Shown here piece after piece: positions 1 to 64,000 of a stretch of DNA of 64,000 bases (its first letter is position 1; each line of letters starts with the position of its first letter). The notes beneath the pieces are model-generated. The model worked only from the letters and a program-made list of their open reading frames with translations, made no database searches and was not told the origin of the DNA. The stretch spans positions 57,866,910-57,930,909 of the forward strand of contig CM047431.1 of assembly GCA_026168455.1 (NCBI GenBank). Reading direction: 5' to 3'. Position numbers and translations under genes: made by a program. This stretch comes from Theocolax elegans (lineage: Eukaryota > Arthropoda > Insecta > Hymenoptera > Cerocephalidae).

Positions 1-2642
1 TATCCGATATCGCGCACAATTTGCAATTACCACTACTAATGTTTGATACGTTTAAAACGCATCTACACATAATCCTCCTTTGTCTATCGCGGGGAATTTT
101 CATTACGATTGCTGATTCTGGGAAACGTTCATCGTCTAATTTTCAATGTCGTTTATTTTTTTCTTTCTTGTTGTTGTTATTATTTCGAAATTTTGAAAAG
201 AGAATGTAATTTTATTGTAATAAAACAATTCGGCGTTCCTTTTACGAAAAATAGCACGTTTTAATTTATGGAAAAGAGGGACCTGCATATTACCGAATGT
301 AACTTTTGGTTAAAAATTGGTTTAACGTTGTAATTAACAAATCATTTTCAAGTTTACATTGCATTGTTTAGCATGACACGCGAGAAAAGATTCTGCGACT
401 ATTTACACCAAAGCTGTAATTATTCCAAAATTCTGATTTTTTTGGGTATTTGAAAAGTGCTAGTCTTTGTGCGGTTCGTCGAATTAATCGTGTTAACTGC
501 TGGATAACCAATAAAGGTTAACCTAATATTTAAATATAAAACATTAATTAAAAAAAAAAACATACTCTTTGGTCAATAATTTCGTAAGCGGGTCGGAATT
601 ATATTTGACATCTTAATTTTTCTCGAATACGTAGCTAGGATATACCCCTGAAATTGCATCGCGACATACACGCGAATCGACGTTTATTTCGATTAAATTA
701 ACCGAAAACAACAAATTCTCGTCAATTATCGGTCTATAAACAGGCATACGTAATAGGTGCAGGATTAACCAACCTAAATTAGTTCGCCAAATTTAACATA
801 AACGAATCATCGATATATACGAGGAGTGATTGTCATTAACGAAACGAACCACAGCGCGACAATGAAAATGTTTAAATAATAATAATAATAATAATAATAA
901 TAAGAAAGACGAAAGGTATAAGACTACCTCCATTGGTCTGAAGATCTTTGAAAGAGAATCCCCTCGAGCTAATCCGCTTACATGGAAATAAATCGCGACC
1001 ACTTAACGAACGATTACAAGCCAATAAAATATTCAGAGAGAGAGAGAGAAAGAGAGGGAGAGAGCGAGAGAGAGAGAGAGAGCCTCTTATACCCCGAATA
1101 TTCGAAAGAGGGGTAGGAAAGCCAGAAGAAAAGACTCGGAGGGGTTGGAAATCCAAGAGACCCGAAATTGCCCTGTAAAGCGCGCCGTAAATTTTCACCA
1201 CCGTCCTCGTAAACCATATCTCTCTTTTCGCTCTCCTCCTTAACTTAGACGAGGGGTGGAAAGAAAGAAAAAAGAAATAAACCTACATAGGGTCAGAAGT
1301 GTCACCGATTCTCAAGTATAAACTTCACGGATTCCTCGTTTCATCGATCGAGATTTTTCATCCTTATTTTCTTCATCGATACAGGGAAATTACGAGCTAT
1401 AGTTTGATGGTATCGAATGATTTGACAAAGCGAGTAAAAATAATTGCAAAAAAGAAAATATAAATAATTAAATTGGAAGTGTAATCGTAGAAAAAATTAA
1501 TGCACGCGAGCGCTCTATCAAAATAGGTACATGCATCACATTTTTACGCTCGTTAAAATAATATTATTCTCTCGTGTTGTGCCTTCACTCCAACAAAAGA
1601 TCTGCATATCTGTATACATATATGTGTATGTGGGTACGAGTGTATAATACATACGTATATACGTATACCGAGTATGTATCGAGTCGATTATCGAAACGTT
1701 ACACGGATGCGCGCATTTCAAAGCGATCGGCTATTATTGAATCGGTAATCAATTGAATAACTCGGTATCGATGAATATTTGAAAAGAAAAAAGAAACCTA
1801 ATAAATATGTAAAGGTTTGTATGAACGCTAACTAGTATAGGTTAATAAAAATAAAGTTAATCAAATATTTACACCTCCGCGAAATTTTAATGTACCAAAA
1901 TTTTTTTATCGCGCAATATTATATTTAAACGAATATGTGCGAAATAATTATGTTTCGCAGACAAAAGCTGGTAGATAAAATTAGATTATTTAGAGATCTG
2001 TTTTAAATTATCTATATGAGGAATAGGTCGGTTTAAGGTAACTCTGATTCCCGAGTTGCATATATTGTCAATTAAATGAGCACGCGAAATATTTGTAAAA
2101 ATACTGTTAATTCGCATAATTATATTGTTTGAAAAAATATAATTATAATTTTTTCATTTCCATGTAAGTATAACTTTTTCAAATGAAAATTAATGTACTT
2201 TGTAGATCAAAGGTATGTTAAAGCATGCGCATTATTTGAATGAATTCAAAAAACCGGCAACTATGTTTGTGGCCCAGACGCTGTATCTATATTGTTTACA
2301 TAATATATCGACTATTAATATTTATTAATTATATTCATTTTGTTCGATAATTTCTACTTTTTTCACATGCTTTGAAACTATTATGCTAGTTTGTGAGTTT
2401 TTATTGTATCCAGTGTTTACGTATATAATCAATTTAAATTTGTGCAATTTTGTTGTTTAAAAACTTTCGTTGTTCAAAGTGAACGATCAGCCATGATTTC
2501 ACGCGTACATTGGCATCCTCTTTAATGTATATAGATTTTATAATATTCTACAAATCTGTACACCGTTACACATTGTCTTTATTGAAAAAAACTACTATTG
2601 AAAAAAATATAATATAATTGACCTTGTCCGACGATAACAACG
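1..2642. other. Non-coding AT-rich stretch, no gene seen
   Basis: This is AT-rich sequence with no open frame that resembles a protein. It holds an (AAT)n run at about 877-902 and a (GA)n microsatellite at about 1037-1081. If the minus-strand host gene continues downstream of its exon at 3068-3285, this stretch is part of its next intron; no further exon with matching phase and splice signals is visible here. Confidence 0.5.
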
Positions 2643-3067
2643 AACATACAGCCGATTCGACGGGAGAGGAAAAAAAATCAAAAATTTGGGATTTCGCTAG
2701 AGAAGGAGCGCATTGGAGCGATAGACGTAAAAGCAGCAGTAGGTCCGATAAGTGGGTCTTGGTTCGGGTAACCACGAGAGCCTGGTCAGGGATGATTCGT
2801 AGGACGAAGCAACGGAAAAAAGCAAGTGTAAAGCTCGGGAAGGCGGTGTGGATAGAGCGTGTGCGGAACACGAGCGAGGTCAGAGGATCGATCGCGCGCT
2901 AGTCGCACAGGCTGGTGAGTGGTTGTGGTGTGTGCGTGTCTGCGTGCGTGTGTGTGTGTGCTGAACAGAAAAGCTCTCTCCCTCTCTCTCTCGGAGTTGG
3001 TCCGAAGAGGGGTCGATGGCCATTATACGAGGAGAGGAAGGGGAGGAGGGGGGTATGCGGGGCTCAC

Positions 3068-3285
3068 CTGGCCGAGGGTCGCCGCGGAGGAACCCGGCTG
3101 CTGGGGCTGGTGCGGCGTGGCCGAGATCGGCGTTAGAGGCGTATGGGGCGTATGGGGCGTGTGGGGCGTGTGCGGCGTCAGCGGCGTGTGGTACTGCTGG
3201 CTGCTGTCACCGCCGGTGCTTCGCATCTCGAGGTCCGGGCTCGTCTCGTACCCGTCGTCCCGTGCCTCTTGCTTCACCATCACGC
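3068..3285 (-). CDS. Coding exon (copy 1) of an unidentified, transcription-factor-like host gene
   Basis: A 218-nt exon read on the minus strand. The acceptor is TTTTGCAG just above 3285, and the donor CAG^GTGAGCC lies at 3068/3067. It enters with two bases (GC) completing a split codon and ends on a codon boundary, giving 72 full codons that begin VMVKQEARDDGYETSPDLEM and end AATLGQ. The middle is a run of TPH repeats (TPHTPHTPHTPHTPL), so many proline-directed Ser/Thr sites. Only this frame is open: the other two hit stops early. The VKQE core is a possible sumoylation-type motif of the kind often seen in transcription factors, but no domain is present and I do not recognise the gene. The next exon downstream would lie to the left of the window or in 1-3067, where none is seen. 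Confidence 0.75.
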
Positions 3286-4200
3286 CTGCAAAAGACATAT
3301 TCCTCCGATATTACCGTTCATTCCATCCACAACTCTCTAACCTAGATACCTTTATAAACAACGCCAACTCGGTCTGATTAATAAATTACCACTTTCCTTT
3401 ACCACCCGCCAAAGTTTATTTCATTTTTAGACACAAATGCGCGCCTACAATTTTTTCGATCTCCGAGAGAGATACTTAAATTCAACGAAAATGTCCCTAA
3501 CTAACCAAAATTTCAGAATAGCAAGTCTGTATTAGTCGCGTTCACCTTTAAAGATACTCTCGAAACGTCTACGAGTGAGTGAATCGGTATCCATTCTAAT
3601 CAAGGTAAATATGTCAAACTTGAAGAGTCAAGTCATGACAGCAAACGTAACCTCCTTTTTATTTTTCGAGGGAAATTTAACCCTTGTATAGATATGGATT
3701 TCATTTCTCAAATTCGAAGTAGCTATTTTACATAAAAGTAGGTAAAACCTGTTACTTATTTTTATTCGGGATGAAACCATTTTTCCCATTGTATTCATCC
3801 ATAATTACAAGATCAAAAGGCGCGACGGCGCGTGACGCACGTATATAAAGACGCGTAAGCCATATAATACAGCTAACTAGCCCCTCGACTGTTATTTTCA
3901 TAAATAATTCATTTTTTTTTAACTTTACAAAAATTACTTATAAAAATGACATTAAAATTTGTTTTAGCAAATCGGAACATGAAATTAAAAAATTTTACGT
4001 ATATTTAAAATATTTTTTATTTAAGCAGTTTTAATCATTATTTAAGATTTTATGCCATTATATTTAAAATAATTGTATCAAAAGCAAAAGCACTATATGT
4101 AATTTACTTTTCATTTATTTATTTACGTTAATATCCGAATGACAGATTTGACGAAACTGAATGAAAATAAATTCCAGGTGTATATATATATATATATATA

Positions 4201-5194
4201 TGGGGTATTCCACGCGAAGTGGTCCGATCAAAATTTTAAAATGCACCAAATTTTGGGTACACTTTGCAAATGTTTTTCAGAATACAGAAAAAAATTTTTA
4301 GGTACTGGAATCTATTTGCTCAAAAGTTATTCTAACTTCAAAAAGTGAATTTTTCCATATTTTTTTCAACACCAGCTGGGTTTACCGCTATATAACTCAA
4401 AATCTATCAACTTTTACTATAGAACATTATATGTAACATTCGTTGCTAATTATATCTAGAATTTATTCTTCTGGGTTAGAATTTCTAATCTCAAGGTCAA
4501 TGTTACATAAACTACATGTCAATATTCAACTTGAAAAAAGTGCAAGTGCGCCATCTTTGATTTTTTCATCCAAAAGTCTAAAAGAAAGCTTGGAGCAATA
4601 CCTTTCAAATGGTCTGTAGCATTTTTATGGCCTCCAATTCTGTAAAAAGTTATGACAATTTAAAGAAACACGAAATTTTTAAAAAATTTAAATGGGAATT
4701 ACCATGTTAATTTTTGTGAATTTTTGTCTTTCTTTAAATTGTCATAACTTTTTACAGAATTGGAGGCCATAAAAATGCTACAGACCATTTGAAAGGTATT
4801 GCTCCAAGCTTTCTTTTAGACTTTTGGATGAAAAAATCAAAGGTGGCGCACTTGCACTTTTTTCAAGTTGAATATTGACATGTAGTTTATGTAACATTGA
4901 CCTTGAGATTAGAAATTCTAACCCAGAAGAATAAATTCTAGATATAATTAGCAACGAATGTTACATATAATGTTCTATAGTAAAAGTTGATAGATTTTGA
5001 GTTATATAGCGGTAAACCCAGCTGGTGTTGAAAAAAATATGGAAAAATTCACTTTTGAAGTTAGAATAACTTTTGAGCAAATAGATTCCAGTACCTAAAA
5101 ATTTTTTCTGTATTCTGAAAAACATTTGCAAAGTGTACCCAAAATTTGGTGCATTTTAAAATTTTGATCGGACCACTTCACGTGGAATACCCCA
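4201..5194. mobile_element. Long-arm foldback (palindromic) element, family A
   Basis: This is an almost perfect palindrome of 994 bp with arms of about 480 bp and a short central spacer near 4685-4725. The left end begins TGGGGTATTCCACGCGAAGT, and the right end is its reverse complement apart from one base. Both ends abut TA dinucleotide runs, so the element may have inserted into a TA microsatellite, and a target duplication cannot be read. There is no transposase; short open frames inside it are not convincing. It is a non-autonomous DNA element. A second copy occurs at 7221-8218 only because of the segmental duplication. Confidence 0.85.
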
Positions 5195-5320
5195 TATATA
5201 TATATATACACACATTGTATTAATCGAGTTTTTACGATGAAAAAAGATCGTTTGGCTAAAAGCAATTGCTAGCCTATTTTCATATACTTTTACCATTGTA
5301 GTCGTTGTAAGTTTCCCATA

Positions 5321-5585
5321 CACGGAGAGAAAAGATTTAGGTAATTTTACGAAGCTTTCTGTAGATATTTACTAAAATTTTCATTAACGCGGTAACATAC
5401 TGCCAAAACCCAAAAAATTACTAAACTTTTTGTCAATTTGTTACTGATCTTTCTATCAATTTTTACTGAAAGTCTACATTTTTAATAAAAGTTCAATAAT
5501 TTTTATGCGTAGTATGTTACCGCGTTAAGTAACAATAAAAGTGAAATTTTAGAAAAATTTATACTGAAATATTTCTCTCTCCGTG
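5321..5585. mobile_element. MITE with CACGGAGA termini, copy 1
   Basis: The element starts CACGGAGAGAAA and ends TTTCTCTCTCCGTG. It is flanked on both sides by TA, consistent with a TA target duplication, and has an internal inverted pair around TTAACGCGGTAACATACT. It has no coding capacity. The same ends are found on the unrelated-bodied element at 17799-18013. Confidence 0.8.
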
Positions 5586-6087
5586 TAGAGGCATCATTTC
5601 ATAAATAAGATATTTGAACAACCCTCGTTTAAATACACACCCTCGCTACCGCTTAATAACCAACATACAGCCGATTCGACGGGAGAGGAAAAAAAATCAA
5701 AAATTTGGGATTTCGCTAGAGAAGGAGCGCATTGGAGCGATAGACGTAAAAGCAGCAGTAGGTCCGATAAGTGGGTCTTGGTTCGGGTAACCACGAGAGC
5801 CTGGTCAGGGATGATTCGTAGGACGAAGCAACGGAAAAAAAGCAAGTGTAAAGCTCGGGAAGGCGGTGTGGATAGAGCGTGTGCGGAACACGAGCGAGGT
5901 CAGAGGATCGATCGCGCGCTAGTCGCACAGGCTGGTGAGTGGTTGTGGTGTGTGCGTGTCTGCGTGCGTGTGTGTGTGTGCTGAACAGAAAAGCTCTCTC
6001 CCTCTCTCTCTCGGAGTTGGTCCGAAGAGGGGTCGATGGCCATTATACGAGGAGAGGAAGGGGAGGAGGGGGGTATGCGGGGCTCAC

Positions 6088-6305
6088 CTGGCCGAGGGTC
6101 GCCGCGGAGGAACCCGGCTGCTGGGGCTGGTGCGGCGTGGCCGAGATCGGCGTTAGAGGCGTATGGGGCGTATGGGGCGTGTGGGGCGTGTGCGGCGTCA
6201 GCGGCGTGTGGTACTGCTGGCTGCTGTCACCGCCGGTGCTTCGCATCTCGAGGTCCGGGCTCGTCTCGTACCCGTCGTCCCGTGCCTCTTGCTTCACCAT
6301 CACGC
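6088..6305 (-). CDS. Coding exon (copy 2), identical duplicate of the 3068-3285 exon
   Basis: The same 218-nt exon, with identical splice sites and identical predicted 72-codon peptide, carried by the second tandem unit. It is the copy nearer the upstream exon at 9075-9133. The length is not a multiple of three. If both copies were spliced in, copy 1 would be read GCG TGA, giving a stop at its second codon. Only one copy at a time can therefore give a full product. Whether both copies are real in the genome depends on whether the 3-kb duplication is real. Confidence 0.72.
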
Positions 6306-7220
6306 CTGCAAAAGACATATTCCTCCGATATTACCGTTCATTCCATCCACAACTCTCTAACCTAGATACCTTTATAAACAACGCCAACTCGGTCTGATTA
6401 ATAAATTACCACTTTCCTTTACCACCCGCCAAAGTTTATTTCATTTTTAGACACAAATGCGCGCCTACAATTTTTTCGATCTCCGAGAGAGATACTTAAA
6501 TTCAACGAAAATGTCCCTAACTAACCAAAATTTCAGAATAGCAAGTCTGTATTAGTCGCGTTCACCTTTAAAGATACTCTCGAAACGTCTACGAGTGAGT
6601 GAATCGGTATCCATTCTAATCAAGGTAAATGTCAAACTTGAAGAATCAAATCATGACAGCAAAAGTAACCTCCTTTTTATTTTTCGAGGGAAATTTAACC
6701 CTTGTATAGATATGGATTTCATTTCTCAAATTCGAAGTAGCTATTTTACATAAAAGTAGGTAAAACCTGTTACTTATTTTTATTCGGGATGAAACCATTT
6801 TTTCCCATTGTATTCATCCATAATTACAAGATCAAAAGGCGCGACGGCGCGTGACGCACGTATATAAAGACGCGTAAGCCATATAATACAGCTAACTAGC
6901 CCCTCGACTGTTATTTTCATAAATAATTCATTTTTTTTTTAACTTTACAAAAATTACTTATAAAAATGACATTAAAATTTGTTTTAGCAAATCGGAACAT
7001 GAAATTAAAAAATTTTACGTATATTTAAAATATTTTTTATTTAAGCAGTTTTAATCATTATTTAAGATTTTATGCCATTATATTTAAAATAATTGTATCA
7101 AAAGCAAAAGCACTATATGTAATTTACTTTTCATTTATTTATTTACGTTAATATCCGAATGACAGATTTGACGAAACTGAATGAAAATAAATTCCAGGTG
7201 TATATATATATAGATATATA

Positions 7221-8218
7221 TGGGGTATTCCACGCGAAGTGGTCCGATCAAAATTTTAAAATGCACCAAATTTTGGGTACACTTTGCAAATGTTTTTCAG
7301 AATACAGAAAAAAATTTTTAGGTACTGGAATCTATTTGCTCAAAAGTTATTCTAACTTCAAAAAGTGAATTTTTCCATATTTTTTTCAACACCAGCTGGG
7401 TTTACCGCTATATAACTCAAAATCTATCAACTTTTACTATAGAACATTATATGTAACATTCGTTGCTAATTATATCTAGAATTTATTCTTCTGGGTTAGA
7501 ATTTCTAATCTCAAGGTCAATGTTACATAAACTACATGTCAATATTCAACTTGAAAAAAGTGCAAGTGCGCCATCTTTGATTTTTTCATCCAAAAGTCTA
7601 AAAGAAAGCTTGGAGCAATACCTTTCAAATGGTCTGTAGCATTTTTATGGCCTCCAATTCTGTAAAAAGTTATGACAATTTAAAGAAACACGAAATTTTT
7701 TAAAAAATTTAAATGGGAATTACCATGTTAATTTTTGTGAATTTTTTGTCTTTCTTTAAATTGTCATAACTTTTTACAGAATTGGAGGCCATAAAAATGC
7801 TACAGACCATTTGAAAGGTATTGCTCCAAGCTTTCTTTTAGACTTTTGGATGAAAAAATCAAAGGTGGCGCACTTGCACTTTTTTCAAGTTGAATATTGA
7901 CATGTAGTTTATGTAACATTGACCTTGAGATTAGAAATTCTAACCCAGAAGAATAAATTCTAGATATAATTAGCAACGAATGTTACATATAATGTTCTAT
8001 AGTAAAAGTTGATAGATTTTGAGTTATATAGCGGTAAACCCAGCTGGTGTTGAAAAAAATATGGAAAAATTCACTTTTTGAAGTTAGAATAACTTTTGAG
8101 CAAATAGATTCCAGTACCTAAAAATTTTTTTCTGTATTCTGAAAAACATTTGCAAAGTGTACCCAAAATTTGGTGCATTTTAAAATTTTGATCGGACCAC
8201 TTCACGTGGAATACCCCA
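7221..8218. mobile_element. Long-arm foldback element, family A (duplicate copy)
   Basis: This is the copy of the 4201-5194 foldback within duplication unit 2. Arms and termini are the same, with homopolymer length differences such as one extra A or T near the centre. It was not an independent insertion, because its flanks are also duplicated. Confidence 0.85.
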
Positions 8219-8345
8219 TATATATATATATACACACATTGTATTAATCGAGTTTTTACGATGAAAAAAGATCGTTTGGCTAAAAGCAATTGCTAGCCTA
8301 TTTTTCATATACTTTTACCATTGTAGTCGTTGTAAGTTTCCCATA

Positions 8346-8612
8346 CACGGAGAGAAAAGATTTAGGTAATTTTACGAAGCTTTCTGTAGATATTTACTAA
8401 AATTTTCATTAACGCGGTAACATACTGCCAAAACCCAAAAAATTACTAAACTTTTTGTCAATTTGTTACTGATCTTTCTATCAATTTTTACTGAAAGTCT
8501 ACTAATTTTTAATAAAAGTTCAATAATTTTTATGCGTAGTATGTTACCGCGTTAAGTAACAATAAAAGTGAAATTTTAGAAAAATTTATACTGAAATATT
8601 TCTCTCTCCGTG
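8346..8612. mobile_element. MITE with CACGGAGA termini, copy in duplication unit 2
   Basis: This is the duplicate of 5321-5585, carried by the 3-kb tandem duplication. Ends and flanking TA are unchanged, with a small internal length difference near 8501-8506. Confidence 0.8.
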
Positions 8613-8690
8613 TAGAGGCATCATTTCATAAATAAGATATTTGAACAACCCTCGTTTAAATACACACCCTCGCTACCGCTTAATAACCAA

Positions 8691-9474
8691 TAAACAGCCG
8701 TTCGATCCTAAAAGCTAAAGATAAAAACAAAAAAAAAGGTAATAACACCGATAATTGAATGTACCTTATTTTATTTGAGTTTCCTAAGCGTAATCGAGCG
8801 AATTTAAGAGAGAAGACAATCGCTGCGATCAACCGAGAGGAGGGCGCGTCTATACCGGCCACATGTTTAAAACACGGTAGCCGTAAGAAGTTTTACGGCA
8901 CAGTAAAATTAGTTACCGACTTGGCAAGTCCTTTGTGGCGGATTTTAAATGCCAATAAAAAAATAAATACGTAAGAGCGTTCGAGTTACTTTGTATAAAG
9001 TATACATCCTCTCGCGATGATAAGCCTTTTCAGCGAGTTAATTAATTTTCTATAAACTAGATTGTGGGTCTCACCTGAGCAGTTCATCGTCGCGCCATTC
9101 GGTACGCCGTTTGACACGGGTGACGGATATGACCTGAAATCAAATAAAAATTGATTTGTCAGTATATACCTTATACGGTAATTTATTATTTAAATTCTTA
9201 AATAAGGTATATGCCCATACACTTAAACATGTAGACCCCCATATACGCCTTAATTACTCTACAGGGTGTGTAATTTAGGTTATTAGAGTATATACTCCAC
9301 CCGGAGAGGAGGAAGTACATGTATATATATATAATCGATTCGACTACTTGTCCCTCGAATCGGTATATTGTAAAGATTGTCAACCTCGAAAATGCGGGAA
9401 AAAAAAAATAAGTAAAATTATTCGATATCATACGAAATCAATGTGTGTTTATAACGTCTAAAAACGTACAGGTA
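8691..9474. other. Intron sequence around the 59-nt exon, otherwise featureless
   Basis: Apart from the exon at 9075-9133 this stretch is unremarkable AT-rich DNA with a short TA run near 9322-9333. The sequence ACAGGGTGTGTAATTT at about 9261-9276 resembles one end of a mariner-type element, but no partner end was found. Confidence 0.4.
9075..9133 (-). CDS. Short coding exon of the same host gene, upstream of the duplicated exon
   Basis: A 59-nt minus-strand exon. The acceptor is a T-rich tract ending GATTTCAG above 9133, and the donor is CTCAG^GTGAGACC at 9075/9074. Read with one base completing the previous codon it encodes SYPSPVSNGVPNGATMNCS plus a trailing G. That G joins GC of either 218-nt exon to make a Gly codon and leads into VMVKQE. 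The reading frame, Ser/Pro/Gly/Asn-rich composition and splice phases agree with the downstream exon, which is why I place them in one gene. A second frame of the 59 nt is also open, but it gives a stop on joining the next exon. Confidence 0.68.
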
Positions 9475-10843
9475 TATGGGAGATTCCATGTGAAGTGATC
9501 CAGTTAAAAAATAGAATTTTGTTTTAATGTATGGAATCAGTAAAAAACTACTTGAATAGAGTGTAACTAAATTTTTAGACCTGAATTTCAATTAGTACCA
9601 GAGTTGTAGCCAATCAAAAAATCGAATTTTTTGAAAAAATTGACTTTCTGGCCATGTTTATCAGTTAATAACTCAAAATCTAACAATTTTTTCTTATATA
9701 CATTAAATTTGAAAAAGTTTATTAATTTCAAGAAGAATCAGTTCAAATATTTCATTTATTTTATTTTAAAACTTTGAATATAGTTATAATCAATAAAAAC
9801 CTTTATAGTAAAAAAAAGGGTTGTACGATCAAAAATATTTTATCCATCCAAGAATCTAATTCATCGATGATTAATTACCTTCAAAATGGTGCAAAGTTTG
9901 AGTGCGGCAGAGCATTTCAGACAAAGTTATGGTGTTTTTAGGCAAATTTCTTAAAAAAAGAGAGCGAAAGCATTTTTATGAAGAAAACAAACTAACCGTA
10001 TACTTGCATTCAAACAATATGGCACTATTATTCCTCAATATTACTAAAATATACTATTTATTGTTAGTTACCGATACTTTTATTTAGTTGTTATTTAAGT
10101 CTGATACTTTTAGTTATACCTGTTATATAATTGGATTTATTGGAATTATAAAAAGTTTCAGGTATTTATCCAATTATATAACAGGTATAACTGCTTATAC
10201 CTACTGTTTTGTGTTTGTAAGCAGCTTAGAGATTGAAAAGTATCAGTAACTAACATTAAATAGTATATTTTAGTAATATTGAGGAATAATAGTGCCATAT
10301 TGTTTGAATGCAAGTATACGGTTAGTTTGTTTTCTTCATAAAAATGCTTTCGCTCTCTTTTTTTAAGAAATTTGCCTAAAAACACCATAACTTTGTCTGA
10401 AATGCTCTGCCGCACTCAAACTTTGCACCTTTTTGAAGGTAATTAATCATCGATGAATTAGATTCTTGGATGGATAAAATATTTTTGATCGTACAACCCT
10501 TTTTTTTACTATAAAGGTTTTTATTGATTATAACTATATTCAAAGTTTTAAAATAAAATAAATGAAATATTTGAACTGATTCTTCTTGAAATTAATAAAC
10601 TTTTTCAAATTTAATGTATATAAGAAAAAATTGTTAGATTTTGAGTTATTAACTGATAAACATGGCCAAAAAGTCAATTTTTTCAAAAAATTCGATTTTT
10701 TGATTGGCTACAACTCTGGTACTAATTGAAATTCAGGTCTAAAAATTTAGTTACACTCTATTCAAGTAGTTTTTTACTGATTCCATACATTAAAACAAAA
10801 TTCTATTTTTTAACTGGATCACTTCACATGGAATCTCCCATAT
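9475..10843. mobile_element. Long-arm foldback element, family B
   Basis: This is a second, longer palindrome (about 1.37 kb) with arms of about 600 bp. It begins TATGGGAGATTCCATGTGAA and ends in the reverse complement. The centre (10095-10190) holds a further nested palindrome around TATACCTGTTATATAATTGG. The interior differs from family A, but the outermost 25-30 bp agree with it (consensus ATGGGRNATTCCAYGYGAAG), so both probably used the same transposase. Matching open frames appear in both arms, as expected for any palindrome. Confidence 0.85.
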
Positions 10844-13560
10844 GCATATACGCGAGTATATAGACGTACAAAGTTTCAAGTTGATAGGCTCGAATCTCGA
10901 GCGCGCGCCTGCGCAACAAACCTGTTGTACCTCAAATATTTAGTTTGGAGATAAAGTCTGCAAGTTAAACTTTTACAAGCTGCGTACAACTTTTACGAAA
11001 CCGTCCAATACCCACAAACGCAGAGACGTACGTATACACACGACACGCGTGTTTCTATATATTTATGTTCATTTCAGCTTGCGAGGATCTTTGTTATAAT
11101 AATTTAAGAGAGTGTATCGAACTTGTCACAGTACAATCATTTTAACATTTTATAATTCGTCACCGTGGTCATACATAAACGACCGCGCGCTCAAATATTT
11201 ATAAGCAAGTTTAATAATCTATACTCTTTCGATTTGTTACGTAAAGTCGGTGCGGTGCATCGAATTAGCAAACGATTAAAGTAAAAGCGCGTTGTAAATC
11301 TATACATATTCATCCACTCTTTTTTTTTCTCTTTGAATCTCATTTTTGAGACGATGGCGATAATTAACCGTCGCGATATTCATTGTACGTACGTTAACGT
11401 CGTGGGCGGCGCGTGTACAGAGTGTCCGCGCCAATCAACGGCAAGTGGACCTACAATATTTCTATATACATGTATATTTGTATAAACATAATGTATACGT
11501 ATATACATATATATATATAAATACATCGAAATAATAAATTTTCGCTTAGTTCTCGTGCATAAGTTACCTTCTTACCGAAAGTGAAAATAAATGAACGATG
11601 CACGTGAATGCGAGCAATATGCAACAGGTATATATAACACACGCATATACACACAGTGTGCCAGACTATGAGAATGTAAGCAGAATACTATTTTCACTTC
11701 CACTTAAAACGATCGCAACCTTTTGTTGTTTCCCCATTTTTTTTTTCTCCTTTTTTCGTTTTAGTGTGTTGTTTTGCGCGCGCGACTGTGCGCTCGATCC
11801 GCGAAAACAAATATTGCACGCGCGAACAATCCGTACAAATCAATGATCCTTTATCGCGTGAACTTGCCAATTTTCCTATTTTTTATTTTTTCATTTTTCA
11901 GGCGGCTGACTATTATTATCCAAGTCTTTTTATAAAAAAAACACACACAAATGGTATGTTTTTTCCGGTTAAAATGTCGCGCGTATCGTTCGGTAGTAAC
12001 TTCGGGACGCGTTAATCCGTGACCAATTAAAATCTAATTGCGGTTAAATTATTTTCTTTTATCAAACGGTTCGTTCGAGTAGTTTTTAAATTTCGGAAAA
12101 ATTCAAAAAATGCGCGCTTGTGCGCGAGGGATAATTAGGGCTATTGACGTATGGACGGAGAGGAGAAATAAAAATGGATGTAAAATGTTAGAATTTAGCG
12201 GTTGTACTTAGTATCAATCAAGTATATATAATATACATTGCGTATATATCGATACGACTATAAAACACGTTATTTACAGTGCAGCTATTCAAGATTATCG
12301 ATTACGGAGGTGAACACTAATGAATATTTATCAAGCGATTTCTGTAATTCGTTATTTTATCGCTACACGCGAAGAAGGAAGCGAGTGGAAATGTTTTTTC
12401 TTTCCGAGACTATAGAAGAAGTTAGAAGCGTTTAGCAGACAAAGAGGAGACGCGGTGAAACGAGATGTAATTTTACACGGCACTTAATTGGTATTTAAAT
12501 GTTAGGATACGACGAACGTTGACAATATATAATTATATATTGTAACCCCCCTGGTAGAAAATAACCCCGCACGTTTCATTGGTGAACGTGTTAATCGAAT
12601 AAAAAGTTATCTGTGTATTGATACATAATAATTTTTTAAATAATAATAAATATTTATTACAATATAAAGAATTAACTGGTCAAGATTTTTGCAAGGGTCA
12701 TATTTCTCGGATTTGGTGGATATTGAAAAGATGGTATTGGCCCTGTACTGGTATAAAGTGTTAAACTAACCGGTGGATATAATAAATAGTAAATTGTCAC
12801 TTGTTCGCACTGCGTATTGCTATTTTGGCTAAAATATATAGACTGGTGCAACCTCCAGTTACATATACAGGAAAAAGTGAAATGAAAACTAATCAAGTAG
12901 GATATATATCTAAAGCGGTCAAGTAATTAGTTATAAGACCTTAGTAAATTTTCGTGTAAAATTTACTAATACCTTCGAGCAAATATTACCAATTATTAGT
13001 TCGCTTAATCTTAAAGTTGTAATTTCGGAACAATTTTTTACGGTAAATTGCAATAAATCTATATAAAATTTATAAAATATAAATCAATTAGTTATATTTT
13101 GTGACAAGTATATACGCAAGGTATCATACTTTTATTATCTTTAAAAATTTGAGAGTACTATTCGATTTACCCGTGCTATACAATTTTGCATCAGCGGTAC
13201 AAATTATTGAAACAAAATAATTATAATTAATCTTTTAGTAAATAATAAGTAACATACACTTGCTTATATATTTTTAACAAAAAAATATACATATTGCACA
13301 ATGTAGAAAATATAATGAAATTTTTTGTAAAATCTAGAATATTTTGTCATTAAAATAAATAGTATACAGTTAGGTAATGCAATTATGAAAGCAGAAATTT
13401 GAGAATTCAGTTAGCTGTATATAAGGTACACCCTTTAATATAATTTAGTTATTCTAATTGATACAAGCTCGATGATACTTATACACATCATTTGATTTTA
13501 AAGGTGTAATACATCAATTCAGTCTCTGCAGCGGTTGATTGTTTGCACTTGCACTCAACA
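10844..13560. other. Non-coding stretch, no gene seen
   Basis: AT-rich sequence with short CpG-richer patches (10895-10915, 11400-11440, 11770-11830) and a TA/TATG microsatellite at about 11460-11520. No open frame has coding character and no convincing exon was found. Confidence 0.4.
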
Positions 13561-13602
13561 TTTAAAAATCTAGTTTAGTTCTTTAAAAACAAATAATTTC
13601 AG

Positions 13603-13683
13603 TACTCCGCGCCGGTCTCGATGGTAACATTGTCAAAAAACGTAAATATGGATTTTCGTCTGAATCCTTACGATGTTATCAAG
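13603..13683 (+). CDS. Possible isolated coding exon (27 codons), origin unknown
   Basis: An 81-nt open segment lies between a plausible acceptor (AATAATTTCAG at 13592-13602) and a good donor (ATCAAG^GTAAGA at 13683/13684). It reads YSAPVSMVTLSKNVNMDFRL followed by NPYDVIK. Codon content looks coding and is GC-richer at its start than its surroundings. It lies on the plus strand, opposite to the host gene, between copies of a 33-bp direct repeat (13562-13594 and about 14559-14591). It may be a captured gene fragment or an exon of a transposon gene. I do not recognise the peptide. Confidence 0.35.
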
Positions 13684-13837
13684 GTAAGAAAGTAAACTTA
13701 TTTTTCACACAAATTATTAAATTAATAAATAAATAGTGTCAGGCTATTGTATTTAACTAGTTTTAAAAAAGACACAGGTTAGAGCCCATATTAATTTAGT
13801 TTTTTTACTCATTTTAAAAAAAAAGTCATTATATCCA

Positions 13838-14420
13838 TTCCGGGCAAGATGTCCGGGCAAGACGGTCATATGGCAATTATTCATTCATGAAGATTTCTAT
13901 TGTTTAATTTGTTATGAGAAATATGTAGAGCCTCCCACTGAAGATTGGATTCAATGCAATCAGTGTAAAAGTGGACTCATGAAAATTGTTCACCATACAA
14001 AGGATATGGTAGTTATTTTTGCGAAGAATGCGACGATTAATGTACTATTTATAAAAAAAATTTTTCTTTTCTTTACTGTTAATGTTTCTATAAAAGTAAT
14101 TTATATATTAATCTATTTTTGTTAGTAAATGATGTTTAAAAATATAAATATGTTCAAAATTCCTTATTTAACCAATTTTTATTGATTTTTCCTGAGGGTG
14201 TCCGTTTGCCCGGGCATTTTTGAAGGCCTCGAAATTTCACAATTTTTTCAACAATTTTTTATTATATGCTTAAGTTTAAATATATCGATATACTTGCACG
14301 TACTTCTTTGTTCTGATTCCTACTTTACGAAAAAATTTTATTGATCGTATATTTTGTTGTTTAGTCCATTTTTTATTCGTTTTTCCTTAAGGGGTCCGTC
14401 TTGCCCGGGCTTCCCCTACT
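13838..14420. mobile_element. Degraded DNA transposon around the transposase remnant
   Basis: The left side carries TCCGGGCAAGACGGTCAT (13852-13869), with a second imperfect copy just before it at 13839-13850. The right side carries the inverted form GGGGTCCGTCTTGCCCGGGC (14391-14410), and another copy lies at 14195-14214 in the same orientation. These look like terminal inverted repeats, with the right end duplicated about 194 bp apart. Together with the transposase tail at 13886-14040 this marks a deleted pogo-like element. Confidence 0.55.
13886..14040 (+). pseudogene. C-terminal remnant of a pogo/Tigger-like DDE transposase, frameshifted
   Basis: The frame opening HEDFYCLICYEKYVEPPTED and continuing WIQCNQCKS matches the C-terminal zinc-binding tail typical of pogo/Tigger/jerky-type transposases (C-x2-C ... 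W-x2-C-x2-C, then W-x-H-x2-C, then Y-x-C-x2-C). After CKS the frame is broken by what looks like a one-base deletion. In the next frame the sequence resumes as THENCSPYKGYGSYFCEECD and ends at a stop at 14038-14040. The catalytic domain is absent, so this is a dead fragment. Family assignment rests on the spacing of the Cys/His residues. Confidence 0.7.
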
Positions 14421-14592
14421 TCAAAAAATACACTCACCGAAATTAAATGTATATTATTCAAATTCATAATCAATACCAAAGTCGCTTCGATAAATTTTAC
14501 TTGTTCTTTTTGTCGGTGTATACCGATTACTGTACGGAATACTTGTTGACCAATGAACTTTAAAAATCTAGTTTAGTTCTTTAAAAACAAAT
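14416..14592. repeat. Dispersed direct repeat, copy A
   Basis: From CTACTTCAAAAAATACACTC to about 14559 this sequence is nearly identical to 15138-15281. Its following 33 bp (TTTAAAAATCTAGTTTAGTT and on) match 13562-13594. The three partial copies show that one ancestral sequence was split by insertions: the pogo-like element between 13595 and 14415, and a second element between 14593 and 15137. Confidence 0.75.
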
Positions 14593-15137
14593 AAAATAAT
14601 GTTCATCATATTATGTTTCTAACAGCATAACGAGGATAAAAAAAATTTAAAAATTTAATTTTACCTCGTACAAGAAGAACAATTAGTTGTAAAAATAGTT
14701 ATATCAAAGCAATAAATATATTTAATATGTTACCTAACGATATGAAAATCTTAAGCACCAAAAATAAGAAATCAAAAATTAAAAAATGGATTAAAAATAA
14801 TATATATTAAAAAAAAGTTTTTATTTTCTGTTGTATTCGTCACAAATTACTTTTAGCTACAGTTGTATACTATTTGGTTACTTTGAATAATTGTTAAAGA
14901 TTTATTATATTAGATTAGTTTAATATTTAAGTTAGTTTTAAGTTTTCTTTTTGTAACCAGTCCCACCAACAGATAACTCCGTTTATCTCTGTGGGAGGTT
15001 TGCATGATGTATGTGTTTCTATTATGTAAATTCTTTTCTGGTTAAATAAATAAATAAAAATAAAAATAAATATATCTATGTCTATATCTGCCTTACATTC
15101 TAAACAATACTAATATACTTCAGTAAATATGTGATAT
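14593..15137 (+). mobile_element. Probable 3' end of a non-LTR retrotransposon inserted between repeat copies
   Basis: The stretch separates the two copies of a direct repeat. Its segment 14945-15060 reads like the 3' untranslated end of a LINE: a GC-richer block with CCCACCAACAG and GTGGGAGG, then a tail of TAAATAAATAAATAAAAA repeats at about 15041-15070. No reverse transcriptase is present. The element type is inferred only from this tail structure. Confidence 0.35.
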
Positions 15138-15281
15138 CTACTTCAAAAAATACACTCACCGAAATTAAATGTATATTATTCAAATTCATAATCAATACCA
15201 AAGTCGCTTCGATAAATTTTACTTGTTCTTTTTGTCGGTGTATACCGATTACTGTACGGAATACTTGTTGACCAATGAACT
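15138..15281. repeat. Dispersed direct repeat, copy B
   Basis: Matches 14416-14559 almost base for base, including TTGTTCTTTTTGTCGGTGTA and ending ACCAATGAACT. Its downstream sequence (TATAAAAATCAAG) diverges from that of copy A. Confidence 0.75.
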
Positions 15282-17798
15282 ATAAAAATCAAGTTTTGAC
15301 TAAATAACGTGCACACGCAAATAATTAATCGTTTAAATTACGAATCGCGTTTCAACGTAAATGTTATGTAGATATTCCTTGCACGGACTATACTTAAGTA
15401 TCAAAAATAATCTCAAAAATAGTTTTTTGTACGTGAAAAGAATTACTATCTTATTGTTTTCTTTTAAACAAATATCGGATAAAAGAAATGTGAAAAAATA
15501 TTTGTCCCTATCAAAAGGTTGACAATCCTACTGATGATCCAACACCTGCAGTATAGCTACGTCTGCTGCAACGTGTATTGGTAACACAGAAAAACCGAAT
15601 AGTCCATACTGGTGTTGCTGTCGCACGCTAGCGTGAGTTGCCAATACGGTATTGCGCAAACGCTCATTTTTTATGGTAACGTTAATTTTATACCTTTTTT
15701 TTCAACGTGCAAAAATTATTATCGAAAAATGATTTTCAATTTTGTGTAAACTCTTCTAAATTAATGTAACTCAATTGACTTATTCACAAACTGCAATGTG
15801 ATTCTAGCCGATTAGAATTAGAATTTTGAGATTCGCGTAAATTATGCCATCCTAAATTGTAAATGTACGAAATATACGTGATTTTCAAAAAAAAGTTCAT
15901 CGAGGTAAAATCCAAAATAAAGAAAGGTTGCATATTCGAGTCCTTCGATGTATATCGCGTACAAAACCCGATGGCTCTCTTAACTTTCGGTCGGTCCTCT
16001 CGCGTCGTTCTCTGAATGTAGGGTTGATCAAACTCCCGATAACGACTTTCACCCCTTCCACTCATAATTTTGAGTTACGAGCACCAATCCAGGAATATTC
16101 GCGATATATACGACGTCACCAACTCGACGGAGATATATTCGGCTAAGCCGATCTTTCGTCCGCGTCTCTTACTTTTTCGCAAAACAATCCGATCGGTTTT
16201 GCATTCTTATTGCATTACAATAATCATTGATCCAAACGAGCAGAGCGTACAACTGTAATCGCAAAATACATTTCAAACGATAATACACATCGGACGGTTA
16301 TAGAAATACCGTCATCGTCGATTAATCGGAAAGGTTTAATCGGTCAGCGTATCTTTGACACGGTTGATTACAAAATCCATCCCGCGATGAACAAACAAAC
16401 GAACGAATAAAAAAACACTGGGAAAATAAAGAGAGCAGCGTTTACATCATCGGTGTGCGTCCGTCAAAAAGTATAACTTGTGCATCATTTTATCCGTTTA
16501 ATAACTGACCGAAAGTACAAAAAGAAAAAAGCGCGAGTGCGAGAGAGGGAGAGAGAGGGAGAGAGAGAGGAGTCAAAGTGGTTCATCCAGCTCGAAAATT
16601 GCCGATTGATCGGGTCAGAATAAATATTGGATACTCGTTCGTCAAGCATCGATAAACGAGAGATAAGTACACTCCCGATCTATTCGTATAACTCAATACC
16701 ACAACAGTCGTTGAACGAATGTAACACATTTTCGGTATGTCAAAGAGGGAACGTGTCGCGCTTACGTTTGACGCTATTTAACACCTATAACGTACATGAA
16801 ATTACGCGGTTAATTTAATGTCCAAAGATAAACGCATGGCTGCTGTTTTCTTCCCTTTCTTTCTTTTTTCGTCGAGAGTGTGCAGCAAAATCAAAGGAGG
16901 AAAAGCCTTTTCGGAGGTGAGGCAAACGGTTCGATCGAAATATCCGAAGGGGAAAGGACTGGGCTCGCGAAACCTTGGATCTCCGGGAGAGGAAAAAGGT
17001 CCGTTGGCTCGACTCGCGAACCTGCAGGGCAATTACGAGGTGAATTTCACCTCGGTTGCATCGTTCACGCGCGCTCGCGCGGTAACTTTTCTCGCTGCTG
17101 CGGCGGCGACGGCGGCGGCGCCAATTAGAGCCTCCCCGTCTCTCTTTCTTTCTCGGATGGTCTCTCGGGTTCTCGCAAAGGTGCGACCTTGTTTCGTATA
17201 TACACGAAGGGGCTGGCATTCGCGCGTGCGCGCTCTCCTTTCTCTTTGGCTGCTAGCCGGCGCTGGCGGCTACTTTCGCCACAGAGTCCCGAGGCTTAGG
17301 AGGACGACGTCGGTGTGTATAACCGGATTCGAGAGGTACACACCACGCGATGGATGGATGGATGGGTGGATGGGTTGGTAACCTTACGTCGATCGATCCT
17401 CGTTATGCATACATAGATAAACTCTATAACCCCGACACACGGCGATAAGTCGTATGGAATACACGTTGAGTGTCGAGGTAGTTACCTCTTGCTCTCCTTT
17501 TCTGGATTACTCATCGGCCGCGCGATCGATAATCGAGTCCTCGGCTCCTCTATCGCTTAGACCGAAACAACCTTCTGGCTTTCCCTTTCGAGACGAACTC
17601 GCGAGCTCCTTCGCATTTATACACGTGCGCGCCTGTCCGGTTACAACAACCATTACAAGTGAATCTCGATTCAATCGTCAATTTTGCAAAGCTACCTTTG
17701 GTCTCCTTCGGTTCGTGAAGCTACCACTCGTAGACTCCAAGTAAAATACATTTTATAATAATATCAAGTTTTCGTGAAGCGAGTGCAGGAGAAGACTA
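15282..17798. other. Non-coding stretch with a CpG-richer patch
   Basis: AT-rich up to about 16400, then a (GA)n-rich block at 16540-16570 and a clearly GC/CpG-richer patch at about 16900-17650. The patch contains a 187-codon plus-strand open frame and overlapping minus-strand frames. These have no domain, signal or sensible composition, and I treat them as chance frames. The GC-rich patch could be a regulatory or promoter region; no TATA box plus exon structure can be argued. Confidence 0.35.
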
Positions 17799-18013
17799 CA
17801 CGGAGAAAAATTTCTGATAATTTTTACCCTGTAAGGTTAGTAAACATGGGACGAACTGCCTTTTCTGGAAAAAATTACCCTGCTGCATAGTAAAATTTAT
17901 CCTAAGTTCTTGTAATTTTTAACCGAAAACCGGGTAAATTTTTCCAGAAAAGACAGTTTGTCCCATTTTTACTATTCTTACAGGGTAAAAATTATCAGAA
18001 ATTTTTTTCCGTG
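17799..18013. mobile_element. MITE with CACGGAGA termini, second type
   Basis: A 215-bp foldback beginning CACGGAGAAAAATTTCTGAT and ending in its approximate inverse TTTTTTTCCGTG, flanked on both sides by TA. Arms of about 90 bp pair nearly completely, including the inner block TTTTACCCTGTAAG and its inverse CTTACAGGGTAAAA. The termini match the MITE at 5321-5585, but the body is unrelated. Confidence 0.82.
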
Positions 18014-21000
18014 TAAGTTAACTATAGGTGTAAAAAACTACACAAACGATTGTTTATTAACTACTTGTCATCCAATTGACAGAAACTAAATTTTTCAAAC
18101 GTTAAAAAATATTTGGTATCTATTATAAGTTTGCAGGTTTTAAGAAACCAAAAGTTTTACATAGTCTTCAACCTAGCCTTCGTCATCGAAATTTATCTTG
18201 TTATAATCTTGATGGGTACATTTTATTCACTTATGGTACTTATGGTACGAATATAGCAACTTTACATACGATTTTTAGCTATCAAATAAATATGCGTGGA
18301 AAATCGGTACAAGTTACAAGGTATAAAATAGTTATTCCTAACCTCAAAACATCAATGAATGGTTTAATTTCTATGAGATATAGTGTTAACAAATAAGCAA
18401 ACGAATATATTCGTCAAGTATATACGTCATCTCGGTACGTCCAAATGCTCGCGGAGCGGTACGTTCCGTTACAGTCGACTGGTGAACGATAATAGTAGAG
18501 AATATACGCGAGACAACGAGATCATCGTAACACACAACGAGGATACAAAATCTTTCTGGAAAATCGGTCGTCATTGGCGGGTCTTTGTTACGTAACGCAA
18601 GAGGGGGAGGAAGACGAACAAGACGAACAAGACGAAGAACGGAAGCTGTCCGCTTAGAAAAAGTAAATTCGAGTGGAACGAGTCAGAGATTGCGCAACCT
18701 CATCGCGACGAGACGCCATTGAGATGTCAGCGAAGGAATCGGATCACTCTGCACTTCGCCCGTACCCATGCCAATTTCAAACTGTTCTGTAACCTCGACC
18801 ACGGACATTTCTTTCCCCTCTCTCTGCACCTATAAGAATTATTATAATGCAATTGCGGACTGTAACATAATCGGAATTATTTCATTTCCTCGATTGACGC
18901 GCGAATACGACATGCGAGAAGCACAGAGTTAATCGATACACGCGTTTCCATCTGCAGTCGATTCGTATACACTATAGCCCGTCTCTTCCTTTACACTGAA
19001 TGTGTATGTAGGTATAGAAGAGAGAAAGAGAGAGAGAGAGAGAATCGTCGAGAGACAAAAAAAAATTTGCGGGCGGGGTACTCGGAAGAGCGGCGATTAC
19101 ATCGTGAAAGGGAAGCTTCCTCCGGTTCCCTCTTTTTCAACTCGTTTTCCGCCCCCTTTCTCTCTCTTTCTTCTTCTGCTCCGAATTTAACGCTAACTCG
19201 AAAATACTCGGAATAATTTTCGGGTCACAAGGGTTACGTGGGGATCTACGGCCAGTATACAGAGTGTACCAAAAATTACGAACCTAATCAAAATTATAAA
19301 TATTTCTATTTCCCACATGAACAGTTGACCAAGTATAGATAATAAATATTAATAAGTCTACAGTTATAAACACGGTTCCTTTTAAAATATAATAATAATT
19401 ATACAATAATCGTCAAACGTGCAGTCTCTCCATTACTCAATAACAGTCATTTTTATTTTTTAACTTATTTTTTCTCTCCGTAAACGTGTGTACATTTATA
19501 AGTATATAATATTGAAAATGTAAGTATTCATAGCAATTTGGAATGGTAAAATACGGTGGGAAATCCTGTTTGAGTAGAAATGTTGAGAAGGAACGAGGAG
19601 AAGGGAGGGTGGGTAGATCGGCAATCGGCAAGGAAAAGCGAAGAAGAAGGGATCGGATCGGGACACCCAGTAGGTGGTAATCCAGACGAAACGCGAACGG
19701 TTGTAGGGTTTTTAGACCGCTGCGGGCCGTCCTGACCCGGCGTACCCGTACGTATACCACGGTCGTGTACTCCCTGTAGGCATACACGTATACGTGTACC
19801 GGTGTTGGGTAGCGTGTACGAGATGGCTGGTATACGTATACACGACTACTCGGTGGAAACGACTAGGGCCGGTGCTGGCGGACGGGCGGATGCGATGTCG
19901 AGGGGACGGTCGGCCCGACCGTCGGGGGGAGGCGCACAAGGAACTCGAGGGGGCGGCGGTGCCGGCGGGTGATGTTGCTGGTGCTGCTGGTGGAGAACCG
20001 ACGCGGCGATGGATTCGAACCTACGCCAACCCAGTATACGTCACGTTGCCCTTCTTTTCCAAGCCTCTTCTTTCCCGAACTACGTTTTCCCCTGTTTCTC
20101 TTTCGTCCTACTCATACCATTTTCATCTATCGTTCAACAAATAGTCCCAATATATTTTAATGTGTCGATCAGGACTGAACAAAAAGAAATCCGCTTGCTT
20201 CTACATAATTCTTTTATAACTTAGAAGAACACGTGTTTGAATTTTTCTATTCATCTGCTCAAGTTCAAATTCCTAATTATTTGTATAAGAGGACTTCGCT
20301 CAGTTACAGATCAAGAATCATTTAGTATCAAGCAGATTTTCTTTCTGGAACATATTTGACAAGGTGTTCTACTTAAGGTAAAATGAACTTGTAACATTAT
20401 TATTACTTTGTTTTTTATCGTATTCGTTCAACATGGTGAGGAGTGCTGAATGGTTATCATCCTAGCAAAAATTTGAATCTAAGAAAAGCTTTTTTACCCA
20501 TTTTAGTAGTACTCAATAGAATGACCACAACACAAAAATTCCTATATATTCGGATGATTTTTTAACGTTTTCGTCTGATTTACAACTAATTTTTGTTAAA
20601 TTTCCGGTATTCCCAAAGATAAACATTATATTTTTCACTTATTCATTTATAATACACATTTAATAACACATAACTAGATTCAATCTTAATCTATTTTTAC
20701 AACCTCAAAAATGGGAGAAAAAGCGTTTCATCTATATAAGACAAAATAGGGCACAATTTCGCCTAGTTTTTGCCCATTCTATTCAAACAATCTGTTTAAT
20801 ACTTATATAATGGAATACAATTTCTAACAAGGGAACATGTCAAATTAAAAATAAAAGATATTTCCAAAAACCCCGTTACATTTCACTAAATTTTTGTCAC
20901 GAATACTAATTTATTAAACTCACATACGACTTAAAATTATATTAAACCTCCAAAAAAAAGAGGTAAATTTTTTATTTTTTATAAACAAAGGAAGGGATTT

Positions 21001-24000
21001 GTTGAACATAATAAAAATAATATAATAATAAACAAAAAGTCAAAAGAAGGTTACAGTATTTGCAGCAACCAGTGTACAAAAATTTGATATCCCGTTTATA
21101 CTCATGTGTACAACTCAAAATGATCGACTAAGAATAATTCATTCGATTTCTGTTAAAAATGATTTCTGAGTTTTAAACTATACTTGTGAATTTCGATCAA
21201 TTTTTTTCATTTCGGACTGAAGGATATAAAAATACTTTTAATTTCAGTTTAACACCCCTTAATATTCATCGATCTACCTACACATATAAAGCTTGCAAAA
21301 TGTCGATCGTTTCTCCTCGTCCCCCCCCCCCTCTCCGACGAAAAAAATTTTAAGCTCATTCAGTGTAGTTAAGTCTGATGCTGCAATGTAAAGTCGCACT
21401 CAACACTGATACTTCCTTTATTTAAAAACGAAAAAAAGAGTTCACGTATTTCAAGTACAACAACATCTTGAATTCTTGAACTCTCAAGTTTAAAGGAATA
21501 AAACCACTTAAATTAACTTTTCCTTCGGATCGCTAAAGACTTCAAGTGCAGGAAAATAAAGTTTGCGATATGTTTATGAAAAGTAAAACTTGGAAGGCTG
21601 TGAAGATACTTAAAGTAGATAGCGTATAATACAATGAAGTAGACGCATTTGTTGTTGAAATTAAGTTCCGAATAGTGTTTTTTCTTGTATGCTCAACGAG
21701 AAATATATAACGATCGACAGGTATAACCAGAGCATTCGCGTGTCGATCGATTGGGAAATCCTGCTTTTGAAAATCCACAATTCTAGGTAGATTTTTCGGG
21801 GCCATATGTATATATATGTGTGTGTGTGCGTCTCTGTGTGTGCGTGTGTGTGTGTAGGAAGGAGATTGCGTGGAGATGTCGATGGGAGAGAATCGGGACC
21901 GAGGGTCACGCGAGAGGAGATCGATCTCGGGTTCGGAGCCCGATCCCCTATTGCGAACGGTTGAAAATCAACGGTGGAAGGAATAAATTTCGCGTGTGGT
22001 TTCCAGCTCTCCGTAAGCCTGTCCGTACCGCCAGAAAGAGAGATCGAGTGTGAGTAAGCGAGAGGAGAAAGCTTGGTCTAGTGCTGCTCGTATCGGTGTG
22101 GGTATATATATATACCCACATATTCTCATGTGTATACGCGCGTATATAGTTGTACACACACACACACACACACACAAAGACGGACGTACACTTGGGTACG
22201 TGTGTGGGGGAGTACGTGGGTATGCGCGCGCGAGGCTCACCACTAACGTAGCTCTGTATGCCTCGTTGCCAGGGGAAACCTCCAGAAAACTCCGGACGCG
22301 CGCTCACACTCACACACACACGCACACACAGAGACGCGCGCACGCACGCACACGTACACACGGCACGAACGCGAACGCCAGTCAGCCAGCGATATCGCAC
22401 GAAGATCCACACGCGCGTTCACGTGCACACACACGCACACACACGCGCGCACGCTCGCACATGCACACAAATGAGCACATCAGAGGATCAGGGGGACTTC
22501 ACACTAGTCAACCTTCTTCTCTCTCGAGCTTATATATATATATATATAATACGTAACTTTATCAACTTGAGAGTACAACAATGATTAAAAAGACCGGCAA
22601 ACCTTTGATGATACACGCTCGGCTTCTGGGAAGAAAAGACGAACTCATAATTCCGGGGAATAATATGAAAAATTTGTTAGGTGCCTGTACGCGCAGCTTA
22701 TTTGGAAACTATTGGAACTCGTAATATATCGGGTGTCAGTCGTTCGACGTAACCAACGACTCAAACTCTATTTTCACATTCGATTGTACTTTTCGTCGAT
22801 AGGTTTTTGGTTCAACCTCAATTTTCGCGCAACTATATATATATATATATATATATCCATCGGTTGCGCAAGTCATGGCCGACAATTTTTTTGGTCTGTT
22901 CCCTGTCGTTAACTGCAGATACGACGGATCAACATTTTCTAACAAGAATTATCAGATGTTCGATGAAAGTTATTATCGTGAACTGTGAAGGGAGGGTTCG
23001 AATGTATCAGCTGTTCGGCGATTATTAACCTCAAACAATGACAAATTTTCTAAAGTATAGTACGTAAACGTGATCGATCCGGTATAAAGAGAAAAAACAA
23101 AAGAGAGAAAAAGTTTCCGATCCATCAGAGTCGACAATGACATTGGTGAAACTATATATAAATCCCGGTAGTTGGAGACTTCTCCAAGTATATGAGTAAT
23201 ATACAGTAATTTGTTGCAACTCCGGATATATAGTTCGTAGGAGTGTTTGAGGGTCGACGACGAGACGTCTATTCGTCTATCCATCTATCCGTCTATCCGA
23301 TTCCCTGTGAAACGTAACATCGAAATAATGACAACGAACAAAACTAATCTTAGGTTGAGGTACACGAAGCCAGCATATAGAATATCCCGTACCGATAATT
23401 TCCATCTTACACAACGATATATCAAAAGGCTAAGCGCGCGTACAGGTACATACATATATATCGTGCATGCACGCGCGTGTCGCGTAACCGTTCCGGCTGC
23501 TTGAAAATTAAAGCTAATATCGATATACCCGTCTTCCAACCTATATTCGTGTCAGCACCCTACTATTCAAATGGATTATTCGATATATGGTAATCAGATT
23601 TATTAAATCAAAACCTTTTTTCCTTTTCTCGCGCGCGATCAAGAATTTTTTTAGTTACGACACACACGTTCCACACGTTCAAAAATACACATCAACTGTT
23701 TCGCCCATTTTTTATGCGTACGTGTATACTCCATATAGATATATATCATCGCAATTAATTAAAATAAACAAATTTCACACCGTTTGGACGTGAGGGTAAA
23801 AAATTGGCAAAACGTTTGCAATGCTGGTAGGCGCAAACTATACTGCAGTCATGTAAGCAATGTTCTACGAGGGATCTGTACGGGATGTGTGTCGTTTATC
23901 GATATTGATAAAAACTCAAGTCGAAGACGATTATATTTTTTGAGTCGAATGTCATTTGCAAAAAAATGGGGGTCGCTTTACGTGCTAGCTCGTACGTTGT

Positions 24001-24364
24001 GAAAGCCGCTGAAGGGGAAGAGAGAGAGAGGAGGTCCGGGCGTACTTGCACACAGACGAAATCTCTCTGGTTCGCTCTCTCCTTGGTCTCTCTTTGTCCC
24101 TCTTTTGCTTCTGCACCTCTTCCTCCTCTTCCTCCTCTTCCTCCTCTTCCTCCTCTCCTCCTCTCCTCCTCTCCACCTCCTCATCCACCTCCTCCTCCTC
24201 TTCCTGACTGCCATGGGCATGTCGGGTATAAATGCGAACGAGCGAGTAGTACGAGTCGGTGTTGGTGTGCGTGGGCACACACTCGCACACTCGCGCACTC
24301 GCACTCACGTACACACGCGATGGCCGGCGGCAGTGGCAACGGTGCGGGCGAGCTAACGCACGTA

Positions 24365-24396
<32 letters not shown>

Positions 24397-25104
24397 GGCT
24401 CCCTCTTCCTCTCTCAGTCACGCGTGTGTGGGTGTGCGGGTGCCAGGCCCCTGGCGAAAATGTCGATAACGAAAAACCGCGCGAACGAGGCTAGAGGGAG
24501 AAAGAGAGTAGACCTGTACACACGTATATATATATGTGTGTACACCTACGTACGTCCGTGTGTGAGTGTGAGAGTGAGAGCGAGAGAGAGCGAGAGAGAG
24601 AGAGAGAGAGAGAAGGTTCGACCAACTATTTTGTCGGTGCGCAGTTAAAGCGAGTCGGCGAACTGTACGAGCCAGGGAAAGAGAGGGCGAGTCGAGTGAC
24701 TAGCACCGGACTATATACACCATGTGTACACAGAGGAGCACTGCTATCCCTCTCTCTCTTTCTCTTCACCACGCGACGTCAAAATCTATTGGGGTTAGCC
24801 CCTACACTGCGACGCCCTTCATCGAAAATCGCTCGGGACTGCAAAGATCCTCTTTTTTCCTTTTTTCGATCCCCGAGGTGTGTGAGTGTGGGTGTCCATG
24901 TGCCGGTGTATAGAAGGAGAAGAAGCGCCATCTGCACGTGGTAAAGAGCAAAACTTGCCAAACTTGGCCAAGTTGACGCTGCTAGGATTAGCTAGAATCA
25001 GCCGCGCTCCCGTTATCGGGCTGTATCCCAAGACTCGGTATACCTTACTCAACCTAACGATCGCTCTTTCCTTCGAAAGGTCCACCCACGATTCGCTCTT
25101 ACTT

Positions 25105-25145
<41 letters not shown>

Positions 25146-26249
25146 ATCCGTCTCTCGAGCCCCCCCCCCCCCCTCTGAAGTTTTTCTACTTGAAACGCCG
25201 GCCAACCCGAAAATTTCACAAAATTCAACGTACTTCTAATTGCACATAATACATTCGGTGCTAATTATCGCGTCTAATCAACTTGTAAGGGAGATAATCA
25301 CTTCAAAACAAACAATAAAGGTAAAGATGAATTCGGAAAGTACGGTGATAAAAAAACGAGAGTCATCCTCGAAAATCTGACGCGTACCAGTTGCGCGTAT
25401 ACGTGTATGTGTATCTGGACAATGCTCCGGTATAATAAAAAGTAATCTTATGGGCTATTCCCCAAAAGCGCGCCAGACATTTCGAGTCTCGTAAAATATT
25501 TCTCTTACACGTGTCGATGCGTTTCGTCACTACGTCAGGATGTACGATGATGAATTTACACGGTTTTTTATTAGACGCCACGCAAACCGAATCGCGTCGT
25601 ACTTTCAATCTTCTTTTTTAGTGTTGTATCGTTTACCTGAACACCAAAACATTATTAATCACAATTCACCGATAATTTTTAATTAATTTCTTATTTATTA
25701 AAGATTTTAAAGCCTAATTGCGAGGCTTATTTTTAGTAATATACGTAATTTAAAGACAAGTATATTATTATAATGCATTATTTGTTAAAATTTTACACAC
25801 AAATGGGGTGAACCTAAAATTAACATTGAATGCTTACAAAATTATGCGTTATATATACGATGCATCAAAACGTTTTACGTTTTATATTAATAATTCGCTA
25901 TTTTCAAGGAACTACGACAATTGCACGCTTCAACGTTCAATTCGTTAAGTATTTGAGTGTTTAAAAGAAACTGACGTATGTCATTGTAAAAAATAGTTTC
26001 CTTTTAGAATCATAAATAGACTACACCGCGATTGATATCTTCATACGAAGAGCCGCATTTACATTTTGGACTGTCCATAATTTTTACAAGTATATCAGAG
26101 TTACAATATTATGCTTAGCTCGGCTCGGTTTGTATTAATTACCCAATAACTTACAATTCATATCTTTTAATTTATTTTAAGTTAATTTTTCGTAAAAAAA
26201 CAATAGTATTGAATACCGATGGACAAGTGCATATACTTTAATGGAATAG
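18014..26249. other. Long non-coding stretch dense in simple repeats
   Basis: No credible exon was found in this 8.2-kb stretch. Main contents are (GA)n at about 19022-19045, GC-rich sequence at 19700-20000, a (GT)n/(CA)n cluster at 21815-21860 and 22150-22460, (TA)n at 22530-22550 and 22835-22857, a TTCCTCC-type purine-pyrimidine minisatellite at 24115-24210, (CT)n at 24365-24392, (GA)n at 24580-24613, (CT)n at 25107-25142 followed by a run of C at about 25161-25173. The sequence TACAGAGTGTACCAAAAATT at about 19258 resembles a solo mariner-type end. Confidence 0.45.
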
Positions 26250-26410
26250 CCGAGGATCTACACACTTCAAAAGGTCAAAAAAAATAAATGTGAAGACTTT
26301 TCAAAGATTTCTAAAGATTTCAGGAGATTTGTAAAGACTTCTGAAGTCTCTGGAAATCTTAGATATTTTTGGAAATCTTTTCGAGATTTCAGAGTGCGTA
26401 GCCCCTCGGG
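26250..26410. mobile_element. Short foldback MITE
   Basis: The left end CCGAGGATCTACACACTT pairs with the right end, which read in reverse complement is CCCGAGGGGCTACGCACTCT. The interior pairs through repeats of AAAGATTTC and GGAAATCTT, giving a hairpin-like structure of about 160 bp. No coding capacity and no clear target duplication. Confidence 0.6.
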
Positions 26411-27283
26411 AAAAGTATTCTTTGTCTTCATTAAAATTTAATTTTATGAAAAATAAAAAATAATACTTTATCAATTTGTTTATTATATATTTTTACGTCT
26501 ATTAGCGTGTATACGGTATTAAAAAAAATTTCAAGTAATCATATTGAGTAGCTTTGTTTTAAAAAATTAAAATGTAAAAAATGGAGTTTTTTGGTCAAAC
26601 GCTTCCAGGAATAAAAAGCCTTCGATCCACTTGAAATTTTTGAAAAGAATAGTCTTTTTGATAGTTTCGATCCCTATTCTTTTTCTATTCTTTTTCAGTT
26701 CAAAATATCTATTATTACGTAAGTTATTAAGCATTATATATTTTTGTACAAAATATTTGATTATTTATATCTCTAAAAATAGTTGCTCAAATATGTTGAA
26801 AAAAATCGTGGAAATAGAACATAATAATAACATATTGCTGTAAAAATTTTAAAATCTTTCATGTATTAGTTTTTTATAAAAAATTATAATCTAAAAGGTA
26901 ACTTTTATTAAAATTTTGTTTACGTATAAAGTAGTCTAATGTGCAACTAACCATATTTTTGGAAGAAAATGTTTTTAGAAAATTCAAAGAAAAGTAAAAA
27001 AAAATTTTTTATATTTTTAATTGACACCACTAAAATTTTTTATACCAATTTATGAAAAGATTTTTATTTAAATTAATTTAGAATTAATAAATCAAATTAC
27101 TAGCTAATTTCAATCAGAAAAGAATAATATTTTTCTAAATGTTATAACAATTTGTTTTAAATAATTAAATAATACTATATTGGAGTAATATATTTCATAC
27201 AGGATCGACATGTTAATTTGAGGAAGCTACGTGCCAATTAATTGACAGCGGTTTTTGTCAATGCGTTTTCAAGTACATGAAAA

Positions 27284-27426
27284 ATCCCTAGTAAAAATTT
27301 ACCATTTGAAGGTTAAATAAAACTCTAATTTTGCCATTTATTGGGCATTTATTCGGTATTTTATGATACTTGGCCATTTTTTGGCTTAAAAAACGTTACA
27401 TTTATGGTCAGATTTCTACTAGGGAT
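27284..27426. mobile_element. Short MITE with ATCCCTAGTA termini
   Basis: Starts ATCCCTAGTAAAAATTTACC and ends ATTTCTACTAGGGAT, an inverted pair that continues for about 25-30 bp with mismatches. Length is about 143 bp, with AT-rich interior and no coding sequence. Confidence 0.7.
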
Positions 27427-28654
27427 GTTATAAAATGTATTAAACTTTTTTGTAATTTTGCATATAAATACATATTTTATGCATTAAAAACTTAATTTTA
27501 ATATTTTTTTTTCAATATGTGCATTAAATTTCAACGTTTTTTTAACAGTACTTATATACTGTTTTAAATGCGCGTAATTATTATAAAACTTACACCGTGT
27601 TCAATTAGATTAGGAATTTGCTTTAATTTTTTTGAATGGGTATTTAGAAGACTCGATGATAAAATTTAATAATAATTTATTTGTAATTTTGCCAATGTAC
27701 ACTGAAATAAAGAAGTCTTATTCTAAGCGGAATTCTCGTTAAGAAATATTTGGTTGTTTTTATTGTGATTTTCTTACAATTAGGAAGATTTTCCTTGATC
27801 TTCCAATATTAATATTTTAAAGTTACAGTTGATCATTATTTTACGAAAGATAATCCCGCTTCTTATTCCTAAAATCATCTGTTTAATTATAAAATTAACC
27901 GATATTCTTTTCGAAGGCCCGTTCAAGAAAAATTCTCCTTAAACTTTGAGTTTTAAGAAAAAAAACGTAGTTAATATTTCCGTAGGTGCAGGTTACAAAC
28001 TAATGACAATTAGGTTTACTGAAAAAAAATGCGCAACAGAAAAAAAAGAGTGAACGTTTGACACTCGACCGGCTTATCGATAGTTAATTTTGGGTCGAGT
28101 CAAAGAGGACGAGTAACCTCTCGGTTGGTAGGAAATTAATCAGACGCATTGAGAGGAAAAGCGCGAGTGCCAGGGTCATTATAAATGCGAAAACGAGAAG
28201 AGTAGAGAAGATGAAGGAAGGAATATATCCGGGGGACAAAGGAGCACTCGCTGATTGGAACAAGATGGGTTCGTTACATCGTGAGAGGTGACACACCCGC
28301 CGGTTCGGAATTAACCTCGGACCTTTGTGGCCGCCCGCGAAATTGTTACGTTACGTCGAAGGTATAAGGTAGCTGCTGCCGCTGTTGCTGTCGCTGTTAC
28401 CGCTGGTGGTCGTGCTGCACCAACTCTCTCGCGCTCGGCGCTCCATGTATATTTATAACGAATCGTCTTCCCTCTTGGTGACTATATCCTCGAAACGAAT
28501 TCCGCTTTGTAGCCAAGTCAATTTTTTCTCGTCAATTCGTTCTCGTCAAACGAATTCGTATCTCTCGAGCTCCCGGTGGTGGTGAAAACGAATTTACGTA
28601 TACAGTTTGTGAAAAAAACAATGAGAATATAACGGAGGGGGGAGGGCGTCGTCC

Positions 28655-28685
<31 letters not shown>

Positions 28686-28838
28686 TGTCGTCTCTTCATT
28701 CTCGAAAATAAAAGGTTGACGATTCTTTTCGCGGGTCGCGCGAACGGACGTTAAACGCAATCGTTGGCATTAAAAGACGAAAAAAATGGTCAGGTTTTGC
28801 ATACTCGGGCGCGGTACGTACGTACACAGCTACGTATA

Positions 28839-28869
<31 letters not shown>

Positions 28870-31800
28870 GAAGAGAATGTCGTGCGAGAGCCTCGGGGCA
28901 AAATCTTACGCGCAAACGACGTAATGGCGCTCGTAAAAAAAGTCCTGCGTGCGCAATAAAAATTTACGAGCCAAATAATAACCCGCAAGCCGCCGCAGCC
29001 GCCGGTGGTGCCGGTGGTGCTGGTGCTGCTGCTGCTCTTGCCGTCGCTCTTCGAAAACTTACGTGTAGGTGTACCTCTGCTTCTCCTCTCTGCGTGTGAG
29101 TGTGGGCATACACGTATCTTCGGGTGGATGGACGGCTCAGGTCGTGCGTAAGGAACACCTATGTGTGAATGCGCGAGCGCGCGCGTGTGTGTGTGTGTGT
29201 GTGCGAGCGCGCGCGCGAGTGAGTGCCGTAACCCGTTTTCTCGACGCGATAGTAAACGCCCGTCGATTTTTCATTCTCTCTCTCTCTCTCTCTCCCTCTC
29301 CCTCTCTCGCTCCTTATCTCCGCACGTCGGAGGAAAAAAATTAACGAAACCGGCGCGAACATGACCTGTAATAAGTGAGGTAACTGGACTACACCGTCCG
29401 TACCCTTTTCTTTTTACTTCTCGCTTTATTTTTCTTTTTTTTTTTGCCTCTTTTGATTTATTTGCCTTCATGGCTCGACGTAAAATTTGCACTCTTTTTT
29501 TTTCGCCAACGAAACTGAACCTGGATTGACGTTACAAAACCGCTACGGTTTTATATATGCATTATAAACGCTTTGTATCGTCCCCCTCTCCCCCCTCCCC
29601 CTCCTCCGTCCCTTTTTTTCGACCTACATATTCTACGTGTCGACCTCAACGAATAAATAAAAGAGGGATCTTGAAGCGTGGCGTACACGAATAGTTAAGT
29701 TTGGACGAGGAGAAGTGGGAATATACGCATATATACGTAACAAACGAGGATAGAGTAGGGATTAAAATAAAAATAATATATATCCTTTCGAGGATAAGAA
29801 AAAATTAAGAGCCTCGTCGATTTAACGCCAAGAGACACTAAACGATTCGAGATATATTTACTCGACATTTCTTTTTATTTTTACGAGCCACTCGATCGGC
29901 CGCCGATATTACCAAATTTCAAAGATTTAACACTCGATAAAAATTCATGAATTATCGCATTGAAAAAGATTTTTAATCTATTTGCGTGCAGAAAGTTCAA
30001 CGATAGCGATATAGACTTTGAAAGCCCCGAAGACCTATTTAACAAATTTTTCTTTTACATATCTACATGTATATCTTTTTAAAAATAAATGTTCAAGATA
30101 TATATAGAGTTCAGTATGTTGAAGTTATGTCGCTAATTTTCATGGAACGTACGCAAGTTCCTTGATTATCTTAACGATTATTCTGATTTTCCATCGAGTA
30201 ATGGGTTATATACTATTTTTGTTAAATTAACCTAAACAAAATTTACAAAGGAACTTGACGACAAAATATAGCTATTTTATATATAGCTAATTAAAAATAT
30301 AGTTATTTTAAAATTTTAAAAACTGCTAGATGGACTAACGCGTGATGTTGTCAATAATAATCGAGAAATACTAATCCAAAAAATTTGTATATTCTGCTGA
30401 AAATAAATACGTGAGGATACTTGATGAAAAGGGTTAATTGAATAAAAATATAATTTGTTTAACGTTAAAATACCAAAGGACCGAATGTCACATCTCGTTA
30501 ACCCTAATGTATCAGTACATGACAATGTGTATAAAAATTGTGCGTGAAAATAAAGAAAAAGCTTATTCGAAGAAGGTACACAGGGTGAGGAAAAATTGTG
30601 TCGATGTTGAAGGAAAGAAGAAAATCGAGTCACTCGAGCAACCCACGAGGATTAGAGGGCAAGTCTCGCGGGCTCGTTAATTTACGCGAAAGTCGCAAGC
30701 ACGAAATCGAGCTCACGCGTCTAGTCCGCAACGACAAAAAGGACGAGTGAGCATCAGAGGGAGTGGAGAGGGTGTGTGTGTGGGGAGGGGGCGGGAAGGG
30801 GGGAAGCCTCTACGGTGCGATAGAGATAAAGCCCGAAGCGGAAAGAGGAGGAGAAGGTGGAGGAGGTGGAGGAGGTGGAGGAGGAGAAGTAGGAGGACTG
30901 GCGCCGAAGAGGTCGGATCTCCGGGGGTACGTGACGGGAATGCCAAGCAGCTAGCGCACACGGAATATTCGCCAACGATCGAGGATCTCACCGAGGACGA
31001 AAGAATTAATACCCGGGATTCGTCGGTCGTCCTCGTGCTCCCCTACACACGTATAACCCTCTTCTCTCTTTCTCCTCCTACTCTTCGGGAAACGCGCCGG
31101 TCCATTTTAACGAGCCGGCATCCTCCTTTTTCCCCTTTCGCGTCAACCTTTATTTACCCTTTCCGTTCTTCCCTTCTCCCTATAGCGAAATTCCTTCCTA
31201 ATTTTTCCGCTTTATTCCCGAAGCTACGATATTTGGCTTAGCTGTCGACTAAGATTTCGACTTGGACGATACTTTGATTTCCGCAAGGTCGACGAACGAT
31301 AAAAAAAAATTGGGGTCTCCCCCCCATACGTTATGTTGGAGTTTCAAAACAATCCTAATAGATCATTTTCATTACGTACAAACAAAGAGAGGCTTGTTTA
31401 CTTTTTCTCTTTTTTGGAAGAATTCAGATCAATTTAGTTGCAGTTAACGGCAAATGTGACGCACGCATCGGATGATTATCGAGAAAAACATTTGTCGTAA
31501 ACAATGTTTGAAGGTAAAAGAAAGTTTTACGACTTTGCCTGCGATAGCCACCCGATCAACGGTATAAGGTCAGTCGGTATGAACATTTATTTTTTCTATG
31601 TCCCAACCTCGCAGATTGTAAACATATGTGCGTATATATATACACTCGAGTTTAGCACCCAAACTTACTTCGCAAAAATAATAATTCTCCAAAAGCAAAA
31701 AAAAAACTACAGATCCACGATTAATACCCAAAAAAGGTAGGGAATTATGAGGTAAGCTTCGTTATATATCGAGTGTATTACGATTAACGTTGAGTGGAAA

Positions 31801-33614
31801 AATGTTTAAGCTTACAAGGATAAAAAATTATTTGAAGTTATTCGCAGCATTAACCTGTATATATAATAATATGTATATATTATGCATTTACAAATCATTT
31901 CGCGAGCAAGTAGTAGATATTGAACCCATGGGCGTTTTTTTTTTGTACAAAACGGTAGAGAATAATAGGTTGGAATATATATATACGGTGTAACGTTTAC
32001 GCGTATACGCACATATATCTATATATATTCTTTCTGGAAAATTATACATCGCGTACGGTATTATACAGTATACCCAAGCGAGTGCAGCCGCGAAATCGAC
32101 TCTTAAAACGACTGTTTCGATATATATACATGTGTAGGTACGTGGATAATAATTCGGATATACGGTGCATTATAATGACGCTCGGAGAGTAACGCGTATT
32201 CGCGAAAATCCGTGTTTTCAAATGCACGTCCAATTCTTCCAACGGATTATTTTTTTTCTTTTTCTTTTTTTTTTTTAGGTAAAAGTGGGGATTCTTTTTG
32301 ACGCGCATGTACTCGTGAAAATGACGAGACGTTCCTTTTTGCGATTTCGAATCTACTTTTCGTTCGCGTTTAAATATATACATACATAGTAGCGCATGCG
32401 CGAAATATAGAAAAAAGTATAGTTGTAATAGGAAGTAGGAAAAAATGCAACTATTTCACTGGAGGGTGTGGAAAAACATGTAACTTTTTGATCTCATCTC
32501 TATGTATATATACATACATTTAGTTTTGCGAGGAAATGGCGCGTGCGTGAAACGAGGCCGAAAATCGTGCGTCAACTTAAACGAAACCAATCGAGAGAGA
32601 TAGAGAGAGATAGATAGAGAGAGAGAGAGACGCCGTACGTGCAAAATGATTCTTCTTCGATAATTTCATCGACGAGCGAGTGGTTCAAATATAACTGTAC
32701 GGCATTTTCACTTTAAATTTTAAGGTAGTAATGACTCTTAAATAAAGTTTTCTACTTTGTTAGTTTCACAACGAAAATGTAAAAATTAATTCGTTATTGA
32801 CATAGTTTAGGGAATTAATCTTAGTTATTTGCGCCTCAGCGTAATAAATACCATGACAATTAGTATAAAAAAATAGGAATTTGGTCAATTTTACCTCGGG
32901 CGAGCCAGACTCGAGTTTTGACTTGAGTCGCCTAAAAAGCGAGAAGACAATCAGCAGATAAATTCAAGGGACGAAATTTGAATGGGCGCACGGTGGGCAT
33001 TCTCCATTATTTAATAATTAAATACGTTATTTTTGTACACCGTGCGTTAATAAAATGTTTAAATATATATTTTAATTCATTAAATGAATTGAACTGGTAA
33101 ATTTCTCGAACTGTTGTTGTACAAAATGTTCTTTGTTATTCAATGTATTGGAAAGTCGAGAATAGGAATGTCAAAATCGGTGGATTCGGAAATCTCGATA
33201 ACACGTTTGATTTTAATTTATTTTATTCAAACTGTTGGTCGCACAGTGCACAAAAAAGGGTAAGTATCAATTTTCCGTTTTGACTAATTCGATCCGAAGA
33301 GGATAATTCTTGAGTGCCTACAATTTTACCTCCCTCGCCTTCCTCCGCGCTTCCGAAATAAATGTTTACCAACGCACGTGCGCTTCCTCTCTATAAATGT
33401 TCCAGCAACAAAGTAAAAGTAAAAATGTTTAACGCATCCGATCGCAGTTCGAGTTTGTTGGAAATTGCACGTGGGGCCGGAGAGGATGGGTATTATTCCG
33501 TAAGATTCGCTTTTGAAACACGGTACCTGAAACATCAAGTACGAAGAGATCGAAGGGATTTTCTCTTTGGTGACAGAGTTTCATCCAGTTCGGACCTATG
33601 TAGGACGAAGCTTT

Positions 33615-33681
<67 letters not shown>

Positions 33682-34662
33682 GGACGAGAAGAGATAGATA
33701 CAAAGAGATCGCGAAGGGCCGGGTAGAGAACGGTGGCGTGGATGGGTAACGCAACACCGTTGCGTATCGACTCGCTCAGAGGCTCTTTGCGAGAGCTTAT
33801 ATGCGTGCGTTGGTAATACTCGAGCTCTCCTCTCTCTCTCTCTCTCTTTCTCTCGCCCTCTCCCTCCGTGCCTCTGTGTGTACGCGTACACACGACCGGC
33901 TGACCAACCCTCCAAGGATAATGCGCCTGGATAGCTTTTAAGGGCTGCCCAACCTACCAAAAGTAAACTCTACTTTAATCATTATACACGATCGAACGAT
34001 TCATTATTCATAGATTCTTCTTTTTTCTTGCTATATTTATAATACATACTCCCTTCAGTATATCGCACATACGCACGCACATTATATGTATATATAATAA
34101 TTAAAAAAAAACCCGGTATATCCTGATGGGCAAACGTAAATACATCTCAACGCATAGACGTACATATTTTTCATCGCAAAGAAAAAAAATATATATAAAA
34201 AAATGACCATATCCGAATGGTATGTATCTGTATTAATATTAATATATCGAAAAATACGCGTACACCTATCGTTTTACGATGAAACGCGACCAGATTGGGA
34301 GGGACAGAAAGAGGAGGAAGGAGACAGAGAGAGAGAGAGAGAGAGGGAACACATATGTAACATTAGAATATTGTAGCTCGGACATAAACATATCCGTACC
34401 GCGTCGATAAGAGGAACTGCACTGTACGAAACAACCTGACTCTACGTACAACAGATACCCAGAGAGAAAGAGAGAAAGAGAGAGATGCTGGGACGCACAC
34501 ACAACGTTCTCGACGCAAAGAGACAGGGGGAGAGAGAGAGAGAGAGAGAGGAAATATTGAAAGGCGAATATGTTATAATGACACATCGAACACACAGTCT
34601 TTTACCACTCAATTTTCCGTGACACGAGTGTATCGAATGAACAACATACATACATACATACA

Positions 34663-34694
<32 letters not shown>

Positions 34695-36850
34695 CATACA
34701 TACATACATACATACACGTATATATTTATATATATTTTTCTTTGTTTCCAGTCTTGTTTACGTATACACGCACAAGTACATGTATGTATATCTTTGTGAG
34801 CGTTATGAAAATTTGTTATCGTACTACCTTTTAGTTTCGCAATTTTGTATTATTTTAGATTTTCATTCATACATGACAAGAAGCGCATTGTAACGGTAAG
34901 GAAAGATTCATCTCGATAACCACTAAGTTATATACTATTATAATTAGTTTATTTCATTTAATCGGCATTCGCATGTCTGTCATTGTATTATTATTGGTTT
35001 TTTGTTTAAGAGAGACGGATAAGAGATTAAAATGTTAAACCATGTATAAATTTAATCCAAAATTTGTTGATGCTCGAACGCATTTTGTTGTATTATTTGG
35101 AGTACAAACCATTTTGATTAGCAAAGAGTTGTTACAAAATTTGTTTCAGCAAGACAACGCAACTTTTACGTGAAAATTTGTGAATTAGTTTTAAAATGTA
35201 CGGGAAGCGTTATGTCGAATCGAAGCGAATTAAAGTAAAGAGACGAAAAAGGTTGCTTGAAAGCCTAATGGTACGATGCTTGGCTAACAAACACTTTGAG
35301 ATTGGACTCCGCCAAGTTGGCGATTAATCCAGCTCGAGCCAATTCGTTGAATGACAGTCTCTCTCCCTCTATACGCATATTGTAGACCACGGCAGAGAGT
35401 GGAAAAAGGAATAAAGAAAAAAATTGGGAGGCACGTGGTGTATAGCTATACTCGGTATAGAATGGTTAGCGCGTAAAAAGGTGAGATATGTGTGCGTATA
35501 AGGGGAGTTAGTTGGTTCATCGACACTTGGTTGTGTCGGCGACGGGCGCGGTATAAGGCAATTTGCGCCTCGACCGTCTCGGCTTTCACAGGATGATGCA
35601 AATCTTCGTCGCTCGCGCGCGAGTATCTATGTCTACGCGTACACACGTATACACGTACTCACCACGCTCACACGAATCTCGCAAATCCGGGTAGCTCTCG
35701 TCAGCGAAACCCTCGAGCGTCAGGTGGCTCTTTTTACACTTCTAATACTTGTCATCGATGGTCTGGCTTCGGTCTAATCCTTTCCGTGAATCCACTAACC
35801 CCACCTCCCACCTCCCACCTCCCACTTCAACCCACCCTCCCTGTTACTTCCTTTATTGTATATCGCACCATCTTGCACATCTATCGAATCTTAACCCTCC
35901 ATGAAAAAAAAATATTAGGCGAAAATCATTTTTAACTTGACGTCAAACCTTCAAAGTTAGCGTATTCTATCTTAAAATTGGTCAAATTATTATGTAAGTG
36001 GAAGTAGCAACTCGGATTCTATTATTTATAAGTAAAGAAAATGATTTTTTTCTTAATTCTTTTGAGAACGCTTTAAGCAACACATTCCAATTGTGTTTGA
36101 TATTTGAATCAATAATTTTTTAGCTACCGCTAGGCTCTCTTATGACTTCGACTTAGTGGCTAAACCACTTTCTTTAATTTTTATTTAAAAAAAAATGACT
36201 TTTTGTTAAAATCAGAATATAAAGAAAATATTTTCTATAATTATATAATTCTTATTAGTATATTTTTTTTATCAATAGTGATGTAAAAAACTTCTTCCGA
36301 GAATAAATATATAATTAAAAGAAAAACTTACAAATCGAATCATTTATCATTTATCGACAATGAAATTATGTACACACACCAATATAACACGACAATATAA
36401 ACTTTGAAGAAAAAATCAAAATTTTCTCGAAATATTGCAAAATCTTTCTATAATCAATGCTGTGAAAAACGGCGATATCAATTTTTACAAAAGCATAATT
36501 TTTTTCTTTCCCCTTGAGAATACTTAATTCAATATTTTATACACGACAATTTCGATTGATATAAGATTTAAATTTTGTAATACCGCCTCGGCTACTTAAA
36601 CCTTCAGATATTTGAACGTTGAAAGAAATATTTCTTTTTTTTTTTGTTTTTTTAAGTAAGCTAAACAAAAGTGTATATAGACGAGTTCCCGGTGAATCGT
36701 CGCGCATAAAATTTAAAATTGCAGACTGATAAAAATTTATCGAGTCGCACTACATACTACGCAACCTTGCACGTACATACAGACAGAAAGAGAGAAAGAG
36801 AGAGAGACCGAACCATACGTACGTAAGAATACGATTGACCTTGGTACTCA
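27427..36850. other. Long non-coding stretch with microsatellites
   Basis: No credible exon. Main contents: (CGT)n-like repeats near 28652-28690, (GA)n at 28845-28873, (GT)n at 29187-29203, (CT)n at 29276-29295, (GGTGGA)n at 30855-30890, (GA)n at 32595-32630, a long (GA)n at about 33615-33676, (GA)n at 34328-34348 and 34527-34550, and a (CATA)n array at about 34646-34715. Patches at 28340-28760 and 30640-31000 are CpG-richer and could be regulatory. Confidence 0.45.
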
Positions 36851-36880
36851 CCTGCACCAAACACCGAAGAACAAAAAAGA
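36834..36880 (-). promoter_or_regulatory. Candidate recursive splice site (zero-length exon) in the host gene intron
   Basis: Read on the minus strand, a pyrimidine-rich tract (CTCTCTTTCTTTTTTGTTCT) leads to TTTGGTGCAG^GTGAGTACC, with the junction between 36852 and 36851. An acceptor directly followed by a strong donor is the signature of ratchet-type recursive splicing, known from long introns of Drosophila developmental genes. It lies in the long intron upstream of the 59-nt exon at 9075-9133, on the same strand. A short real exon cannot be accommodated because no AG lies just before the CAG at a useful distance. Confidence 0.45.
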
Positions 36881-37017
36881 AAGAGAGAATTAATTATGTA
36901 ATCGAGAAAGTTCGTTCAAGATTATTAACGGCGCAACATCATCGTGTATCTCGAGTCCACGTACCAATGAAATTCACCTTTGAAACTACAGAAAGAGAGA
37001 TGCAGTAAAAGAGAGTA

Positions 37018-37048
<31 letters not shown>

Positions 37049-37446
37049 TAGTGAGAGTGATTCGTAATGGTATATTAACCTGAAGCATTAAACTCGGAAC
37101 GAAAGCGCGCTAATGAGCCAGTTCTGATTAAATACGCGTATTATCTATCGTACCTATGAATATTAAATCTTTCTATAGAAATACATGCACACAAGTTGGA
37201 CTTGCGGTTAAGTATCTTGTGAAACGCGTAATTTGCATCGTCGCGCATTTCGAATCGTTCTACTTCGCGTATTATAATCGGCCGATGCACGCATCCATAT
37301 ACTTATACCGTCGCGTTCGTTTAGTTTCCAATAGTCTATTGATTTTGAACGATCGCGCGACGCGCATCGCAGTAACCTCTAGCTCCTTGAATTTTGAAAC
37401 ATCCACACACACACAAATTACAAATATTGGAAATTCTTGTTTCGCG

Positions 37447-37609
37447 ACTACAATCAGAAAAAAGTTGTAGTTAAAATTACAATGTTGTCCAGTAATGCAG
37501 GGACAAACTGACACTAAATCCAAAAATTCACCACAGAGATTATAATAAAATTTGCTAGAAAGTTATTAATTTATTTACTCTCTAAATATAGTCCAGTTAA
37601 AATTTCACT
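37447..37609. repeat. Left terminal inverted repeat of the CACTA-like element
   Basis: Pairs with 49012-49169 in reverse complement over its whole length with scattered mismatches and small indels. Shared blocks include AAAATTACAATGTTGTC, GCAGGGACA, CTGACAC and TACTCTCTAAATATA. The outermost CACTG is degraded here to CAATC. Confidence 0.85.
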
Positions 37610-37740
37610 ATTTGAATCAGTTAATTTATTTTAACTGAAAAAACAGTGAAAAATTCACTGGATTTTTAGCGTTTAATTTATTGCTGACAATTCAGCTGAA
37701 AACTTACTGATTGAATCAGTGAAATATCGACTGAATGTCC
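37596..37740. repeat. Left subterminal repeat region
   Basis: Multiple short copies, in both orientations, of CAGTGAAA, TTTCACT, CACTGGAT and AACTGA follow the left inverted repeat. In plant CACTA elements such subterminal motifs bind the element-encoded DNA-binding protein; by analogy they could be binding sites for the zinc-finger transposase or the SAM protein. Confidence 0.65.
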
Positions 37741-38086
37741 ATAAAACGCATATCATGATTTTTCCCGGAAAAATCTTAACGGTCAAGTGCAGAAAATATC
37801 GACACTTACTCTCTGAATTGCTGCAGGATTATTTGAGCTTTTAATTAAAAAGGTGTGTATAATACTAATTAATTTATTTGATATAGACAAAAGAAAACCT
37901 TTTTTAATAAATATATGAGTTTAATACTTTCATTTTTATTCATCTTTTTTCAATATAATAAAGCAACAAATTTAGGTTAAGACTTAGTATTGTTTAAAAT
38001 TTGTTATTATTACATTTCTTACTTGTATAAAATAAAGTACTTAAAAGTTACATATTATTGTTTTAGCTGCATTATAATCTATTTTT

Positions 38087-39897
38087 ATGGATCAACTTAG
38101 TGAATCACTGACAGTCGAAGGACTCGTTAAGTTTTTGAGGGAGCACCACTTCGACGAAGGAACTCTTAAGGCTATCGAAGGTTAGTACTGGAGAGTATCA
38201 AGATTCATGTTAAAATTTAACATTAAGTTACAGTACTTCATCCGTAAACTAGAATTCACTTTCCATCTTTGTTATTATAGTACTTCATCCGTAAACTAGA
38301 ATTCACTTTCCATCTTTGTTATTTAAAGTCTAATTGAAATATAAATATTAAAAACTCTAATGACACATGACTTAAAAAATAATAATAAAATTATATTGTA
38401 GCATTATGCGTTGCATTTTTCCAAGTTGCATTGTAAATATTGAACTAGAAATTTTAAATGTTTTATATAAATTAATAATTCAGAGTTATGCTACATAAAT
38501 GTCATTAATTAAACACAGAGTTAGTTCATCAGTATAGAGAAAATCCCAACTGTGTCTAAACGTCACACATATTCACATGTCAACTTATCCCAAATTCACT
38601 CCAAGTCACAAATCCATTTTCAAAATTTACTAAACTAAATCACACATAAACGTCGCCAATTAAACATACAGTTTGTTCATCAATATAGAGAAAACCCCAA
38701 CTGCCTCTAAATGCCATAAATGCCACATATATTCTCATGTCCACTTATCCCAAATTCATTGATAAAGTCATAAGTACATTTTCAGAATTTGTTACTTTAA
38801 TCGTCATTGAAATTTCTAATATTAAAAACTTGTCGTCCAATATAATGTCATCTTGAAAAAAAATAAGAGATCATGAAACGCAAGCAAAGTCTTCAATAAT
38901 TTGTTTTATGTCAATTACCCAGAAGTCTACCAACGCATAATTTTTGTTTGCAGTAGAAATATTTAAATAGAGATACACATAAAGTAAAATAAATTGTATT
39001 ATTCTTTGCGCCTGAAGTGTTAATTATGGTTTTACAGATACTAAGTTTATTTTTAGAAAAGATAAAAATGCAAGTGAGCTTTTACCAATAAGGCTGACTT
39101 TTGACAAATACAAAATTTTATATTATAATGCCCTTGTTTATAATTCACTTTCATTTCTTTAATTATATAATCAACAAATTTTTGTTTGTAAAAAATTGCA
39201 TTAAATTTTTCAGGTTACGCATGTCAACTACATTAATTAAAAATAATGCTAAGTTATTATACAATATTTATTGTTGCACTTGCAGTATTAAGCATTACTG
39301 TTTCCAAGTTACATTATATATAATGGACTAAGACATTTTAATATTTTTATATATATATATTCACAATTCAGTGTTTCATTAAACTAAACATCACTTATAC
39401 TCTCACTGCACTTTAAAACCTTTTTTACTTGCACAAATACTTGTCTCAAATTTTTAAAAGTTGATGGAAAACAAGGTGAACAAACTGTTTTTTATTAATG
39501 CTAAGCTGCATTTAGTGTGTTGGAAAAAAAATAAAAATATTGACACAAGATAGTAATGCACAATGTACCAATAATTTTTATGTTACTTCCAAACACACTG
39601 CAGCTATAAGCATAAGCTGTCAAAGTAAACAAGTCCTAAAGATCTCACTGCAAACTGAAGACTGACTTGATTCACTTGATACAGTTGACACACACACAAA
39701 CACACGCATTACATAATTTCAAAAATAAATTAGATTTCAATTTTGTTGCACACACTCACTCGCGACTTTCAAATACTTCACGAGACAAGAACATTTACCG
39801 AGAGCTCGTATGAACGTCGACGACGAGTATAAACAAGCTGATGAACATTCGCGCAACTGTATCAGTTGTTCACACTACACCGACGAGAGCGAAAAAA

Positions 39898-39982
<85 letters not shown>

Positions 39983-40496
39983 TGCGGAATCTTGAATTTA
40001 GGCTATGTTCACGGTCGAATTGCTATATCGATAAATCGATTGACAAGCCGTCGGCCGGACATGCACGCTATGCGTACTTCCGACTCGTCACGATACGTTT
40101 TACTCACGAATCTCACGATACTTTGGCCGTTCACAGACGATGCAACGAAAATCTTTCGACATCGTATTTCTCACTTCTCTTAGATTATAAAAATCGAAAT
40201 GTGAATGTATGAGAATACACGATCGTTCCTAGACTCCGAGATACTCGATCTACTGGCGATTCTACTTTGGACGTCTCAGGCCACCAACCCTGGCATCCCG
40301 GTATTGAGAATATGTACGGTAATAAATAAAGTATTACCGTATGTATATACATATATTATAAATAATAATTATTCATTTGCAGTATATATGTAGTAGAAAT
40401 AAATAGATAATTGGAGGATTATATATTATTGAAAAAAAAATATATTTAAGAGGGTTTATAACCTAAAAATTTAATTTTTTTGTCAACACTTTGTTC

Positions 40497-40535
<39 letters not shown>

Positions 40536-43500
40536 CTCAGAATGTAATTTACGCGCAACCCGTCACAGTGTTTTCCAAGATACCCATGTAGTTTTTAGAC
40601 TTTACACAAAGCGCAAGGTATACTTGACACTAAACCACTTCCGTCAAATTCACATATCAAGGATATTGTACTTATTCTACATTATAAAACATTATCAAAT
40701 GGAAGAAGTATGTTCCAATATACTGTGAGGGACTGGAAACGATATTTTGAGTCTGAAATGATAAATCAATTTCATATTATTTTATTTTTATCTTTAAAAA
40801 TTTTGTAGTATCTAAATATTTCAAAACTGATTCATCGTCAAAACTCAAAACATCATTTATAATCCCTAGTAATCTAATGCAATATAATTCTGCAGTTTGA
40901 TAACATTTGATAAAACAGAAGGTGTACAATGTCAATATTTATAATATTTGAAAATTAATTTTAAAATAAAAGAAACAAAATTACTATAAAATAATTAATT
41001 ATTTTTTAATATTTATTGAGAAAAACGTAAATAAAAATGTAGTACCGGCACAGAGATTTAATTTATTTTAAAATTCAAGCCCATAAACGGGCAGCTACAA
41101 CCTAATAACCCGGGAAACTGATATTAGATTTATTTTAAAATTCAATCCTAAAATTCAATAATACAATTCTTCAAATAAGTCTGTTAAATTGAATTTATTT
41201 TCAAATTAAATTTAACAGACAGGCAGCTATAACCTAATAACCCGGGAAAGAGGGATTTAATTTATTATAAAATTCAATTTAACAGACAGGCAGCTATAAC
41301 CTAATAACCCGGGAAAGGGGTATTAAATTTATTTTAAAATTCAACCCCTGAGACAGGCAGCTATAACCTAATAACCCGGGAAAGGGGGATATAATTTATT
41401 TTAAAAATCAACCCCTGAGACAGGCAGCTATAACCAAATAACCCGGAAAAGAGGGATTTAATTTATTTTCAAATTCAATTTAACAGACAGGCAGCTACAA
41501 CCAAATAACCCGGGAAAGAGGGATTTAATTTATTTTCAAATTCAATTTAACAGACAGGCAGCTATAACCTAATAACCCGGGAAAGGGGGATTTAATTTAT
41601 TTTAAAATTCAATTTAACAGACAGGCAGCTATAACCTAATAACCCGGGAAAGGGGTATTAAATTTATTTTAAAATTCAACCCCTGAGACAGGCAGCTATA
41701 ACCTAATAACCCGGGAAAGGGGGATATAATTTATTTTAAAAACAACCCCTGAGACAGGCAGCTATAACCAAATAACCCGGAAAAGAGGGATTTAATTTAT
41801 TTTCAAATTCAATTTAACAGACAGGCAGCTATAACCTAATAACCCGGGAAAGGGAGATTTAATTTATTTTAAAATTCAACCCCTGAGACAGGCAGCTGTA
41901 ACCTAATAACCCGGGAAAGGGAGATTTAATTTATTTTAAAAACAACCCCTGAGACAGGCAGCTATAACCAAATAACCCGGAAAAGAGGGATTTAATTTAT
42001 TTTCAAATTCAATTTAACAGACAGGCAGCTATAACCTAATAACCCGGGAAAGGGAGATTTAATTTATTTTAAAATTCAACCCCTGAGACAGGCAGCTATA
42101 ACCTAATAACCCAGGAACGGTACATTTAAGAAACGAAACTATAATCTAGCCGATTGATTTCAGAATATTAAATTTCTCTTTCCGTGGTCATATTGTTATA
42201 AATAATAGATTGAATTATATAATATTAAACCTACCTTTCCTGGGTTACAACTGTCTGTCTGCTAGATTAAAAATCTTTTTCTTCCGGGATATTTGACCTT
42301 AGCTACCTTTGTGTTAAATCGGATGCAATAAAATTATTATTCCAGATAATTTGGGCTTACCTGCCTATCTGCTAAATTAGAATTAAAACACCAAATTGTT
42401 CTTTCCTGGGTTACTTAGAATTGTCAGTAAGCCGACGGTATGATAGAAGATGTTTTAATATTGACGGAATTAAAATATCAGGTTTTTAGAAATATTCAGC
42501 GAAAATGTGTGTGAATCTTGATGAATGTAGTAAAATTTTTAGTTCTCTTGAGTATCTGCGATGATTTTAGCACACATCACGTAATTATCGTTCACTTGAC
42601 AATTCATCACATCGTTCATTAATCATAAAATCTTAAAATTTTTTAACAAAGCTTTTAAGTAAAGAAATATAAAACCTTTACAGGCAGTCTATACAACAGT
42701 TAGAAAATGGAGCAGCTTAATTGTTACATATGTAACAATTTAATACCTGGAAATGTAGATGACCTAGGACGACATTTCCGTCATAACCATGGGCTTAGAA
42801 TGTCTTTCAAAAGAGGTGATACAGGATTTATTTGTTCTCAAAATGGTTGTGAATCTTCTTTTCAACATTTTAGAAATTTAAAGGTGCATCTGTTAAATCA
42901 TCACCGTAATGTTTATCTCGAGGAACAAAATATTGTTGATGACGAAAGATACAATGGTAGGGTAAATAATGAACATGTTGAAAACATGGAGTTGGATGAC
43001 GAAAATGATAACGATGTGGCAGCAAATGATAACGATGAGGCAGAAAATAATGCCGATAATGGATTTGATTTGAGAAATTTAATTATTAAAATGATATCTA
43101 GGTTACATTGCAATGGTTCGGTTACAGGTGATCTTGTTAAAAGTATTATCGAAGAATTCGAATGGATTTTATCTCTAACTAAAACCTCATTAGTAAAAAG
43201 AATTGGAGATCAATTAACAGCAGGTCGAGTTATTGATGAAAATTTAGTAACAGCTGTTAATAATATTTTAGATTTTGATTGTTCATTTAATAATTTAAAA
43301 ACTTATGATCAACAAATCAATGCAATGGTTGAAAACTGTGGGTACATTGAACCAATTGAAATTCCTCTCGGTCGGCGAATCGATTCCAGGCTTGATCCTT
43401 CTTCCTGCAGTTATGAACAAGCTACTGTTATTGAAACATTTCAATACGTTCCTATAATTAAAACTTTAAAGTTAATCATACTAAATGAGGAAGTTAGGCA

Positions 43501-46500
43501 AGCAATTTTATCAGAACAACCATCAGCCGATGGTATATTAGGATCTTTTCTTGATGGCGATTATTTTAAACTTCATCCCTTACTTAGTCAACATCGTAAT
43601 TCCATTCGAATCAAATTGTACTATGATGAATTAGAAATTGTGAATCCGTTAGGTTCAAAGACTAGCATCCATAAGTTAGGAGTATTTTATTTTGTCATTG
43701 AAAATTTACCACCTCATATGAATTCTGAATTGAGCAATATTCATGTTTTACTTCTAGTTGCTCATGAAGATATAAAAAAGTATGGATTTGAAAAAATTCT
43801 TGCTCCGTTTCTCAAAGATTTAAGAGAACTAGAAAGTGATGAAGGTGTCCAGGTTAAATTGAAAGACGAAACTTTTGTACTTCGTGCTACTTTGACAAGT
43901 TTTTGTGGTGACGGTTTAGCTGTTCACGAAGTTTTTAACCTTCTTGGCCCATCAGCAAACAGATTTTGCCGTTTATGCTTAATATCAAGAGAAGATTTAC
44001 ACAACGGAAGGTTAGGCGGACATGAACCAAGAACGGAAGAAAAGTTTAATGAACAAATTGAATTATTAAAACAAAATAACTTTTCTGATGTAATAAAAAC
44101 AGCGACAGGCTTAAAGGGTGAATGCTGTTTGAACAAATCTAGATATTTCCACACATCAAGAAACAAAATTTTTGATATCATGCACGATTCTTTGTGTGGA
44201 ATTTGTCCAATGATAGTTAAATTAGTTCTTCATTATTATGTTGTTGTTGCCAGACTTTTTGATATTTCATCTCTGAACAGTGCTATATCAAAATTTAATT
44301 ATGGTTATGTGGAAATAAAAAATAAACCTTCTGCGAATTTTACTGAAGCTATGCTTTCAAAAAGAGAACACTCTCTTAGTCAAAAAGCCATGCAAATGTG
44401 GCTACTAATTAGGGTTTTACCATTTATTCTTAGTGAAAAAATTTCCGAGGAAGACGAACACATGAATCTCATATTAATATACTTGAGAATTATGGAAATC
44501 ATATTTGCTCCTAAAGTAGCTTCCTCAACGCTGCCTTATCTAAATGCCTTAATCCACGATTTTGCATCATGCTTTCAACAATTATTTCCTGATACAAACA
44601 TGATAAATAAGTTTCATCATCTTTTTCATTATGTTGAATGTTTAAAATGGTCGGGTCCTCTGGTTCACTTCTACTGCATGAGATTTGAAGGTAAACATAA
44701 TGAGATAAGATTACGAGCTTATAACGTACATAATTTTAAAAATCCTTCAAAAACTCTAATACGCATTTGTCAAACTGTTCAAAGTTCTAAATGGGGTTCA
44801 GGTGATGTAAAAATAAATGATACTCGAGTCCTATCAGGTAAAATAAAAACTGTACATGAAATTGACAGTGCTCAGGATGTTATTAATCTAGGTAACGAGG
44901 AAAATGACTTTGTCTTCTGTGCAAATTCCGTTAGAATAAATGGAGTTGAGTTTCGCAAAAATTTGTTTGTTGTTTTAGAAAAATCTTATCAAATGGAAGG
45001 CAACCTATTAGTGTTTGGTCGAATAGATGAAATTGTTGTTCTTGAAATTGAAGTTTATTTTCGTATTTATATTTGTACAACGTTAGGTTTTGATACTAGC
45101 GTAAATGCTTATCATGTAGAGTTAGGAACCCCTGAAAAGATTCACCGATTTATTCAACCGTCAGCTCTTGCCTATTACAAACCTCTTTGCTACTGGAGCA
45201 AGTCCGGATCAGATAATCTATACATTAGTGTTCGTCATATTATACTATGACATTATTATGAAGGTAAGACATACATTTAGCAAAGTTGAAGTATGTACTT
45301 CAATACATAGATGTCCCACCCCGACTTTATAAAAGAATTGCTTTTAATTTTTTTAAGTTACACCATTACAGTTTGATTTTGTAAATATTTTTATTTTTTA
45401 CAAATATCTTGAAGAATATTTTTAAAATAAATTGGTTGAATACTGCATGTAATTGCAACAATTTAATAAATGTGGATACTTATGTAGGTTTATTTAATAT
45501 TATTTTATCTTTACTCTACCAAAAAATCCTATTACGCTTTACACTCAAAATAAGAATCGTTTTTTAACACCTTGCATCAGTATGCAAAAAATATATCTCT
45601 TGTTAATATTTATTATTTGTATTGTAGATGAATGTATCGATGGGTCATCATTCTTACAGTGTTCAACAGAAGATTTTCGATCAATTGGAATTAAATTAGG
45701 CCCTGCGAAAAAATTATTTAAAATTATAAATACTGCTAAAGTGAGTTCACGAATAATATATTTATAAATGATAAAATTATAAATGATTTTACATTATGTA
45801 GTAACTAAATATGTAAATATTAACCATTTTATTTCATGTACAAGATATAAAAAATATAAATTTAGATTAATGTATATAATTTTTGCCTAAATTTATATTT
45901 TTTGAGTACATTTTTAGTGTTTAAAATAAATTGACAATATTTGTTTTAAATACTTTTATTTTACTAAATAGAAAATATTTGTATAAACGCAGGTGCCCAC
46001 AGGAGATTTTATAGTTGATAATGGGATTCTGATAGCAAATCGCAGTGTGGAAGAAGAATCTTGTTCGGAAACATGTATAGAAAATAATTCTGAAAAAAAT
46101 ATGACAAATGATGATTCGTCTAAAGTTGAAAATATTCATTATAACCAGGAAAAAGAAATTAATTATTTAAAACAAAGAGATGACAAAGAAAATAAAAAGG
46201 AGACTACCAAGAATATAATTTCTACGTCACACATAGTTAAACCATTGACAGCTAAAAATGAAAATTATTTAAAAAGGAAAGCCGTTGCTTACAGTGGTAC
46301 GGTTTCGCTTTCTTCCAGTGCAGATCAAATGTGCCAGAAGGTGAATCAGTATGAATTTACGGTAAGATTTATTTATACAAAATATACTGCTTTTTTAATA
46401 AATTAAAATTTTTGAAGATTCCTTAAACTTTATTTCAGCGTTTTGACTCTATCGTTCATACACTGCTACAAGATCCTCAAGATGGACAAAAAATAATTGC

Positions 46501-48228
46501 AGCTGCACGTGACAATGTTTTTACAGAGCAAATTAGAAGACTCATGATTAAAATACTTGTTGCTGAACTCGTGACGATTCAAAACTCGTAGTTAGTATTT
46601 TAATTATAATGTTATTGAAATATGATAAGTATAACTTGATTTTAATTCTATGTTACAATTATGTGCAGTTATCCACCAAGTGAATCAAAGGTTGCTTTGG
46701 CTAAAGCAATTGTCACAGAATTTCCAAATTTAAAGGACAATGATGCCAAGCTCGGTTATGTATGTACTTTTTTCAAATTTTACTTCTTTTTGATTCACAT
46801 AATACGAATGTTTTCACTATATTTTATGCAGTGAAGTTATAACAAAATAAATCTAGTAAAATTTAATTTTTCAGGAACACTATTATGATCCTAGTCAACA
46901 CACAGGATTTATTGAATTTAGACTTTTAACTTTAAGGAAAAGTTTACCGAGTGAAGAGAAAAAGTATAAATCAAAAACAAAAAATAACCTGCAAAAGAAA
47001 CCTGAAGAAAAAACATGTCTTGATGATAAATCGCTGCTTTCTAAAGATATTTTTGAAGAAACAGTAAGCTACAGTATTAATAATATTATTCTTTCAATGC
47101 TAATTTAATGTATTTTTTAAAAAAATATACAACTTTATATGTTTACAGATTAACCGCCTGAAATTTCGCAATCCTTCTAATTCAAATAAGGATGTTATCA
47201 CATCAGAGATGCGAGAAACGTTGCCGAACAGAAGAAATTGGATTATGGAAGAAAATCCTCCAGTTGCTATGATTTTTGAAATGTACCCTCGGTATGAAGA
47301 TTATAATGGCGATTTGGTAATTAAAAAAAGTTTATTGTTATATTTATGACATTTTGAACAATATTTTTTATTACTATTTAATTCTAGATTGATGCAGAAT
47401 TCGAATGGCTGCATCCAGGTAAAGGTGATAGATTTATAAGCAAATTTGTTACGATCTACAAAGAAAAAATATTTGCTTACTCTGTTGATATGGTTGATAT
47501 TTCCCATCAAGTTACAAATGTTACTGACGGTAAAAAATTACAAAAAATAATGAATTTTGTTAAGCTGTTTTATACTTTACTTTACATGTATAATTTACTT
47601 TTTAGACGATCTTAAAGCTTTATTAATTTTAATATACCTCTTGCCAACATCTAATGCGTTGAAGAAGGGAAAATCTAAAGGAAAAGCTTCGCAAGAATTG
47701 CAGAAAAATGTTTTAGTAAAACCTGTGAATGTGAAAGATTTATTAATAGAAATGGTGTCAGTAAGTATTTATTTTTTTTTCTAAGTTAAATTTCATAAGT
47801 AATGTTAAAACATTTGTTAATATTTTTAGGACGGCACCGACATTGAAAATTACATTAAAGAGAAATGTAAAACTTCGAAGTCTCCTATTCAACCTTATAT
47901 CATTGGTATTTCAAGCGGATCAACAAATCGATATTATGTCATAGCAGACCAAAAATGTTTACATAGGAAAGATAAAACGAAAATTGTCGGAGCATTCGAT
48001 TTACTCTTTAAGACATATTATGTGTTTAATTTACAATTTCCATTAAATTTATTGAATTTTTATACATTTATAGACTTTTACATTTATAAAGTAAGCAATA
48101 CAAGCCCTAGCAACGTTGTTAGGTCCTTGCACGTCAATTTATTAAATTTTGATGTAAGTAAGATAGATTTAAAAAAAAACAAACACTTTACAGAAAGATC
48201 TACAGATGATTCAAGTGATGAATCTTAA
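38087..48228 (+). CDS. SAM-domain accessory protein of the transposon (ten exons, 623 aa)
   Basis: Exons: 38087-38180, 45628-45740, 45993-46361, 46439-46590, 46669-46759, 46875-47063, 47149-47316, 47388-47529, 47606-47760 and 47830-48228. All introns are GT-AG, all phases join, and the sum is 624 codons including the stop. Residues about 10-69 (exons 1-2) form a SAM domain: LVKFLREHHFDEGTLKAIE, then CIDGSSFL, then DFRSIGIKLGPAKKLFKI. Next comes a charged Lys/Glu/Ser-rich linker (exon 3). A conserved-looking C-terminal part follows, with NRRNWIMEENPPVAMIFEMY near residue 370, an alpha/beta region, and an acidic tail DDSSDES. The layout resembles SAMD3-like proteins of animals as I remember them. 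Its biochemical role is unknown; SAM domains usually mediate self-association, so a role in assembling the transposition complex is inference. Exon 4 has two donors 3 nt apart (46587 or 46590), both in frame. A polyadenylation signal AATAAA lies at 48265-48270. Confidence 0.8.
38233..38328. repeat. Tandem 48-bp direct repeat in the first intron of the SAM gene
   Basis: Two adjacent copies of a 47-48-bp sequence beginning TACTTCATCCGTAAACTAGA and ending TTTGTTATT. They are identical apart from their last bases, so the duplication is recent. Confidence 0.85.
38496..38795. repeat. Two diverged ~145-bp direct repeats in the first intron of the SAM gene
   Basis: The first copy includes TAAACACAGAGTTAGTTCAT, GAGAAAATCCCAACTG and CTTATCCCAAATTCA. 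The second, from about 38646, has the corresponding TAAACATACAGTTTGTTCAT, GAGAAAACCCCAACTG and CTTATCCCAAATTCA. They differ by substitutions and small indels and show no coding potential. Confidence 0.75.
39690..40330. other. CpG-richer block with long (GA)n inside the transposon
   Basis: Embedded in strongly AT-rich transposon DNA is a patch with many CpG (CGTCGACGACGAG, GCCGTCGGCCGGACATG) and a (GA)n array of about 80 bp at 39900-39980. It lies upstream of the transposase frame, inside the SAM intron. It could be a promoter for the transposase transcript, a nested insertion, or captured host DNA. Open frames through it are mostly Arg-Glu repeats and are not counted. Confidence 0.45.
41085..42120. 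repeat. 67-bp satellite array within the transposon, about 15 units
   Basis: The core AACCTAATAACCCGGGAAAG recurs every 66-67 bp. The CAGCT of each unit lies at 41092, then 41224 (one degenerate unit between), 41291, 41358, 41425, 41492, 41559, 41626, 41693, 41759, 41826, 41893, 41959, 42026 and 42093. Two linker variants alternate: CAATTTAACAGACA (X) and CAACCCCTGAGACA (Y). Their order makes higher-order blocks, about 335 bp for the block at 41291 repeated at 41626, and 200 bp for X-Y-Y at 41826 repeated partly at 42026. Most units hold CCCGGG. The array lies about 0.6 kb upstream of the transposase start. Confidence 0.95.
42220..42425. repeat. Diverged inverted copies of the satellite unit
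   Basis: Segments such as CCTTTCCTGGGTTACAACTG, CTGTCTGCTAGATT, CTGCCTATCTGCTAAATT and CTTTCCTGGGTTACTTAG match the reverse complement of the 67-bp unit (CTTTCCCGGGTTATTAGG and GCTGCCTGTCTGTTAAATT). They are heavily diverged, giving an older inverted arm beside the young direct array. Confidence 0.6.
42707..45250 (+). CDS. EnSpm/CACTA-like DDE transposase with two zinc fingers (847 aa)
   Basis: A single uninterrupted frame. The start has a good context (GAAAATGG), and a plausible acceptor (CTTTACAG at 42676-42683) lies just upstream, implying a 5' untranslated exon. Residues 6-28 and 43-65 are two C2H2-type fingers (C6-x2-C9...H23...H28; C43-x4-C48...H61...H65). Residues 75-120 are acidic and Asn/Asp-rich. 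The catalytic core resembles the transposase-21/tnp2 type: LYYDELEIVNPLG (Asp307), FCGDGLAVHEVF (Asp402), a C-x2-C knuckle (421-424), FDIMHDSLCGI (His493) and MRFEGKHNEIR (Glu661). I propose Asp307, Asp402 and Glu661 as the acidic triad; that is inference from motif order. It lies inside the first intron of the SAM gene, same strand. AATAAA signals occur at 45426-45431 and 45465-45470. No stop or frameshift is present. Confidence 0.85.
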   Translation: MEQLNCYICNNLIPGNVDDLGRHFRHNHGLRMSFKRGDTGFICSQNGCESSFQHFRNLKVHLLNHHRNVYLEEQNIVDDERYNGRVNNEHVENMELDDENDNDVAANDNDEAENNADNGFDLRNLIIKMISRLHCNGSVTGDLVKSIIEEFEWILSLTKTSLVKRIGDQLTAGRVIDENLVTAVNNILDFDCSFNNLKTYDQQINAMVENCGYIEPIEIPLGRRIDSRLDPSSCSYEQATVIETFQYVPIIKTLKLIILNEEVRQAILSEQPSADGILGSFLDGDYFKLHPLLSQHRNSIRIKLYYDELEIVNPLGSKTSIHKLGVFYFVIENLPPHMNSELSNIHVLLLVAHEDIKKYGFEKILAPFLKDLRELESDEGVQVKLKDETFVLRATLTSFCGDGLAVHEVFNLLGPSANRFCRLCLISREDLHNGRLGGHEPRTEEKFNEQIELLKQNNFSDVIKTATGLKGECCLNKSRYFHTSRNKIFDIMHDSLCGICPMIVKLVLHYYVVVARLFDISSLNSAISKFNYGYVEIKNKPSANFTEAMLSKREHSLSQKAMQMWLLIRVLPFILSEKISEEDEHMNLILIYLRIMEIIFAPKVASSTLPYLNALIHDFASCFQQLFPDTNMINKFHHLFHYVECLKWSGPLVHFYCMRFEGKHNEIRLRAYNVHNFKNPSKTLIRICQTVQSSKWGSGDVKINDTRVLSGKIKTVHEIDSAQDVINLGNEENDFVFCANSVRINGVEFRKNLFVVLEKSYQMEGNLLVFGRIDEIVVLEIEVYFRIYICTTLGFDTSVNAYHVELGTPEKIHRFIQPSALAYYKPLCYWSKSGSDNLYISVRHIIL

Positions 48229-48339
48229 ATTTATTTTTAATATAATTTTTAGTTTGATAAAAATAATAAATATTATTAATAAAAATTATAAAAATTTGAA
48301 AAGTATTTATACTGTTTTTTTAACTATTTCAGTCACGAG

Positions 48340-48490
48340 TTTCTCCAGAATTACCATTTTTCCAAAATTACCATTTTTCAAAATTCAGATCGGCCATATT
48401 GGATCCGCTATTTTGAATTTTAAAATTCTCTCAACGGATTCGTAACCAGCGACCTCAAAAATCCCTAAATGCAAATTTCCAGATAATAAT
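48340..48490. repeat. Possible dispersed repeat remnant in the right half of the transposon
   Basis: The text CAGATCGGCCATATTGGATC, CGCTATTTTGAATTTTAAAA and GATTCGTAACCAGCGACCTC resembles a repeat I remember from several insect genomes. The small internal duplication CCATTTTTCCAAAATTA/CCATTTTTCAAAATTC precedes it. It follows the polyadenylation signals of the SAM gene. The repeat identity is from memory and unverified. Confidence 0.3.
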
Positions 48491-48760
48491 AGCTATTATT
48501 TCGTCTTCACATGAATTAATTCTTAAAATTCTGGTTTTCTTTACACTAATTTGTTATTAACAATATTAACTTTTAATAGTTATGCAATATCATGATACTT
48601 TTAACATTTGTTGGGTTCTAGGGAAGACGGTGTCAAAAAACATCAGAGAAATAACAGACGCCTGCTGATCTATAATAAATCGATAGTGTCTAGGTGGGAC
48701 ATTGGTATCCCGCTGTGACTGAATGGGTTAATGTCTCCCTATCAAAATTACTTATTTTTT

Positions 48761-49031
48761 AGTGAAATTTTCACTGAAGGTTTGTGAAAGTTTCACTGGA
48801 TATCCAGTGAAATTTCTATTAATTTCAACTAGTAGATATTTTACTTTCAGTGAAATTTGCACTGAAGATCTGTGAAAATTTCACTGGATATCCAGTGAAA
48901 TTTCTATCAATTTCAAACAGTAGATATTTCACTTTTTCATTCAGTGAAATAACACTGATTACTAGTGCAGCAATTTTGACTAACCCATTCAGTGAAGATT
49001 TCACTGCATTTCAGTGAAGTTTCACTGGATT
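48761..49031. repeat. Right subterminal repeat region
   Basis: Contains more than ten copies of CAGTGAAA or TTTCACTG in both orientations, many paired as short palindromes such as TTTCACTGGATATCCAGTGA. A block of about 75 bp is itself repeated (48790-48860 and 48865-48935). This mirrors the left subterminal region and leads directly into the right inverted repeat. Confidence 0.85.
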
Positions 49032-49169
49032 ATATTTAGAGAGTACGACAATTAGTCAGTAAAATTTATTATGATATATGTGGTAAATTTTTTGATCGTG
49101 TCAGTCTGTCCCTGCAATGACAGACAGACAACATTGTAATTTTTACTATAACTTTTTTCTCAGTGTAGT
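49012..49169. repeat. Right terminal inverted repeat of the CACTA-like element
   Basis: Reverse complement of 37447-37609 with mismatches. Ends ...CTTTTTTCTCAGTG at 49165, giving an intact CACTG terminus, followed by TAGT, which also mirrors the left flank. Confidence 0.85.
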
Positions 49170-52100
49170 TATTCAATATTGCCTTTTACAATATCGTTGT
49201 TTAATTATACAAAGGTGTATATTCGGGACATCGACAGATTAAAATGTTTCACATTAGCTATAATTTGATGGTAACGTATTGTCCGTTTTTTTAAATCAAA
49301 CAAAGGTAATATATGTGCGCGCATCACCAATCGACCGAAGTCCGCATGCGTTTTCGTTTTGTATATAGTCAGCGCGAATAAACGTTATGAACGATCTGCG
49401 TGAAAATTGTAATACGTTTAACTCATATTATCGCGTTTTCTTAAATCTAGAACCCCTCGAGCATTAACGCGATTTTAATGAATAATCTATATGATGTGTA
49501 ATAATGAAAAACGATGTATTAAGATCGATAGATTCCGGTCGTTGTGAATTATAAAATTGTAAATCGAGGGTATTAGTAAGCCACACGCCGCTCGCTACGA
49601 GATAAATGATTCGCACATGTTTTAATGAACTATTTTTTGGCGCGCGGCGAAATACAAAGTAATAAAGGAAACAGGAGGTTACGCCGGTTACGCGTGATCC
49701 GCGATAAATTGGTAATATCGGTTCAATCGCCGGATCTTCTTGGCATCCTTGACCTTAGCGTCGGGGAAATCATTACCTGCCCCCGTCGCTTACGTTAAAC
49801 GCACGTTGCGACCGACCTTCGAAAGCGCATGCGCCCGTCCACACACCCAGAATTATGTACACGTGGACGCTTCGAATTATCTATTTTGATTCCGCGAACG
49901 AACGACTCTCCTCCACGTGGTGGAGACTATCCCTTTGAATTTTAAATATCTCGAAGTTGTAGAGCACTCGGAAAGAACAAAAAGAGAGAGAAAATCCGTC
50001 CCCAACTCAAAAATAAAAAATAAATAACGGTACGGTAAGGTGTATAATAATACGGCAACACAAGTCGGGGGGAAAAAAGCGTTTTAAAAGATCCCGCGCG
50101 ATTGAGAAAAACGGGGCGGTTGATCGTGCTTCCGACGCAGACGTTCACTACGGATGAATGAGCGGATGAATGCCTCCCGCCCTCTCTCGAAAACGTATAG
50201 ACGAGAGAGAGAGAGAGAGAGAGAGAGCCTCCCACGTGCTTATCGAGACCAATCAAATTTTACGATTCAAATCCATCTCTCGGTTCCCCTCGTGTATACA
50301 CATAGGTATAGGGGAATACGTGCTCGAACTTTGTGGTCTTTGTGACCTACCGAGAGTTCACTTCGATCGGAAATTCTTCTTTCAACTTTTGGTACGTGTA
50401 TATATGTCGCGAGACCTAATCAACTTTTCATTTTGCACTCGCGATTTTTTTCGATTATATCTTCAACATTTACTTATTCTATATTATTTTTGCGCTACAA
50501 GCTTCTTTTATTTTTTTACCAACTGTTTTGTTATTGTTAACGTCGAACATTCGCTATTTTAGCTATTTCCAATTGTCGAAGTAATGTATATTATAAACAA
50601 AAGTAACACATCGATTAAACATCAGTTTTAACGAATAATCGTAAAACCGCAGATCAAAATTTCAAATTTTATCCTAGTATAACTCGGAAAAGCTACAGGT
50701 TCGCCTAGCTCGAAAGATTGGAGAAAGAGTTGATGAACGATCATCACCATACGGACTTATAAATATATTAATCCTACTTTTGACTTTTTGTTAAATATTT
50801 TTTGTTTTACTTTCGGGGCGATTCTTTCACTCACTGGCTGTCTCTGGCTCTCTTTCCGTCAGGTTCCACGCGACGTCGCATATCGGATATTTTTATCCGC
50901 GGCTATACGAGGCTTTGTATCCCCTGCCCGGGAAATTTCCGCTCGGAGTGCGATTTCCTCTCGTTTTCTACCGATCCCAGGGAAACAATGCCCAAGGCTT
51001 TTCGTATACCTATATAATAAACAAACGGGGGAAATCGTGGGTTGCGTGGATGCGCGCATACGGTTTCCCTTCATGGCTCGACGGAGCCATTCGCGCGCGA
51101 GACCTACTCTCCCCGTCCGGAAAGCACGGAATTTCGGAAGGTGTACTCGCGTACACTTTACGTGGCTCGAACTATCATAATTGTTCACCTGGACGCGTTT
51201 CAAACAGTCGATCAAGTTATAACGACGTTTACTCTCGTGTATACGCGCCGTAATAAACTATGCCAGACGTTTAATCTAACCGAGCATACGTAAGTGCAAT
51301 CCGAGAGGGTGGCAAACGAGAAAAGAAGGTGCGAGGGTGTGCATTTTACAGGAGGACGGAATGCATAGTTGAAGGAAAGCTTGTACATACATATATACAT
51401 GCATATATAGGGAGGGATGCACTGGTGATGAAAGAAATGGTAGGTGTTTAGATGCGACGGCTCGTGTTAAAGGCTTATGACAATGGTAGTGGTTGGACTG
51501 GTGGTATAACGCCCGTAACGTCGGGTGAGTGTATACCTCGACGCACCCGGACGCATATACGCACCGAGCTGGCCTCGTCGTTTATTTGCGCTTTCCGTGT
51601 TTGCGCAACTTGCCAGCGAGGAAGGGAGAGAGGGAGAGAGAGAGAGGAAGACAGGCTAGCCTCTCTACTGCTGCTCCTCTGCTTTTGGTCTACCGGAGTA
51701 TAGGTATTTCCACAATGCGAGTAGCGTTTGTTGTTCTGTAATACGCTACGCCTAGCGGAGCAGCCTGAAAGCAAGGCCGCGTCTGATATGATATTGTAAC
51801 TTAGTTTACGGCTATAGTCCCGTCCAATCCCTCGTCCGATCCCAAAGAGAGAGAGAGAGACCGGTCGTGGGTTCTCGTGTGTAAACGAATCGTCTTTTTT
51901 ACCCCTTTCCCGCCAATGCGTTCAATATTGGATCAACACTTCTCTTCAAACGATATGTATATATATAAGCCGAATATTTAAATGTGAAGCCGTTCTATAT
52001 ACGATCTTGTACAGTATATTTTGAATTATTACTACAAAGTGACGACACGACGCGTGCATGTGTGTGAGTGTGTGTGTGTGTGTGCGCGTGCGTGTGTGTG

Positions 52101-53354
52101 GAAGAGGGAGCCTTTCCGCGATAGAGCGAAAGGGCAACAATGATGCTGGTGGTGGTGGTGGTACCGGTAACCCCTGTGTTTACATTTCACTGGGTCAGGC
52201 CTATGTGCAAGCGTATACCGTATTCTCGCAATGACTTTGCAGAAGAGACGGATATACAACGATAATGCAGATGTAATGCTCATTGTTTAAGATATCGTCT
52301 CTATATATCTACATTTAACCCAAAGGCCTTTTGTCCTTTATACAGACACGTACATATACGTATATCTATATACTATACTTCTTTATATGATATATATTTA
52401 TCTAACGAAATTGATTAAGCAAACGTCACTTTAAATGGTTATTAACCCTCGCTTTTTTCTGTGTCGCGGTGAGGGAGCCGTCCTCACTCGTGACTGTACC
52501 ATCTTATAAAAATAATCAATTTTAACCTCTCCAATCGTTCGAAGTGAACAAACGTGCGAAATTACGCTGATTGACCGTAATGCCAGGTTACATTTTGTAA
52601 TATTACTTTAGATGCAATACATATATATATATATCATTTTTGGACAAATAATATTATTCGTATTAAATGTTGCAGATTTGGCGGTGGATGTCACATTGAA
52701 ACTCTCATTAATTACTAACTATTGGAGGTAATACGTTTCGATCTATGCACTCCGAAATTCAGATGTAACTTTGAAATTCAAAGTACCTAGACATCATATA
52801 GTTAGGGGAATTATCATATTCCGCGAACCCAAAACTGTTTCACTGATACATTTTTCAATCGGAATTATTTTGATATATAAAAATTTAAATGAAAAAATAT
52901 TCAACATTAATAAGTACAGCGCTGGAGTAATAACGTTTACTTTACACTGAAAAGCCGACCGATATATGTATATATGGAAAAATAAACAAACAAAAAGAAG
53001 GGCAACGGGTTAAAAAGGCAAAGGTATAAAAGACGTGTCGCCTCGTAAAAAACAGGTGGAAGAGGGAGGGGAAGGAAGGGGATACACAGACACACGCACA
53101 CACACGCACACACGCACACACGTTCGCATTAGACAAAAATCGACGAGTCAACATCTCCATTTCAAAGACACCTGTCATTCCCACTCGATGTTGTAACCCC
53201 TCTCCCCTTCGGTCTCTTCTTTTCTCTCTTTCTGGTCGTTCTCGGGAGTGCTTTGCCCCCTAAATCTGGGCATTGACTGCCGAGACTCGAGTTCTTAAAA
53301 ACTCGAGTCTATCCCTCGCGTGGCACTTGAGCTATAAAACTTGGAAAGGGGGAG

Positions 53355-53395
<41 letters not shown>

Positions 53396-54114
53396 AATGA
53401 CTCTTTTTTTCCGCGCTTGACACGTAGGTAGGTGTACGCATTTATATGTATGTGTAATGGTGTAGGGAAAAAGGGACCACGTGGATAAGATGTAAGGCCG
53501 ACGCGAAGAAGAGAGGAAGAAAAGGTAAATATAAAGGTCGTTGCGTCATCGTAATATAACTCGTTGGGTGTTTAACGAGCTAATCCAGCGCGAGGAGCGC
53601 GTGCATTCCTTCTTTCTTGCGTATAGTTCCTTTTTTCCCTTCCCTTCCCTTCCCTTCCCATCCTCCCCTCACCACCACCCCCCCCCCCTTCCCCCTCGCC
53701 ACGTCGTTGGAATCGAAAGCGTTCCTCGGTCGATCGCGTTCCATCGGGGAGGAGAGAGAAGAACAGGTTTAACCGTAGGGAAAATACCGGAGGATCGCGT
53801 GGAATTCGTGTGACGACGAGGACGAGGACGACGAGGAAGGAGGACCGATCGGCGCACCTATACACTCCGGTATACGTCCGACCGTTTCGTAGTTTCAATC
53901 GAAAGTTTCGAATTTTCATTTTTTCTATACCTTATAGAGAGACTCACCATTGGCGAGACCGAATGAATTTCAAAATGATTTTCCCTCGCAACGGGGTAAT
54001 TAAAATGCGCTGCCGAGTGAACGACGCCGCTACCGAATCCAAGGACTCTCTTCTATACACGTATATACCCGCAACAACAAAGAAAGAGGATGAAAGAGAG
54101 AAGGTAGAAGAGAG

Positions 54115-54145
<31 letters not shown>

Positions 54146-57100
54146 TGTGGTGGGGGAGTAGTTTACAACCTTCATTACTCGAGATAAGAATAATAACCGA
54201 AAGTTAATAACGCTTATTGCGTTAAATAACATCTTATTAATTTAGCCAAGGTAATCCACCGCGGTGCGTTTACGAGATATGCAATCCACTTTAATCGCCG
54301 TATTACACCAGCTATTACTACAAAATTCATTAACTACCCGATAACGTTCAAAAGTTATATTCTCGTCGTGCATGTGTGAATGCGTGCGCTACACGTGCCT
54401 GTACACATACATACGTCTATACGTACGTGGTGATACTTATATATTTAACCCCGATGTACGAGCATCAAAAAGTTTACACGTTTATATAGATCACAGCCAA
54501 GAGTTTCTCACTCGAAAACCCCCAGGTAGTTAATAAAAATTCGAGCAAACACACAATATTCGATAAAGTCGTTTAACATTTTTTATCCCTCTCCATCTCC
54601 ATCTCCCTCTCCCTCTCTCTCTCTCTCTCTCTTTATCGTTTGAGCGAACAACCTGTTGACGTTCGATCCTCCCAGCAGCTGGGTTTATAAGTACCAAAAC
54701 TTTGCTCCGCGTGTACGTAAGCATCGTGTTTTCACGTGATTTCGGAATCGACGATTTTCCGAACGAGAAACAAATTTTACTCATCCTAGTTGTGCGGGGT
54801 TCATCGATCCCACACGAGTACGTCAACATATTACGCTCGGTTTAAAAGTAAAGAGAATGCTTTTTTTTGTTTATCTTTTAACGAAAGGTGTAAGGTCTTT
54901 GTTTGAATCGACAAAATGTGTTTTTCTTCCAGAAGTAAAGAGTACCGAGGGCTTTGTTAAATATATCTACCGTTAGGGTTGCTATTAGTAGCGAAAGTAA
55001 TATAGTTGCTCGGTGCATCATTCGAATCGATAAATAAGAAAAAGCTCGACCGCGAATCGACCATTTACTTATTTCTCTTTCTTGGTCATACTTTTTATCG
55101 TCGAAAGTCGAAAAAGAAAAAGATAAAAGGAGAAAAAGGAGAAAAAAAAAGAGGAAGAAAGAAAGGAAGAGAAAAAGAGAGGTTGAGGGATAAAAAGCGG
55201 TAAGAGTCGGTATGCGGGTTTTAAAGAGGGGAAAAGTTGGGTAACGAAAGAGAGAGGAAGGGAGGGAGGGAGGGAGGGAGAGCCCAAGTGCAAGCTCCCT
55301 CTCTTTCTCTCGAGAGTTGGCGCGAAGCCGTAATTTTACGTCACGAGCAGCGGGTAAAGTAACGTCCCGGTATATAGTGTACGGCCAGCCGAGCGAGACG
55401 GAGACCGAGGAGAACCATCCGGGAGAGAAAACCGGGCGCCGGCGTACAAACCCACCCGACCCTTCTTGCGCGCGCGCGCGCGCTCGCGCAACCACACACA
55501 CACGCGCACGTACACACCTAGCCCGGCGAGTGGAAACGAGAGAGAGAAAGAGAGAGAGAGAGAGAGGCGACGACGAAAAGCGAGACGCGAGGCGACGCGA
55601 GACTTTGACCGAGTTTTCAGAGCCCGCCGCCGTCTCGTTCTCGCGAGAGCGCAAAACTTTTCGAGCTCGAGCAGCACACTGAGTGAGAGAGAGAGAGAGA
55701 GAGAGAGAAGAGACAAAGACAGAGAGAAAAGTAGCACGGTACCCCGGACGACCTCGCGAGCACGTAAACCGCCCTATATATCTTTCGCTCGTTTTGTCTT
55801 TGTTCTCCTCCTCCTCCTCCTCCTTCTCTTCCTCCTCTGGTGCTCTGGCATCGAAACTCTCGAAAAGCTCGAGGCTCGCGAATTTATGCGCGCCGATTCG
55901 CGGAAAAGCGAAAGGATCGTAACCACGGCGTGCCGGTGTGCCGGCGTATATACCAACGTGCCAGTTTTCCACCCGAGCTTTTCGTTATCCTCCGTTATCC
56001 GTGAATCGTTTCGTTCCATTTCCCCCGTCCTCGGCCGCTACTTCCGAGAAAACCTTTCCTCATCTCCCTCTCTTATTTTTGCGTGGAAATCGATCTCGTC
56101 CCTCTATATACGTGTCACCTGTATATAAGTGTGACCAACCATTCGCGATCGGTTTTTCGAATCCTCGTTTGCGATAGACTTACAATTGGACAGGGCGAGT
56201 GCACAACTGGAGAATGTTAATACACAAAGCTAAAGGTATAGAATGTTTGTTCGAGTGATACATACACATAGGTGTATTCTGCCAAGAGATAGTAAAAGTT
56301 ATCGTGAACGTTCCTCAAATCGAGAACAGGCGTTACTCACTTGAACAAATGATACGAAACGAAAATATTGATGTACGAGGGTCGGATGTTGTTTCAACGA
56401 GATACCGCTAATGTCGCGAAATAAAACGCCGCGATGGATGGACGAGTGACACACGTACGCACACACGGAGACGCGCGCAAACGTACACAGAACACACAGA
56501 ACATGCACGGAGAAATGGAGAATTTCCCAAAAATAATTGACTCGGTCGACGACGCACACACCTACACCTGGGAATACAGGGAGACACCGGGTTCATATAT
56601 ATACGTATATGATACATACGCCAGTGGAATCGACCGATTTCTAACTTCCCAACGATCTCCATAACCCAAAGGACTCGACGAATCGAGTTCGGGACCTGGA
56701 ACACGACTTTGATCAACACTGCACTGACTCGGAATCGTCATCGTCCTCGTTGTAACCAGACACCAACATACGTTATACATACATACACATATACGTGTAA
56801 ATATCCATTCGAACTAACACATTTCCATACGAGTAGAGTGGAAATCCCATTTTCGTGGCACGTATGTGACGAGTGCGTCGTAACGTTACCGGTACACCCT
56901 GCCTCGTTCACCTAATCAAACTCGAAATTTAATGGATTTTTTATTTTTCGATATTACACCGTTCGATTGCAGACACTCGAGCACTATAGTACAAATTGAA
57001 CACTATTTTAAAGGTTAATGGCCAAACCATTTTCATTATTCGACATTAATTCCGGATTATTTATTGCCCAGATTTTCGACAAACGGATATAGTGTCTTGC

Positions 57101-58560
57101 GTATACAAAAACAGTTCTACTATAGGGAAGATGTTTTTTAAAATAACTTTTTTTTCTCTTGTGTCAAACTATTCAAAAGTTTAATATCTACGTTTATATG
57201 CAATACTATATGTAGGTGTGCATAAGACGTCCAAGTTCGAGTATACACCGGGTGCCTAAAATAACCGGATGTAAATGACTCCGTAAAGTATATTATACAC
57301 ACACACAATAAAATTACGAGCGCTAATTGTATCCCGATAATTTGGAAACGTTTTCTCACTCGATACTTCGAAGTTTCAACTTTATACTCGATGATAAAAA
57401 TACCTTATGAATTTTGGTGAATTATTTGAAAATAGCCGATAAAAAAGAAACTGGAAGCAGCGCTACACCAAATAGTGTAAAAGTTTGTTAATAAGGTTCG
57501 CGAGAGAGTCCATAGTTATTGTCCCTCGAGATGCGCGTCCGTCTTTACATATATATCGACGTCTCGGTGACTCCGCACCGAGAAAATGTTGCACGCGTCG
57601 ATAATCGTGACGCGAATGAAAAGAAAGAAGGAAAGAAAAAAACCGATCGGTAAAAGGAATCAGTTGAGCCACTGAGCTCTTTAACCTTTGTTTCACGGAT
57701 TTGCGTTCAACGTCGCGGCGCACACGGTACAACGAAAAGGGGTTTTTTGACCCTGGTGTGCACAAGCTTCGGTCACGCAATTCCACCCAACGTAGTTATT
57801 ATTACGCTCCTATTACTATACCTTTATTTTTTTTTTTTCTCTTCTTCTTCTGCATACTGCATTTCTCCGCGGCTGTTAATTTACATTTGACAGGAGATTA
57901 AACGATATTTACCTAGTGTATAACCAATCAAAAAAAAATAATAAACGCCCATAATATGGTCTGCAAAAAAAGAATAAAGCTATAGTGGATTTGAGAAACA
58001 AGTTTGAATATATAATGGTAAAACCGAAAGGACACGGACTGGATGTAAAAGCGCGCGAAAGAAAGGGAAACGTTGCGCGACGGCGGTGGCAACGGCGAGT
58101 CGTCCGCCGCGTGAGTCGTCGTTGTTGTCGTCGTCGTCGTCGTCGCGACACGCCGCGCGCAACAGCGATAATAATTGTACCGCCGGCCACATGCATTACA
58201 CGTACACGTTCGTATGTATGTACGGAGTCGTCTCTCTCTCTCTCTCTCTCTCTCTCGTGCTCGGTCGCGCTAATTCCCGTCATTACCGTCGTTACGGTGA
58301 GAATGTATGTATCGGTTGGCTCTGTGTGGAGGTGGCACCGTGTACCGAGTTGGGTAGTGTGTGAGTGAGAGAGAGAGATAGAGAGAGGGACAGGAGAGGT
58401 ACGAGCGAACACGAAGATGGAATCGAACGATAAGGCGTCGCGTGCAAAGCGCTTTTCTAAAATGCCTTCAAGCGCAGGCGCGCGATAGGCCGGGACGATA
58501 ATGGGCCGAGCCTCGGCTCTTGGTCGGATTATGTAAAACTCTCCTTGCACCTACTCTCTT

Positions 58561-58613
<53 letters not shown>

Positions 58614-58657
58614 ATTTTATTTTACCCTATACGTATATCTCCGCGTATATACGTGTT

Positions 58658-58697
<40 letters not shown>

Positions 58698-59851
58698 TAG
58701 CGGTGTCACTGTGTGCGCGCACTTTACTCCTTCTTTTTTTTCTTCTCGTTTCGTTATTCTCGCCTACGAGGTGCACACGCGAAAACGAAAACCAGGAGAT
58801 TATACCCGGGGACGAAAGAAAATAGTACATAACGTGTAAAACCCTTCCCCTCCTTCTCTCCCTTTCCCTCTTCCTCTTTCTGTATTGTTGCTCACGGAGA
58901 TATATACGTATACGTGTCCGTGCGTGTACGCGCGTGTGAGTGTGTACGAATGTACAGCTCAGTGATAAATCTCGTGTACTTCCATAAAAACGAAAACGAC
59001 GCGTTTATATACATAGACGATCGTTCGTAATTAAGCGATCATTCGCTTTGACGACGATTCGTATGTGTACCATTATTCTGCCGTCTTAAATCGGACGTTC
59101 GAAAAAAGGGATATTCACACGATGAATGCAGAATTGACAATAAAAAGAAAATTCTCGCGAGTTTCGAGGAAGTTATATAAACCACCACACCTCTGTATAC
59201 ATATATATATATACGTATACACGTAGACGACGAGTCGTTTGTTATCTATAAAATTTAAGTTGTGTTTATCGTTAAGTATGTGTACCGCGACGAGTTCGCG
59301 TCGTCGTTGACGAACTCGCGTTTACTCGGTTATACTGCACCGACACAGGTATTTTCCGCTGACGGAAGATTTTTTTATTTCCTTTCCGTTAAGGGAATAA
59401 AATAGATAATCGGCGTGAAATAATGTTTATCGCGTACTTATACACATACGCGCTCATGTATACGCGCGTACAATTGTACATGTGTATGCGCGAGTGATTA
59501 TTATAATGTAATAATATATGGATTGACGGGCGCTAAACCGAGTATAATGTAATTACGAGTGTTCGATAGTTACGAATCGTTAACAACACGGATATTCCAA
59601 ATTTCGCGTTAATTTTTTTACTAGACTAATATTAATTCTGGTTTCGAACGTTCGTATCTTTTGTTGCAGGCGGTATGAATTTACAATATATATATATATA
59701 TATTATCAATCGATTAAATGCAGCGTACTAATTTATTTTTTTTAATATTCATTCATTTTTTTATTTAGTCGAAAAGATAAAACAAACGTGTAAAGAGAAA
59801 GGTGTGTATATATTTATTTTTATTAATTAAATAGTTAAATGAATCGAACAC

Positions 59852-59884
<33 letters not shown>

Positions 59885-60002
59885 GATGTGCCAATACAAA
59901 TACATAATCCCGTACAACAAATTACAATAATTTCACGCGTTGCTGCAATTCGAATTGCCAATATAAATATTTCAATAATCTTTGCGCGGCAAATGTGTTA
60001 TA
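49170..60002. other. Long non-coding stretch rich in CpG and simple repeats
   Basis: No credible exon. It contains (GA)n at 50203-50226, a (GT)n tract at 52062-52102, (CA)n at 53088-53122, (GA)n at 53357-53391, CCTTCC repeats at 53635-53665, (GA)n at 54115-54137, (CT)n at 54609-54632, GA-rich blocks around 55140-55300 and 55685-55712, (CT)n at 58230-58256, (CT)n at about 58563-58612 and (CA)n at 58661-58694. The block 55230-56130 is the most CpG-rich in the window. A 364-codon minus-strand frame at 54878-55972 crosses it but is Ser/Leu/Arg low-complexity and is not called. TACACCGGGTGCCTAAAATA at about 57242 resembles a solo transposon end. Confidence 0.45.
55300..55420 (+). promoter_or_regulatory. 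Weak promoter candidate in a CpG-rich block
   Basis: A TATA-like GTATATAG (about 55370-55377) sits in the most CpG-rich part of the window and is followed after 25-30 bp by GAGCGAGACGGAGACC, a purine-rich leader-like run. There is no exon with clear splice signals downstream, so this is a guess from composition and one motif. Confidence 0.15.
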
Positions 60003-60095
60003 TACAGGGTGTATCAAAAGTAACGGTACCCCCTAAAAGCTGTTAAGCATCGCATTTTCCGAGAAAATGTACTCTTACTTTTTTTACACCCTGTA
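60003..60095. mobile_element. Mariner-type MITE, 93 bp
   Basis: Begins TACAGGGTGTATCAAAAGTA and ends TTTTTTTACACCCTGTA. The inverted match continues for about 25 bp and both sides are flanked by TA. Size, ends and TA flank fit a short derivative of a Tc1/mariner element. No coding sequence. Confidence 0.75.
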
Positions 60096-61500
60096 TATTT
60101 TTATATTATAAAGTATTCTGTATATGTGAATATTGTTGATTACAGGTGGATTACATCCACACATTTCGGTAACATTTTATTAGTGTAATATAAATTTTTC
60201 ATATACGGGTCACGGAAGGACCCAAATTCCAAATTTTACTGATTATCGATTAAAATTCTCTAAAAGATAATTATTCAAAGAAAGTAATTCATTTCAAATA
60301 TTGGTCCATTTAACAGGAAACATTACGTTTGATGAGGACCGAACGAAAAAAATGTATATATCCAACGTTCGATCTCGAATTACATAGTAATAACAGAGAG
60401 ATAGAGAAAGAGAGTGAGGGAGTAAATTGTTATAAATTCACGTAATATAGCGAATAATTTAAAATATTCGAAAAGTTTGGCTTTCCCGAAACTTACGACT
60501 TACCCCGTGTGAAATTCGAACGTTTCGAAATACTCGGAGAATGCAAGTTATTCGATTTTTGCTTTAATTTCGGATTAATTGCCGCACAGCGTATGATTTT
60601 GACTCGATACGTCGGAATATTGGAAAGGTTACCTCTCCGTCACCTGAGCGAATTATTAATTATATTTATCGTTAATTATGTTTCATATTATATAGTTTCT
60701 TAACAGCTGTATCCGCGCATAAACACGCGTAAAATCTTTGACACATCCATTACAGGGAGAACGACGTCACTACCTGTTTTATAAAGAAAACGTCGAAAAT
60801 AGACGAGTTGTCATCGTCGACTCGATCTACATCACTTTTTCACGTATATACAGAGTGCACAATTAAACATCGAAAGAGAATCGCTTGCAACGTCCGGAAT
60901 GCGTATATGTAAATATATATGTATATAAACGTACAAATTTTGGATTCCCTTCGAAAGAGAAAAAAAGCGGTTGATAATTTAGGATTTTACTCGAGTTTCG
61001 AAAAAAAAGAAGTCGAATGTACGTGTAGTTGGGTATACGTACATAGAGCCATGAAATGTGCGCCGTCGCCACCGCCCGTATAATGGGCCGCGTTCTTTCC
61101 TCCTGCGCGCGCCCGGCGACGGCGCGACCTAGCTGCCATTCGAAATAACGCATGACATCAGCGTGCGCGCGCGAGCTCTGCACCGTTCGACGTTCAACCT
61201 TTTTTTTTATTTTTCTTCGACTTATTCTTCTTCCTCTACTTGACGGTTCCGCGAGAGCGACGAAAAGAATTTTTTCCTTCTTGAAATTTCCAACTTATTT
61301 TAAATGTTTCCTCCGAGATGATCATTTTCGGGGCTATCGACGTCATTTATACCATTGATATGCATCGTGTGTATTTATCATGGACGATTGGAGGTTTGAA
61401 AAAAAAATAAATAAAAAACGGATCTCTCGCTTCGATCCTAACGATAAACGATTAAAAACTTACGCGCTTCGCTGCAGAGATATAGAATAGCGTACGGGGG
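60096..61500. other. Non-coding stretch, no gene seen
   Basis: AT-rich with a short GA-rich patch at 60395-60420 and a CpG-richer patch at 61060-61180 (CGCGCGCCCGGCGACGGCGC). Open frames across the latter are short and unremarkable. Confidence 0.4.
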
Positions 61501-61545
61501 TAACTGTAACTCACCTGAAACAAACAACAAAAAAATTTAATCAAT
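61500..61545 (-). promoter_or_regulatory. Candidate recursive splice site (zero-length exon), second
   Basis: On the minus strand a T-rich tract runs to GTTGTTTGTTTCAG^GTGAGT, with the junction between 61515 and 61514. The acceptor is strong (uninterrupted pyrimidine-rich tract, CAG) and the donor is near consensus, with no sequence between them. It lies 24.7 kb upstream of the similar site at 36851/36852, which is itself 27.7 kb upstream of the exon at 9133. This would divide one very long intron into comparable steps. Confidence 0.5.
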
Positions 61546-61817
61546 TACATTTTCATTAAAGATTTCATCGAAAATTAATGTATGCGCAAAATTAAATCTT
61601 ATTCACCATACAACTAATAAAATATTCTTCCTTATTATACACAATTAGGTGACAGGTATAATTTTCTCTTTAGCACAATTGAAAAAAAGCAAGAAAACAA
61701 AAAGAGAAAAAGAAAGACTGTATCAATGGCTTGGTTAATTATCATCGAAACGAGGTGGGTAGTAATTACGTTGATTCGTAACCTAAACCTAGAGATAAAA
61801 TTAAAGATATAGTAAAG

Positions 61818-61861
<44 letters not shown>

Positions 61862-62313
61862 AGAGAGAAATGAAAAAAAAGGAATAGAAGCAATTCGTGT
61901 AACCATACGTTACACTTTATAATATACTCTCCCATTTGATAAATTAATTAGCCGATAACATCAGTTATTTTATAACGTTGTGCACACTACCTCTCTCTCT
62001 CTCTCTCTCTCTCTCTCCTACTTGGTAACGCGGGCAATTTAAACGCGTATACGTGTATGTAAGAACGAAAAGAAGAAAAAAAAAAGAAGCGGTGCACACA
62101 CGTGTAGTACGCTGCATATATATTAATACACATTGCGATTAACTATGCGAAAGAGGGGAAAAAAATATGGAAAAACGAATATATTAAGATTTTTTGTGCT
62201 CTCTCGCAGAATCGATTATATGAAGTGGAAAATTTATAGGTTACGAGCCATTAACCGCGTAGCACGTGCTTCAGTTAAAAATAAGTCGCTTTCAAAGCTA
62301 TCAACATCCGCGA

Positions 62314-62350
<37 letters not shown>

Positions 62351-63557
62351 AGAGAGTGAGAGAAAAAGTGGTAAATCGCTTGTAAAATTGATATTGTATA
62401 CACATATAACATATAACTACCGCACCCGTCTCGCATTAATACGTGATCACACGAAATTAGTATTTATTGTAATATCATCGATAATAATTAAAATCGAATG
62501 ATGGAACAAGATATATGTATATATTATGTAACGATATGCGCGCGCCAGTATGTGTGTGTGTGTGTGCGCGCGTATACATATACGCGCATCGAAACAAGGT
62601 ATTTCAATCTTTATACGAGCGTAAATTCACGTGACGCGTAACGAGCCTTACACTTTCTTATTTAATACATTTATTGTATTATACACATAAATTATGTACA
62701 CCGGTGTTTACATTTCATAACTTAATCGTATAATACGAGTTTAACGACTGTTTTTTCTTCTTCTTCTTCTACTGCTTCTGCTTCCTTTTTTCTTCTCTCG
62801 TCAAATATCGAAATATAATGGAGTTAATCAGCCGGTATAATAATACAATTTTGAACCCATACTATGGGTGTTTTCTTTTTCTTTTTTAATACCGTTGAAC
62901 TCAATTTTTTTAAGGCAAAATTCTGAGTACATCCAGTTATAGACATTGTTCAAAGTGTATAACATATGCGACCAAAATAATGATGTATTCGTTCTTTGAA
63001 TCACATTGCCTGGGTGTTACGTGTATGTATTTCTCCCGTATATAGTTAGTTTCCTTTAAATCACGATTTTGTCCAAGTCGTTTGAATCAGCGAATGTTAT
63101 CGGTCAAACGTGTCAAAGATGACTGGTTTTTCGATATCGGCAAGTTTATACATCACAAACAAATGAAAATGAACTGATACTCTTACTTGTAAATTTTAAA
63201 AAAATGATCCTCTCCACCGAGTATGTATAAAAAAAAATACTCTACTGTATTTCTTTACTGTATACTGATTTACGTTGCATTGCTTAACAATGAAGATGTA
63301 TAATGTCGAATTTAAAAAAAAATATATTAATTTTTACAATAATAAAATAGATTAATTATATATTCATTCTGCCTGTATCTTGAGAAGTAAACAATATAGT
63401 AATTTTGGTAGAATATTATTCTCAACGTAGATATTTCCAAGAGAGAGGTTTTTACGTTTCAACGAAAGTATAAGTTAATTCACCCGTCGGATAGTCCCAT
63501 TCGCGACGATTGTCCTAATTTTCCAAGCGTTATCTCTTATCTAAACTCACCGTGTCA

Positions 63558-63594
<37 letters not shown>

Positions 63595-64000
63595 CATAAC
63601 TGAAAAGGAAAGAGTGAAGCAAAAAGTCAGTGGAGAAGTGCGGACACGATTTTCTCGTGAATTCCCTGGATGATTCATTTGTGGCTACGTTGAATTACTC
63701 TTTCTTTCTCTCCCTCTCTCTCTCTCACTCTGAATTTACGAGGACGAGAAAAAAAAGGTAAATAATTTTTGGGTGGACCTCGAAAGAGAGAGATAGAAAG
63801 AGAGGCCATTGTTCACCGAAGAGTTTTGGGTCCCCGAGGTAAAATGCATCGGCACAATCGTAAATAATGCAGCAGGAAATCGCGACTGGACGTAACGAAA
63901 GAGGAGGAGGAGGTGGAGGAGGTGGAGGAGGAGGAGGAGGAGGACGTATAGCTCGTGCGATAGGCTGCTATAGATAAGGGCCGCTGCGTACGTTGCTAGG
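61546..64000. other. Non-coding stretch with microsatellites to the end of the window
   Basis: Contains (GA)n at 61820-61859, (CT)n at 61990-62017, (GA)n at 62317-62345, (GT)n at 62551-62566, (CT)n at 63561-63590 and a GGA/GGT-rich tract at 63900-63945. GACACG^GTGAGTTTAG read on the minus strand near 63546 looks like a donor, but no acceptable exon precedes it. No other feature is seen. Confidence 0.4.

Follow-up and report, generated by a model that had tools for sequence, protein, structure and literature searches.

A CACTA/EnSpm-like transposon of Theocolax elegans with a RAG1-like transposase nested in intron 1 of a SAM-domain gene, a candidate TnpA/ORF2 counterpart

The 64,000-nucleotide stretch of Theocolax elegans DNA analysed here (the window) had been predicted to hold a complete-looking EnSpm/CACTA-type element with two intact genes, one for a transposase and one for a SAM-domain protein, and the locus raises the question of what a SAM protein does within a transposon. 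Both ends of this element and both of its reading frames were found to be present. With moderate confidence, we read it as an autonomous-looking CACTA/EnSpm (CMC) transposon with an En/Spm-like pair of genes, in which the SAM protein fills the TnpA/ORF2 role.

The element is delimited by the following features, given as window positions:

37451..49165: the element, with inverted repeats at both ends and TA outside each
37451..37639, + strand: left terminal inverted repeat, starting CAATCAGAAAAAAG, mapped by aligning the two ends with gaps, the right one reverse-complemented
48988..49165, - strand: right terminal inverted repeat, starting CACTGAGAAAAAAG read inward
37449..37450, no strand: TA flanking the left end, one copy of an apparent 2-bp target-site duplication, from sequence
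49166..49167, no strand: TA flanking the right end, the other copy of this apparent duplication, from sequence

The long inverted repeats of the original prediction were recovered as arms at 37447-37489 and 49127-49169, 43 nt in length and 91% complementary without gaps, for which the chance expectation is 2.7e-9 per 12-kb region if bases are assumed independent. Gapped alignment lengthened the left arm to ~189 nt and the right arm to ~178 nt, with a score of 138 relative to 34 for the best of 300 base-composition shuffles. The termini, CAATCAGAAAAAAG on the left and CACTGAGAAAAAAG on the right, both read inward, differ at 2 of 14 positions and are both of the form CA..TG, as for most of the CMC clade, where EnSpm has CAC..GTG; CAC, in keeping with the CACTG-type right terminus that had been claimed, is present at the right end only, the left being CAA. 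The apparent target, as read from a single copy in a palindromic ACTA/TAGT context, would be AC-TA-GT with the TA duplicated. BLAST searches of the 64-kb window retrieved no second copy of the element, nor any similarity to either protein elsewhere within it.

The transposase and its domains were located between these ends:

42707..45250, + strand: transposase ORF, uninterrupted, 847 aa
42722..42904, + strand: two C2H2 zinc fingers (C6 C9 H23 H28; C43 C48 H61 H66)
43061..44824, + strand: RAG1/Transib-like catalytic core, residues 119-706
44816..45229, + strand: probable BAH-like C-terminal domain, residues 704-841

The open frame and the RAG1/Transib-like core agree with the uninterrupted 847-codon DDE transposase originally described. 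In the AlphaFold2 model (pLDDT 89.4), the top structural matches of the core were RAG1 and Transib, and the predicted structure fitted RAG1 better than Transib, at sequence identities of ~14% to RAG1 and 9% to HzTransib; the predicted fold is hence that of a DDE transposase whose RNase H-type core resembles those of RAG1 and Transib, as is characteristic of the CMC group. Across 64 sequences C421, C424, H641 and D307 were invariant, whilst H637, D402 and E661 were conserved in at least 90%, these C/H and D/E residues being considered under the CMC motif definition given in the available portion of PMC12730594. Of these, D307, D402 and E661 are candidate catalytic residues. The fingers matched zinc-finger chains, and in 13 aligned sequences six of their positions were invariant, with C6 and C9 conserved in at least 90%. 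The Pfam family Transposase_21 scored 22.7 bits on the transposase, under its cut-off of 28.6, and amongst 10 homologues it exceeded the cut-off in P0070 (31.4), fell below it in P0006 (15.3) and had no match in eight. The BAH-like tail might allow this CACTA transposase to read chromatin; literature searches for a BAH domain with a transposase or transposon returned nothing apparently on point, judged by title. The transposase would bind the terminal repeats, excise the element and join it at TA. The element is presumed to be mobile; the recent or current activity suggested in the original prediction found no confirmation in the one copy within the window.

The SAM gene surrounds the transposase on both sides:

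38087..38180, + strand: exon 1, with the start codon and the first part of the SAM domain
38181..45627, + strand: intron 1, containing the transposase ORF
45628..45740, + strand: exon 2, second part of the SAM domain
45993..46361, + strand: exon 3, polar linker
46439..46590, + strand: exon 4, where the conserved core starts
46669..46759, + strand: exon 5
46875..47063, + strand: exon 6
47149..47316, + strand: exon 7
47388..47529, + strand: exon 8
47606..47760, + strand: exon 9
47830..48228, + strand: exon 10 and stop codon
37853..38066, + strand: putative 5' UTR intron, an inference from the best-scoring donor and acceptor within 37451-38090

This gene model, a prediction from sequence alone, comprises ten exons with GT/AG introns and in-phase joins, amounting to 1872 coding bases including the stop codon; as had been claimed, all phases join, and a protein of 623 residues results. 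Exon 1 precedes the transposase by 4.5 kb and exons 2-10 follow it (45628-48228) on the same strand, such that the transposase ORF falls within SAM intron 1. The original prediction described both genes, and this nested layout is a point absent from it. In the gene model the second gene has exons flanking the transposase ORF on both sides, as in En/Spm-like elements, and intron 1 interrupts the SAM domain itself, the break following residue 31 at around profile position 26. The domain was recognised by Pfam SAM_1 at residues 28-66 (23.9 bits relative to a cut-off of 23), and the N terminus of the homologue P0001 gave SAM folds as its structural matches, including Polycomb-group SAM domains. 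No clear solved relative and no DNA-binding fold were recognised for the core in this homologue model, a weak one (pLDDT 57.9) by which the parts beyond the SAM domain were barely tested. Intron 1 also contains a 47-bp tandem duplication (98%) at 38228-38321 and further repeats, 151-160 bases apart, at 38493-38758, both of which are possibly nested insertions.

The two genes may share a transcription unit resolved by alternative splicing. Poly-A-like signals follow each of them, at 45426 and 45465 for the transposase and at 48265 and 48278 for the SAM gene. Splice scoring, trained on the nine introns of the SAM gene, gave the acceptor of the putative leader intron (38067) a score of 7.1, with all nine training acceptors higher (9.2-11.8). 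A leader exon could possibly be joined to an acceptor 23 nt ahead of the transposase start codon, at 42684; this junction was unsupported, scoring 3.7 and ranking 32nd of 260, against 9.8 for the acceptor at 42346. That the acceptor just before the transposase was not singled out counts against a shared unit. Splicing of SAM exon 1 directly into the transposase ORF, an idea prompted by a Monomorium protein (P0008) with a SAM-like start, was set aside. In-frame acceptors exist at 42759, 42768, 42816 and 42825, of which 42759 and 42768 scored low (4.0 and -6.4), Pfam found no SAM domain in P0008, and the first-half SAM profile that matched P0008 had included it in training.

Related transposases in other animals were found to be linked to SAM coding sequence. 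In Planococcus citri, a transposase (P0028, LOC135834551) and a SAM-core protein (P0003, LOC135834552) bear consecutive locus numbers and are both listed with a longest contig of 84333219 bases, and P0003 begins within the second SAM part, as expected if its first exon lies beyond the transposase. Amongst the 120 transposases listed of 265 matches, five are continued by the second half of a SAM domain, namely P0057 and P0120 of Holothuria, P0039 of Chrysoperla, P0092 of Trichogramma and P0064, from a 3.1-kb contig. The training set of the second-half SAM profile included P0057, P0064 and P0120, and for those three it is Pfam that provides independent evidence. Pfam placed P0057 (SAM_1, 24.1 bits), P0064 (25.2) and P0092 (SAM_2, 23.1) above cut-off, and P0120 (19.2) and P0039 (16.0) below it. 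The Pfam SAM matches in the fused proteins start at profile positions 25-29, which alone is no proof of a break since the intact window and Leptopilina proteins also start late, at position 22. Similarity to the window transposase stops at residue 722 in P0057, 682 in P0064, 665 in P0092, 542 in P0120 and 485 in P0039, and in all five the SAM match overlaps that similarity or lies within ~15 residues of its end; the first SAM half is therefore absent between the two parts. P0057, P0120 and P0039 match the SAM-gene profile past the SAM part too, whilst the match of P0092 beyond it is weak (E 8.5e-4, over a stretch that includes the SAM part). P0057 and P0064, although only 50% identical, depart from the transposase at one shared point. 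Most of the fused proteins are predicted ones, and we have taken these five as evidence for the order and strand of the DNA, and not as proof that fused proteins exist. Five of 120 is not a frequency, as the neighbours are known for no other listed transposase.

The transposase search returned 265 relatives amongst 6987 candidates, of which 120 were listed; the named relatives in that list include Microplitis, Cotesia, Eretmocerus, Copidosoma, Trichogramma, Planococcus, Chrysoperla, Holothuria and Monomorium. The named hosts belong to the ants, wasps, thrips and sea cucumbers, together with one mealybug, one lacewing and one fish, and the close matches amongst wasps and ants suggest a hymenopteran host for the present element. 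Two transposases of Planococcus citri (P0028 and P0029) are 52-54% identical to that of the window over the searched region, as are several wasp ones, and this likeness between mealybug and wasp may hint at horizontal transfer. Five SAM-gene homologues were retrieved: P0001 and P0002 of Leptopilina, from a single-sequence search, and P0003 of Planococcus citri and P0004 and P0005 of fish, which were added by a three-sequence profile. In both SAM-gene searches scoring was limited to the 7999 candidates with the most words in common, and amongst these no SAM protein was found in Monomorium, Microplitis, Cotesia or Eretmocerus, which are annotated and have close transposases. That there are five SAM-gene homologues and 265 transposases counts against our reading of the SAM protein. 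The small number may stem from the ten small exons and the limit of 7999 candidates, or from many elements lacking a SAM gene, and the gene may indeed be missing from many related elements. The two Leptopilina proteins, each of 547 aa and 78% identical, are full-length SAM-core proteins; they are candidates for a domesticated transposon gene, and may be host genes by now. The fish protein P0005, from Misgurnus, has 15 member sequences, and its N-terminal region was not called as SAM by Pfam. The fish SAM-core proteins resemble, as we presume, SAMD3, for which a literature search with transposition returned nothing apparently relevant, judged by title. Searches of viral contigs and genome contigs confirmed no locus with transposase relatives, and viral contigs likewise yielded no confirmed locus with SAM-protein relatives.

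TnpA binds the subterminal repeats of En/Spm, and repeats of a subterminal kind had been noted in the original prediction; they are given here along with an internal tandem array:

37594..37727, no strand: left subterminal repeats of the CAGTGAAAWTT type, 5 matches
48760..49067, no strand: right subterminal repeats of the CAGTGAAAWTT type, 14 matches, two around CACTGGATATCCAGTG palindromes
41052..42149, no strand: 67-bp tandem repeat array, 15 copies, upstream of the transposase

With at most one mismatch, CAGTGAAAWTT matched 29 times in the window, where 5.4 matches were expected and none of 100 shuffles reached 29. Nineteen of these matches lie in the two end clusters, which bears out the earlier observation; another 3 fall in other parts of the element and 7 beyond its ends. 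Exact copies of CAGTGAAA number two in the left 400 bp, nine in the right 465 bp, none in the rest of the element and three in the other 52,285 bp. Two pairs of CAGTGAAAWTT matches outside the element, at 5458-5549 and 8483-8576, have internal spacings of 81 and 83 and lie ~3026 bases apart, which suggests a repeated segment there. Many copies of the 67-bp repeat share a AACCCGGGAA core.

We propose that the SAM gene, its domain split around the transposase ORF, makes the accessory protein of the element, equivalent to the TnpA/ORF2 part. The conserved core of this protein would most likely bind subterminal repeats of the CAGTGAAA type, and its SAM domain would most likely join molecules together; SAM proteins so bound and joined could pair the ends for cutting and control transcription of the element. 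It is also conceivable, if on balance unlikely, that the SAM protein is a conserved regulator or anti-silencing factor of the element and not a structural part that pairs its ends, acting either through promoters in the terminal repeats or by limiting transposition. The linkage in other animals would fit any useful role, and the nearest folds to the SAM domain include those of the Polycomb group. In the portion of PMC1636069 available, TNPA is described as reactivating a methylated promoter and repressing an unmethylated one. The massing of repeats at both ends, 14 on the right and 5 on the left, fits end-pairing too, however, and the two roles are compatible.

The remaining explanations concern where the SAM gene came from. 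SAM domains are common in host genes, and the gene might be a captured host gene carried as a passenger with no role in transposition. The full-length Leptopilina proteins, with no Leptopilina transposase amongst the 120 listed of 265 matches, and the few SAM homologues found (5) would suit such an origin. We nevertheless consider it improbable, as the coding sequence of 1.9 kb is intact and as only the second SAM part follows the transposase in Planococcus, Holothuria, Chrysoperla and Trichogramma. The original prediction had allowed for either a passenger or an accessory; the presence of a SAM protein in the element held, whilst the linkage in those four genera speaks against a passenger, and a conserved second gene, wrapped around the transposase, is the better reading. 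Far less probable still is the insertion of a transposase-only element into intron 1 of a host SAM gene, with the outer repeats coincidental or belonging to another element. The position of the transposase within that intron, on the same strand, is what such an insertion would leave, yet the inverted repeats enclose the whole SAM gene, beyond exon 1 on one side and exon 10 on the other, and not the transposase alone, and a transposase followed by the second SAM part occurs in other animals too; with all SAM exons inside the inverted repeats, this explanation is largely refuted.

Returning to the SAM protein as the TnpA/ORF2 part, the pairing across animals suggests that it may be a long-standing working part of the element and not chance cargo. 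More tentatively, and with a good deal of doubt, it may be envisaged that a CACTA lineage extending from insects to sea cucumbers keeps the nested pair, with a BAH-tailed RAG1-like transposase and a SAM polymer on CAGTGAAA that pairs the ends, and that the SAM homologues of vertebrates and wasps were domesticated from it. Plant TnpA/ORF2 is known to help excision, whilst the literature searched gives no clear identity to the corresponding second protein in animal CACTA elements. If the SAM protein is the animal counterpart of TnpA/ORF2, it would define a concrete two-component system with a RAG1-like transposase, and would bear on whether the SAM-core genes of wasps and fish come from transposons.

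The CACTA/EnSpm type is already known, and a SAM-type nested second gene was not found described: searches of a literature collection with few subscription journals returned no description of a SAM protein in CACTA/EnSpm elements, and none was found on Leptopilina with EnSpm or on a transposon-encoded sterile alpha motif. SmTRC1 of Schistosoma mansoni is, like the present element, an animal CACTA relative with a tandem-repeat region, as described in the available portion of PMC1636069, where it is reported to have Transposase_21, 2-bp target duplications in 7 of 14 copies, and spliced products besides the transposase that its authors compared with TnpA. Unlike the element described here, SmTRC1 is ~4.5-4.7 kb in length with CCC ends; the words 'zinc finger' and 'subterminal' are absent from that paper, and its available portion names no SAM domain for SmTRC1 (PMC1636069). 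The fungal EnSpm-like ESTA, according to the available portion of PMC12730594, shares with the present element a CMC-type transposase and an extra gene, and has TA duplications like the apparent one here; its extra gene encodes a TET/JBP dioxygenase and its host is fungal, the likeness being drawn from the description. Relative to RAG1 and Transib, the transposase of the present element adds C2H2 fingers at its N terminus and, probably, a BAH-like domain at its C terminus.

The closest parallels are maize En/Spm and the plant CACTA elements with ORF2, which likewise hold a transposase and a second protein inside CACTA-type ends. In maize En/Spm, ORFs 1 and 2 lie in the first tnpA intron. Alternative splicing of En/Spm yields tnpA and tnpD, the tnpD transcript covering ORFs 1 and 2, as stated in the accessible text of PMC1636069, and in particular plant families of elements the ORF2 protein aids both excision and transposition, according to PMC4158355. 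Two differences from En/Spm stand out. The apparent target duplication of the present element is 2 bp (TA) and that of En/Spm 3 bp, within a CMC range of 2-5 bp in which 3 bp is canonical for EnSpm; and the second protein, likened here to TnpA by layout, combines a SAM domain with a conserved core.
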